Assembly (NCBI GenBank): GCA_021286645.1
Contig: JAJTBZ010000108.1
Location: 1-45,691, forward strand
Direction: 5' to 3'
Origin: Ignavibacteria bacterium
Lineage (GTDB): Bacteria > Bacteroidota > Ignavibacteria > Ignavibacteriales > Ignavibacteriaceae
DNA length: 45,691 nt
The number at the start of each line of letters is the position of its first letter. Position 1 is the first letter of the stretch. The translations under genes were made by a program, and so were the position numbers. This document shows positions 1 through 45,691 of the stretch, piece by piece. The notes under the pieces are model-generated. The model searched no databases. It was not told where the DNA came from and was given only the letters and a program-made list of their open reading frames with translations.

Positions 1-825
1 TGAGAAGAATTTACCGGATAGGAGCGCGTGACCAAATTTTAATAAATCGGGTACGGTGGAAAGCACGCCGCCGCCGGGGAATTTTATGGATAAATCGGCC
101 AATGGCGCGTTTTCGAATGCACGTAAGCCGTTTTTATCGTAACCTGCAACCCTGTTTGGTACAATTTTCGCCACTTCATCATAGCATGTTTGTCGCATAT
201 CGGCCCGGTCAAAGATATTTTTTTGCATGTATTGGGTGAAAGGCATGCCGGTAACCGACTCAATTACCGAGGCGAGTAAATTAAAGGAAAGCGATGAATA
301 CAGATATTTTGTACCCGGCTCATACATTAAAGTATCGGCGGCCAGGTAATTCAGTACTTCGGTGCTGTTCCGAAAAGGAGTTTTGCTATCGAATTCGCCA
401 TCTTTATAGGTGCGTAAACCGGAAGTATGTTCGAGAACTTGCCGGATAGTAAATTTCCATCTCTTTCGCGGGTATTGGGGAATATAGGTCCGTACATCCT
501 CATCCAGTTTAATTTTGCCTGCCTCAACCAATTGCATAACAGCTACCGAGGTAATAACTTTGCTAACGGAGGCGACACGGTACACAGAGTTAACCGTTGC
601 CGGAACATTGTTTTCTATATCAGCCAGACCCGTGGCGTCCATCCAAACCGTATTCCCCTGCACGTTCATGCCCGCGGCGATGGAAGGTATATTCTTATAG
701 GTACAATATTTAACGAGATAGTCGTGCAGAAGGCTGTCTTTGCCGTTACCGGCAGCAAAGGTTGAAGAATGCAAAAGCGCGATGATGCACGCGGTAAAAA
801 GCGAACTATGCCAGGAGGAAATCAT
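1..825 (-). CDS. Serine hydrolase, beta-lactamase/S12 family, C-terminus cut by window edge
   Basis: The frame is open from the ATG at 825 down to base 1, giving 275 residues with no stop, so the C-terminus lies outside the window. An N-terminal hydrophobic segment (residues 8-25) looks like a signal peptide ending in AA. The nucleophile motif SxxK is seen as SVSK (S86, K89) in the context YRVASVSKVITSVAVMQL. The second motif is YSS at 176-178 (YLYSSLSFNLLASVIE), the usual Tyr motif of esterase/beta-lactamase class C-like proteins. The third motif (KTG/HxG) would lie beyond the edge. It is probably a periplasmic or surface esterase, D-aminopeptidase or PBP-like enzyme; the substrate cannot be told. 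It lies 85 nt downstream of the SpoIIE phosphatase gene, on the same strand. No Shine-Dalgarno is evident. Confidence 0.88.
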   Translation of the reverse strand, partial: MISSWHSSLFTACIIALLHSSTFAAGNGKDSLLHDYLVKYCTYKNIPSIAAGMNVQGNTVWMDATGLADIENNVPATVNSVYRVASVSKVITSVAVMQLVEAGKIKLDEDVRTYIPQYPRKRWKFTIRQVLEHTSGLRTYKDGEFDSKTPFRNSTEVLNYLAADTLMYEPGTKYLYSSLSFNLLASVIESVTGMPFTQYMQKNIFDRADMRQTCYDEVAKIVPNRVAGYDKNGLRAFENAPLADLSIKFPGGGVLSTVPDLLKFGHALLSGKFFS

Positions 826-830
826 GTAAA

Positions 831-876
831 CCGAAAATCAGTAAGTAAATCAATACACAAAAATACTAATTTTCGG
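831..876 (-). repeat. Inverted repeat in the serine hydrolase leader
   Basis: CCGAAAAT at 831-838 is perfectly complementary to ATTTTCGG at 869-876 (8-bp arms, 30-nt spacer). It flanks the -7 candidate and ends 5 nt before the start codon at 825. It could be an operator or a translation-masking hairpin; function unknown. Confidence 0.4.
858..865 (-). promoter_or_regulatory. Candidate -7 element for the serine hydrolase
   Basis: The minus strand reads TATTTTTG here, a match to the Bacteroidota -7 consensus TAnnTTTG. It lies about 33 nt before the ATG at 825. No TTTG is present at the expected -33 spacing, so this is a half-supported promoter. Confidence 0.35.
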
Positions 877-910
877 CAATATGTGGGATGAAAATACGGT
901 TAAGTTACCT

Positions 911-2335
911 TTAATCGATACGAATATGCACAACGGATAAGTCATCGGCAGGGCGGGCAGTACCGGTGAATTCCGAAATGGCAGTCAGTAATGCATCGAG
1001 CGTTTCGGCAGCTTCCATATCTTTACGGTTAAGCATAAAGCGCGCCAGTTGGTCTTTACCGAATTCGGAGCCGGATTTATTGGCTGCTTCCACAACGCCA
1101 TCAGAATAGATAATAAACTGATCACCCGAAACCAGCGGGATGGTGAATTGCGAATATTGCGAGGAGGCTGCAATACCCAAACCAAGTGACTGTGTACGAT
1201 ATTCTTCAGATGTGCCGGCAGAAATGCGAATTACCGGGTGATGCCCGGCAGTTGCGATATGTACCTGTTGCCCGGCACGGTTTATTTGTACCAGTGCCAT
1301 GGTAATGAAATTGGATTTACCCACTACCTGTTGCATAGTTTTATTCAGCTGCGCGAGTATTACCGGCAAATCATTATAAACGAGCAGCAGCGCTTTAATT
1401 GCTCCCTTCGTAATGGCAGAAAGTATTCCCGCACCCACCCCGTGGCCGGAAGCATCGGCAAGCAGTATAATTGTGCGGTTATCATTTTGTTCTATTACAT
1501 CAACGTAGTCGCCGCCGACATCGGTAGCAGAAACCATCCGGTGATGAATGGTAACCCCGCCCGATTGCACTAAACCCACCGTGTTGAGAGATGATTGAAT
1601 AGAACGGGCGACGGCAATTTCGGCCTGAAGATTCAGCCGCTGCTTCCCTTCGCGGCTTATCGCGGTAATAAACATTATATAGCCGCCAATAATACAAGCC
1701 AGGGAAATGAGACCCATTTGTTCTTTCTGACGCGCGACCAGCCGGTATTCTTCGGTGGAAATAACCTGTGTTTTCGCGTGTTTTTGGAAGTCAAATTCAT
1801 GGGAACCGCCGGTAACAAACTGATCAATTTTACGTGTGTAAGAAATAGTAAGGGCGAATAATACCGTAAAAATGCTTAACAGTACCTTTTTATCGCCAAA
1901 TACAACAACGGTAGCAGAAAAACCACCCGCGGAAATGGTTCCAAGTAATATCCTGAACCACGTAAACCGGTCCAGAGGATCTGCCATTAAGCAGGTAATA
2001 GGCCCGATTGTAGAAAAAATCAGGAAAACCGCCACACCAAGGCGGGCAAGGTCTTTTTTCGGCAGGTCAGACCATACATTAAAGTCGTTGCACCCTTCCC
2101 GTCGGAACCATCTTCTATAGGCATACTGCAAAGAGAAGGCGACACCGAAACAGAGCGTGTAATACAGAAACAGCGATGCATTGGAGAACTGGCCGTAAAA
2201 TGGCCAGAAATTATGCCGGTCGATAAGAGCAAAAACCAGCGCTATGAATGCCAGTATAACAATAAGGTATAAAAAACTGATTGCTATTTTTTCTTTGCTT
2301 ATTCTGTTCCTACTGCCCGGTATCATTATTGCCAT
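911..2335 (-). CDS. Membrane-bound SpoIIE/RsbU-type PP2C serine phosphatase
   Basis: From the ATG at 2335 this gives 474 residues. The N-terminal half has about six hydrophobic helices (for example ISFLYLIVILAFIALVFALI and LISLACIIGGYIMFITAI). A short linker (LQAEIAVARSIQSSL) leads into a C-terminal SpoIIE PP2C domain. Metal-binding and core motifs are visible: DVGGDYVDV, LADASGHGVGAGILSA, TAGHHPVI, YSDGVVEAA and the closing ADDLSVVHI. Such phosphatases usually dephosphorylate anti-anti-sigma STAS proteins in partner-switching pathways. No STAS protein or RsbW kinase is nearby, so the target is unknown. The frame could be extended to 2464, but those residues look like translated leader, whereas the 2335 ATG starts just before the first membrane helix. 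The ATG at 2326 is an alternative. Confidence 0.87.
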   Translation of the reverse strand: MAIMIPGSRNRISKEKIAISFLYLIVILAFIALVFALIDRHNFWPFYGQFSNASLFLYYTLCFGVAFSLQYAYRRWFRREGCNDFNVWSDLPKKDLARLGVAVFLIFSTIGPITCLMADPLDRFTWFRILLGTISAGGFSATVVVFGDKKVLLSIFTVLFALTISYTRKIDQFVTGGSHEFDFQKHAKTQVISTEEYRLVARQKEQMGLISLACIIGGYIMFITAISREGKQRLNLQAEIAVARSIQSSLNTVGLVQSGGVTIHHRMVSATDVGGDYVDVIEQNDNRTIILLADASGHGVGAGILSAITKGAIKALLLVYNDLPVILAQLNKTMQQVVGKSNFITMALVQINRAGQQVHIATAGHHPVIRISAGTSEEYRTQSLGLGIAASSQYSQFTIPLVSGDQFIIYSDGVVEAANKSGSEFGKDQLARFMLNRKDMEAAETLDALLTAISEFTGTARPADDLSVVHIRID

Positions 2336-2576
2336 GTACTTTGTTAAATGAATATATGGCAAAATACGCAAACCCGGCAATACGCACAATGGCAGGCAGA
2401 GAATATTGACATGATATATAAAAACTTCCTTATTTCGCGAAACAAGAGGGTTGATACCCGACACATCCCGGTTACCGCAAACCGGGCCGCATTGGTTACC
2501 GGAGCGAAGTGTTGTATATTATTGCCGGTATCTGCACAATTTATAACAGGGAGTTACTTTTTAAACCGGAGGCATA

Positions 2577-3647
2577 ATGAATATTCGTTCCGTTCGCCGC
2601 TTTCTAATTTTTTGTTTTATTACTCTAACCCTGGCCGGGTGTTCAGTAACTACCGATACACCAACCGATAATACGCCAACACAATTTGAAGGACTTTGGA
2701 CCGGCACTGAGCTTGGTACGCAAACCACCGCGTGGTCAATGGGTTCCTGGGGTAATCTTATAGAGTATTATAATGCAAACAGAAGTATATGGTATAAAGG
2801 TACCGTATCAATGCAGATAAAAGATGTATCGACAATAGATTTTGCGGTAGTTGAATGTTACCTGCCCTCTTCGTATTCCAATAAAACGTCATTGGGTATT
2901 TACGCTATTACCGGCGATACACTCCGGCTGGCACTGGCACAGCCCGGTATTCTTACGCGACCAGTTGAGTTTATTCCTTCGCAAACGGTAAGCGTGTTTA
3001 AATACATCAAAACCGTTTATAAGGATACCGGGTGGAGTTCCTGCGCGGGGCTGCCCTCAATTACATACGGCGGTAAGGTATATCACACGGTAAAAATTGG
3101 GCAGCAATGCTGGCTGCGTGAAAATTTGGATATAGGTACGTTTATCCGGGATACGATGCAGCAATCCGATTCAAACACGGTAATTGAAAAATACTGCTAC
3201 AATAACGATACGGCAAATTGTACAAAATATGGCGGCCTTTATACATGGAATGAGGCAATGCAGGGCCCGCTTCTTGTTCAGGTAAAAGGTATCTGTCCCG
3301 ATGGCTGGCACATTCCGGACTATTATGATATAGATACGTTAAAGCAGTTGGCCGGTTGGGATGCGAATGCTCTCAAAGCCATAGGGCAGGGAACAATGTT
3401 TGGTTCGGGGAGCGATAAAACCGGATTTAATGCCTTGTTGGGTGGTCTACACCAAAAAACATCAAATTCAGGGGTTTTTCTGCAACTTGGCACCGAGGCG
3501 TGGTTCTGGATTTCCGATAATCATCCGATAGACTGGTATTATGCGTTGGCATTGCATCTAAATTATGCGAATAGCGATTTTCTGGTTGCAGACTACACGA
3601 ACAGGACCAGCGCGTTAAGTGTACGCTGCCTGAAAAACCGGCCCTGA
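2577..3647 (+). CDS. Lipoprotein with Fibrobacter-succinogenes-major-paralogous (FISUMP) domain
   Basis: 356 residues. It begins with a basic, hydrophobic signal ending in the lipobox LAGC (C22), so it should be lipid-anchored in the envelope. A strong Shine-Dalgarno (GGAGG) sits 6 nt before the ATG. Residues about 35-150 form a region of unknown fold with a WTG start. From about residue 155 the pattern matches the FISUMP domain: ITYGGKVYHTVKIGQQCWLR, then ENLDIGT, CPDGWHIPDYYDIDTL, KTGFNALLGG, FWISD and a final ALSVRCLKN. The family is common in FCB bacteria as surface proteins; its biochemical role is not established. It stands alone, divergent from the phosphatase gene to its left. Confidence 0.85.
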   Translation: MNIRSVRRFLIFCFITLTLAGCSVTTDTPTDNTPTQFEGLWTGTELGTQTTAWSMGSWGNLIEYYNANRSIWYKGTVSMQIKDVSTIDFAVVECYLPSSYSNKTSLGIYAITGDTLRLALAQPGILTRPVEFIPSQTVSVFKYIKTVYKDTGWSSCAGLPSITYGGKVYHTVKIGQQCWLRENLDIGTFIRDTMQQSDSNTVIEKYCYNNDTANCTKYGGLYTWNEAMQGPLLVQVKGICPDGWHIPDYYDIDTLKQLAGWDANALKAIGQGTMFGSGSDKTGFNALLGGLHQKTSNSGVFLQLGTEAWFWISDNHPIDWYYALALHLNYANSDFLVADYTNRTSALSVRCLKNRP

Positions 3648-3850
3648 CGAACAGCCGGATAGTGTTGTACGGGGGTAAATATTTTGTTCCCGCGCCTGAT
3701 GTTGTATTCGGCAGAATATCCGGGCTCGCGGCAGCGGTACGGATAAAAAAATACCCCTTTTGGGGCGGAACCGATTATTTATTTATCTATCTAATTGTTT
3801 TATATTGAAGTTTGATTAAAAATGCTTGTTGTAATAAGATACGATTGTAA

Positions 3851-4894
3851 TTGAAAGAAGACGATCTTAAAAAACGAAAGAATGAACACCTGGCATTGTG
3901 CGAAACAAACGACGTTGCCTTCAGGAAAAAGAGCAGCGGGTTTGAACACTACGATTTTGACCATTTAGCGATTACCGAAGTAAACCGCGATGCCATTTCC
4001 CTGCAAAAATACTTCTTCTCAACCCTGGTAGAACTTCCCTTTGTAATTTCCTGTATGACAGGCGGAACAACTGAGGCAGATAGTGTTAATTTGCGTCTGG
4101 CAGAGGTGGCAAAAGCGGTAATGATTCCCATGGGTCTGGGTAGTGTGCGGTATGCTTTGGAAGATACCTCGCACGACCGGCTGTTGCAAAGTATCAGGAA
4201 TGCAGCCGGGGGAGCCCCATTGCTGCCTAATATAGGGGGGGCACAGATAATACAGTACCGGAAGGATTTCTCGCCTTTTCAGCGGGTGCTGGATCTTACG
4301 GGCGCAGCGTGTTTTGTTGTTCATCTTAATCCGGTACAGGAAGCGTTACAGAAGAATGGTGATACCGATTTTACCGGGTTACTTCAGGCATTGGAACAGT
4401 TTGTTAGCACAATTCGCGTACCCGTAGTGGTAAAAGAAGTGGGAGCGGGTATTTCGGCCCGGGCAGCCCGCAGGTTATTGGAAGCCGGTGTGGCCGGTAT
4501 TGATGTAGCCGGCGCGGGTGGTACCAGTTGGTCGGGCGTGGAGATTTTACGCAACGAAGATAACCGTGGCTCGGAATTATGGGATTGGGGACTGCCAACA
4601 GCATATTGTTTACGCACTGTGCATGAACTGCATACTCAATTTCAGTTTATGCTTATCGGTTCGGGAGGCGTTCATACGGGACTGGATGCTGCAAAGGCGC
4701 TTGCCCTGGGAGCAGATTTCGCCGCCTCGGCGCGCGTATTCCTCCAGGTGTTAATGAAATCTGGACCGGAGGCTGTTATTGGCCTTATTCACGAATGGGC
4801 GGAAGTATTGCGCACCGTTATGTTTGCAACGGGCTGTACCGGTTATTCAGGGTTTGATAAAAACGTTTTAGTCGTCAGGAAGGATTTATTTTGA
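3851..4894 (+). CDS. fni: Type 2 isopentenyl-diphosphate delta-isomerase (FMN-dependent)
   Basis: 347 residues. It interconverts IPP and DMAPP using reduced FMN. Family signatures are the N-terminal KKRKNEHLALC, SCMTGGTTEAD (FMN/substrate loop), GLGSVR, HLNPVQEALQKNGDTDFTG, VVVKEVGAGIS, IDVAGAGGTSWSGVE and GSGGVHTGLDAAKALALGAD. The start must be the TTG at 3851: a TAA stop lies directly before it in frame, and the next Met (about residue 66) is past conserved sequence. It is the first gene of a tight run and overlaps the polyprenyl synthase by 4 nt, so the pair makes and then elongates allylic diphosphates. Length is normal for the family. Confidence 0.95.
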   Translation: MKEDDLKKRKNEHLALCETNDVAFRKKSSGFEHYDFDHLAITEVNRDAISLQKYFFSTLVELPFVISCMTGGTTEADSVNLRLAEVAKAVMIPMGLGSVRYALEDTSHDRLLQSIRNAAGGAPLLPNIGGAQIIQYRKDFSPFQRVLDLTGAACFVVHLNPVQEALQKNGDTDFTGLLQALEQFVSTIRVPVVVKEVGAGISARAARRLLEAGVAGIDVAGAGGTSWSGVEILRNEDNRGSELWDWGLPTAYCLRTVHELHTQFQFMLIGSGGVHTGLDAAKALALGADFAASARVFLQVLMKSGPEAVIGLIHEWAEVLRTVMFATGCTGYSGFDKNVLVVRKDLF

Positions 4895-5880
4895 AACAGG
4901 AAGATATTTTTAATAAAACATATACTACTCAAAGGGCATTAATCGATAAAAAACTTGCATCATTACTCCATGGTAAAAAGCCGGTTTCTTTATACGAGCC
5001 TTGTACTTATATATTAAGTAACCCGGGTAAACGGTTACGTCCGTTTTTAATACTGATCTCAGCCAAGGCAGCCGGCTCAAGTTATAAAAATGTATATAAC
5101 GCGGCCCTGGCAATAGAAATGCTGCATACATTTACATTAGCGCACGATGATATTATGGATAAAGCCGATAAGCGGCGGGGCCATTTAACGCTGCATAAAA
5201 AGTATGATTTGAATACCGCCATACTTGCCGGCGACAGCCTGCTTTCGGTAGCCTATCAGTATTTGCTGAAAGATACCGGCGATAATGCGAAGGAAGTGAT
5301 CGGCTTGTTCACCCGCAGCCTTATCGAGGTGTGCGAGGGGCAGAGTTTTGATACAGATTTTGAGATACAGGCTTCGGTAACGCTTGATGAATACTTATTA
5401 ATGATTACCAAGAAAACCGCCATTATGCTCGAAACCTGCTGTGCAATTGGTTCTGTACTGGGCGGCGCCCCGGAGAATGTTGTTCAGGGGCTGGCAAAGT
5501 TTGGTAAGAATTTGGGCATAGCATTTCAGATACAGGATGATCTGCTCGATATAATAGGTAATGAAAAAGAATTTGGTAAAACAATTGGTGGCGATCTGGT
5601 TGCCGGTAAAAAAACATTCCTCTTCCTGAAGGCATTGGAAAAAGCACAGGGGCAGGATAAAACAGAACTGTTACGGGTAATTGAAACCAAAGGAATAAAA
5701 AAATCGCAGGTGCCCGCGTATCGCGATTTATACTATCGACTTGGTGTAATAGAAGACGCGCAGAACGCCATAGCGGCATATACAAAAAAAGCTCTCGGCA
5801 GCCTGAAAGTGCTTACCTCCGAAGAGGACAGGGCAATGTTTACCTGGCTGGCAAATAAACTTATTAAAAGGACCCGCTGA
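4891..5880 (+). CDS. Polyprenyl (farnesyl/geranylgeranyl-type) diphosphate synthase
   Basis: 329 residues of the trans-isoprenyl diphosphate synthase family. The first Asp-rich motif is DDIMD (D86-D90), followed by KADKRRG. The second is QDDLLDIIG, followed by KTIGGDLVAGKKT. GKRLRPFL near residue 47 binds IPP. A Phe lies five residues before the first motif (F81), a position where an aromatic residue limits product length in farnesyl-type enzymes, so a C15-C20 product is likely (inference). The start is a TTG overlapping the fni stop by 4 nt, preceded by AGGAAGG, a fair ribosome binding site. The stop overlaps the HPr start by 1 nt. Confidence 0.93.
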   Translation: MKQEDIFNKTYTTQRALIDKKLASLLHGKKPVSLYEPCTYILSNPGKRLRPFLILISAKAAGSSYKNVYNAALAIEMLHTFTLAHDDIMDKADKRRGHLTLHKKYDLNTAILAGDSLLSVAYQYLLKDTGDNAKEVIGLFTRSLIEVCEGQSFDTDFEIQASVTLDEYLLMITKKTAIMLETCCAIGSVLGGAPENVVQGLAKFGKNLGIAFQIQDDLLDIIGNEKEFGKTIGGDLVAGKKTFLFLKALEKAQGQDKTELLRVIETKGIKKSQVPAYRDLYYRLGVIEDAQNAIAAYTKKALGSLKVLTSEEDRAMFTWLANKLIKRTR

Positions 5881-6146
5881 TGATTGAAACAACGGTTGAT
5901 ATTATCAATAAAGCCGGTTTGCATACCAGGCCTTCGGCCACCATTGTAAAATTAGCCGCAAGACACAAGGCCGAATTCTTTATTTCGAAAGACGGGTTGC
6001 GTATTAACGGTAAGAGTATTATAGGTGTTATGACACTTGCAGCCGGGCAGGGCAGCCAGCTGGTTCTGGAATTCGACGGCCCGGATGAGCAGGAAATGGC
6101 CAACGAGATCCTTGATTATTTTAAGAGAGGATTTGACGAACTGTGA
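5880..6146 (+). CDS. ptsH: HPr phosphocarrier protein
   Basis: 88 residues, normal for HPr. The PEP-dependent phosphorylation site is H15 in KAGLHTRPSA. The regulatory serine is present as S46 in INGKSIIGV, so HPr kinase control is possible, although no hprK is in the window. It overlaps the upstream synthase by 1 nt (TGATG) and Enzyme I downstream by 4 nt, so translation is coupled. No sugar-specific EII gene is present in the run; see the Enzyme I entry. Confidence 0.95.
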   Translation: MIETTVDIINKAGLHTRPSATIVKLAARHKAEFFISKDGLRINGKSIIGVMTLAAGQGSQLVLEFDGPDEQEMANEILDYFKRGFDEL

Positions 6147-7918
6147 AACGATTCCGCGAATTATTAAAAAAATCGGATAACTATATCGCCGGCATTCCGG
6201 CAGCACCGGGACTGGTAATCGGCCACGCCCATTTGTTCACGAAAGAGATATTATCGGTAACCGATGCAGCGGCAGATGATGTGGAAGCGGCTGTTGTCAG
6301 TTTTCATGAGGCGGTTGCAAAGGCTAAAAAGGAGCTGAACAAAATTCTGAATTACGCGAAAGCGAAAATGGGTGAGGAGCGATCGGAAATTTTTTCGGCG
6401 CAGCTAATGATTCTTGATGATGAAATACTGCTCGGGAATATAGAACAGCATATCGTTCAGGAAAAGAAACAGCCGGAGTTTATTGTTCATCGCGAGATGA
6501 ATGTTTTTCTTGATATGATGCGTCACTCATCGGATACATACTTCCGCGAGCGGGCTAATGATATAGAAGATATAAAGAACAGAATCATCAGGAACCTCCA
6601 GAAGAAGAGACTGCAATCGCAGGTTACGCCCGGAGTAATTATTGTAAGCGAATCGCTTACGCCGGCAGATACCTTGCTGCTTTCGAAATGGGATATTAAG
6701 GGTTATGTAACAGATAGAGGCGGTCTGACATCGCACGCTGCAATTCTCGCTCGTTCGCTGGATATTCCGGCAGTGGTTGGTACACACAACTGCACGCACC
6801 GAATCAACCAGGATGATCTGCTGATTATCGATGGTTTTCATGGCTACGTGTTCGTAAATCCAACCGAGCCGCAACTCGCGTTTTTCAATGAAAAAATTGA
6901 AAAGATGCGGGAAATAAATCAGGAATTGAAAGAACTGAAAGACAAGCCCTCGCAAACAACCGACGGGCACGAGATAGATATCTTTGCCAACGTGGATGTA
7001 ACCGGTGAGATCGATCTGGTAATAGCGAATAATGCAAAAGGTATCGGGTTATTTCGTACCGAACAGATTATTGAAGAATTTGGCGAGCTGCCCGATGAAG
7101 AATTACAGAAACAAATTTACTATAATCTCTCAACACGTGTGTACCCGCGCAGCGTAACGATTCGCGCTTTTGATATTGGCGGTGATAAGGTGAAGATAAT
7201 TGATTATCCCGAAGCCAACCCGTTCCTGGGTTCACGGGGTATCCGTTTCCTTTTGGATAACCCGCTGATCTTCAAAACACAGATACGTGCTTTGCTCAGG
7301 GCAAATATTCATAATAATATTCATTTTATGATTCCCATGGTTTCTACCGTGGATGAAGTAAAAAAAACCAAGCAGCTTATTAAAGAATGTATTCATGAAT
7401 TACAGGAAAAGAATCAGGAATATAAAAAATTAACCAAACTGGGAATAATGATTGAAGTGCCATCGGCAGCGGTAATGGCGCGGCAATTTGCCCGGGAAGT
7501 TGATTTCTTTAGCATCGGCACTAACGACCTGATTCAATACATAATGGCTGTTGACCGTGGTAACGACGCGGTTTCCGGTCTGTATCAGGAATTTAACCCC
7601 GCGGTGCTGAATACCCTGAAGCATATCATCAACGCTGCAAATGAAGCAGGTATTCAGATAAGCATGTGTGGTGAAATGGCAGCCGATAACCAGGCGCTGC
7701 CAATATTAATTGGTCTGGGCTTAAAATCCATTAGCGCGTCGCCTTCGGCAATTCATTCACTGAAACGCACTATTCGCGCCGTACCCTATGAAAAAGCAGT
7801 AGAACTGGCGCAGAAGGCATTGGAGTTATCTTCTCAGGAAGAAGTGCAGCATTTATTACTGCAATTCTTTGAAGAGCATAATATTCCCCGAACTCGTACA
7901 ATTTTAAAATTCATTTAA
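6143..7918 (+). CDS. ptsI: Phosphoenolpyruvate-protein phosphotransferase (PTS Enzyme I)
   Basis: 591 residues, slightly longer than the roughly 575 usual. Order of parts: N-terminal GIPAAPGLVIGHAH; HPr-binding helices; the phosphohistidine loop GGLTSHAAILARSLDIPAVVG with H198; then the PEP-binding barrel with GIGLFRTEQ, FDIGGDK, IMIEVPSA, DFFSIGTNDLIQY and the active-site Cys in SMCGEMAAD. The start is GTG at 6143, overlapping the HPr stop (GTGA). It transfers phosphate from PEP to HPr. With no EIIA/B/C nearby, the pair may feed a distant EII or act only as a regulatory relay; the sequence here cannot decide. The next gene begins 15 nt downstream. Confidence 0.95.
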   Translation: MKRFRELLKKSDNYIAGIPAAPGLVIGHAHLFTKEILSVTDAAADDVEAAVVSFHEAVAKAKKELNKILNYAKAKMGEERSEIFSAQLMILDDEILLGNIEQHIVQEKKQPEFIVHREMNVFLDMMRHSSDTYFRERANDIEDIKNRIIRNLQKKRLQSQVTPGVIIVSESLTPADTLLLSKWDIKGYVTDRGGLTSHAAILARSLDIPAVVGTHNCTHRINQDDLLIIDGFHGYVFVNPTEPQLAFFNEKIEKMREINQELKELKDKPSQTTDGHEIDIFANVDVTGEIDLVIANNAKGIGLFRTEQIIEEFGELPDEELQKQIYYNLSTRVYPRSVTIRAFDIGGDKVKIIDYPEANPFLGSRGIRFLLDNPLIFKTQIRALLRANIHNNIHFMIPMVSTVDEVKKTKQLIKECIHELQEKNQEYKKLTKLGIMIEVPSAAVMARQFAREVDFFSIGTNDLIQYIMAVDRGNDAVSGLYQEFNPAVLNTLKHIINAANEAGIQISMCGEMAADNQALPILIGLGLKSISASPSAIHSLKRTIRAVPYEKAVELAQKALELSSQEEVQHLLLQFFEEHNIPRTRTILKFI

Positions 7919-7933
7919 TTATTTAGACAGAAT

Positions 7934-8971
7934 ATGACTATAGCAGAATTAACAAAAAAACACGACCCCGATAATTTATTTACCGTATTAACCGATACCT
8001 GGAAACAGGCAGAATATGCATGGGGCCTGCAACCCGATGTAACTTCATTGGCGAACAGAAAATTTACTAATATTATTGTAAGCGGATTAGGCGGCTCGGC
8101 TATCTCGGGCAATCTCGTGCTTAATTTTCTGAAGGATGAACTCCGTTTACCGATGATGGTAAACAGAAATTACCAGTTACCGAAATACGCGGGTGCAGAT
8201 ACCCTGCTCATTGCCTCTTCGTATTCGGGTAATACCGAAGAAACAATTTCTGCCCTTAAGCAGGGCCTTGCCGCGGGCTGCGGTATTGTTTGTCTTTCGA
8301 CCGGAGGAACAGTTAAAGAAATTGCAGCGCAAAACGGACTGCCTTTTGTGCAACTGCAGCCGGGCTTCCAACCACGTTACGCGCTGGGTAACAGCTTCTT
8401 CGCGCTCGTAAAAGTGTTTCAGAGTTTGGGACTGGTAGAAAGCCAGGAGTCAGTTGCAGTAGAAATGATTGCTCTCTGGAAGGCTATGGGCGAGGAATTA
8501 GCGGCTGAAAATAACCGCGCGGTTCAATTTGCCGAAAAATTACTTGGTACGTATCCCGTTATTTTATCGGTGGCCGATGTAAACGAAACATTAGGTATGC
8601 GCCTGAAAGCACAGTTGAACGAGAACTCGAAATTGCACGCTTTTACAACACTGCTGCCCGAACATAATCATAATGAAGTTGTCGCGTGGGAAAGCTATCG
8701 AGGCGAACAGGGTAACCTTTCAACAATTATTATTCAGGATCCCGAATACCATCCGCAGGTACAGCGCCGAATTTCGATTATTACCGAATTAATAAGTAAA
8801 ACAGGCTGCCCGATTTTTACTTTAAGCAGCAGTTATACAACACATAAAATGCGTTTGGCAGAACTGGTTTTCCTTATCGACTGGATTTCGTATTACGCGG
8901 GTATTTTACGCGGGCAGGATCCGGCCGAAATCGATAATATTCACTACCTGAAGAAAAAACTGAGTGAATAG
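7934..8971 (+). CDS. Bifunctional phosphoglucose/phosphomannose isomerase
   Basis: 345 residues, two SIS subdomains. Residues about 35-165 contain IIVSGLGGSAISGNLV and LLIASSYSGNTEETISALK, the sugar-phosphate binding loops. The C-terminal bacterial/archaeal PGI/PMI signature LLPEHNHNEVVAWE carries the catalytic His/Glu region. This small enzyme replaces the classic PGI in some archaea and FCB bacteria and links fructose-6-phosphate to glucose-6-phosphate and mannose-6-phosphate. It lies 15 nt after Enzyme I, which places a sugar-phosphate step next to the PTS relay. Dual activity is inferred from the family. Confidence 0.9.
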   Translation: MTIAELTKKHDPDNLFTVLTDTWKQAEYAWGLQPDVTSLANRKFTNIIVSGLGGSAISGNLVLNFLKDELRLPMMVNRNYQLPKYAGADTLLIASSYSGNTEETISALKQGLAAGCGIVCLSTGGTVKEIAAQNGLPFVQLQPGFQPRYALGNSFFALVKVFQSLGLVESQESVAVEMIALWKAMGEELAAENNRAVQFAEKLLGTYPVILSVADVNETLGMRLKAQLNENSKLHAFTTLLPEHNHNEVVAWESYRGEQGNLSTIIIQDPEYHPQVQRRISIITELISKTGCPIFTLSSSYTTHKMRLAELVFLIDWISYYAGILRGQDPAEIDNIHYLKKKLSE

Positions 8972-8975
8972 CCTT

Positions 8976-9710
8976 ATGCAAAGGCAATTACACCGCTGGT
9001 GGAGCCCGGCATTACACCGGGAAATGGATATTGCAGTCTATGGCCATTACGGCCCAGCGCTGCTTATGTTTCCAACAGCGGATGAAGATTTTCTGGAATA
9101 TGAACGATGCGGGGTAATTGATGCAATTGCCCCGCTTATCGATGCGGGAAAATTGAAGGTATTTTCCATAACCAGCGTGTTTCGGCATAGCTGGTTCGAT
9201 GATTCGTTATGCTATGCACAAATGGCTGCTACCCACAGGGCTTATAATACCTATGTTGAGCAGGAAGTGCTGCAGTATATGTACAACCACTGCAAGGGGC
9301 GCGTTCCCGTGCTTACAACCGGGGCTTCACTGGGCGCTTTGCTGGCGGTGAATGCTTTCCTCCGGAAGCCTGATGTTTACAGTGGTACTATTGCATTAAG
9401 CGGGGTTTACTCGCTTGAAGATTATGCTGATGATTTTTTTGACGATACCATATATTTTAACTCGCCGGCTACATACCTTCCGAATTTAACCGATGATGCA
9501 ATTTTAACACGCCTGCGATCCAATAAAACCATTATTATTGCAACGGGGCAGGGTAAGGATGAAGAACCTGATATGTCCAGGGAGTTTTCATCGATTCTCA
9601 ACGCGAAAAGTATTCCTCATACATTAGATCTGTGGGGTTATGACATGCCCCATGACTGGCCAACGTGGCACCTGATGTATAAGTATTTTCTTTCTACTAT
9701 TAATTTATAA
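8976..9710 (+). CDS. Alpha/beta-hydrolase esterase (COG4947-like)
   Basis: 244 residues from the ATG at 8976. A GTG at 8964 would add four residues and overlap the upstream stop by 8 nt, but the family typically starts near RxLHxWxSPxL, which favours the ATG. The nucleophile elbow is TGASLGALLA (GxSxG type), and a late PHDWPTW supplies a likely catalytic His. No signal peptide, so it should be cytoplasmic. COG4947 members are annotated as esterase-like proteins without known substrates. The start lies 4 nt after the isomerase stop, and hflX follows 16 nt downstream. Confidence 0.8.
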   Translation: MQRQLHRWWSPALHREMDIAVYGHYGPALLMFPTADEDFLEYERCGVIDAIAPLIDAGKLKVFSITSVFRHSWFDDSLCYAQMAATHRAYNTYVEQEVLQYMYNHCKGRVPVLTTGASLGALLAVNAFLRKPDVYSGTIALSGVYSLEDYADDFFDDTIYFNSPATYLPNLTDDAILTRLRSNKTIIIATGQGKDEEPDMSREFSSILNAKSIPHTLDLWGYDMPHDWPTWHLMYKYFLSTINL

Positions 9711-9726
9711 ACCGGAATAGATTTTT

Positions 9727-10983
9727 TTGATAGATATTATCCAAAACAAAACTGAACGGGCACTGCTTATTGCCGTGAAAACCCGTATGCATATTCGTGA
9801 ACTGGTATATGAACACTTAAACGAACTTGAAGAGCTTGCCAAAACCGCCGGCGCTATTACAGTTCAGAAAATTGTTCAGGAAAAGCACCAGTATGATGGA
9901 GCCTATTATGTGGGAAAAGGCAAAGCTGAAGAGATAGCTCTTTTGATAGAAGATCTGGAAATAGACCTGCTGATATTTGATGACGATCTTACCCCGGGTC
10001 AGGCACGTAACCTTGAAAACCTGCTGAAACGGAAAGTCGTTGATAGAAGCGGACTGATTCTTGACATTTTTGCTTCGCACGCGAAAACTAAAACTGCCCG
10101 CACGCAGGTAGAACTGGCGCAGCTGCAATATCTGCTGCCACGACTTACCCGCGCGTGGACCCACCTTTCGAAGCAATATGGCGGTATTGGTACGAAAGGG
10201 CCCGGTGAGACACAGATTGAAACAGATCGTCGAATGATTCGTGACAGGATATCATTCCTGAAGAATAAGCTGAAGGAAATAGAAGATGACCGGAACATTC
10301 AGACCAAACAGCGCAAAGATATCATTAAAGTTACGCTGGTAGGATATACCAACGCGGGCAAATCTACCTTGTTTAATCTGCTTACCGGGGCAGAAGTATT
10401 GGCGGAGGATAAACTTTTTGCGACACTCGATTCCACCACGCGCAACTTTGCCCTGCAAAAGAGTATAAACGTATTGTTAAGCGATACCGTGGGATTTATC
10501 CGCAAGCTGCCGCATCATCTGGTAGCTTCGTTCAAGAGTACGCTGAGTGAAGTGCGCGAGGCCGATGTTATATTGCATATAATTGATGTATCACATCCGT
10601 TCCATGAAGATCACATGGCGGTAGTCAGGCAGACACTTGAAGAGCTTGGCTGTAAGGATAAGAGGCAGATACTGGTATTTAATAAGATTGACCTGATCAG
10701 CGATTCTGAGCAGATACAATTTCTTATCAATAAATATCCCGGTTCCGCTATCGTTTCGGCGGAACGCGGAATAAATATTACCCGCCTGAAAGAACTCATT
10801 GAAGAGATAATCGAAGATGAGTACACGACAGTGGATATTACGTTACCGCTGGAAAAATCATATCTCGTGCCGAGGGTTCATCAGTTCGCGGAGGTGCTTA
10901 TGGAGAAGTATGAGGAAGACGGCGTACAGCTACAGATTAAAATAAAGAAGGAATTACAGCAGAAATTAGATATCCTGCAGTAA
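9727..10983 (+). CDS. hflX: GTPase HflX (ribosome-associated)
   Basis: 418 residues, usual for HflX. The N-terminal HflX domain has DDLTPGQARNLE and VVDRSGLILDIFASHAKTK, then the linker with GGIGTKGPGETQIETDRR. The GTPase domain follows: P-loop GYTNAGKST, switch II DTVGFIRKLPHHLVASF, and NKID. It binds 50S/70S ribosomes and splits stalled ribosomes under stress in organisms studied. The start appears to be TTG at 9727; Shine-Dalgarno evidence is weak. It closes the run that begins with fni and converges on the LIM-protein gene with only 19 nt between stops. Confidence 0.95.
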   Translation: MIDIIQNKTERALLIAVKTRMHIRELVYEHLNELEELAKTAGAITVQKIVQEKHQYDGAYYVGKGKAEEIALLIEDLEIDLLIFDDDLTPGQARNLENLLKRKVVDRSGLILDIFASHAKTKTARTQVELAQLQYLLPRLTRAWTHLSKQYGGIGTKGPGETQIETDRRMIRDRISFLKNKLKEIEDDRNIQTKQRKDIIKVTLVGYTNAGKSTLFNLLTGAEVLAEDKLFATLDSTTRNFALQKSINVLLSDTVGFIRKLPHHLVASFKSTLSEVREADVILHIIDVSHPFHEDHMAVVRQTLEELGCKDKRQILVFNKIDLISDSEQIQFLINKYPGSAIVSAERGINITRLKELIEEIIEDEYTTVDITLPLEKSYLVPRVHQFAEVLMEKYEEDGVQLQIKIKKELQQKLDILQ

Positions 10984-11002
10984 TTCCTCTATGATTGTGC
11001 AT

Positions 11003-12076
11003 TTACCGTAAATATTCCAATAGATTTTCTAAATCCCGATGGAAAAACTGGTCGCGTATTTTAATAAATCCGCCGCCATAAATCGGATCGGGATTTTTTT
11101 CTAATCCGGTAATCAATTCCAGGCTTTCGGGTGTTTTGAACGAATAGAGGTAGAGGAATGAAATATAATTACAACTTCCTTCTACAATTTCCGGTGTTAG
11201 TTTCTTTTTCGCGTTCTCAAAAATCCACGCGTGCATCAGTTCGTGAGCAATAACCGCGGATGTAGTTAATCGGGGCATGCCGGAAAGAACATAAATTGTG
11301 TGTGTGGTAGTCTCCTGCACGGGTTGGCCTGCAATGCTCATAGTATTTTTTTGGGATTCGCAGAAGCCACGTAATCCTTTCGGGTTTAACCGGTTCTTCG
11401 AGATCTTTTGTAATTCCTGTAAACTTACAACTTTGATGGAGACCGATTTTCTGGGTACATGAATACCCATGTCCGAAACAGTTTCTCTAACCAATTCCAG
11501 GCAATCCTGATATTCGGCAATTTTATTAATTACCCGTGGCAGGCATAAATTGCACATAGCCCTGCCGTCATCGTATTTAACGCCGCCATGCGTAATAGAA
11601 TCGCATACCAGTCTGCCGCAGTTGTCACACTCCGGAAACTGGTTTTTATGCATTATATGGAATTTGTAACCCAGCTGGTCGATAAAATACTCGCCATCCA
11701 TCGGTTTGCCGCATACCGCGCATTTCGGTACAATGAAATTGTAATAGCAGTCATTATGATAGTTTTTATCCTTGAATATCAGGTAGGGACCGGCTATTAC
11801 CTGGCCACAGTGATCGCAGACCAGATGGTTCTTTTTGGCAAAACATTCAGGGTGATAATAACCATCGTTATCCTTCGCGTGAGTGCCCGAAATAACTTTG
11901 CCGCAGAACTGACAAAGAAAATGATTGGCGTGGTAATATTTGTCATCCACTTTAATAAATGACCCGGACAGGACTTTTTTACAGACAGCGCATACTTTTT
12001 TTTGCTGAGCAGAGCCAATAACTGATCCCGCCAGTAAAAGTGATACGAATAGTATAATTGAAAAGAATTTATTCAT
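11003..12076 (-). CDS. Secreted LIM-finger / DA1-type zinc metallopeptidase
   Basis: 357 residues. Residues 1-23 are a signal peptide (hydrophobic core, then SAQ). Residues 29-178 hold a series of LIM-like zinc knuckles: C29/C32, H49, C55/C58, H75/C78, C87/C90, H107/C110, C119/C122, C150/C153 and C175/C178. The C-terminal domain has HExxH (H278, E279, H282) in AHELMHAWIF and a downstream Glu (E299) in PEIVEGSC. This matches the HEMMHAWL...EEG arrangement of the plant peptidase DA1, where LIM fingers precede a ubiquitin-regulated gluzincin-like domain. Bacterial DA1-like proteins exist, but their substrates are unknown to me. The signal peptide means it should work in the periplasm or outside. 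The gene start overlaps the upstream membrane-protein gene by 8 nt. Confidence 0.88.
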   Translation of the reverse strand: MNKFFSIILFVSLLLAGSVIGSAQQKKVCAVCKKVLSGSFIKVDDKYYHANHFLCQFCGKVISGTHAKDNDGYYHPECFAKKNHLVCDHCGQVIAGPYLIFKDKNYHNDCYYNFIVPKCAVCGKPMDGEYFIDQLGYKFHIMHKNQFPECDNCGRLVCDSITHGGVKYDDGRAMCNLCLPRVINKIAEYQDCLELVRETVSDMGIHVPRKSVSIKVVSLQELQKISKNRLNPKGLRGFCESQKNTMSIAGQPVQETTTHTIYVLSGMPRLTTSAVIAHELMHAWIFENAKKKLTPEIVEGSCNYISFLYLYSFKTPESLELITGLEKNPDPIYGGGFIKIRDQFFHRDLENLLEYLR

Positions 12077-13274
12077 GGTATTTCGAATTATTTAACGTTT
12101 TGAAATAACTTTTTGCCTTGCCCGGTTTTTTTGAAAAGAGGAAACCGGCAAAAACGACTCCCAACACAAGTTGTACAGCTACTGAAGCGTATGTTTCCAG
12201 CGCGATACGAGAGTTTAACGGCAATTGCACCAGAAATATACTGAAAAGAAAGATATTCATTTCTCTAATAGAAATTCGCTTGTTTTTTAACAACGCGGAA
12301 AGTGCGAAAGCTGCCAGGATAATGTAGCCGGCGAACCCTGCCGCTACCAGACGCTCGTTATCTCCGGCAATAAAAATTTGGATATATGGAATAATTACAA
12401 TCGGCCATACCCTGCCAAACAGATGCCGGATATCCTTCCACGTACAAATTATCAGAAATACTATGGGTCCAAGAGCGCCTAATGTCAACCGGTAAATATT
12501 GAGTGTCGCGAGAATATATCCTGGTAACGTGATGCCGGCGGGAATATGTAAGCTGGAAGTCTTACCCAAAAAGCAATTAATTCGGTATAGCGAATAATCG
12601 TGAAAGAGAGACCAAAAACTATAGGTCGAAACAGGCTGAATGGTAATCCGGAGGAGCAGCCAAACTGCAATAGCGGGGCTGCCGAGCAGTACTGTTTCCC
12701 GCAAAAGGTTTTTTATGCTGCTTTTCCGATAGTTCCATGTAAAATAAAATGGTATGCACATAAGTGCAATTTCCTTGCTTAATACTCCCAGTATCGTGGC
12801 TGCAATAAATAGTGGTTTAGCCTCAACCATGGCGGCATATATGGCAAGGAGGATAAAGAAAAAAGCTACCGGGTCAACAGCGGCGAATTCAATCAGATTA
12901 ATTCTAACAACATATACCATCGAGAGGAACATAATAACCGAAGCTCTGCTAACCGCTTCAGGCATATTATTCAACTGTGTAATATAATACAGCAGGTATG
13001 CACATCCGAACAGGGAAATCAGCGACAGAAAAAAATACGAAATATGATAGTCAGCGGGAATATAATGGATAATAGCCGGTGGAAGCAGTCGCCAGCAGTA
13101 AGGAGCCAGGGTATCCGGGGCGGGAAACCGGGCGGCGGCGCGTAAATAATCAAAATGCTGCCACTCTCCGTGGTACAATTGGTGCCCGGGGAAAAGCAAC
13201 GTTGAGAACAATGCCAGAAAGAACAAACCGGCACTGGTAATTATGAATAACCGGAATCGGGGATTATTTACCAT
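12069..13274 (-). CDS. Polytopic membrane protein, GT-C glycosyltransferase-like
   Basis: 401 residues with about ten hydrophobic helices spread along the length. The first periplasmic loop contains GEWQHFDYLRAAARFP and APYCWRLLPPA, a pattern seen in bacterial proteins related to GT-C polyprenyl-phosphate-sugar transferases. A later loop holds LSKEIALMCIPFYF, where a KE pair between helices is also frequent in that group. I cannot assign a substrate. Its stop overlaps the start of the LIM-DA1 gene by 8 nt, so the two are almost certainly translated from one mRNA. Divergent from the flagellar cluster, with a 381-nt gap. Confidence 0.7.
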   Translation of the reverse strand: MVNNPRFRLFIITSAGLFFLALFSTLLFPGHQLYHGEWQHFDYLRAAARFPAPDTLAPYCWRLLPPAIIHYIPADYHISYFFLSLISLFGCAYLLYYITQLNNMPEAVSRASVIMFLSMVYVVRINLIEFAAVDPVAFFFILLAIYAAMVEAKPLFIAATILGVLSKEIALMCIPFYFTWNYRKSSIKNLLRETVLLGSPAIAVWLLLRITIQPVSTYSFWSLFHDYSLYRINCFLGKTSSLHIPAGITLPGYILATLNIYRLTLGALGPIVFLIICTWKDIRHLFGRVWPIVIIPYIQIFIAGDNERLVAAGFAGYIILAAFALSALLKNKRISIREMNIFLFSIFLVQLPLNSRIALETYASVAVQLVLGVVFAGFLFSKKPGKAKSYFKTLNNSKYHE

Positions 13275-13655
13275 ACAGAAATATTTATTCAGGTGGCAAG
13301 ATACAGTTTTTCAGGAAAATTGAGGTACGGAAAAATTGGTTTCCACCGATATATCCCATGAAAATGAGGCAGTAAGGAGGAATCGGCGGGGTGTATTTGA
13401 ATGGACACGTGTGTAATATTAGCCAAACCAATACCCGGCGGGTCTGTTCTCAGGTAGTAGAGTAATAAGGCTTTTTGCAAAAGAAGGGGTGAAAACGGGG
13501 AGCCGTGCCGGAATTACCCTGTTTTCAAATGATTTGGCAAAGTATTTGCGTAGGGTGGGTGTCAGTCGGAATTCGGGGACTGGCTGTGGACGTGTGCCGG
13601 TAATGGCACGCTGATTGTTAAATGAAATTTAAACAAAAGTTAGGCGTATAGACTC
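13275..13655. other. 381-nt intergenic region before the flagellar cluster
   Basis: No convincing gene. It separates the divergent membrane-protein gene from fliL and contains the sigma-54-type element at 13534-13550. A short minus-strand frame (13289-13480) has no family features and no ribosome binding site. A small hairpin, GTGCC-N6-GGCAC, lies near 13594-13609. Confidence 0.6.
13534..13550 (+). promoter_or_regulatory. Sigma-54 (-24/-12) promoter of the flagellar cluster
   Basis: TTGGCAAAGTATTTGCG matches YTGGCACGrNNNTTGCW with the required GG (13536-13537) and GC (13548-13549) exactly 12 bp apart. Transcription would begin near 13561, about 95 nt before the fliL ATG. Sigma-54 control of flagellar genes is well known in other phyla. 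No activator gene is in the window. Confidence 0.65.
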
Positions 13656-14210
13656 ATGGATGAAAAAATTGATTCCAAAGAAATAGGTGAAGGCAGAAAA
13701 GGTGGTATAAACCCGAAGGTGTTTATTATCGGGTTGCCCTTATTTATAGTCCAACTGGTGGTTGTGTATTTTATTACCGGAAACTTTCTGTTAAGCCGCA
13801 TGGAAAAACAATTATTAAGCCAGGCGGATAAGGAAGAGACAGAAAATGTATCGCATGATAAGAAAACCGATAAGAAAAAGAAGAAAAAGGGCGCGGAGGA
13901 AGCAACCGGTAACTTCATTTTTACGGTAGACGATATAATTATTAACCCGGCCGGCACAAATGGCAATAAGCTTATGTTGATTTCGGTTGGTTTTGGCGTT
14001 GAGACAGATCAGGAAGCCAAAGTTCTGAAGGAAAAAGAAGTATTATTAAAAGATATTGTAATTAATACTGTTTCGGGTAAAACCCTGGATGAATTGCGGC
14101 AGACCGGTTATAAAGATACGCTGAAGGCTGAGTTCAGCAAACTAATTTCGGATAAAATACCCGAGGTTGAAATCAGCAATGTAATGTTTAGTAAGTATAT
14201 ATTCCAGTAA
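13656..14210 (+). CDS. fliL: Flagellar basal body-associated protein FliL
   Basis: 184 residues. A single membrane helix lies at about residues 24-46 (VFIIGLPLFIVQLVVVYFIT). A charged, lysine-rich linker (KKTDKKKKKKGAEE) follows, then the FliL domain with VDDIIINPAGTNGNKLMLIS, the typical family opening. FliL surrounds the stator and supports motor torque. It is the first gene after the sigma-54 element, 6 nt before fliM. The lysine-rich linker is low-complexity and may vary among relatives. Confidence 0.88.
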   Translation: MDEKIDSKEIGEGRKGGINPKVFIIGLPLFIVQLVVVYFITGNFLLSRMEKQLLSQADKEETENVSHDKKTDKKKKKKGAEEATGNFIFTVDDIIINPAGTNGNKLMLISVGFGVETDQEAKVLKEKEVLLKDIVINTVSGKTLDELRQTGYKDTLKAEFSKLISDKIPEVEISNVMFSKYIFQ

Positions 14211-14216
14211 ACAGTC

Positions 14217-15194
14217 ATGGCAGAAGTACTATCACAACAAGAGATTGATGCGCTGCTTAATAATATAAAAGGCGGCAGCGACCAGCAGCACGGCGGCAGC
14301 CAGGAACGCGAGGCTGTTCCTTATGATTTCCGCCTGCCGAACCGTATCTCCAAAAATCAGCTGAGAACTTTACGAAATATCCATGAGAACTTCGCCGAGG
14401 GTTTAAGCTCGTTTTTAATGACGAAATTACAGTCTATTATTAATATAAATGTAATTTCGGTTGACCAGATTTACTATTCCGAATACGTCCTTTCGGTTTC
14501 CAACCCCGCGTGCTTGTTCCTGTTTGATGTAAAAGGCAGTGATATTAAGGCAATTTTAGAGTTAAGTACGGAATTGGCCTTTACATTAATCGACAGGCTG
14601 CTTGGCGGTAATGGCAAGGGTACAAAACAGGCAAAAGTTGTTACTCCCATTGAACAAAAAGTTCTGATGGTTTTTGTTGAACGGGTTATGCAGGAGCTGA
14701 AAAAAGCCTGGGGTATTATCGGCCATTTCGATTTTGCACTGGAACGTTTTGAATCAGATATCGATTTCGCCCAGATTACGTCACAGAGCGAAAGCGTGCT
14801 GATTATTTCTTTTGAATTGTTTATTGGCGAGCAGGCTTTCTTAATGAACCTGTGTTTCGCCACCTATGCTTTTGATACAATATTATCGAAACTTTCAACA
14901 CAGAATTTTTCAACGATACGTCCGGTTAAATACGCCGGAACAACCGCTAAGAATATATTATTAACGCACTTACGGAATACCGACCTTAAGGTTGCAGTAG
15001 AATTTGGTAAGGCCGTTATCAGCCTGCGCGAGTTAATGGACCTGAAGCAGGGTGATGTGATTATGATGCGGAAAAAAGTGGGCGAGGAAATGAAAGTTTC
15101 CGTAGAAGAAAAATTGGTATTCTTAGGGCTGCCGGGTGTAATGAATGGCCATAAAGCCGTAAAAATAACCCGCCGGCTCGATGCAGTAGAATAG
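14217..15194 (+). CDS. fliM: Flagellar motor switch protein FliM
   Basis: 325 residues. The N-terminus has the FliM opening LSQQEIDALLNNIKGG, followed by PYDFRLPNRISKNQLRTLRNIHENFA, the start of the middle CheC-like domain. The C-terminal SpoA/surface-presentation domain covers the last 80 residues or so (TDLKVAVEFGKAVISLRELMDLKQGDVI). It forms the C-ring with FliN and FliG; fliN lies 9 nt downstream. The CheY-binding N-terminal peptide (usually LSQxEIDxLL) is intact, so chemotactic switching is plausible. fliG is not in this window. Confidence 0.95.
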   Translation: MAEVLSQQEIDALLNNIKGGSDQQHGGSQEREAVPYDFRLPNRISKNQLRTLRNIHENFAEGLSSFLMTKLQSIININVISVDQIYYSEYVLSVSNPACLFLFDVKGSDIKAILELSTELAFTLIDRLLGGNGKGTKQAKVVTPIEQKVLMVFVERVMQELKKAWGIIGHFDFALERFESDIDFAQITSQSESVLIISFELFIGEQAFLMNLCFATYAFDTILSKLSTQNFSTIRPVKYAGTTAKNILLTHLRNTDLKVAVEFGKAVISLRELMDLKQGDVIMMRKKVGEEMKVSVEEKLVFLGLPGVMNGHKAVKITRRLDAVE

Positions 15195-15203
15195 AAAAAG
15201 AGG

Positions 15204-15608
15204 ATGACAATGAGCGACGATTTAATTAATGACGAAGATCTAAACCAGGGTGACGATATCCCGATGGATGATAATGGCGAGGTGCGCTATAGCGGCGGTA
15301 TGGCCAATTTCCCCTCGTTCGATGAATCAACCAAACGGACTCCGGTTATGGACAATAAACTGGATTACCTGAAAGACCTGCACCTGAATGTATATATTGA
15401 GCTTGGCCGCACCAAGATGCAAATAAAAGATATTTTGGAATTGGAACGCGGGTATGTTATTGAACTGGAAAAACTTGCCAGCGAGCCGGTTGATGTTTTC
15501 GTCAATAACAAAAAAATTGCCGAAGGTGAAGTGGTGGTTATCGATAAACATTTCGGTATCCGTATTACTAACCTTATTGAAGTGCAAGACAGGATTAAGG
15601 GCTTCTAA
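15204..15608 (+). CDS. fliN: Flagellar motor switch protein FliN
   Basis: 134 residues. An acidic, unordered N-terminal tail (DDLINDEDLNQGDDIPMDD) precedes a SpoA domain from about residue 52 (LDYLKDLHLNVYIELGRTKM) to the end. Motifs such as ILELERGYVIELEKLASEPV and VVVIDKHFGIRI are typical. A second ATG two codons in (15210) has better spacing from the GAGG at 15199-15203 and may be the true start. It ends immediately before the fliO ATG. Confidence 0.92.
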   Translation: MTMSDDLINDEDLNQGDDIPMDDNGEVRYSGGMANFPSFDESTKRTPVMDNKLDYLKDLHLNVYIELGRTKMQIKDILELERGYVIELEKLASEPVDVFVNNKKIAEGEVVVIDKHFGIRITNLIEVQDRIKGF

Positions 15609-15938
15609 ATGGGATTTCTGGAAATTTTTAAGGTGATTTTTGTTCTCGGAATGCTGCTGGGACTAATGTACCTGGTTTTATATCTCACCAAGAAATTTTT
15701 GTTTCAGGGCGGCAGGCCAACTTCGTCGGGCGGGCATATGGTTACTGTTCTTTCCACCCAGATGATTATGCCGAAAAAATATATTTCTGTTATTCAAATC
15801 GATGAAACCCAATATATCGTAGGAGTATCCGATAATGGTTTTACTCTGCTCGATAAAATGGCAGCTAACCCGGTTGAAATGCCGGAAGTACCGGAAGATA
15901 CCATTATGAAACGTTTGCGCGGGAGTATTAAATTCTGA
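15609..15938 (+). CDS. fliO: Flagellar biosynthesis protein FliO-like
   Basis: 109 residues. One membrane helix at about residues 7-29 is followed by a small soluble domain with TVLSTQMIMPKKYISVIQID and YIVGVSDNGFTLL, resembling FliO. FliO assists assembly of the FliP pore and is poorly conserved, so the call also rests on its position between fliN and fliP. Its stop overlaps the fliP start by 1 nt. Confidence 0.82.
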   Translation: MGFLEIFKVIFVLGMLLGLMYLVLYLTKKFLFQGGRPTSSGGHMVTVLSTQMIMPKKYISVIQIDETQYIVGVSDNGFTLLDKMAANPVEMPEVPEDTIMKRLRGSIKF

Positions 15939-16696
15939 TGAAGAATGTGTGGTTGTTAATTTTCGTTATTTTGGCACTTGCCGCAGGTTCACAGGTTTTT
16001 GCTCAGGCTAACACGAATATTGTTGTTCCCAAAGTCAGCCTGAATGTTGGCACTGCCAATAACCCGGAAGACGTGTCCGCTACTCTGCAGTTGTTGTTCC
16101 TTATGACAATTTTGTCATTGGCCCCTTCTATTCTGATTATGACAACCTGCTACCTGAGAATAATTATTGTTTTTAACTTTTTACGTAATGCTTTGGGTAC
16201 CATGCAGATGCCGCCAAACCAGCTTTTAGCCGGTATGGCGTTATTTATTACATTTTTTGTAATGGCCCCGACGTGGACCAAGGTGAACAATGAGGCACTT
16301 AAGCCCTATCTGGATAAAAAAATTACCATAGACAGCGCGTATAACAAAGGAATTGAGCCTATCCGTGCTTTCATGTTCCGCCAGGTGCGCGATCAGGATT
16401 TAGAGCTGTTCATCAGTATTTCGAACATGCCCCGCCCCGAGCACCGGACAGATTTACCGACGCATATTCTGATTCCCGCGTACATAATAAGCGAGTTACG
16501 CGCGGCGTTCATCATCGGGTTTTTCTTGTTTATTCCATTCCTCGTGGTGGATATGATCGTTTCAAGTATTCTCATGTCTATGGGTATGATGATGCTTCCC
16601 CCCATGATGGTTTCGCTGCCATTTAAGATTTTATTGTTTGTTTTAGTTGACGGCTGGAACCTGGTTATCGGTTCGGTTGTAAGGAGTATTCAATGA
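15938..16696 (+). CDS. fliP: Flagellar export gate protein FliP
   Basis: 252 residues. A cleavable signal (WLLIFVILALAAGSQVFAQ) precedes four membrane helices. Family motifs are SLAPSILIMTTCYLRIIIV, RNALGTMQMPPNQLLAGMAL, LPTHILIPAYIISELRAAF and IVSSILMSMGMMMLPPMMVS. It makes the core of the export pore with FliQ and FliR, whose genes follow with overlaps of 4 and 1 nt. Length and motif order are normal. Confidence 0.96.
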   Translation: MKNVWLLIFVILALAAGSQVFAQANTNIVVPKVSLNVGTANNPEDVSATLQLLFLMTILSLAPSILIMTTCYLRIIIVFNFLRNALGTMQMPPNQLLAGMALFITFFVMAPTWTKVNNEALKPYLDKKITIDSAYNKGIEPIRAFMFRQVRDQDLELFISISNMPRPEHRTDLPTHILIPAYIISELRAAFIIGFFLFIPFLVVDMIVSSILMSMGMMMLPPMMVSLPFKILLFVLVDGWNLVIGSVVRSIQ

Positions 16697-16962
16697 CCAT
16701 AGAATTAATTGTGGAACTGCTTACCGATGTGTTTTTTACCACCATGATTATATTGTTGCCCATACTTGGTGCCTCGCTAATTCTTGGTATAGTAATTTCG
16801 TTATTTCAGGCGGCTACATCGATACAGGAAATGACGTTAACCTTCGTCCCCAAGATCATCATCACCTCGGTTATGGTTATTATTATGCTGCCGTTCATCG
16901 CGGATAAACTTATCAGTCTTACGGTACGTTTCTTTAACCATTTCTCAACCGTTTTGCACTGA
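16693..16962 (+). CDS. fliQ: Flagellar export gate protein FliQ
   Basis: 89 residues, two membrane helices. Typical FliQ features include LILGIVISLFQAATSIQEMT and the short loop FVPKI between the helices. It starts with an ATGA overlap on fliP and ends overlapping the fliR ATG by 1 nt, so expression is tightly coupled. It is a structural component of the export gate. Confidence 0.95.
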   Translation: MTIELIVELLTDVFFTTMIILLPILGASLILGIVISLFQAATSIQEMTLTFVPKIIITSVMVIIMLPFIADKLISLTVRFFNHFSTVLH

Positions 16963-17735
16963 TGACGTTTCTTATCGGCGATTTTCTCACTATTTTCTTC
17001 ATTTTTGTCCGTATTACGGCGATGGTATTTACCGCGCCTACCCTCAATACCAATTCGATACCGACTACCGCTAAGCTATTTTTCTCGCTCACATTCGCGT
17101 ATGTAATGTTTTTTACTATTAAACCACAGCATTTAACCTACGATATTGGCTTCGTGTTACTGGCAACGTATGCATTTAAGGAAGCAATTACCGGAATTAT
17201 CATGGGTTTTATGCTCAATTTCGTGTTTTTCGGTTTTATGTTTGCCGGTACCCAGATGGGTATGGATCTCGGTTTAAGTATGGCACAGACTTTTGACCCG
17301 ACCTCGGACATAGAAAACAACCTGATCGGGCAGATTCTCAATTATGCCGGGGCGCTGGTATTTTTTACCATTAACGGTCATCATTATTTGGTACGGGGTT
17401 TGGCAGTATCTTTCCAGGTAATACCTTTAGGACATTATACGGTGAATGAATCGGTGTATATATTACTGGTAAAGTTTTCTGCAGCCATTTTTGTAATAGC
17501 GGTTAAAATAGCCGCTCCCATTATGGTGGCGTATTTCCTGTTGCACACTGCTACGGGAATTGTATCGCGGATAATTCCACAGATGCAGGTGTTTTTTGTT
17601 ATACAGCCATTACAAATTGGTTTGGGACTCGTATTGTTATCGGCTTCGGCGCCTATCATTGTTATGATGATGAAAACCATCATCGAGAACCTTGAGGGTA
17701 ACCTCTATGATTTAATAAAGGTTATGGGATACTGA
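16962..17735 (+). CDS. fliR: Flagellar export gate protein FliR
   Basis: 257 residues with about six hydrophobic segments. FliR-type motifs are FVRITAMVFTAPTLNTNSIP near the start, AFKEAITGIIMGFMLNFVF, and GTQMGMDLGLSMAQTFDP. It completes the FliPQR export gate in the inner membrane. The gene lies 1 nt before flhB. No fusion with flhB is present: a stop codon separates them. Confidence 0.94.
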   Translation: MTFLIGDFLTIFFIFVRITAMVFTAPTLNTNSIPTTAKLFFSLTFAYVMFFTIKPQHLTYDIGFVLLATYAFKEAITGIIMGFMLNFVFFGFMFAGTQMGMDLGLSMAQTFDPTSDIENNLIGQILNYAGALVFFTINGHHYLVRGLAVSFQVIPLGHYTVNESVYILLVKFSAAIFVIAVKIAAPIMVAYFLLHTATGIVSRIIPQMQVFFVIQPLQIGLGLVLLSASAPIIVMMMKTIIENLEGNLYDLIKVMGY

Positions 17736-17736
17736 A

Positions 17737-18819
17737 ATGGCAGAAGCTGACGGCCAGGAAAAAACCGAACAAGCGACGGGGAAACGCCTGAGTGACAGCC
17801 GGGCGAAAGGCAACGTCGCGAAAAGTATCGAGGTAAACTCTTTCGTGGTTTTTACGGCCGGAACTATGCTTGTTTATATGATGCGGAACCGAATTGCAGA
17901 CAGTGTAAAGCAACTTACTGTGTTCATATTTGGATCATTGGATAAATTTCAACTAAGTACCGAGTCACTTCGTATATATTCAGTAAGCGGTATCGGGTAT
18001 TTCTTCTCTATTGTAATGCCCATTTTGCTCGGAATTATGGTTCTTGCATTTTTGGGTAGTGTGGCTCAGGTAGGCTTCGTGTTTTCAACAGAAGCATTGC
18101 GGCCGAAATTCAATAAGCTGAATCCCGCGAATATTAAAAAAATTCTGTTTTCTTCCCGCTCAATCATCGAAATGCTGAAAGCCTTTGCCAAATTGACGCT
18201 GGTGGGCCTGTTCGCGTATAACCTTATTTCCGATGCAATTAAGAACTCCATGGAAATGGCCCGGTATTCAATTGAAGATATATTGGGCTTTATGGTCGAG
18301 ACCTCATTTTCATTCGTTTGGAAAATGGCAATATTTTATGCCATTTTGGCGGCAGCCGACTTTGGTTATCAGAAGTTCAAACATAAAAAAGATCTTATGA
18401 TGACCAAGCAGGAAATAAAGGAAGAAAACAAGCAATCGGATGGCGATCCGCTTATTAAAAGTAAAATTCGCAGTAAGCAATTAATGATGGCGCGGAACCG
18501 CATGATGAAAGATGTTCCGAAGGCCGATGTAGTTATTACAAACCCCACCCACGTGGCAATCGCGCTGAAATATGACGTAGGTACCCGAACCGCGCCGCGG
18601 GTTGTTGCAAAGGGATTAGACCTTGTAGCACAAAAAATTAAAGAAATAGCCAAAGAGCATGACGTTCCTATGCACGAGGATGTACAATTGGCACGCGCTT
18701 TGTATAAATATTGTGAGATCGGTGACCAAATACCGGAATCGTATTTCCGGGCAGTTGCTCAGATACTCGCGTATGTGTATCAACAAAAGCACGGCAGGTC
18801 AAAAAAGTACATTGTGTAA
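17737..18819 (+). CDS. flhB: Flagellar export switch protein FlhB
   Basis: 360 residues. The N-terminal EKTEQATGKRLSDSRAKGNV is the family opening, followed by four membrane helices and a cytoplasmic domain. The autocleavage site NPTH is intact (N269-H272 in VVITNPTHVAIALKYD), so the rod/hook-to-filament substrate switch should work. It is followed 12 nt later by flhA. Confidence 0.96.
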   Translation: MAEADGQEKTEQATGKRLSDSRAKGNVAKSIEVNSFVVFTAGTMLVYMMRNRIADSVKQLTVFIFGSLDKFQLSTESLRIYSVSGIGYFFSIVMPILLGIMVLAFLGSVAQVGFVFSTEALRPKFNKLNPANIKKILFSSRSIIEMLKAFAKLTLVGLFAYNLISDAIKNSMEMARYSIEDILGFMVETSFSFVWKMAIFYAILAAADFGYQKFKHKKDLMMTKQEIKEENKQSDGDPLIKSKIRSKQLMMARNRMMKDVPKADVVITNPTHVAIALKYDVGTRTAPRVVAKGLDLVAQKIKEIAKEHDVPMHEDVQLARALYKYCEIGDQIPESYFRAVAQILAYVYQQKHGRSKKYIV

Positions 18820-18831
18820 TAAAGAAAACGT

Positions 18832-20874
18832 ATGCTGCAGAAACTATTAAAAAATTCTGATATCCTCTTAGGCTTCGGTATTATTTTTATACTGGGGCTC
18901 ATGATTATTCCTTTGCCGCCATTCTTTCTGGATATTCTGCTGGCATTGAATATTTCTATATCAGTTTTGGTACTCATTGTTTCCCTCTATATCAATTCCC
19001 CACTGGAAATATCAATATTCCCCGGTTTATTGCTGATTTTAACTCTTTTACGGCTTTCGCTGAATATCAGCTCAACCCGTTTGATTCTTCTGGACGGTTA
19101 TGCGGGAAAAGTAATTGAAACTTTCGGTGAGTTTGTGGTCGGCGGCAGTTATGTTGTGGGTTTTATCGTTTTTATTATACTTGTAATTATCCAGTTCGTT
19201 GTAATTGTTAAAGGTTCGGGACGTATTTCAGAAGTTGCTGCCCGTTTTACATTGGATGCAATGCCCGGTAAACAAATGGCAATTGATGCTGATTTGAACG
19301 CGGGACTTATTAATGAGGCCGAAGCCCGCTCGCGTCGCGAGCTGATATCGAAGGAAGCTGAGTTTTACGGTGCTATGGACGGTGCCGGCAAGTTTGTAAA
19401 AGGTGATGCAATGGCAGGACTGCTGATTAATATTATTAATATTATCGGCGGTATTATCATCGGAGTTTTACAACGCGGCTTAACCATTGGCGATGCGGTA
19501 AAGAGTTACACTATTTTAACTATTGGTGACGGCCTTGTATCGCAGGTGCCTGCACTGTTAATTGCTACCGCAGCCGGTATGGTAGTAACCCGATCTGCAA
19601 GTTCTACGGGCATGGATACCCAGTTGCGTGAACAATTATTCTCTAACCCTCGTGTTCTTGGTACGGTTTCGGGCGCGGTGTTTATGTTTGCTCTTGTTCC
19701 CGGTATGCCAACTATTCCATTCCTTGGTATCAGTATCCTCGTCGGCTCTATAGCGTACGTTATGACTAAGCAGAAAAAGGTTGTTAAGACAGAAGAAAAG
19801 CCCGTTGAAACTGCCGAGCCGGAAGTTCATGAAGACCGGGTGGAAGAGTATCTAACAGTTGACCCGATTGAGATTGAAATTGGTTACGGTCTTATTTCAC
19901 TGGTTGATGAAAGCCAGGGCGGTAACTTGTTCCAGAAGATTTCTTCAACCAGAAAGTACATTGCTTTGGAATATGGCGTGCTGGTTCCCCCTGTACGAGT
20001 GCGCGATAATCTACAGTTGGCTCCTAATCAATACATTATTAAGATAAAAGGCAACATAGTTGCTAATTATGAAATATACCCTGACCGGTATTTAGCCATG
20101 AATCCGGGACATATACAGGAGCCTGTTGGCGGGGTGCCGACAACTGATCCGGCATTTAACCTGCAGGGTTATTGGGTTTCGGAGCAGGAGAAGGAAAAAG
20201 CTGAAATTCTGGGTTATACGGTGGTTGATAGTATCAGCGTGCTTTCGACACATTTGCAGGAAACAATTAAGAAGAATTTCGATAAGATACTTTCTCGCCA
20301 GTCGGTGAAACAATTACTTGAAAACCTGAAAAAAGAATATCCGGCGGTTATTGAAGACATTAACCCGGATCTGCTGCCGCTGGGTGTTATCCAGAAGGTA
20401 TTACAGAATTTGTTGAAGGAATTGATTCCAATAAAAGATTTGGTATTGGTATTGGAGTCATTGATCGATTATTCAAAAGTTACCAAAAATGTTGACGTGT
20501 TAACCGAGTATGTACGGCATTCATTGGGCGAAACGATTGCCAATATTTACAAGGATCATAACGGCATAATACACGCGGTTGCACTGGGAGAAACCCTTGA
20601 AGGGCAGATAACCCAGGCATTGCAGAAACAAAAAGACGCTATCCAGACCCTGGGCCTGAGTCCTTCGGCTTTAATGGATCTGAACCGGGCAATTAATACA
20701 TATATGGATACATTCCGTTCGTATGGATACCCGGCGTTACTTGTTACTTCTGCAACTATCCGGCCGTATTTGTTTAAGTTATTGAATGCCAGTTTCCCCG
20801 ATCTGGTAATCCTTTCGTACACGGAATTGCCGTCGCATGTTGATATCGAATTTTTAGGAAAGTTAGAGGTATAG
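18832..20874 (+). CDS. flhA: Flagellar export protein FlhA
   Basis: 680 residues. The N-terminal half has about eight membrane helices and the FHIPEP signature region: RISEVAARFTLDAMPGKQMA, then IDADLNAGLI and RRELISKEAEFYGAMDGA. A charged linker (about residues 309-335) leads to the cytoplasmic ring domain with PVRVRDNLQLAPNQYIIKI. It forms the nonameric export ring that receives substrates. Length is normal. It lies 4 nt before flhF. Confidence 0.97.
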   Translation: MLQKLLKNSDILLGFGIIFILGLMIIPLPPFFLDILLALNISISVLVLIVSLYINSPLEISIFPGLLLILTLLRLSLNISSTRLILLDGYAGKVIETFGEFVVGGSYVVGFIVFIILVIIQFVVIVKGSGRISEVAARFTLDAMPGKQMAIDADLNAGLINEAEARSRRELISKEAEFYGAMDGAGKFVKGDAMAGLLINIINIIGGIIIGVLQRGLTIGDAVKSYTILTIGDGLVSQVPALLIATAAGMVVTRSASSTGMDTQLREQLFSNPRVLGTVSGAVFMFALVPGMPTIPFLGISILVGSIAYVMTKQKKVVKTEEKPVETAEPEVHEDRVEEYLTVDPIEIEIGYGLISLVDESQGGNLFQKISSTRKYIALEYGVLVPPVRVRDNLQLAPNQYIIKIKGNIVANYEIYPDRYLAMNPGHIQEPVGGVPTTDPAFNLQGYWVSEQEKEKAEILGYTVVDSISVLSTHLQETIKKNFDKILSRQSVKQLLENLKKEYPAVIEDINPDLLPLGVIQKVLQNLLKELIPIKDLVLVLESLIDYSKVTKNVDVLTEYVRHSLGETIANIYKDHNGIIHAVALGETLEGQITQALQKQKDAIQTLGLSPSALMDLNRAINTYMDTFRSYGYPALLVTSATIRPYLFKLLNASFPDLVILSYTELPSHVDIEFLGKLEV

Positions 20875-20878
20875 CAGG

Positions 20879-22180
20879 ATGCAAATTAAAAAGTATATGG
20901 CTGCTTCATTAAAAGAAGCAATTGAACAAATGAAAGCTGAGTTGGGCGACGAAGCTATTGTTTTAAGTACCCGCGTTATTGAAGGCAGGGGGCCAGGCAG
21001 CCAAAGGCTATTTGAAATAACAGCAGGCATGGATGGCAAAGTTGCCGCCCCGGCAACCCGCAGACAACCAGGCTTACGTCCCGTTATACCCGCTGCAAGT
21101 TCTGAACCTTCGCGTGAAACACCCGCGAAAGGTGATTCCGAAGCAATGGACAGAGCCCTTGAAGAATTACGGAAAAAAATCTATCAGGCAAAGCAGGAAG
21201 GTGCAGGTAAAGGCAAGTCGAAAGAAACTTCTGCAACTGCTAAACCAACCGCGCCGGCAGCGGGCTTACAACAGAAGCCAATGATGCCGCCTTTGCAGAA
21301 GCCTGTACCGCCTATTAAGAATATGCCCCCTCTTTCTGCTGATGTGCCGGAATTGGCCAGAAAAGAGCCGAAACGAGCGGGAGGCGCCTCATCGTTTTTG
21401 CTGGAAAATGTGAAGCAGGGGCTGTTGGAAAAGGATATTCAGCCTGTTATTGTTAATCAGCTGATGAGTCAATTAACGGCGAATGTACCGTTCTTAAAAC
21501 CCTCTGATATTGATAGCGCAATAACTTCGGCTTTGGCAACAATGATCCCATGTTCCGGTTTCGAAATTAATAAACGAAAAAGCGGTAAAGTAATATCCGT
21601 TGTAGGACCCACCGGTGTTGGCAAGACTACGTGCATAGCCAAACTGGCGGTAATTTCGAAATTACTGCATAAGTTGGATATAGGGCTTATTTCTGTTGAT
21701 ACGTACCGGCTTGGTGCCATAGATCAACTAAAGATTTTTTCGGAAATTAGTGATATAGATTTTCTGGTGGCTTACGAAGCAAAAGACTTACCGGGACTGG
21801 TTCATAAATTTAGAAACAAGGATATAATATTTTTAGATACTGCCGGAAGAAGCCAAAACAATGCACGGCATTTACAGGAAATGAAATCGGTTCTTTCAAC
21901 CGTTAACGTAGCCGAAACTATATTGGTATTAAGCGCAACGGCGGCTACATCCACGCTTCTGGATACCGCGAAGAAATTTGCAGTTTTTAATTATACCGGA
22001 CTCATCTTCACGAAGTTGGATGAAGCGGTAACGTATGGTAACCTGCTGAATGTAGTATATAAGCATGGCACCCCGATAAAATACCTAACCAACGGGCAGG
22101 TGATTCCCGATGATATAATCGCGGCAGAATCTGAACATATAGCAAATATTATTTACAGTGGTAAAGTTGTTGCAGCATGA
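20879..22180 (+). CDS. flhF: Flagellar biogenesis SRP-type GTPase FlhF
   Basis: 433 residues. The N-terminal basic domain starts MQIKKYMAASLKEAIEQMKA. A Pro/Ala/Lys-rich linker (about residues 60-165) follows, then N and G domains. GTPase motifs are the P-loop VVGPTGVGKTTCIAKLA (from about residue 241), SVDTYRLGAIDQLKIF and FLDTAGRS. FlhF recruits the first basal-body components to the cell pole or chosen site in organisms studied, which suggests few, positioned flagella here. The stop overlaps the flhG start by 4 nt (ATGA). Confidence 0.95.
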   Translation: MQIKKYMAASLKEAIEQMKAELGDEAIVLSTRVIEGRGPGSQRLFEITAGMDGKVAAPATRRQPGLRPVIPAASSEPSRETPAKGDSEAMDRALEELRKKIYQAKQEGAGKGKSKETSATAKPTAPAAGLQQKPMMPPLQKPVPPIKNMPPLSADVPELARKEPKRAGGASSFLLENVKQGLLEKDIQPVIVNQLMSQLTANVPFLKPSDIDSAITSALATMIPCSGFEINKRKSGKVISVVGPTGVGKTTCIAKLAVISKLLHKLDIGLISVDTYRLGAIDQLKIFSEISDIDFLVAYEAKDLPGLVHKFRNKDIIFLDTAGRSQNNARHLQEMKSVLSTVNVAETILVLSATAATSTLLDTAKKFAVFNYTGLIFTKLDEAVTYGNLLNVVYKHGTPIKYLTNGQVIPDDIIAAESEHIANIIYSGKVVAA

Positions 22181-22983
22181 TCGGTCAGGCAGAACGGGCA
22201 GCTTATCTGGCCCGGCTCGGCAGATCTGCCGGTATCTCAGCGGCTCTGCCGGTCATTGGTTTTTTCTCCGGTAAAGGCGGAACGGGTAAAACATTCCTTG
22301 CGCAGCAAACGGCTTTCGCGTTAGCGGGCGCGGGCATTCCGGTTTTACTGGTGGATGCTAATTTCCAGAACCCCAATTTACATATCATGAACAATGTTTT
22401 TGCCGATATGAGCATTGGCAATTTTTTACAGGGTACTGCATTGTTTGAGGATATCGTATCTGAAGTAATTCCGGGCCTGTATTGTATTTACGGTAGTCCG
22501 GATGAACCATTTGAATTGCGCGATTCCCATTATCAGATACTTCAAAGCGCTTTTGCCCGTTACGCGGGGCATTATAAGGCGATCATCCTTGATACTTCGG
22601 CAGGAATTCAGGAAGATCTGATACGAATGACAACAACGCAGGTAATTGTTACCAACCCGGAGCCTACATCGGTTATGGACGGATATGTTATGGCAAAGGC
22701 AATAGGGCAGTTACTACAGGTCCCGAATAGGTTGGCTATAATTAATCGATGCCGGACAGTTGAAGAGGGAAAAACTGCATTCGTGAACCTGAACAGCGCA
22801 TTGAAGCATTTTGTTGGCGAAAACATCCCGCTCGCGGGACTCATTCCCCAGCATACTGACATATATGATGCAATTATGCACCAGCAAATATTCCTTAAAG
22901 ATAAACCCGAGTCGCCTGCGGTACGTTTTATCGAACAGACGGTTTCGGAAATTGCCAAAACAGTATTCGCGCCCGCCCCGTAA
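22177..22983 (+). CDS. flhG: MinD/ParA-like ATPase FlhG (FleN)
   Basis: 268 residues. The deviant Walker A is FFSGKGGTGKTFLA (about residues 28-41) and the Walker A' is LLVDANFQNPNLH. The N-terminal MIGQAERAAYLARL loosely resembles the DQAxxLR motif that FlhG proteins use to activate FlhF, but the Asp is replaced. A C-terminal amphipathic membrane-targeting helix may be EQTVSEIAKTVF. Paired with flhF it should set flagellar number. It is the last gene of the cluster: no fliA or che genes follow, unlike many other phyla. Confidence 0.9.
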   Translation: MIGQAERAAYLARLGRSAGISAALPVIGFFSGKGGTGKTFLAQQTAFALAGAGIPVLLVDANFQNPNLHIMNNVFADMSIGNFLQGTALFEDIVSEVIPGLYCIYGSPDEPFELRDSHYQILQSAFARYAGHYKAIILDTSAGIQEDLIRMTTTQVIVTNPEPTSVMDGYVMAKAIGQLLQVPNRLAIINRCRTVEEGKTAFVNLNSALKHFVGENIPLAGLIPQHTDIYDAIMHQQIFLKDKPESPAVRFIEQTVSEIAKTVFAPAP

Positions 22984-23004
22984 CTTGTAAATCCGCTTCA
23001 TCTT

Positions 23005-23042
23005 GCCCCGGGGGGCGAAAAAATTTCGCGGGGGCGAAAAAA
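23005..23042. repeat. G-rich hairpin and 13-bp direct repeat after flhG
   Basis: GGGGGCGAAAAAA occurs twice (23011-23023 and 23030-23042), 19 bp apart. The segment can also fold: GCCCCG at 23005-23010 with the second G-run, and CGAAA with TTTCG inside. It lies 22 nt after the flhG stop and may end the flagellar transcript, although a plus-strand T-run is lacking. Confidence 0.45.
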
Positions 23043-23111
23043 CATCGTGCCTGTCATCTAATCTTATCCTCAAAAAATGCCCAAAATGAGCTAAATTCGC
23101 GGTTTTTGATA

Positions 23112-23128
23112 TTGGCATACTACTTGCC
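23112..23128 (+). promoter_or_regulatory. Sigma-54 (-24/-12) promoter before the ferredoxin-reductase-like gene
   Basis: ATTGGCATACTACTTGCC contains TTGGCA and TTGC with GG (23114-23115) and GC (23126-23127) exactly 12 bp apart, the sigma-54 spacing. The predicted start of transcription is near 23139, about 20 nt before the ATG at 23159. Confidence 0.7.
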
Positions 23129-23158
23129 TGCTTTAGGTAAACAATGAAAGACTAAACC

Positions 23159-23995
23159 ATGAATCGTGCAACAACAAACACAGCACTTGTAAAAGTAACC
23201 GATGTAATAGAAGAAAACAATTCGGTGAAAACATTCAGAGTAGAACTACTGGATAAGAGCGTTGGTTCTGAATTTGCATTTCGGCCGGGGCAGCTTGCTG
23301 AATTCGCGATATTTGGTTTAGGTAATTTTCAGGCATGTATTAGTTCAGCACCTGAACAGACGGGTACTCTTGAGTTCTCATATATTTTCAGTGGTTTGGT
23401 AGAAGAGGCCCCGATTTCCAAAGTCCGCCAGGGCGATATTCTCGGGTTAACCGGACCGATTGGGAGCCATTTCCTAGTAGGTGAGATGCAGCATAAGAAC
23501 GTAATTTTCATAGCGAGTGGCTCAGGCTTAGTTTCATTGCGCGGGCTGATCCGGTCGATTATTGAACTGGCGGATATCGATAAAAAAGTAACTATTATTT
23601 ATGGTGCCAATTCAGTTGCCGAAATGGTGTATAAACGCGATTTGGCCGACTGGCTCGAAACTCCCGGAGTAGAAGTATTGCTTGCAGTTGAGAGTGTTGA
23701 ACCGGTAAACAGATGGAAAGGGTATACTGGTTCGGTTAGCGATTTAGTTCGTAATAATGTACAGTGGGCAGAAGATACGATTGCAGTCGTTAGCGGTTCA
23801 CGCGATATGATTGAAGAAGTAGTGGGTATTTTGGACCAGTCCGGTTTCCCGGATGAAAATATTGGTGTCACTGTCAATCATCTTCTGCCTGCCGAACAAT
23901 CGGGCCCGGTAAAAAAAACGGCATTAAGTTTATTAAAAGGCGGAAAAGCGGCCGGGATAGCAATAATGCAAAATGGCCGGATATTCGCAGCGTAA
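23159..23995 (+). CDS. FNR-superfamily reductase-like protein lacking the Fe-S cluster site
   Basis: 278 residues. The layout resembles the flavin subunits of sulfhydrogenase or anaerobic sulfite reductase: an N-terminal FAD-binding barrel (FRPGQLAEFAIFGLG), a phosphate-loop region (QGDILGLTGPIGSHF) and a Rossmann domain (NVIFIASGSGLVSLRGLI). Three departures are visible. The FAD motif normally RxxS(I) reads ACISSAP, without Arg. The usual GGTGIAPLR reads ASGSGLVSLR. The C-terminal four-Cys [2Fe-2S] motif is absent, and C60 is the only cysteine in the whole protein. It may be a reductase with altered cofactor use or a non-enzymatic relative. A sigma-54 element lies directly upstream, linking its control to the flagellar cluster. 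Confidence 0.75.
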   Translation: MNRATTNTALVKVTDVIEENNSVKTFRVELLDKSVGSEFAFRPGQLAEFAIFGLGNFQACISSAPEQTGTLEFSYIFSGLVEEAPISKVRQGDILGLTGPIGSHFLVGEMQHKNVIFIASGSGLVSLRGLIRSIIELADIDKKVTIIYGANSVAEMVYKRDLADWLETPGVEVLLAVESVEPVNRWKGYTGSVSDLVRNNVQWAEDTIAVVSGSRDMIEEVVGILDQSGFPDENIGVTVNHLLPAEQSGPVKKTALSLLKGGKAAGIAIMQNGRIFAA

Positions 23996-24405
23996 TATAA
24001 TTGCACAGCAGCATCGCTGTATAGATTGTTAAGAGTTTCTTCAACCTTTCCCCCTCTCTGCGGAGGCTGTCTTATGAAAAACTTTTCGGGTAATTAACTC
24101 AATTAATTGTCTATTGGTATTTCATGAGTCGGCCTCTGCTCTTCGTATAATATCTCCCCATTGATGTGCCGTAACCTTTTATTTGGGACGATGAAGTGAT
24201 ATCAGGATAATTGTATTTGTTCGCTTCAAAAAAATGTTTATTATAAATACCGTTAATTTCAGTATTACAGAATTGCATTTTTGTAATACTCGTGTGCCGT
24301 ACAATTTCAACTGATTTATGCATCTAATTCCGAACGAAGTAAATCCGACCGGATTTATTCTGAAGTTCGTGAGAAAAAATGATCATAACTAAAGCAAGGG
24401 AAAAT
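23996..24405. other. 410-nt gene-poor interval
   Basis: No supported gene. A minus-strand frame of 70 codons (24111-24323) shows no family signature or signal. The only clear structure is the palindrome at 24340-24357. The composition becomes AT-rich here. Confidence 0.5.
24340..24357. promoter_or_regulatory. 18-bp palindrome upstream of the glycine-rich protein
   Basis: TAAATCCG-AC-CGGATTTA is a perfect palindrome with a 2-nt centre, and outer CGAAC (24331-24335) and GTTCG (24364-24369 region) add a second arm. It lies about 50 nt before the ATG at 24406. It could be a repressor operator; no regulator gene is adjacent. Confidence 0.4.
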
Positions 24406-25038
24406 ATGAGAAAGATCATCTGGCTCTTCATTAGTGTGTTTTGTTTTACCCCGGTAGTATTTGGTCAGGCTGCCCCTACTGTAACACGTACCGATTCTTC
24501 ATTTTCCGCTGAAAGAAAATTCAATACAGGAACAGTTCTTCGAGAAATTGGTTATGGAGCAGTAGGCGATTGCGTACTTGGATTTGGAGGGGGAATAGTT
24601 GGTTTCGCGATAGACAGAGCAGTTAATAATCACGCTCCGGCAAGTAAAGAGTCAATGCAGTTAGGTGATGGCTTGGTTGGGATGGTAGTTGGGGGTGTAA
24701 CCGGATATTCTGTTGGCGGTTCATTAGGTGTGTATTATGGCGCGCGCGCCGATGACTGGCGGCCTAATCTGTTTTGTACTATGGCCGCGGGCGCTGTTGG
24801 CACAACTGTGGGGCTAGCCCTGGCAAATGCTACGGATGGGACTCATAATTTCGGGCAGAATTTGGCGGTTGGTGTGGCTATTTGCGGTAACATCCTTTTC
24901 TCATCGCTGTATATTCACGTTCTGGACGACCAGCTATTTCCTGAACATGCACTAAAAGGGAAGGAGAAAGTGGTATTTTTCCCTTCGGTAAGTATGCAGG
25001 GCTCCCAAACGTATCTACACCTGACGGTGAATTTTTAA
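24406..25038 (+). CDS. Exported glycine-zipper envelope protein of unknown function
   Basis: 210 residues from the ATG at 24406, which has AAGGG 5 nt upstream and begins a normal signal peptide (MRKIIWLFISVFCF ... VFGQA). An ATG at 24379 would add nine residues ahead of the signal and is less likely. The mature part has glycine-spaced hydrophobic stretches (DCVLGFGGGIVGFAIDRA, GLVGMVVGGVTGYSVGGSLG, AAGAVGTTVGLALA), typical of glycine-zipper membrane-inserting segments, and ends SQTYLHLTVNF, an aromatic C-terminus like outer-membrane strands. No family is recognised. It stands alone. Confidence 0.72.
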   Translation: MRKIIWLFISVFCFTPVVFGQAAPTVTRTDSSFSAERKFNTGTVLREIGYGAVGDCVLGFGGGIVGFAIDRAVNNHAPASKESMQLGDGLVGMVVGGVTGYSVGGSLGVYYGARADDWRPNLFCTMAAGAVGTTVGLALANATDGTHNFGQNLAVGVAICGNILFSSLYIHVLDDQLFPEHALKGKEKVVFFPSVSMQGSQTYLHLTVNF

Positions 25039-25549
25039 TAGTTCTTGTACCCGTTATGAGCGTTTAGTAATTGTCCGAAAATTACACGGTAGTATCTCAT
25101 GGGGCAGTAAATTAGATCGTAGTATCCTTATTATTTGTATTTTTACCCAATGGGTGCTCTTGCGATAAAAGGATGTTTACGGTGTCTAACCATTTGCCAA
25201 TAGCTTGTCGGTGCGTAAAGTAGAATTATTTTTCTACTATCGCGGTACATTTGGTGCTTTAAGTTATGGAAGTAAACGGTGTTTGTTTGCCTTTGTGAGT
25301 TTGAGACTTAACATTCCTTTTATATACAGGTGTTTTTAAGGCTGCAGTCAGATATCAGATCCGGGTTGTTTTTGTAGAAGCTTGTTGATTTCCCGGCAAT
25401 TCTCTATAACGTTTATTGAGAACATCTCATTTAAGATCCCTATTTTACAGGGATGAATTCTGAAAATCTTTCCGTAATTTGCGAATTCAATGTAAAGATG
25501 GTCAGAACCCGGATAGCTTTAAATTAAGTATTTGAAAAATGGGATTATA
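25039..25549. other. 511-nt gene-poor interval before the glycosyltransferase
   Basis: No supported gene. Small hairpins are visible: AGTAGAA-N6-TTCTACT near 25207-25226 and ATCCCT-N7-AGGGAT near 25436-25454. No promoter with full consensus was found. Confidence 0.45.
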
Positions 25550-26710
25550 ATGCATAGCGTTTCAGAATATTTCGTAGTAATATCTTTTCTTTTGTTATTA
25601 CATACGAATGTTTTTTATATTATTATTATCAAGTTCCTTAGTATTTTTTTTCCAGACACCCCAAAAAGTACCTATCAGCCTACAATCTCTGTGGTTATTG
25701 CCGCTTATAATGAAGAGAAAGTGATCGCAGAAAGAATCGCAAATATAATGGAATCAGATTATGATATGGGGAGAATCGAAATTCTAATTGGATCGGACAA
25801 ATCTAGCGATGGAACCAATGCTATTTTACTTGAAGCTGAAAAGAAATACTCTAATTTACGAGTCTTTGTTTTTGATAACCGTAGGGGGAAAGCTGCCATA
25901 TTGAATGATTTGGTTAGGGAGGCGCAAAATGAAATTATTGTATTTACTGACGCAAATACCGAATTCAGCAAGGATGCTTTAAAGCGACTCGGCGAGAGCT
26001 TTTCTAACGAAAAAATTGGTGGAGTATGCGGTAAGTTGATCTTATCAGATCAGCGAGTCAGAGCCGGAGAGAGCGTTGAAGAAAAGTCTTATTGGCAGCT
26101 TGAAAGTTTTCTGAAAAATGCTGAAGGAAAGATGCGAATTTTAATTGGTGCTAACGGAGGAATATACTCTATCAGAAAAAATCTGTATCGTCCAATACCT
26201 TTAGATAAAGCTGTTACAGACGATCTTTATGTATCTTTGGCAGTGTTATCACAAAATAAAGATTTTATTTATTGTGAAAATGCTACCGCATTTGAGGATA
26301 CCGGTAAAAATATCGAGATAGAGTACAAACGGAAAATACGTTTTGCGGCTACGAACTATCAGACAATTACTCATTTCTATAACCTATTTTTTAAGAAAAA
26401 TATATTTATCCCTTATGCATTTATTAGTCATAAAATAATCAGGTGGTTTCAACCCCACCTGTTGATTGTGCTTTTCATATCGTCACTCATTAGCTTTCAG
26501 GAAAATTCGCTCATATACTGGTTATTGATTTGCCAAACGGGTTTTTATTTAGCAGCGCTTATAGGTTGGATTTTATCATTGTACAAAATAAAAATCAGGT
26601 TATTTACGTTGCCATTTTTCTTTATGCTTACCAATTATGCTTTAGCCGTTGGTTTTGTGCGTTTTCTACGTGGTCGCCAGTCGGCCATCTGGCAATCGAC
26701 AGCACGTTAA
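25550..26710 (+). CDS. Membrane-anchored family 2 glycosyltransferase
   Basis: 386 residues from the ATG at 25550; a TTG at 25532 would add six residues. An N-terminal helix (residues about 6-32) is followed by a GT-A domain: VVIAAYNEEKVIAERI, the sugar-nucleotide DxD-like FTDANTEF, and KAVTDDLYVSLAV with the catalytic-type Asp pair. Three to four C-terminal helices follow. The layout is that of processive or lipid-linked sugar transferases such as those making exopolysaccharide. The substrate is unknown. Codon use is visibly more AT-rich than the flanking operons (many ATA, TTA, AAA), and the gene sits between long spacers, which suggests an acquired or fast-evolving segment. Confidence 0.85.
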   Translation: MHSVSEYFVVISFLLLLHTNVFYIIIIKFLSIFFPDTPKSTYQPTISVVIAAYNEEKVIAERIANIMESDYDMGRIEILIGSDKSSDGTNAILLEAEKKYSNLRVFVFDNRRGKAAILNDLVREAQNEIIVFTDANTEFSKDALKRLGESFSNEKIGGVCGKLILSDQRVRAGESVEEKSYWQLESFLKNAEGKMRILIGANGGIYSIRKNLYRPIPLDKAVTDDLYVSLAVLSQNKDFIYCENATAFEDTGKNIEIEYKRKIRFAATNYQTITHFYNLFFKKNIFIPYAFISHKIIRWFQPHLLIVLFISSLISFQENSLIYWLLICQTGFYLAALIGWILSLYKIKIRLFTLPFFFMLTNYALAVGFVRFLRGRQSAIWQSTAR

Positions 26711-27114
26711 ATGAGAGGTATTTATATAAGTTGGTGGCTTGTATAAATATTAAACACGAGAGTTCGTAACTGCACGGCTCCTCTCATTCAGGGAAGTAGT
26801 CTGTTTATACTTCATTAAAAACAAGCTTTGTAATTATTCTCACTACTCATTTTACTTGCAAACTTACTCATTCGATTAAGGTGGAGTATTTTCTGACATC
26901 TAAGGAAAAGAAGAATAAACAGTAATATGTAAATACTCCATATCCCAACCCGAGTAATAAAATGTGGTTATGCTATTTCGGGTTGGTGGTTTTATGACAA
27001 AGATTTGCCGTAATGCGTTTCCTTTATTATAGCAGGCAAAATGAGTAGAAATAAAGTATTTGATTTTACATTACGGTTGAGTATTTTCTTGCTATCATAA
27101 ATAGGGGGCTCGCC
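26711..27114. other. 404-nt interval rich in inverted repeats
   Basis: No supported gene. It contains several perfect inverted repeats and one 11-bp direct repeat (see the structured-RNA candidate) and leads into the gene at 27115. Confidence 0.5.
26882..27089 (+). ncRNA. Candidate structured RNA or leader of the 27115 gene
   Basis: Four pairings are visible within 208 nt. TGGAGTATTT (26882-26891) pairs with AAATACTCCA (26931-26940) over 10 bp. CCAACCCGA (26945-26953) pairs with TCGGGTTGG (26978-26986) over 9 bp. TTTGCC (27004-27009) pairs with GGCAAA (27035-27040). CCGTAATG (27008-27015) pairs with CATTACGG (27069-27076). GAGTATTTTCT is repeated directly (26884-26894 and 27079-27089), so AAATACTC could pair with either copy, a switch-like layout. 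No known riboswitch class is recognised. Strand is assumed from the neighbouring genes. Confidence 0.3.
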
Positions 27115-27864
27115 ATGTTCAAAATTTTAAAAAATCCTGAATTTTGGAAAATTGCAATTCCAGGGCTGATCGCTATCACTTCTTTGTATTTTAACTTTTA
27201 CCAGTTTAATGTTGGCAGAAAAGATAAAGAGGTTAGCGCCAAAATTTCGGCTGCACGCGATTCAACGGAGGCCAAATTAAAAGAACTGGAGTTACGTCAA
27301 AAATATCCATCATTTGAAGTGGCTTACTATGATATGGATGTTTTTACTTATAAAATGTTTGTATCGGGTGCGCCGGAGGTACTGAAGAAAAACAAGCTGG
27401 TCGAAAGCCATCCCCTGCGGTGCTCGCGGTTTCTGAAGAACGATGTTTTGGGAGTTGATGAAGATATACCGCAGGAAGATGTATCTATTATGGTAATTAT
27501 GGTGAAACAAGGCGGGGGCAGCAAGGCGAGTGATGTAGAGTTTGTTACCGGTCAGTACACCGCGCGGAAGCAGGATGGTTTCTCGTATTGTTCAGACATT
27601 ACGGGAATGTTCGGCAGCAGGCAGAAGACGGTAACAGTTTTTAGACTGGGAGAAATGAATCCCGGTGAATCGGTTATTATTCCCTTGTTCTTATTCAGGC
27701 ATAAGTCCCCCGACGATTTTAACTACTATACTTTGCTCAGGAAAGTATACATTCCCGATTGTCTGAAATTTAAGGGAATTGATGGTACTCAATTCGACAC
27801 GGAAGTTCGGAAGATGCTTGATGTGCCATTTAGTATTACGGTAAATATCTCAGGCAGGGGCTAA
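27115..27864 (+). CDS. Membrane-anchored protein of unknown function
   Basis: 249 residues. One N-terminal helix (about residues 11-29, WKIAIPGLIAITSLYFNFYQF) is followed by a short charged coiled-coil-like stretch (KDKEVSAKISAARDSTEAKLKELELRQK), then a soluble domain of about 180 residues rich in beta-type sequence. No catalytic motif or family is recognised. The Asn-in orientation suggests the bulk faces one side of the inner membrane. It follows the repeat-rich interval and ends at a strong bidirectional terminator shared with the convergent hexosaminidase gene. Confidence 0.7.
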   Translation: MFKILKNPEFWKIAIPGLIAITSLYFNFYQFNVGRKDKEVSAKISAARDSTEAKLKELELRQKYPSFEVAYYDMDVFTYKMFVSGAPEVLKKNKLVESHPLRCSRFLKNDVLGVDEDIPQEDVSIMVIMVKQGGGSKASDVEFVTGQYTARKQDGFSYCSDITGMFGSRQKTVTVFRLGEMNPGESVIIPLFLFRHKSPDDFNYYTLLRKVYIPDCLKFKGIDGTQFDTEVRKMLDVPFSITVNISGRG

Positions 27865-27870
27865 ATATTG

Positions 27871-27901
27871 CAGGCGCGGCCTGAGAACACGGCCGCGCCT
27901 G
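27871..27901. terminator. Hairpin between convergent genes
   Basis: CAGGCGCGGCC (27871-27881) and GGCCGCGCCTG (27891-27901) form a perfect 11-bp GC-rich stem with a 9-nt loop. It lies 6 nt after one stop and 8 nt before the other, so it can serve both strands. T-runs are weak on both sides. Confidence 0.65.
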
Positions 27902-27909
27902 GCTGAATA

Positions 27910-29916
27910 TTAACGAGTGAGATTAAGAAGCTTTTCCATGCTTTCAAGAATAGCGGGAGTGGTTTCTGCAACGGGTTTCCGTGCTTTTTCAATGATGTCT
28001 TTTGCTTCGGCCGGGGCCTTCTTATCGTGCATAAATTGGTGCAGTAATTTCGCCAGGGCCTTCATATTATCTGCAGCGGGTAATATTTCGTTTAGCATTG
28101 GTGCCTGTTCTGCCTGCAGAGCCAGAATATCGGGGATCTCTTCAAATGCTGCAAGCATGCGCGGCAATTCCGCTGCCGCCTGTAAGTTCCCGCTTAAATA
28201 TTTTTCTACTGTATAGGCAAATTCGCGCCCGAAGTCTGATTCAGGAGCGCAGATATCCGCCAGCCGGGTATACGGTGAAATAGTAATGAAGGATTGTTTT
28301 TCATGATGTCGTGTATAGCCTTTTATTGGCTCAAGTATGCCGACGAGCAATGACAGGGCATCGGTTGGCTGGCCATTGGTAACCCTTCGCATCATCATAT
28401 CCCTATTGGCGTAATGCAGCAATCCCAGTTCTTCCAGTCGAAGGCTGACAGGCAAGAGCCTTTTGTACATATCATTCACGTCCCGAATTTCTTTTGCTGA
28501 CCAGAAACGTTCGGCTATCGCGGCAGTTCGCGGCCAGATACGGGAATCGATGGTTTCGGGTGTAATCAATTCTGCCCACATGGTAGCTTCACCGCCCAGA
28601 ATATTCTTCTGTTCTGCGGGTGACAGATTGAGACTATCGGGCGCGGGGTCAACCAGGTAATGAGTAGAAGCATGGTAACAAAGATCAATATAGTAGCCAT
28701 TCGAAAGCACCGTCATATAGCCCTGCTTAGCCGCGTTTTCCAGGTACTTCATACCTCGCCAGGAATGGACGACAATATTTTTCGGCAGGTCCGGATGCAA
28801 AATTTCATCCCACCCCATCATAATGAAATTATGCTTCACGAGTAATTGCTGAATCCGTTTGCTGAACCATGTTTGCAGTCCGTGGTTGTCTTTTAAATTA
28901 TTGGCTGTAATAAAATCCTTTATCTGCTGATTATTGTTCCATTGTTTGCCGTTATTTTCATCGCCCCCGATATGAATATATGCATCATTAAAGAGTTCGC
29001 GCATTTCGGCAAAAAACTTATCGAAGAATACGTACAAATCTTCATTAACGGGATTGAGCGTGGGATTAAAGACTCCCCATTTCCGTTCTATCTGGTAGGG
29101 GCCGGGGGCAGAAGCAAATTCCGGGAAAGAAACAACCCAGCTTGTTGTATGCCCGGGTATATCAAATTCCGGAACGACACGAATTCCACGGGCATTGGCG
29201 TATGCTATTACCTCGCGTACCTGTTCGTGAGTAAAATAGTTACCATCGGATCCTTTTTCGTGCAGGGCGGGGAACGACTTACATTCAACACGGAAACCCT
29301 GGTCGTCGGTAAGGTGCCAGTGGAAAACGTTTAACTTCACCGCGGCCATACCGTCAATATTTCGTTTTAGTACGCTTACAGGCATAAAGTGCCTGCTGCA
29401 ATCAATCATAAGGCCGCGCCACGTGAACCGTGGAAAGTCGGATATTTCTGCGCCGGTAAAGATGAATTCCTTATTAACGGCAGTGAATAACTGCAAAAGC
29501 GTTTCCAGGCCGCGCATAATGCCAATATCGGATACCGCGTGTAATTGTATGCCGGATGCTTTTACCGAAAGTGTATAGCTTTCGTTCATGGAAATAGAGA
29601 GCGGCGCGATTGAGTCGTACGTGGCTGTAAGTACCGGATTTGCGATTACCGAATCGGGTGATACATATTTTTGAACGAGAAACAAACCGGTGCGCCCCGC
29701 GAGCCTGCGCAGGAAGCGCGCGGAATAATCATTAAGCCGCTGACTTGCAGGACCTTTCAGGGCAAATGAAAAATCTTTTGTAATAGTATAATTGTTTCCG
29801 GTAAGTGTTACCGACCGGGGCCAGGGCATTAGGTTGGGTTTTGTTGTATTTTCAGCCATAAGGTAACCTGTTGCAATACAAATTAGTAATGATATAATGT
29901 AAATAGGGCGATTCAT
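27910..29916 (-). CDS. Beta-N-acetylhexosaminidase, GH20
   Basis: 668 residues. A signal peptide ends near A21. An N-terminal GH20b domain (about 27-160) precedes the catalytic barrel, which begins FTWRGLMIDCSRHFMPVSVL. Substrate-binding FHWHLTDDQGFRVE and PEFDIPGHTTSW are present, and the catalytic pair is D319-E320 in HIGGDENN. Substrate-assisted hydrolysis of terminal GlcNAc/GalNAc from chitin-type or glycan chains is expected, outside the cytoplasm. A helical C-terminal extension (about 500-668) is longer than in minimal GH20 enzymes. It is encoded 27 nt after the YkoF-like gene and probably shares its mRNA. Confidence 0.94.
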   Translation of the reverse strand: MNRPIYIISLLICIATGYLMAENTTKPNLMPWPRSVTLTGNNYTITKDFSFALKGPASQRLNDYSARFLRRLAGRTGLFLVQKYVSPDSVIANPVLTATYDSIAPLSISMNESYTLSVKASGIQLHAVSDIGIMRGLETLLQLFTAVNKEFIFTGAEISDFPRFTWRGLMIDCSRHFMPVSVLKRNIDGMAAVKLNVFHWHLTDDQGFRVECKSFPALHEKGSDGNYFTHEQVREVIAYANARGIRVVPEFDIPGHTTSWVVSFPEFASAPGPYQIERKWGVFNPTLNPVNEDLYVFFDKFFAEMRELFNDAYIHIGGDENNGKQWNNNQQIKDFITANNLKDNHGLQTWFSKRIQQLLVKHNFIMMGWDEILHPDLPKNIVVHSWRGMKYLENAAKQGYMTVLSNGYYIDLCYHASTHYLVDPAPDSLNLSPAEQKNILGGEATMWAELITPETIDSRIWPRTAAIAERFWSAKEIRDVNDMYKRLLPVSLRLEELGLLHYANRDMMMRRVTNGQPTDALSLLVGILEPIKGYTRHHEKQSFITISPYTRLADICAPESDFGREFAYTVEKYLSGNLQAAAELPRMLAAFEEIPDILALQAEQAPMLNEILPAADNMKALAKLLHQFMHDKKAPAEAKDIIEKARKPVAETTPAILESMEKLLNLTR

Positions 29917-29943
29917 ATTCTGTATTCCTGTTGAAAACTGCGA

Positions 29944-30189
29944 TTAAATTACTTCAGGTTTACCGATAATTTTAACAACTGCAACGGCTTTGTTGCTTTC
30001 ATATACCGGTTGCAGCTCTACGGTTATTACCCGCATAATGGTTTCATAGTTACCAAAAATCTGGGTGCTCATCGTGTGCGTTTCTACCTTTAATTCCGGG
30101 TAGGTATGGAGGCGTGCAATAAAATCTTTAATAACCGAAATGAAATTTTGGTGAAGGGGATAAAGGCTAATTTCTACGGAAGCATTCAT
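29944..30189 (-). CDS. YkoF/MTH1187-type thiamine-binding-like protein
   Basis: 81 residues. The pattern SVEISLYPL...VIKDFIARL...VETHTMSTQIFGNYETIM...VVKIIGK matches the small ferredoxin-like family that includes YkoF (thiamine/HMP binding) and MTH1187. The conserved MSTQIFGNY segment is the best signature. The family includes thiamine-binding members, but ligand binding here is inferred only. It has no signal peptide and sits just upstream of the GH20 gene on the same strand. Confidence 0.75.
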   Translation of the reverse strand: MNASVEISLYPLHQNFISVIKDFIARLHTYPELKVETHTMSTQIFGNYETIMRVITVELQPVYESNKAVAVVKIIGKPEVI

Positions 30190-30309
30190 GGTAATTTATT
30201 CCTTATTCTAATAGGTAAATTCTCTTGTAATGAAATATCAGAACGTATAAAATACAAAAGAATGATGATAAAAACCCGGTTGAAAGTAGTGGGGATTGGG
30301 CAAATAAAA

Positions 30310-30336
30310 AACGGTAACAGGGGAACTGTTACCGTT
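30310..30336 (-). terminator. Intrinsic terminator of the ferritin gene
   Basis: AACGGTAACAG (30310-30320) and CTGTTACCGTT (30326-30336) make an 11-bp stem with a 5-nt loop. On the minus strand it is followed by a T-rich run (TTTTTATTTG), 24 nt after the ferritin stop at 30361. Confidence 0.88.
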
Positions 30337-30360
30337 AGCATAGAATAAAGTAAATATAAA

Positions 30361-30876
30361 TTACGCGTTGTTTGCCGGTGGCGGCGTAAATACGCGTGTA
30401 GCAAGTTCCCGATCGAGCATAAAGAGTCCGGTTTTGTTATCGGCAACCATCTTTAATTCATCAATTAACTTGGTAACATTCGCCTCTTCTTCAACCTGTT
30501 CGGTAACAAACCACTGGAGGAAGCCGATAGTGGCATGGTCTCGTTCATCGTAGGCGAGATTCACGAGATCATCAATAGACTGTGTTACGAATTTTTCATG
30601 TTCATAGGTAGCTTCATAAACTGCAAGCGGAGAATCCCAGCTATTTTCGGGTTTTGCAATTACTTCAAGAGTGGCTTTACCGCCTTTTTGAACGATATAA
30701 TCAAAAAACTTCATTGCATGGGCATATTCTTCCTGGGTTTGCACGCGCATCCAGTTGGCGAAGCCGGCCAGATTAATACCTTCGAAATATGCTGCCATTG
30801 AAAGATACAGGTATGAAGAGTAAAACTCTTTATTCAACTGTAGATTCAGTGCCCCTTCAAGTTTCGGTTTTAACAT
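30361..30876 (-). CDS. ftnA: Ferritin (iron storage)
   Basis: 171 residues, usual for bacterial ferritin. All ferroxidase-centre residues align with those of E. coli FtnA by position: E17, Y24, E50 and H53 (EEYAH), E94, Q127 and E130. It oxidises Fe(II) and stores it inside a 24-subunit shell in the cytoplasm. No heme-binding Met of bacterioferritin type is seen. AAAGG lies upstream of the ATG as a fair ribosome binding site. It is a single-gene unit with its own terminator, divergent from the AMP nucleosidase gene. Confidence 0.95.
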   Translation of the reverse strand: MLKPKLEGALNLQLNKEFYSSYLYLSMAAYFEGINLAGFANWMRVQTQEEYAHAMKFFDYIVQKGGKATLEVIAKPENSWDSPLAVYEATYEHEKFVTQSIDDLVNLAYDERDHATIGFLQWFVTEQVEEEANVTKLIDELKMVADNKTGLFMLDRELATRVFTPPPANNA

Positions 30877-30979
30877 AATACTGCCTTTCTTTGGTAAAAG
30901 AATTAGTAAAAACTCACTGTAAAACTAAGAAAAAGATTTCATTTTTGTACGGCGGCGGCACCGGGGTAAAATAAAATAT

Positions 30980-31010
30980 TTTTTAAATAGTTGCGGTTTA
31001 CCTAATTTTG
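30980..31010 (+). promoter_or_regulatory. Bacteroidota-type promoter of the AMP nucleosidase gene
   Basis: TAATTTTG at 31003-31010 fits the -7 consensus TAnnTTTG, with TTTT (3 of 4 for TTTG) 19 bp upstream at 30980-30983. The ATG is 28 nt after the -7 element. Confidence 0.5.
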
Positions 31011-31038
31011 AAACCCAATATTTTTATAACTTATATAT

Positions 31039-31809
31039 ATGAAAACAAAAAGTCAAATTGTATCAAACTGGTTACCGCGTTATACCGGAAAACAACTCAA
31101 CGAGTTCGGGAAGTATATACTTCTGGTGAACTTTAACGATTACGTGTATAAATTCGCGGAAAAATTCAATGTTCCTGTATTAGGAACAGACCGCTCCATG
31201 CCGAATGCTACCGCTGAAGGAATTACGATTATCAATTTTGGTATGGGCAGCGCCAATGCCGCAACTATTATGGACCTGCTGACGGCAATTTCGCCTAAAG
31301 CATGCCTGTTTTTAGGTAAATGCGGCGGCCTGAAGCGTATTAATAAACTTGGCAGCCTTATATTGCCAATAGCAGCCATCCGCGGTGATGGTACGTCAAA
31401 TGATTATTTCCCGCCCGAAGTGCCTGCTCTGCCGGCATTCAACCTGCAGAAAGCAATTTCTACCACCATTAGAAATTTTAAACAGGATTACTGGACCGGA
31501 ACCGTATTTACTACGAACCGCCGGGTTTGGGAACATGATGATGAATTTAAAGAGAAATTAGAGTTGATGCGTTGCATGGCTATAGATATGGAAACAGCAA
31601 CCATATTTATTACCGGCTTTTATAATAAAATACCTTCCGGCGCATTACTGTTGGTCTCGGACCAGCCAATGACACCTGACGGGGTTAAAACCGAAGCCAG
31701 CGATAAGAAAGTAACAAGGCAATTCGCTGATCAGCATTTGGAAATAGGCATTGCAGCGTTACGTGAACTGATAAATAACGGAATTACGGTAAAACACCTG
31801 AAATTCTAA
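31039..31809 (+). CDS. amn: AMP nucleosidase (short, Bacteroidota type)
   Basis: 256 residues. It is a nucleoside phosphorylase-fold enzyme: INFGMGSANAATIMDLL, the glycine-rich LFLGKCGGLKRINKLG, and the nucleoside-binding AIDMETATIF. It hydrolyses AMP to adenine and ribose-5-phosphate. This form lacks the long regulatory N-terminal domain of the roughly 480-residue E. coli enzyme, as expected for the group. A downstream gene on the same strand begins 32 nt later. Confidence 0.88.
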   Translation: MKTKSQIVSNWLPRYTGKQLNEFGKYILLVNFNDYVYKFAEKFNVPVLGTDRSMPNATAEGITIINFGMGSANAATIMDLLTAISPKACLFLGKCGGLKRINKLGSLILPIAAIRGDGTSNDYFPPEVPALPAFNLQKAISTTIRNFKQDYWTGTVFTTNRRVWEHDDEFKEKLELMRCMAIDMETATIFITGFYNKIPSGALLLVSDQPMTPDGVKTEASDKKVTRQFADQHLEIGIAALRELINNGITVKHLKF

Positions 31810-31841
31810 TATAAATACTATTGTAAAACAGGGAGTATTCC

Positions 31842-32534
31842 ATGGCGGTTACCAAAGTAGCAACTTTCCCCGATCAGACTATCCAATATTTACGGAAGCT
31901 TGGTAAAAACAATTCACGTGAATGGTTTGAAGCTCATAGGGATGATTATGAGTTGGACTTTCTGGTACCTGCCACGCAGTTCGTGTTGGAATTGGGCGAT
32001 ATGCTCGAGACCATAGCCCCCGATATTCACGCCATACCTAAAATCGATAAATCAATCTTCCGCCTGCACCGGGATGTTCGCTTTAGTAAAGATAAATCGC
32101 CCTATAAAACGAACCTGGGTATGTACTTCTGGGAAGGCAGTGGTAAAAAGATGGAGGCAACCGGGTTTTATGTTCATATTGAGCCGAAAAAGTGGTTTTT
32201 AGGCTGCGGAATTTACATGTTCACAAAAGAGCAGATGAAAGCCTATAGGGATGCCGTTGTTGATCCGGTGAGCGGGGCTGAATTGCACGCGATATGCAAA
32301 AAGCTTACGAAGAACGGCCAGTATGTAATTGGCGGTAAAAAATTTAAGAAGATTCCCCGTGACTATGACCCCGGGTCACCGTATGCCGAATACCTGTTGC
32401 ATGATGGTATTCACGGATATTTTGAGGGAGATGACATGAGCACCATTACCACTACCGATTTTGCCGAGTTTTGTTTTAAGCACTTTAAAGCCATGCTGCC
32501 CATGCATAAATGGCTGATGAAGTATATTATGTAA
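31842..32534 (+). CDS. DUF2461 family protein
   Basis: 230 residues. Family features are YLRKLGKNNSREWFEAHRDD at the N-terminus, then KSIFRLHRDVRFSKDKSPYK and TNLGMYFWEG. DUF2461 is widespread but has no established function. No signal peptide or membrane helix. AGGGAG lies 9 nt before the ATG. It could be co-transcribed with the AMP nucleosidase gene 32 nt upstream. Confidence 0.9.
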   Translation: MAVTKVATFPDQTIQYLRKLGKNNSREWFEAHRDDYELDFLVPATQFVLELGDMLETIAPDIHAIPKIDKSIFRLHRDVRFSKDKSPYKTNLGMYFWEGSGKKMEATGFYVHIEPKKWFLGCGIYMFTKEQMKAYRDAVVDPVSGAELHAICKKLTKNGQYVIGGKKFKKIPRDYDPGSPYAEYLLHDGIHGYFEGDDMSTITTTDFAEFCFKHFKAMLPMHKWLMKYIM

Positions 32535-32721
32535 TAATGCTATTTTCTTGTTCACACCGTGTAATGGGGGAGTGATTTATGGTTCGGGGGCGGAAAAGCA
32601 AATTACCTCGTTCGATTCTTTGTACAGGTGTTTATACGAGTTACCTTCCTAAAATTATTACCCACTGCTATAATAGCTGCTTAATTCCCATGGCATGCCC
32701 CGAATTTACACCTCAGTAATC

Positions 32722-32752
32722 TTTGATTCTGTAAAGATTTTCGGTAATTTTG
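32722..32752 (+). promoter_or_regulatory. Consensus Bacteroidota-type promoter of leuS
   Basis: TTTG at 32722-32725 and TAATTTTG at 32745-32752 are separated by 19 bp, matching TTTG-N19-TAnnTTTG in every fixed position. Transcription would start near 32759, about 30 nt before the leuS ATG. Confidence 0.7.
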
Positions 32753-32788
32753 CAGGATATGTCAATTTTATAGAACAAGAATTATATT

Positions 32789-35257
32789 ATGCGCTATCCT
32801 CATCAAGAAATCGAAGCTAAATGGCAGAAATTCTGGGAAGACAATAAAGTATTTAAAACCGATATGTCGAACCCGGATAAGAAACTGTATTCACTCGTTA
32901 TGTTTATCTATCCTTCAGGTGCGAAACTTCATTGCGGCCACTGGTATAACTACGGGCCGGCTGATACCTACGCGCGTTTTAAACGCTTGCAGGGGCATAA
33001 CGTATTCGCTCCCATGGGGTATGATGCATTCGGGTTACCTGCCGAAAACTACGCCGTAAAAACGGGCATTCATCCCTACGATAGCACGATGAAAAACATT
33101 GAGGATATCCGTGCGCAATTAAAACGCATTGGCTGCATGTATGATTGGGATGCAGAGTTAATGACCTGTGTTCCGGAGTATTACCGGTGGAACCAATGGT
33201 TGTTTTTGAAATTATATGAAAAAGGCCTTGCCTATCGGAAAAATGCCCCGGTAAACTGGTGCACCGGCTGCCAGACTGTATTGGCTAATGAACAGGTACT
33301 TGGTGATGGCAACTGTGAACGCTGCGGCAACATTGTAGTGCAAAAAAATCTTACCCAATGGTTCTTTAAAATTACATCGTATGCCGAAGAACTGCTTGCA
33401 GGGCTCGATACTATTAAATGGCCCGAAAAGACAAAGCTGATGCAGAGAAACTGGATCGGTAAGAGTACCGGCGCTGAAGTACAGTTTACTGTTGAAGGAA
33501 GCGATGAGGTAATTACTGTTTTTACTACCCGTCCCGATACGCTGTTTGGTGTTACATACATGACTCTTGCACCGGAACACCCGCTGGTTGATAAACTGGC
33601 AGACCCGGCACGGGCTGAAGAGATTGCACGTTACCGCGATTCTATTAAAGCGTTAACCGAAATTGAACGTACTTCAACCACCAAAGAAAAAACCGGTGTG
33701 GCTATTGGCGCGTATGCTATAAATCCTGTGAATAATGAACGTGTGCCGATTATGATTAGCGATTACGTGCTGCTTACCTATGGTACCGGCTGTGTTATGG
33801 CAGTGCCTGCACACGATGAACGCGATTTTGAATTCGCGCAGAAATTTAACCTGCCCATTAGAAAAGTGATAGTTGAGCCGGGTACAGATGCGGATAGTGA
33901 ATTAACCGCGGCGTACACGGAAGTTGGTACAATGGTTAACTCCGGTGAGTTTAACGGTTTGCAAAGCGATGAGTTTAAAGAAGTGATAATTAACTGGTTA
34001 AGCGAACGCTCGGTTGGTCAGAAGAAAATTAATTACCGGCTGCGTGACTGGCTGATCTCGCGTCAACGGTATTGGGGTACGCCAATACCGATTGTTCACT
34101 GCCCGACGTGCGGTGAAGTGCCCGTTCCTATTGAGTCGTTACCGGTAGAGTTACCATATAATGTAGAGTTTAAACCAACGGGCGAATCCCCGCTGGCTTC
34201 GTGTCACGAATTTATTAATACCAGCTGTCCTAAATGCGGCGGCGAGGCAAAGCGTGATCCTGATACAATGGATACCTTTGTCGATTCATCGTGGTATTAT
34301 TTCCGTTACCTGAATCCAAAAATTAATGATGCCATGTTTGATGTTGAACGTGGTAATAACTGGGCGCCGGTTGATATGTATATCGGCGGTGCAGAACACG
34401 CAACTATGCATTTGTTATACGCCCGCTTCATCCATAAGTTCCTTCGTGATATCGGTATGGCCAAATGCGATGAACCATTCCAGACCTTGGTGCATCAGGG
34501 TACAATTACCAATCAGGGCGCGAAGATGTCAAAATCAAAAGGCAACGTAGTAAACCCGGATGAGTTTATCGTGAATTATGGCTCAGATGTTTTCCGCATG
34601 TACCTGATGTTTATGGGTCCCTATGAAATGGGAGGTGACTGGAGCGATAAGGGTATAACCGGTACTGACCGATTCCTGCTTCGTTCGTATGAATTAATAC
34701 AGAAGTACCCCGGCATTATAAAATCTGTGACCATCCCGGAAAAATTTGCATTGGAAAACCTGACTGATGCAGAGAAAACATTGTACCGGAAGGTTAACCA
34801 GACATTCGATAAATACAATGGTGATATTGATAATATCCGTTTTAATACGGCAATTGCCGCGTTAATGGAATTGTTGAATGAAATGGGTCGAAGCCTGGCT
34901 GCATGTAATGCCGATCTGCAGGCATACGTACTTGAGCGTTATATTTGCATGCTTGCTCCGCTTGCTCCTCATTTCGCAGAGGAATGCTGGGAAATTATCG
35001 GCAAGGAAAAATCGTTATTCGCCGAGCCGGTATGGTTTACTGCTGACCCGGTTGCGCTTGTAGAAGACAGTGTTAATATAGCAGTGCAGGTGAATGGCAA
35101 GTTGCGCGGCACTATTCTGGCAGCCAAGGATGCCGATCTGGAAACAGTGAAGGCTCAGGCGTTGGCCCAGGAAAGTGTAAGAAAGCACATTGAAGGAAAA
35201 GATTTGTTCAAGGAAATATTCGTGAAGAATAAAATCCTGAACCTTCTTGTTAAATAG
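32789..35257 (+). CDS. leuS: Leucyl-tRNA synthetase
   Basis: 822 residues, bacterial size. The class I HIGH signature is HCGH (48-51) in YPSGAKLHCGHWYNYGPADT, and KMSKS is at about 579-583. An editing domain lies between them (TTRPDTLFGVTYM, the TRPDT loop; HDERD near its end). Cys pairs in CTGCQTVLANEQVLG / CERCG and CPTCGEVPVP / CPKCGG suggest zinc knuckles. It charges tRNA-Leu. The Cys in the HIGH motif is a mild variation seen in some bacterial relatives. serS follows 70 nt downstream. Confidence 0.97.
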   Translation: MRYPHQEIEAKWQKFWEDNKVFKTDMSNPDKKLYSLVMFIYPSGAKLHCGHWYNYGPADTYARFKRLQGHNVFAPMGYDAFGLPAENYAVKTGIHPYDSTMKNIEDIRAQLKRIGCMYDWDAELMTCVPEYYRWNQWLFLKLYEKGLAYRKNAPVNWCTGCQTVLANEQVLGDGNCERCGNIVVQKNLTQWFFKITSYAEELLAGLDTIKWPEKTKLMQRNWIGKSTGAEVQFTVEGSDEVITVFTTRPDTLFGVTYMTLAPEHPLVDKLADPARAEEIARYRDSIKALTEIERTSTTKEKTGVAIGAYAINPVNNERVPIMISDYVLLTYGTGCVMAVPAHDERDFEFAQKFNLPIRKVIVEPGTDADSELTAAYTEVGTMVNSGEFNGLQSDEFKEVIINWLSERSVGQKKINYRLRDWLISRQRYWGTPIPIVHCPTCGEVPVPIESLPVELPYNVEFKPTGESPLASCHEFINTSCPKCGGEAKRDPDTMDTFVDSSWYYFRYLNPKINDAMFDVERGNNWAPVDMYIGGAEHATMHLLYARFIHKFLRDIGMAKCDEPFQTLVHQGTITNQGAKMSKSKGNVVNPDEFIVNYGSDVFRMYLMFMGPYEMGGDWSDKGITGTDRFLLRSYELIQKYPGIIKSVTIPEKFALENLTDAEKTLYRKVNQTFDKYNGDIDNIRFNTAIAALMELLNEMGRSLAACNADLQAYVLERYICMLAPLAPHFAEECWEIIGKEKSLFAEPVWFTADPVALVEDSVNIAVQVNGKLRGTILAAKDADLETVKAQALAQESVRKHIEGKDLFKEIFVKNKILNLLVK

Positions 35258-35327
35258 CCATGCTCAACATTTGTTGCAATGGTATTAGAAACAGAAAATT
35301 TATTTATTAAAAGTTAAAGCAGAATAT

Positions 35328-36605
35328 ATGTTTGACATAAAATTAGTGCGTGACAATCCGGACTTTGTCCGTCAGGGCCTGGCCAATAAAAATGAACGTG
35401 ACCGGGTAGATGAAATATTACAGTTAGATGAGAACCGCCGCAAGTTGATACTTGAAACCGACGAATTAAAAGCCAGAAGAAATCAGGCTTCAATGCAGGT
35501 TGGTGTTCTGAAGAAAAACGGTGAAGATGCCTCGGCAATTATTGCGGAAATGAAACGGGTCTCTGATGAAATTACCGAGAATGACAGCAAATTGCGGGTG
35601 ATTGAGGAAGACCTTGAAACAATATTACTTTCCATTCCGAACCTCGCGCATGAATCGGTGCCGGTAGGAAAATCGGCCGATGATAATGTTGAAGTGCGCA
35701 GGTGGCTGCCGGAAGGTTTTTCTTTTGAAAAACCTGAGTACCAGATAGATCACGTGCAGTTAGGTAAAAAGCTGGATATTCTTGATTTCGAAAGAGCTAC
35801 GAAATTATCCGGATCGGGGTTTCCGCTTTACAAAGGTAAAGGTGCAACCCTTGAACGTTCGCTTATTAATTTTATGCTCGATTTCCATTTGCAGCATCAT
35901 GGTTACTCAGAAATCTTCCCTCCGTTTTTGGTAAATAAAGAGTCAATGCGTGGTACGGGGCAACTGCCTAAAATGCAGGATGATATGTACTGGGCCGAGC
36001 GTGATGGGCTGTATCTGGTGCCAACAGCAGAAGTGCCAATTACCAATATCCACCGTGATGAAGTTCTGAACGAAGCACAGTTGCCGATTAAATATGTCGG
36101 GTACTCAGCATGCTTCAGACGCGAGGCAGGTTCGTATGGTAAAGAATCAAAAGGCTTTTTGCGCGTACACCAGTTCAATAAAGTTGAGATGGTAAAGTTT
36201 GCCAAACCGGAAAACAGCTTTGAAGAGCTTGAAGGATTGGTACGTGATGCAGAAGATATCTTACAGGCCTTAAATATACCGTATAGAATATTAATGCTTT
36301 GTTCGGGCGATTTAAGTTTTTCTGCCGCGAAGTGCTATGATATAGAAACATGGTCACCGGCAGAAGGCCGTTGGCTTGAGGCTTCATCGTGCAGTAACTT
36401 CGAAGCATTTCAGGCTCGCCGGGCCAATATTCGTTATCGGAAAGAAGAAACGAAAAAGTTAGAGTTCATTCATACCTTGAACGGCAGCGGTTTGGCTACC
36501 AGCCGTTTAATGGTTTCAATGCTTGAAAACAACATGACTCCGGAAGGAAAAATTGTTGTACCAAAGGCTTTACACAAATACACCGGTTTTGAAGTAATCG
36601 GGTAA
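35328..36605 (+). CDS. serS: Seryl-tRNA synthetase
   Basis: 425 residues. An N-terminal antiparallel coiled-coil arm (about 30-100) precedes the class II core. Motif 2 is SACFRREAGSYGKESKGFLR with HQFNKVE, and motif 3 is LNGSGLATSRLMVSMLEN. TAEVPITN is the serine/ATP site region. It charges tRNA-Ser and tRNA-Sec. Probably co-transcribed with leuS, since no terminator is visible in the 70-nt gap, and ended by the hairpin at 36617-36650. Confidence 0.97.
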   Translation: MFDIKLVRDNPDFVRQGLANKNERDRVDEILQLDENRRKLILETDELKARRNQASMQVGVLKKNGEDASAIIAEMKRVSDEITENDSKLRVIEEDLETILLSIPNLAHESVPVGKSADDNVEVRRWLPEGFSFEKPEYQIDHVQLGKKLDILDFERATKLSGSGFPLYKGKGATLERSLINFMLDFHLQHHGYSEIFPPFLVNKESMRGTGQLPKMQDDMYWAERDGLYLVPTAEVPITNIHRDEVLNEAQLPIKYVGYSACFRREAGSYGKESKGFLRVHQFNKVEMVKFAKPENSFEELEGLVRDAEDILQALNIPYRILMLCSGDLSFSAAKCYDIETWSPAEGRWLEASSCSNFEAFQARRANIRYRKEETKKLEFIHTLNGSGLATSRLMVSMLENNMTPEGKIVVPKALHKYTGFEVIG

Positions 36606-36616
36606 CAGTTTTATAT

Positions 36617-36659
36617 AATGCTGCCCCGGAATTCGGTTCGGGGCAGCATTGTTATTTTT
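36617..36659 (+). terminator. Intrinsic terminator of leuS-serS
   Basis: AATGCTGCCCCG (36617-36628) and CGGGGCAGCATT (36639-36650) form a perfect 12-bp stem with a 10-nt loop, followed by GTTATTTTTA. It lies 11 nt after the serS stop. Confidence 0.92.
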
Positions 36660-36728
36660 ACACAATTATAAAGACGAATCGGCCGCTTACAGCACGGCGT
36701 GCCGGGTAATGGAATAACGGGTACAGGT

Positions 36729-37613
36729 ATGAAAATACGATCGATAGTGCGTCTGATAAGAGTGCCGCAATGGATTAAAAATTGTTTTGTTCTCGTGCCT
36801 CTTATCTTTTCGCAGCACGTATTTGAAATGGGATACACGCGCAGCGCGCTTCTTGCCGTTCTATCCTTTTGTTTTATTTCCAGTGCTGTCTATGTTCTGA
36901 ATGATATCGTGGATCGTGATTCCGACAAGATGCATCCTGTTAAAAAGAACAGGCCGCTGGCCTCGGGTGCTCTGCAACTCGGCGACGGAGTTTTCGTGCT
37001 CGTGCTTCTCATAGCTGCTGCGGCTGGTATTGCCGCATTCATGCCCGTGCGTTTTATGGTTGCTATGGGCATATTCTTTTTGCTTAATGTATTTTATTCA
37101 TTTTACGCCAAGCATGTAGTATTGCTTGATATATTTTGTATTGCCGGTGGTTTTATGCTGCGTGTGTTCGCCGGGGCTTTTGCAATTGGCGTACTAACCT
37201 CCAGCTGGCTTATTCTTACCACGATGTTTATTTCTTTATTCCTTGGCGTTATGAAGCGTCGTTCTGAACTGGTGCTTCTGGGAGAAGGACACAAATCATC
37301 ACGGAAAGTACTGGAAAAGTACACCGTAGCTTTCACCGATCAAATGGCAAACGTAACGGCTGCTGCTGTTATTATTTGCTATGCCCTTTACACAACCGCG
37401 CAACGGACAATTGAAATATTTCATACAGACCGGCTTGTTTACACCACTCCTTTTGTTGTGTTTGGTATTTTCCGCTACATGTATCTCGTGTATAAATACG
37501 ATCAGGGTGAAAACACCACCGAAATTATGATGCACGATTTTCCCATGATCGCAACGGTACTTCTCTATCTGGTTTCTGTATTGGTTATTCTGTATAATAT
37601 AGTACAGATATAA
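36729..37613 (+). CDS. UbiA-family prenyltransferase, decaprenyl-phosphate phosphoribosyltransferase-like
   Basis: 294 residues from the ATG at 36729; a GTG at 36699 would add ten residues that look like leader. About eight membrane helices. The opening RLIRVPQWIKNCFVLVPLIF and the Asp-rich NDIVDRDSDKMHP with KNRPLASGAL resemble the subgroup that attaches phosphoribose to polyprenyl phosphate (DPPR synthase, arabinan precursor) rather than quinone enzymes. The second Asp region is TDQMANVTAAAV. The product is inferred. A polyprenyl synthase that could supply such lipids is encoded at 4891. A GT-C-like membrane protein (12069) is a possible user of such lipid-linked sugars. Confidence 0.82.
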   Translation: MKIRSIVRLIRVPQWIKNCFVLVPLIFSQHVFEMGYTRSALLAVLSFCFISSAVYVLNDIVDRDSDKMHPVKKNRPLASGALQLGDGVFVLVLLIAAAAGIAAFMPVRFMVAMGIFFLLNVFYSFYAKHVVLLDIFCIAGGFMLRVFAGAFAIGVLTSSWLILTTMFISLFLGVMKRRSELVLLGEGHKSSRKVLEKYTVAFTDQMANVTAAAVIICYALYTTAQRTIEIFHTDRLVYTTPFVVFGIFRYMYLVYKYDQGENTTEIMMHDFPMIATVLLYLVSVLVILYNIVQI

Positions 37614-37951
37614 TAACTGCTAATCCTGGCATGTGGGAACACCTGGTATATCCGGTTGTGCGAATTATTTGGATTTCCGATACAGATGTGGAATTTCTCA
37701 CAGCAAAATATTTGGAGAAGTGTCAAAGTATTTAGTAATTTCTGCCATAAACAATAAAATTCTTTTTTGCCCTGCCACTGAGTAGAAGTTCATTTCAGTC
37801 CGTTAAATTGTACACCCATAACGAGAGGGGGCTAACACCTATTAGCTGCCTGTTATATAATCGGTCACTCTAAAAACACGCGGGTATTTTTCCCTGAAAG
37901 AGGAATGAATACATATCGCGGGATACACAACATATACAGAAAGGATCGAAC
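37614..37951. other. 338-nt intergenic region
   Basis: No gene, RNA or clear promoter seen. It is AT-rich and ends with AAAGGA, a ribosome binding site for the next gene. Confidence 0.5.
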
Positions 37952-38413
37952 ATGAGGCACACATATTACTTATTCACTGTAGCATTTTTACTTATATCCA
38001 GCCTTGCATTTGCAAATGGGCCGGGAAAAGGCGAATTGACTGTTTGGGATCAGGGCGCAATACACAGAATCGACGTACGGTATAATTTATCCCAAATGAT
38101 GGGCGAGCCCGTGGTAAATGGGTCATTTCGATGGGAAAGTAAAACCGTTTCCAAGTTATCTTACGATGTAGTTCTATGGTTGACAGTAGAAACACCCGCG
38201 GGAAATACCGCATATATTAAAATTGATCCGGTAGTGCCAAAAGAAGGAGAATGGGCATATAATGTTTCCGGTTCGCCTAATTGGAATCAAGTACTTGCAA
38301 CCGGCTGGAATGGTACGGAAGCAACCGGCTATTACAGCGCGAGTGAAGCAAAAGCATTTTGGAAGACCGAGTTTCGTGTAGTTGATGCAAAACTCTCGAA
38401 AATCTTTCGTTAA
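37952..38413 (+). CDS. Small secreted protein of unknown function
   Basis: 153 residues. A clear signal peptide (YYLFTVAFLLISSLAFANG) is followed by a mature part of about 130 residues with many Trp and beta-type stretches (SYDVVLWLTVETPAG, EGEWAYNVSGSPNWN). It may be a small beta-sandwich, but no family is recognised. AAAGGA before the ATG gives good initiation. It forms a single-gene unit ended by a strong terminator. Confidence 0.72.
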   Translation: MRHTYYLFTVAFLLISSLAFANGPGKGELTVWDQGAIHRIDVRYNLSQMMGEPVVNGSFRWESKTVSKLSYDVVLWLTVETPAGNTAYIKIDPVVPKEGEWAYNVSGSPNWNQVLATGWNGTEATGYYSASEAKAFWKTEFRVVDAKLSKIFR

Positions 38414-38434
38414 TACAATTTAAGATATCTATTT

Positions 38435-38483
38435 AAGGCATATCCCGGTCGGGTTAATCTTCACCGGGTATGCCTTTTTTTTT
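38435..38483 (+). terminator. Intrinsic terminator after the small secreted protein
   Basis: AAGGCATATCCCGGT (38435-38449) pairs with ACCGGGTATGCCTT (38463-38476) with one bulged base, followed by a run of nine T. It starts 22 nt after the stop. Confidence 0.93.
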
Positions 38484-38653
38484 GTATAGGAAAATCCATT
38501 ATTTCCAGGATGAATACCCGTATAGATTATCGGCAACCTTTGATAAAATTAGCGATCGCAGGGGCAATAAAGGGCCCGGCAAATACCAGGAAACGCCTCC
38601 TTCGGAAATTTCTCCCATATAACAATCAGTCGGTCTTCTGCTTGTTATTTAGT

Positions 38654-38661
38654 TAATTTTG
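38654..38661 (+). promoter_or_regulatory. Candidate -7 element for the TPR-S1/CSD gene
   Basis: TAATTTTG matches TAnnTTTG and lies 50 nt before the ATG at 38712. No TTTG is found at 19-21 bp upstream. Confidence 0.4.
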
Positions 38662-38711
38662 ATTATTATATTGGTTTATTTAAACATGATTTAGCAAATT
38701 GAATAAACTGC

Positions 38712-40262
38712 ATGGCAACAGAATTAACTGAACTGACACAGGAAGAATTATCACAATTAAAAGAGCAGCTTAACACACTCAAGGCGCAAATTGAACAGGG
38801 TGCCTCCGATGAAGTGATTGCCGAGTATTTAAAAAATCTGCAAAAACTGGTGAAGATATGGATTGATTATCAGAATGTTCACCTTGCAATACCGGTATTA
38901 AAAGAGCTGATACGAATGAGTGATAAGAGTGAAGCCCTTACAACCGCGATTGGCTGGTTTATATTTACCTTATTTAAAATAATCGGCTCCGATGAATGGC
39001 TGCGCAGGCAATACGCCGGTGCTATTCCGGAGTTTATCAATTATTACATTAAATTAAATGTCCCGACTCCATCCACGCTGCATTCGGCAATGTTATACAT
39101 GACCAATAAACTCTCGGGGGATCAGAGTGAGTGGTTCATGGATTTCTTCCTGAAGTTCGGGTTCGAATCTTTACAGGAAATTGATTTTCAGGAATATTAT
39201 AAAGACGGCCGAAAATTTAACCCGCTTGCGGAGCAGATTTTTATTAAATCGGCAAAAATGATAGAGAAAGAACAGAACCGGGATGCCGCCGAATGGCTGC
39301 TGAACAGTATTGATTATATAAAAAGCAAAATGCCGGGCGAATTGTGGCTGCTCTATCATCGTGGAAAGCTGCTGACAAGCCTTGGCAGGTACGCCGAAGC
39401 GAAAACCTGTTTGAAAGAGGTGCTTCTGAAACAACGGGCGCAATATTGGGCTTGGGCTGCTTATGGCACTTCGTTAATGGAAGAAAATCCGGCGATGCAC
39501 GTAGCCTGCTTATGTAAAGCCTTATCCTATCCGGTTGAAGAACATTTACTTGCCGGTGTGCGCGAAGAATTGGTTCGGGCGTTGGTTGCCCAGGAGCGTT
39601 ATGCCGAGGCAAAGGCCGAGCTGCTGTTAATCGCTAAAGTGCGTAAGCTGACAGATACTCCGTTCGCGAAAGATATTGCTCTCCTGATGGAAAGCCAATG
39701 GTTCGCCGAAACCGAACCGGTCGAAAGCAATGTGAAGATGTATCTTGCAAATCTGCCGCTTGCCGATTCGGTTCTGCTTGAAGACGCAAGTATTCATATA
39801 GGCATTATAACCGCGTATTTTGAAGAGGATAAGGGCGTGTTTGTTCAGTTCGATTCCGATAAGGTTACCTTGTTTAAACCGGGTAAATCAATACGGGAAT
39901 CAAACGTGCCGCCTATCGGTACACCTGTTAAAGTGGTTGTTGAAGAAATAACCGTTAACGGGCAGAAGCGCTTTAGCGCTACCAGCATTGACGAGACCGA
40001 TTTAATGCCTCCCGAAACTTTCTGTAAGAGATTTACCGGTGAACTGAAACTACCGCCAAAAACTGACGCCAATACATTCGGCTTCGTAAATGAAATATTT
40101 ATTTCTGCCGAATTGGTGAAGCGTGTAGCAGGTAAGAAAAAGGTAACCGGTATTTGCGTTTATGAGTACAATAAAAAACGTAACCAGTTTGGCTGGAAAG
40201 CCCTTACACTTGAAGCAGCTGAAGAAGCTGAACCGGTATCCAATGCCCCGGCTCAAGTATAA
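38712..40262 (+). CDS. TPR protein with two S1/cold-shock-like barrels (TOTE-accessory-like)
   Basis: 516 residues. Residues 5-50 are helical and charged. Residues about 55-335 form a helical-repeat region with TPR-like units: LLYHRGKLLTSLGRYAEAKT, QYWAWAAYGTSLMEENP and LVRALVAQERYAEAKAEL. Residues about 360-425 look like one S1/OB barrel (IHIGIITAYFEEDKGVFVQF). Residues about 438-500 look like a cold-shock-type barrel (FTGELKLPPK, then NTFGFVNEIFI and GWKALTL). This arrangement resembles the TPR (DUF7017) plus S1/CSD modules that accompany TOTE conflict systems. That comparison is from memory of the family, not a search. No effector, helicase or nuclease gene is adjacent, so it may be a stand-alone RNA-binding protein. 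A TPR-glycosyltransferase gene follows 54 nt downstream. Confidence 0.7.
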   Translation: MATELTELTQEELSQLKEQLNTLKAQIEQGASDEVIAEYLKNLQKLVKIWIDYQNVHLAIPVLKELIRMSDKSEALTTAIGWFIFTLFKIIGSDEWLRRQYAGAIPEFINYYIKLNVPTPSTLHSAMLYMTNKLSGDQSEWFMDFFLKFGFESLQEIDFQEYYKDGRKFNPLAEQIFIKSAKMIEKEQNRDAAEWLLNSIDYIKSKMPGELWLLYHRGKLLTSLGRYAEAKTCLKEVLLKQRAQYWAWAAYGTSLMEENPAMHVACLCKALSYPVEEHLLAGVREELVRALVAQERYAEAKAELLLIAKVRKLTDTPFAKDIALLMESQWFAETEPVESNVKMYLANLPLADSVLLEDASIHIGIITAYFEEDKGVFVQFDSDKVTLFKPGKSIRESNVPPIGTPVKVVVEEITVNGQKRFSATSIDETDLMPPETFCKRFTGELKLPPKTDANTFGFVNEIFISAELVKRVAGKKKVTGICVYEYNKKRNQFGWKALTLEAAEEAEPVSNAPAQV

Positions 40263-40316
40263 TGATTGTATGTGCAGGCAAAGTTTAGGAAATAATTAAA
40301 CGCGGAGGCAGCGCGT

Positions 40317-41477
40317 ATGGTAAAGAAAGATGTTAATATTCGGGAGTACCCGCTCACGAATGATTTTATCGGGTTTCTTGAACACAGGGATTTGGCGGGT
40401 GTTGTTGATACCGCGTATAAGGCCCTGCGGGATGGCGTGCCGTATGCCGAATTTTTTAATCTGGCGGGCATGCTGGCTTTTGAACTGCGCGATCTCGGGC
40501 AGGCTAAACTGTTATTTGAGCAGGGTATTGATATTGAAGAAAACCCGGATTGTTATTTTAACCTTGGGTTATTACATAAGCACCAGAAAAACTATGTACA
40601 ATCGGCACGCTGTTTAATAAAGGCTAAAACCCTTTCGCCGCTGGATGAAAACATTAGTCGGCAAATTATCAGTTTGTATAATGAGCAATTTGTCTCACGG
40701 TATCTTTCGTACGGGCAGTCGGGTAAGATAGGAGCAATTATAAATTTTTCTGCCCTCGATGGCCCGTTTATTGACGCGTGTATAGATAATACACTGAAGG
40801 TGGCAGATGTTGTAGTGGTTGCCGCGTTTAATCAGTTATTTACCGGTACGGATGATTCGGAAGGTTTGCAAAAAATTATCTCCAGGAACATGCATAAGCC
40901 GGTCACTTTCCATGTAACCGACCTGCCTTATACCGGGAAACCCCAAACGAGTATCTATCATAACCTTACCCGCATTATTGGCAGTGAATTAATGCGGCAG
41001 CAGGTTGATTACGTGCTGTTTATTGACGGCGATGAAATTGTGGATCCGGAAGTGTTTAACGCTTGGAAGAGTACCGCGGTTTTCGATTTCGTTAATGTAC
41101 GCTTTGAAAACTACTGGTACTTTCGCGAACCCGTTTACCAAAGTACGAGCGTAGAAAATTCTCCCTTATTGATAAATGAAGCTTTTCTGCGGTTTCTACT
41201 CGATATGGAACGCGGCGCTATCCGGCATCAGACCCATGACCGTAGTTTTTATGAATTCGAGATTGGCAGGTTTATTTCGCCGCCCTCGTTCCATCATTAT
41301 AGCTGGGTACGAACAAAGGAACAGATGATGGAAAAAGTGAAAAACTTCGGACATAATACCGATCGTGACTGGGTAAGTCTCGTTGAAGAAGAATTTACCC
41401 ACGGGTTTACCGGAAAAGATTTTGTTCATGGATACACATACAATGTCGTAGAAAATAAATTTAATATTACACTGTAA
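40317..41477 (+). CDS. TPR-glycosyltransferase fusion (GT2/GT92-like)
   Basis: 386 residues. Residues about 40-125 hold TPR-like helices (YAEFFNLAGMLAFELRDLGQ; CYFNLGLLHKHQKNYVQSAR). From about residue 143 a GT-A-like fold begins (SALDGPFIDACIDNTLKVAD) and carries a DxD in VLFIDGDEIVDPE (about 233-246). The C-terminal HHYSWVRTKEQMMEKVKNFG resembles bacterial GT2/GT92-type proteins that end with a conserved His/Trp block. No signal or membrane helix, so it should act in the cytoplasm on sugar nucleotides. Acceptor unknown. It follows the TPR-S1/CSD gene on the same strand and ends at an intrinsic terminator. Confidence 0.78.
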   Translation: MVKKDVNIREYPLTNDFIGFLEHRDLAGVVDTAYKALRDGVPYAEFFNLAGMLAFELRDLGQAKLLFEQGIDIEENPDCYFNLGLLHKHQKNYVQSARCLIKAKTLSPLDENISRQIISLYNEQFVSRYLSYGQSGKIGAIINFSALDGPFIDACIDNTLKVADVVVVAAFNQLFTGTDDSEGLQKIISRNMHKPVTFHVTDLPYTGKPQTSIYHNLTRIIGSELMRQQVDYVLFIDGDEIVDPEVFNAWKSTAVFDFVNVRFENYWYFREPVYQSTSVENSPLLINEAFLRFLLDMERGAIRHQTHDRSFYEFEIGRFISPPSFHHYSWVRTKEQMMEKVKNFGHNTDRDWVSLVEEEFTHGFTGKDFVHGYTYNVVENKFNITL

Positions 41478-41499
41478 AGAATTCGTTTTTTAAAATCCG

Positions 41500-41528
41500 A
41501 GGCGGCCCATGTACAGGCCGCCTTTTTT
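41500..41528 (+). terminator. Intrinsic terminator of the TPR gene pair
   Basis: AGGCGGCC (41500-41507) and GGCCGCCT (41516-41523) form an 8-bp GC-rich stem with an 8-nt loop, followed by six T. It lies 23 nt after the stop. Confidence 0.93.
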
Positions 41529-41685
41529 GTATGCGGTAAATAAGTCCGGTGGCAGAATTGCGGCAGGCGTATCGAATCCCGCTGATGGCAGATACCGGGT
41601 AGAAGTGCTGAGCTTAGATTATCCGTGGTTATAGTAATGCCATGTACCACCCGCGACGTTGTAATGAACCGTTCCCTGAACAGAT

Positions 41686-42045
41686 TTACCGTAACGCCGG
41701 AAAGAATGTTGCGGTAAGAAGAATTCCTTCTTCGCCGGCATGTACTTCATGCGGCGTGTTCACGGGAATCAAAGATACTACGCCTGACCGGTAATCGCGC
41801 TCTTCTGTGCTTACCGAACATACTCCGGTACCCTGCACTACCTCATGGATTTCTGTTTGCGATTCATGGACGTGTGTCTGTAACACTCTGCCGGGTTCCA
41901 CTTTTACTTTATGAATGCTCAGTGCCCCGCCGGTCTGCTGCCCGGTAACAATATCGCTCATCCACACACCAACAAATCGGGGATGTGGCTGCCATTCAGA
42001 CCCGATAGTATTTTGCAATGAATCTGTTTTATCTGCTCTGTTCAT
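41686..42045 (-). CDS. Single-domain cupin protein
   Basis: 119 residues. Cupin motif 1 is THVHESQTEIHEVVQGTG (two His and a Glu as metal ligands, then the Gly), and motif 2 is PVNTPHEVHAG. Such proteins bind small metabolites or act as isomerases or dioxygenases; the substrate is unknown. It lies 82 nt downstream of the AraC regulator on the same strand, a common pairing in which the cupin gene is the regulated target (inference). Confidence 0.8.
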   Translation of the reverse strand: MNRADKTDSLQNTIGSEWQPHPRFVGVWMSDIVTGQQTGGALSIHKVKVEPGRVLQTHVHESQTEIHEVVQGTGVCSVSTEERDYRSGVVSLIPVNTPHEVHAGEEGILLTATFFPALR

Positions 42046-42076
42046 ATAAATATATTCCGTTGATTATAAAATAAAA

Positions 42077-42098
42077 TACGCGGGTAATTTACCCGTAT
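42077..42098 (-). terminator. Hairpin between araC-type gene and cupin gene
   Basis: CGGGTAA-T-TTACCCG (42081-42095) is a perfect inverted repeat, extended by ATAC/GTAT with a 2-nt bulge. On the minus strand it is followed by GTATTTTATTTT, so it can act as a terminator of the regulator gene; as a 15-bp palindrome it could also be an operator. Confidence 0.55.
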
Positions 42099-42127
42099 AC
42101 AGGGATGTAATTATTGTAGAATATTGC

Positions 42128-42916
42128 TTATTTCAGAATATGGCGGTTCTTTTTAAATGTAACCGGTGTAACGCCTGCGTGTTTAATAAATTGGTGGTAG
42201 AAATGACTGACATCGGTAAATCCATACCGGAATGCTATATCCGCAACCGGGATTCCGGCACGCAGCATTTGGCCTGCCTCTTTTAGCCGTACGAGTAATT
42301 GGTACTGATGTGGCGTGAGTCCGGTATACGCTTTGAATTTACGGCTAAAGTGATACTTGCTCATACAGGCCGCTTCTGCCATTGCCTGCAACGACAGGTT
42401 CTCTGCCTGATTTTGTTGTATCATATCTATTGCCTGCTGAATCAATTGCCCCTGCATTGCGGTAATACTTTCCTCACTATTTATTGGTGTTCCGTGTGAA
42501 TCTTCTACTATAGCGAGAAAATTTTCGATGCATGCGCGTGGGTCAGGGGAGTTGCAAAATAATGTTTCAACGAGCTGATGGAAGCGGAGAGTGGTTTCTT
42601 TACTGCTAATCCTGAATGGTAAGTTTTTCTTCTGCCGGTATTGCGGCAAATTCAGCACTACATACGAGTGCCCGGGTGAACCGGAAAGAACAGCATGTAC
42701 CTGATGAGGCGGAATAATAAACAGGTCGCCCGGGTGATAATTAATAATTTCCCGCCCCAGGCGTATCGCGCGGGTACCTTTCAGTACGCAGCCCACGGTA
42801 AGTGAATAATGAAAATGATTCGTAAAATCACTACACACTCCTTTCCCTTTCACAACAGCAAAAGGGTACCCGCTGCCGCTTTCATAAAACTGTATAGTAC
42901 GCGCTGTGGTATTCAT
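42128..42916 (-). CDS. AraC-family transcriptional regulator
   Basis: 262 residues from the ATG at 42916. The N-terminal cupin-like sensing domain contains HFHYSLTVGCVLKGTRAIRL and HPGDLFIIPPHQVHAV. The C-terminal double helix-turn-helix has LSLQAMAEAACMSKYHFSRK, FKAYTGLTPHQYQLL and VADIAFRYGFTDVSHFYHQF. It should bind a small effector and control nearby genes, perhaps the cupin downstream. The frame extends to 42961, but those extra codons translate the terminator hairpin of the thioredoxin gene, so the 42916 start is preferred. Confidence 0.88.
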   Translation of the reverse strand: MNTTARTIQFYESGSGYPFAVVKGKGVCSDFTNHFHYSLTVGCVLKGTRAIRLGREIINYHPGDLFIIPPHQVHAVLSGSPGHSYVVLNLPQYRQKKNLPFRISSKETTLRFHQLVETLFCNSPDPRACIENFLAIVEDSHGTPINSEESITAMQGQLIQQAIDMIQQNQAENLSLQAMAEAACMSKYHFSRKFKAYTGLTPHQYQLLVRLKEAGQMLRAGIPVADIAFRYGFTDVSHFYHQFIKHAGVTPVTFKKNRHILK

Positions 42917-42926
42917 AGAATTAAAA

Positions 42927-42959
42927 AAGGCAGTAAAAATTTTTTTCTTTACCGCCTTC
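42927..42959 (-). terminator. Intrinsic terminator of the thioredoxin gene
   Basis: On the minus strand AAGGCGGTAAA pairs with TTTACTGCCTT (11 bp, one mismatch) around an A/T-rich loop, followed by six T. It lies 15 nt after the thioredoxin stop at 42974 and ends about 10 nt before the AraC start at 42916. Confidence 0.85.
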
Positions 42960-42973
42960 ATGTATCAATTATT

Positions 42974-43441
42974 TTATTTCTTTTTTGCCGGAGCCCATTT
43001 TTTCAGGAACTCGATGATTTTATCGCCATCGTATCCTTTATCCTTCTCCAACAAGCCCGTATTCTGCGAGTGCAGTAATTTTCCTTTTGCATCAAGTACA
43101 AACAGGTGCGGATAACCGTCAACTTTCGGGAATTGCGACAAGAATTTTTCATTCTTGTTCTCTTTGCTGTAATTCACATAAAAGAAGACATAATTATCGG
43201 CAATCAGTTTTTTTATGGTTTCGGTTGACTCAATAAATTCGTGCAGCCGGTGGCACCAAATACACCACTCGCCGCCGACATCGATAATAATATTTTTACC
43301 TGATTTTTGCGCTTCAACAATAGCGGTATTCAGGTCTTTTTGCGGGTCTTTCTGCGGATCAAAACCAACCTTCCCCATCGGTTTTTCCTGCGCCATTATG
43401 AGCATGGCGAATAAGATAAGGCATGTTACGATATAACGCAT
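42974..43441 (-). CDS. Secreted thioredoxin-like protein (WCxWC type)
   Basis: 155 residues. A short signal peptide (residues 1-17) is followed by a thioredoxin fold. The active site is WCIWCH (C60, C63), and the cis-Pro is in DGYPHLFVLD. The WCxWCH form belongs to the Thioredoxin_7/DUF255-like group and should reduce or exchange disulfides outside the cytoplasm. A tandem duplication DPQKDPQKD lies just after the signal. Single gene, with its own promoter and terminator. Confidence 0.87.
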   Translation of the reverse strand: MRYIVTCLILFAMLIMAQEKPMGKVGFDPQKDPQKDLNTAIVEAQKSGKNIIIDVGGEWCIWCHRLHEFIESTETIKKLIADNYVFFYVNYSKENKNEKFLSQFPKVDGYPHLFVLDAKGKLLHSQNTGLLEKDKGYDGDKIIEFLKKWAPAKKK

Positions 43442-43479
43442 AATTATAATCCGTTTTAATGGAGTAATGTATAACGCTG

Positions 43480-43512
43480 CAAAAATAATGAATTATTATT
43501 ACGCCTTGCAAA
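43480..43512 (-). promoter_or_regulatory. Bacteroidota-type promoter of the thioredoxin gene
   Basis: On the minus strand TTTG (43509-43512) is followed after 21 bp by TATTTTTG (43480-43487), matching TTTG and TAnnTTTG. The ATG at 43441 lies 38 nt downstream of the -7 element. Confidence 0.6.
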
Positions 43513-43592
43513 CCAATTGCTCCGTCCCCGCAATTTTGTTTAACCTCTGTAAAATTATCTGTAAATTGCATTCAACGAATAATGAAATTGCT

Positions 43593-44261
43593 ATGAAAAA
43601 CATAAACTCCCCGGGTGAAAACGACAACCGGAATTACAATTACGAAGGATGTGAAACGGAAGCGCGATCCGAATATTCGTTCTTTGTTGACTCTATACCA
43701 CCCGGTGCATCGGTAGTTGATCTTGGCTGCGGTAATGGCTCGCTATTACAACTACTCATTGATAAAAAACAGGTGAAAGCTACCGGTGTGGAACTTTCTG
43801 CTTCAGGGGTAGCTGCATGTATTAAAAAAGGTATTACTGCTATTGAAGGTCGGATTGATGAGAAGCTCCCGTTTACCGATAAGCAGTTTGATTATGCAAT
43901 TTGCAACGTAACCATTCAAATGGTTATGTATCCCGATATTCTGCTGCGCGAAATGAAGCGTATAGCACGCCATCTTATTATTTCATTTCCGAATTTCGCG
44001 TTTTACAAGAATCGGCTTGATATGTTTCTTAAAGGACGAATGCCGCGTCCCTGCATGTTTGGTTATTCCTGGTATAATACCGGTCACCTGCATCAGTTAA
44101 GCATACGTGACTTTGAAGAGCTTGTTGCCGCTACCGGGGGATTGCAAATTACACGCTGCCTGTATCCTTCGCCGTTAACCGGCATTAAACGCGCCATACA
44201 GGATATTAACCCTAATCTGCTGCATATCATGTGCGTTTGCATACTTGATGCTATAGAATAA
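43593..44261 (+). CDS. metW: MetW-like class I methyltransferase
   Basis: 222 residues from the ATG at 43593. The longer frame from 43467 includes 42 residues of non-family sequence that overlap the divergent promoter region. The SAM-binding motif is VVDLGCGNGSLLQLL, followed by ATGVELSASGVAACI. The MetW signature continues with FDYAICNVTIQMVMYPDILLREMKRI and SFPNFAFYKNRL. In many bacteria MetW works with the homoserine acyltransferase MetX in methionine synthesis. No metX is next to it here, so the role could differ. Confidence 0.85.
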   Translation: MKNINSPGENDNRNYNYEGCETEARSEYSFFVDSIPPGASVVDLGCGNGSLLQLLIDKKQVKATGVELSASGVAACIKKGITAIEGRIDEKLPFTDKQFDYAICNVTIQMVMYPDILLREMKRIARHLIISFPNFAFYKNRLDMFLKGRMPRPCMFGYSWYNTGHLHQLSIRDFEELVAATGGLQITRCLYPSPLTGIKRAIQDINPNLLHIMCVCILDAIE

Positions 44262-44263
44262 AA

Positions 44264-44295
44264 AAGAGGCTGCAGGTTGTGCCCTGCAGCCTCTT
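44264..44295. terminator. Bidirectional terminator between metW and the T9SS gene
   Basis: AAGAGGCTGCAGG (44264-44276) and CCTGCAGCCTCTT (44283-44295) form a perfect 13-bp stem with a 6-nt loop. The A-run at 44261-44265 supplies a T-run on the minus strand, so it is best as terminator of the T9SS gene but can also stop metW transcripts. Confidence 0.92.
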
Positions 44296-44317
44296 GCAAT
44301 TATATGGTGAATGCCGG

Positions 44318-45691
44318 CTATTTAATTAATGTCATTTTTTTGGTCTCAACACACCCGTTAGCCTTCAACTGATAAAAATACACACCGCTCACCAGGTTTG
44401 ATGCAGAAAACTGTACCGAATAACTGCCGGCCTTTTTGTAGCCGTCAACCAGACGAGCAATTTCTTTACCTGTTACATCGAAGATAACAAGAGTAACTGA
44501 ACCGCTAACAGGCACGTTATAGGTAATGGTTGTAGCCGGATTAAATGGATTAGGATAGTTCTGTTCCAATGTGAACTTTTCTTTTGTAACCGCCATTTCA
44601 TTTTCCACGCGTAATGGTTCGGCGCTTTTATAAATACCCTGTCCGTCAACTCCACAAAATAAATATCCGTCATTCCCCACAATAATACTACGCACCACAC
44701 CGAGAGGTAAACCGGTATTAACTGCATTCCAATCATCGCCGTTATTTGTTGAACGGTACACGCCGCTTCCGGTAGCAACGTATAGTATGCCCGATTTTGT
44801 TACTACGAGATCGTAAAAATATTGGGATGGTATACCATTATTCACCAGTTCCCAGCTTATTCCGTTGTTTACCGATCGGAGTATACCTCCCTTATGCATC
44901 ACAACAAAAAGAATAGTTCCTGATTCCTTTACCACTCCGGCTCCCCAGTCAAAACCGGAAACATTTCCGTTGATGAAAGTGCTCATCCAATTCATACCAC
45001 CAGCTTCGGTTCTCTTAATATCGGCGTTTTTATTGATGCTTAATAAAATTCCCGACTGACCGGAGTATATTCTGAAACCATTATCGTCCGAATAATCCGG
45101 GGCCTTTATCTGACTCCAATACGTTCCGAAATCTGTTGACTGGTAGAGATTACCTTCCGCGGATGCATACATTGAATTTCCGGGACCAGGACACAGAAAG
45201 GCATAGCTCATCCCCTCCGGCAATGGAATTTCAACCCAGTCTTTACCATTGTTTAATGTGCGGAACAGGCTTTTTTCTTTAACAAGTAAACCTTTGCCAT
45301 CCTGCTGCCAGATAATTCGATTTATTTCCGAGGTCGACTGGTTTGTAATTCCCTTATCTGCAATAGTCCAATTGCACCCGGTGTTTGTTGATTTATATAA
45401 CATGCCTGCCTGATCAGCCGCAAAAATTTCACCGGCTGCATTAACTGAAAAGCCAATTATAGTTGCTTTTTGCCTGCTCACCGAAAGGTTGTTCCAGGAG
45501 ATACATCCGTCAGAGGAGAAATAGATGCCGGCAAATTTTGCGCTGCAATACACTTTGCCATCGGTGGCAACCGCGATACCCGTTATACTCCGGTTCTCTA
45601 TACCCGCGTTAAACCTTAGCCAGGTATTGCCGTAATCAGTCGATTTCAGTACGCCCTCACTACTGCCAAGATAGAAAATCCCGCTGGTATC
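44318..45691 (-). CDS. T9SS-exported protein with Asp-box (BNR/sortilin-like) repeats, N-terminus cut by window edge
   Basis: The frame is open to base 45691 (457 residues visible), so the GTG at 45553 is not the start. The visible protein has at least six repeats of the form S-x-[DN]-x-G-x-x-W (KSTDYGNTW, KSTNTGCNW, RTLNNGKDW, QSTDFGTYW, RSVNNGISW, RSTNNGDDW), as in beta-propellers of sialidases, sortilins and HCF136-like proteins. The last 80 residues or so are a type A T9SS sorting domain: NYPNPFNPATTITYNVP, VTLVIFDVTGKEIARL, GSYSVQFSASNLVSGVYFYQ and a basic end (KKMTLIK). It should be exported across the outer membrane and attached or released. Function is unknown; enzymatic residues are not evident. 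Confidence 0.9.
   Translation of the reverse strand, partial: DTSGIFYLGSSEGVLKSTDYGNTWLRFNAGIENRSITGIAVATDGKVYCSAKFAGIYFSSDGCISWNNLSVSRQKATIIGFSVNAAGEIFAADQAGMLYKSTNTGCNWTIADKGITNQSTSEINRIIWQQDGKGLLVKEKSLFRTLNNGKDWVEIPLPEGMSYAFLCPGPGNSMYASAEGNLYQSTDFGTYWSQIKAPDYSDDNGFRIYSGQSGILLSINKNADIKRTEAGGMNWMSTFINGNVSGFDWGAGVVKESGTILFVVMHKGGILRSVNNGISWELVNNGIPSQYFYDLVVTKSGILYVATGSGVYRSTNNGDDWNAVNTGLPLGVVRSIIVGNDGYLFCGVDGQGIYKSAEPLRVENEMAVTKEKFTLEQNYPNPFNPATTITYNVPVSGSVTLVIFDVTGKEIARLVDGYKKAGSYSVQFSASNLVSGVYFYQLKANGCVETKKMTLIK

Follow-up and report, generated by a model that had tools for sequence, protein, structure and literature searches.

The window, the whole 45,691-nucleotide stretch of Ignavibacteria DNA analysed here, encodes a 357-residue protein (LIM-DA1) in which LIM-type zinc knuckles precede a DA1-like peptidase domain. 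Its features, and the ORF immediately upstream, are as follows.

11003–12076, minus strand: LIM-DA1 gene (ATG start, stop included; 357 aa, open frame)
12008–12076, minus strand: predicted signal peptide, residues 1–23 (site after ...VIGSA placed by eye; hydropathy 3.2)
11843–11992, minus strand: N-terminal LIM domain of two zinc knuckles, residues 29–78 (Pfam LIM; PINCH1 fold match)
11747–11818, minus strand: single extra zinc knuckle, residues 87–110 (missing in some relatives)
11543–11722, minus strand: LIM-like unit adjoining the peptidase, residues 119–178 (ligands C119, C122, H140, H143, C150, C153, C175 and C178)
11006–11530, minus strand: DA1-like gluzincin domain, residues 183–357 (Pfam, AlphaFold and fold matches)
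11231–11245, minus strand: HELMH catalytic motif, residues 278–282 (H278, E279 and H282 in 78/78 rows)
11180–11182, minus strand: E299, the expected third zinc ligand (78/78 rows; aligned with the IRAP Glu, E 0.022)
11069–11080, minus strand: YGxG motif, residues 333–336 (Y333 in 78/78 rows, G334 in 77/78)
12069–13274, minus strand: upstream membrane-protein-like (GT-C-like) ORF (8-nt overlap, 12069–12076, with the LIM-DA1 start)

Pfam assigns the protein to DA1-like (57.4 bits against a cut-off of 25, E 1.7e-15, residues 218–314) and to LIM (44.8 bits against 22.9, E 1.5e-11, two stretches). Nine further Pfam hits with E up to 1 all lie under their cut-offs, and NCBIfam returns a single chance-level match (E 0.42). 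At E ≤ 0.001, the LIM-DA1 ORF is the one DA1-like match in its own genome and the one ORF with LIM matches. Together with the predicted export signal, these profile hits confirm the architecture given in a preliminary description of the locus, namely a signal peptide, LIM-like knuckles and a C-terminal HExxH...E domain.

Relatives and predicted export

A first genome scan, with the single LIM-DA1 protein as query, found no relatives; a scan of species genomes with an alignment (A1) found 95, of which the best 80 were kept. These best 80 of 95 come mostly from Ignavibacteriota and Zixiibacteriota, also from Latescibacterota, Marinimicrobia and Calditrichota, with a few rows from Nitrospirota, Spirochaetota, Cyanobacteria and others; single odd taxa may be misbinned, because most records are MAGs. 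Adding the 20 rows of the relatives search gave 100 rows, from which we removed 5 truncated or broken ones (L068, L089, L090, L093 and L100) and 17 duplicates, leaving 78. Duplicated loci common to both searches include L004 (= L034) and L009 (= L022), both from the Ignavibacteriaceae, the family of the window. A core alignment (A2) holds 69 rows, omitting L004, L006, L014, L017, L086, L095, L097, L098 and L099.

All 69 core fragments (that of the window and those of 68 relatives) match Pfam DA1-like at E ≤ 0.001, so the identity of the protein is not a chance result, and both DA1-like and LIM are found in 20/20 rows. In the relatives search, 25 of 97 genomes (that of the window among them) carry a DA1-like match, as do 17 of 395 genomes taken from the phylum, all 17 in the order to which the window belongs; 14 control genomes gave 0. 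Some bins carry several LIM-DA1 genes: L073 and L080 share one (Latescibacterota CS4-C107), and L077, L091 and L096 another (Cyanobacteria RYN_339), with and without a signal peptide.

The LIM-DA1 protein has a hydropathy peak of 3.2 within its first 45 residues and no second hydrophobic stretch. Residues 1–23 are read as a Sec-type signal peptide by eye and by hydropathy, an uncleaved anchor being possible. An export-like hydrophobic N terminus precedes the first CxxC in 68/78 rows, a count favoured by our choice of start codons, which were set by distance to the first CxxC in L002–L020 but partly by hydrophobicity in L021–L100. Within the clade of the window, a starred set of 31 rows in a quick tree (18/75 inner branches starred), the figure is 31/31. 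A stricter test (hydrophobic N terminus, no later stretch) is passed by 67/78 family rows versus 154/551 flanking ORFs, a contrast somewhat flattered by the same choice of starts; under a looser hydrophobicity test, 231/551 flanking ORFs pass too.

Six rows look cytosolic, beginning no more than 6 residues from the first CxxC (L046, L072, L077, L085, L092 and L097), and four are ambiguous (L053, L070, L088 and L098, the last masked at its N terminus). L046 and L072 are Nitrospirota, one of them from a Candidatus Magnetocorallium bin, and begin at the first CxxC itself. Overall, the sequences indicate that LIM-DA1 is probably exported.

Zinc knuckles and the peptidase core

The preliminary description had counted "four or five" knuckles; assigning ligands by eye from the sequence and alignment, we count five of LIM type (C29/C32/H49/H52, C55/C58/H75/C78, C87/C90/H107/C110, C119/C122/H140/H143 and C150/C153/C175/C178). 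The last two form the LIM-like unit; in 77/78 rows, each of its eight ligand positions holds C, H or D (C119, C122, C150, C175 and C178 in 78; H143 and C153 in 77). H140 is H in 68 rows, C in 9 and Y in 1 (59, 8 and 1, respectively, among the 68 exported rows), and H107 is H in 58 of the exported rows, D in 5 and C in 2. Such Cys/His/Asp swaps at ligand columns are what metal sites would show, and fit zinc sites and not disulphides, although in an oxidising envelope the cysteines could instead form disulphides.

The LIM part (residues 25–115) superimposes on PINCH1 LIM4-5 with a VIA-align Z of 10.3 (3.4 Å over 91 residues). A Foldseek search with the whole model at E ≤ 0.001 finds 19 structures, matching LIM only, and a PDB sequence search up to E 1 gives 25 matches, all LIM proteins (paxillin LIM4, 5.2e-6). 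Paxillin and PINCH, which share the LIM fold, are eukaryotic cytoplasmic adaptors with no peptidase.

In the peptidase domain, H278, E279, H282, E299, G300 and Y333 are invariant in all 78 non-duplicate rows. The spacing from HELMH to the Glu is 16 residues in 70/78 rows, the window included, 15 in 7 and 17 in 1. C302 is less constrained (65 C, 13 A). The DA1-type site proposed earlier is expected to work as a zinc peptidase; invariance, a weak profile alignment to the aminopeptidase IRAP and a fold match indirectly support H278, H282 and E299 meeting in one zinc site. Y333 is a candidate transition-state tyrosine.

AlphaFold models the whole protein with a pTM of 0.74 and pLDDT of 90.9 (alignment of 20 rows, signal peptide included) and the LIM-like unit plus peptidase with a pTM of 0.92 and pLDDT of 96.4 (69 rows). 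The difference is only suggestive of a single rigid core bearing a mobile LIM arm, since alignment depths differ (20 versus 69 rows) and the whole model carries the signal peptide, both of which blur the pTM comparison. Helices 269–288 and 295–311 of the model bear HELMH and E299.

Structural comparison with VIA-align matches the peptidase to IRAP (Z 10.3, 2.9 Å, 144 residues) and the core to ERAP2 (Z 10.2, 2.7 Å, 144 residues). A best Z of 7–8 is typical without a clear match, and the peptidase fold, at Z 8–10, stands only somewhat above this. Foldseek gave zero matches for the core model at E ≤ 0.001. In a weak match (E 0.022), the A2 profile sets HELMH and the Glu of its EG against the corresponding HELAH and EG of IRAP, an M1 aminopeptidase. 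The VIA-align scores and this alignment point to a gluzincin (clan MA) fold. The fold and the HELxH...EG pattern are shared with M1 aminopeptidases (ERAP1/2 and IRAP) and other gluzincins; IRAP differs in having 18 residues between HELAH and the Glu, against 16 here, and in lacking a LIM unit. PDB sequence and profile searches found no solved DA1 structure.

Residue 236 (window 11369–11371), directly before G237, is R in 13/31 and K in 10/31 rows of the clade of the window. We take this position to be a possible match to R358 of plant DA1. In the plant enzyme, changing R358 to K weakens activity (PMC5322733).

Comparison with plant DA1 and a proposed mechanism

Plant DA1 limits organ and seed size.

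Like LIM-DA1, plant DA1/DAR proteins carry a DA1-like domain (PF12315), with a HEMMH-X15-EE site whose second Glu has the HExxH-X16-E spacing of the window protein, and place LIM and LIM-like units N-terminal to the peptidase, as described in PMC5322733. The window protein differs in its predicted signal peptide, its extra single knuckle, the variable number of fingers in its family and the lack of UIMs. It matches positions 41–135 of the 213 in the DA1-like profile; in the genomes of three relatives, the C-terminal part (about 163–211) is matched as well. No UIM appears among the Pfam matches up to E 1, and only the signal peptide lies before the LIM start at residue 29. UIMs are missing from some plant DA1-like proteins too (PMC8173226), so their absence alone does not set LIM-DA1 apart from the whole plant family. 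A search of its own genome for E2/ubiquitin families gave 0 matches, as did the controls. Since there is no room for UIMs after the signal peptide and the protein is probably exported, ubiquitin-type control is unlikely, and the earlier suggestion of a mode of regulation other than that of the ubiquitin-activated plant enzyme is likely to hold.

We propose that LIM-DA1 is an exported zinc endopeptidase of the DA1-like gluzincin family, with a LIM arm that docks proteins to be cleaved onto a core made of the LIM-like unit and the gluzincin domain. To this reading, drawn from sequence, models and homology, we give a probability of about 0.55. After Sec export, the knuckles would hold zinc. The LIM-like unit would pack rigidly on the peptidase and help form or gate its cleft, and the more mobile N-terminal LIM fingers would dock substrate or partner proteins and offer them to the core for limited cleavage. 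Hydrolysis would use zinc held by H278, H282 and E299, with E279 as general base and possibly Y333. Once exported, the enzyme would be beyond the reach of ubiquitin, and control would fall to substrate docking, zinc supply or the redox state of the fingers.

The assignment of the LIM-like unit to the enzyme core, and of substrate docking to the LIM fingers, is made by homology with plant DA1, in which the LIM-like mutation C274Y abolishes peptidase activity (PMC5322733) and the substrate WUS interacts with the LIM region in yeast two-hybrid assays (PMC11143343). Because C274Y blocks ubiquitylation as well (PMC5322733), the mutant may be inactive without any role of the LIM-like unit in shaping the cleft, and we lowered our estimate from 0.6 for this reason.

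The fingers might instead act as sensors of zinc or oxidation, with zinc loss opening or collapsing the LIM-like unit and so switching the peptidase. The many Cys/His ligands of an exported protein (7–22 Cys per exported row past residue 20) and the near-constant C, H or D ligands of the LIM-like unit (77/78 rows) would suit such gating, but the unit is kept in cytosolic-looking relatives too, and no zinc-uptake or redox gene was noticed by eye among the recurrent neighbours; we consider this version unlikely. A second alternative makes the LIM modules purely structural, stabilising the fold of a housekeeping degradative peptidase. Module number varies among the rows (CxxC counts run from 3 to 8), as does the number of fingers in front, and 38 of 67 loci with ORFs on both sides have no same-strand neighbour within 100 nt of LIM-DA1; the substrate binding by the plant LIM region (PMC11143343) argues against it, and it seems an unlikely account as well.

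In a cysteine-switch zymogen, C239 of an RGxC motif would cap the active-site zinc and be released by a trigger; the general idea of such a switch has been put forward for plant DA1 (PMC5322733). C239 is C in 24/31 rows of the clade of the window but in just 24/78 overall (T in 35, A in 10, others in 9). With this variability, the switch cannot be the mechanism of the family and is rejected as such; it could operate within the clade, which we judge quite improbable.

Gene neighbourhood bears on one further proposal, that LIM-DA1 and the GT-C-like membrane protein form an operon and act together in assembling glycans or surface polymers. The two ORFs do overlap by 8 nt, and a same-family genome (L109) has a membrane-like ORF of ~404 aa a few ORFs downstream of LIM-DA1, but this ORF is unrelated to the GT-C-like one (best BLASTP E 5.2). 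The GT-C-like ORF has no Pfam match, its homologues occur in just 4 of the 96 other relatives and never close to LIM-DA1, and it matches none of 75 related loci. Three of those four genomes also carry a LIM-DA1 gene, either on a different contig or at a distance of about 3.2 Mb. We therefore reject the ORF as a conserved partner and hold the operon proposal to be very improbable: the translational coupling offered as a clue to function is a real overlap without linkage in these relatives, and with the neighbour not conserved, the argument for a cell-surface role built on it fails.

The lack of a constant neighbour also counts against the substrate-docking reading. LIM-DA1 itself aside, none of the 17 window ORFs tested has a match in more than one of the 75 related loci, neighbours differ within the same genus and the same family, and comparison of the related loci found no partner gene recurring across the whole LIM-DA1 family. 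A MATE-family cluster is present in 9/75 loci and lies no more than 153 nt upstream of LIM-DA1 in 8. In these eight (L031, L037, L038, L039, L041, L047, L051 and L094), the transporter gene is divergent, 74–153 nt upstream, and in five (L031, L037, L038, L039 and L041) a Yip1-like gene follows LIM-DA1 convergently; both Pfam names rest on the L031 copies. A convergent M64 (IgA-type) peptidase gene, assigned by Pfam from the L051 copy, lies beside LIM-DA1 in L051 (8432–9805, 14 nt away) and L047 (9141–10613, 193 nt). The MATE and M64 neighbours look like local synteny. Within the window, flagellar genes occupy 13656–16696 on the plus strand (FliL and FliM by Pfam, then FliN/FliO/FliP-like by eye).

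Precedent and meaning

The pairing of LIM and DA1 in bacteria is already known: Dong 2017 (PMC5322733) cites Burroughs, Iyer and Aravind 2011 for proteins of Roseiflexus that have four CxxC/H pairs and a high similarity to plant DA1. By the description in the citing paper, these are bacterial LIM-DA1 homologues like the one studied here; no Roseiflexus record is among our best 80 of 95 relatives. What sets the present variant apart, as judged from sequence, is its predicted export, the varying number of its fingers and its occurrence in many phyla. Among titles and abstract openings, a coverage outside which the text of Burroughs 2011 falls, we found no description of an exported bacterial LIM-DA1 protein.

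It is conceivable, though doubtful, that LIM-DA1 arose in bacteria as an envelope protease, its string of fingers capturing folded extracytoplasmic proteins for the LIM-like/gluzincin core, and that plants later adopted an unexported version and added UIMs, ubiquitin replacing control by docking or zinc. If so, the bacterial enzyme would show the ubiquitin-free ground state of DA1. LIM fingers are known as cytoplasmic adaptors, and the protein also raises the question of how they retain zinc and function outside the cytoplasm. A compact, UIM-free, exported homologue would allow the LIM-like/peptidase core to be studied without ubiquitin.
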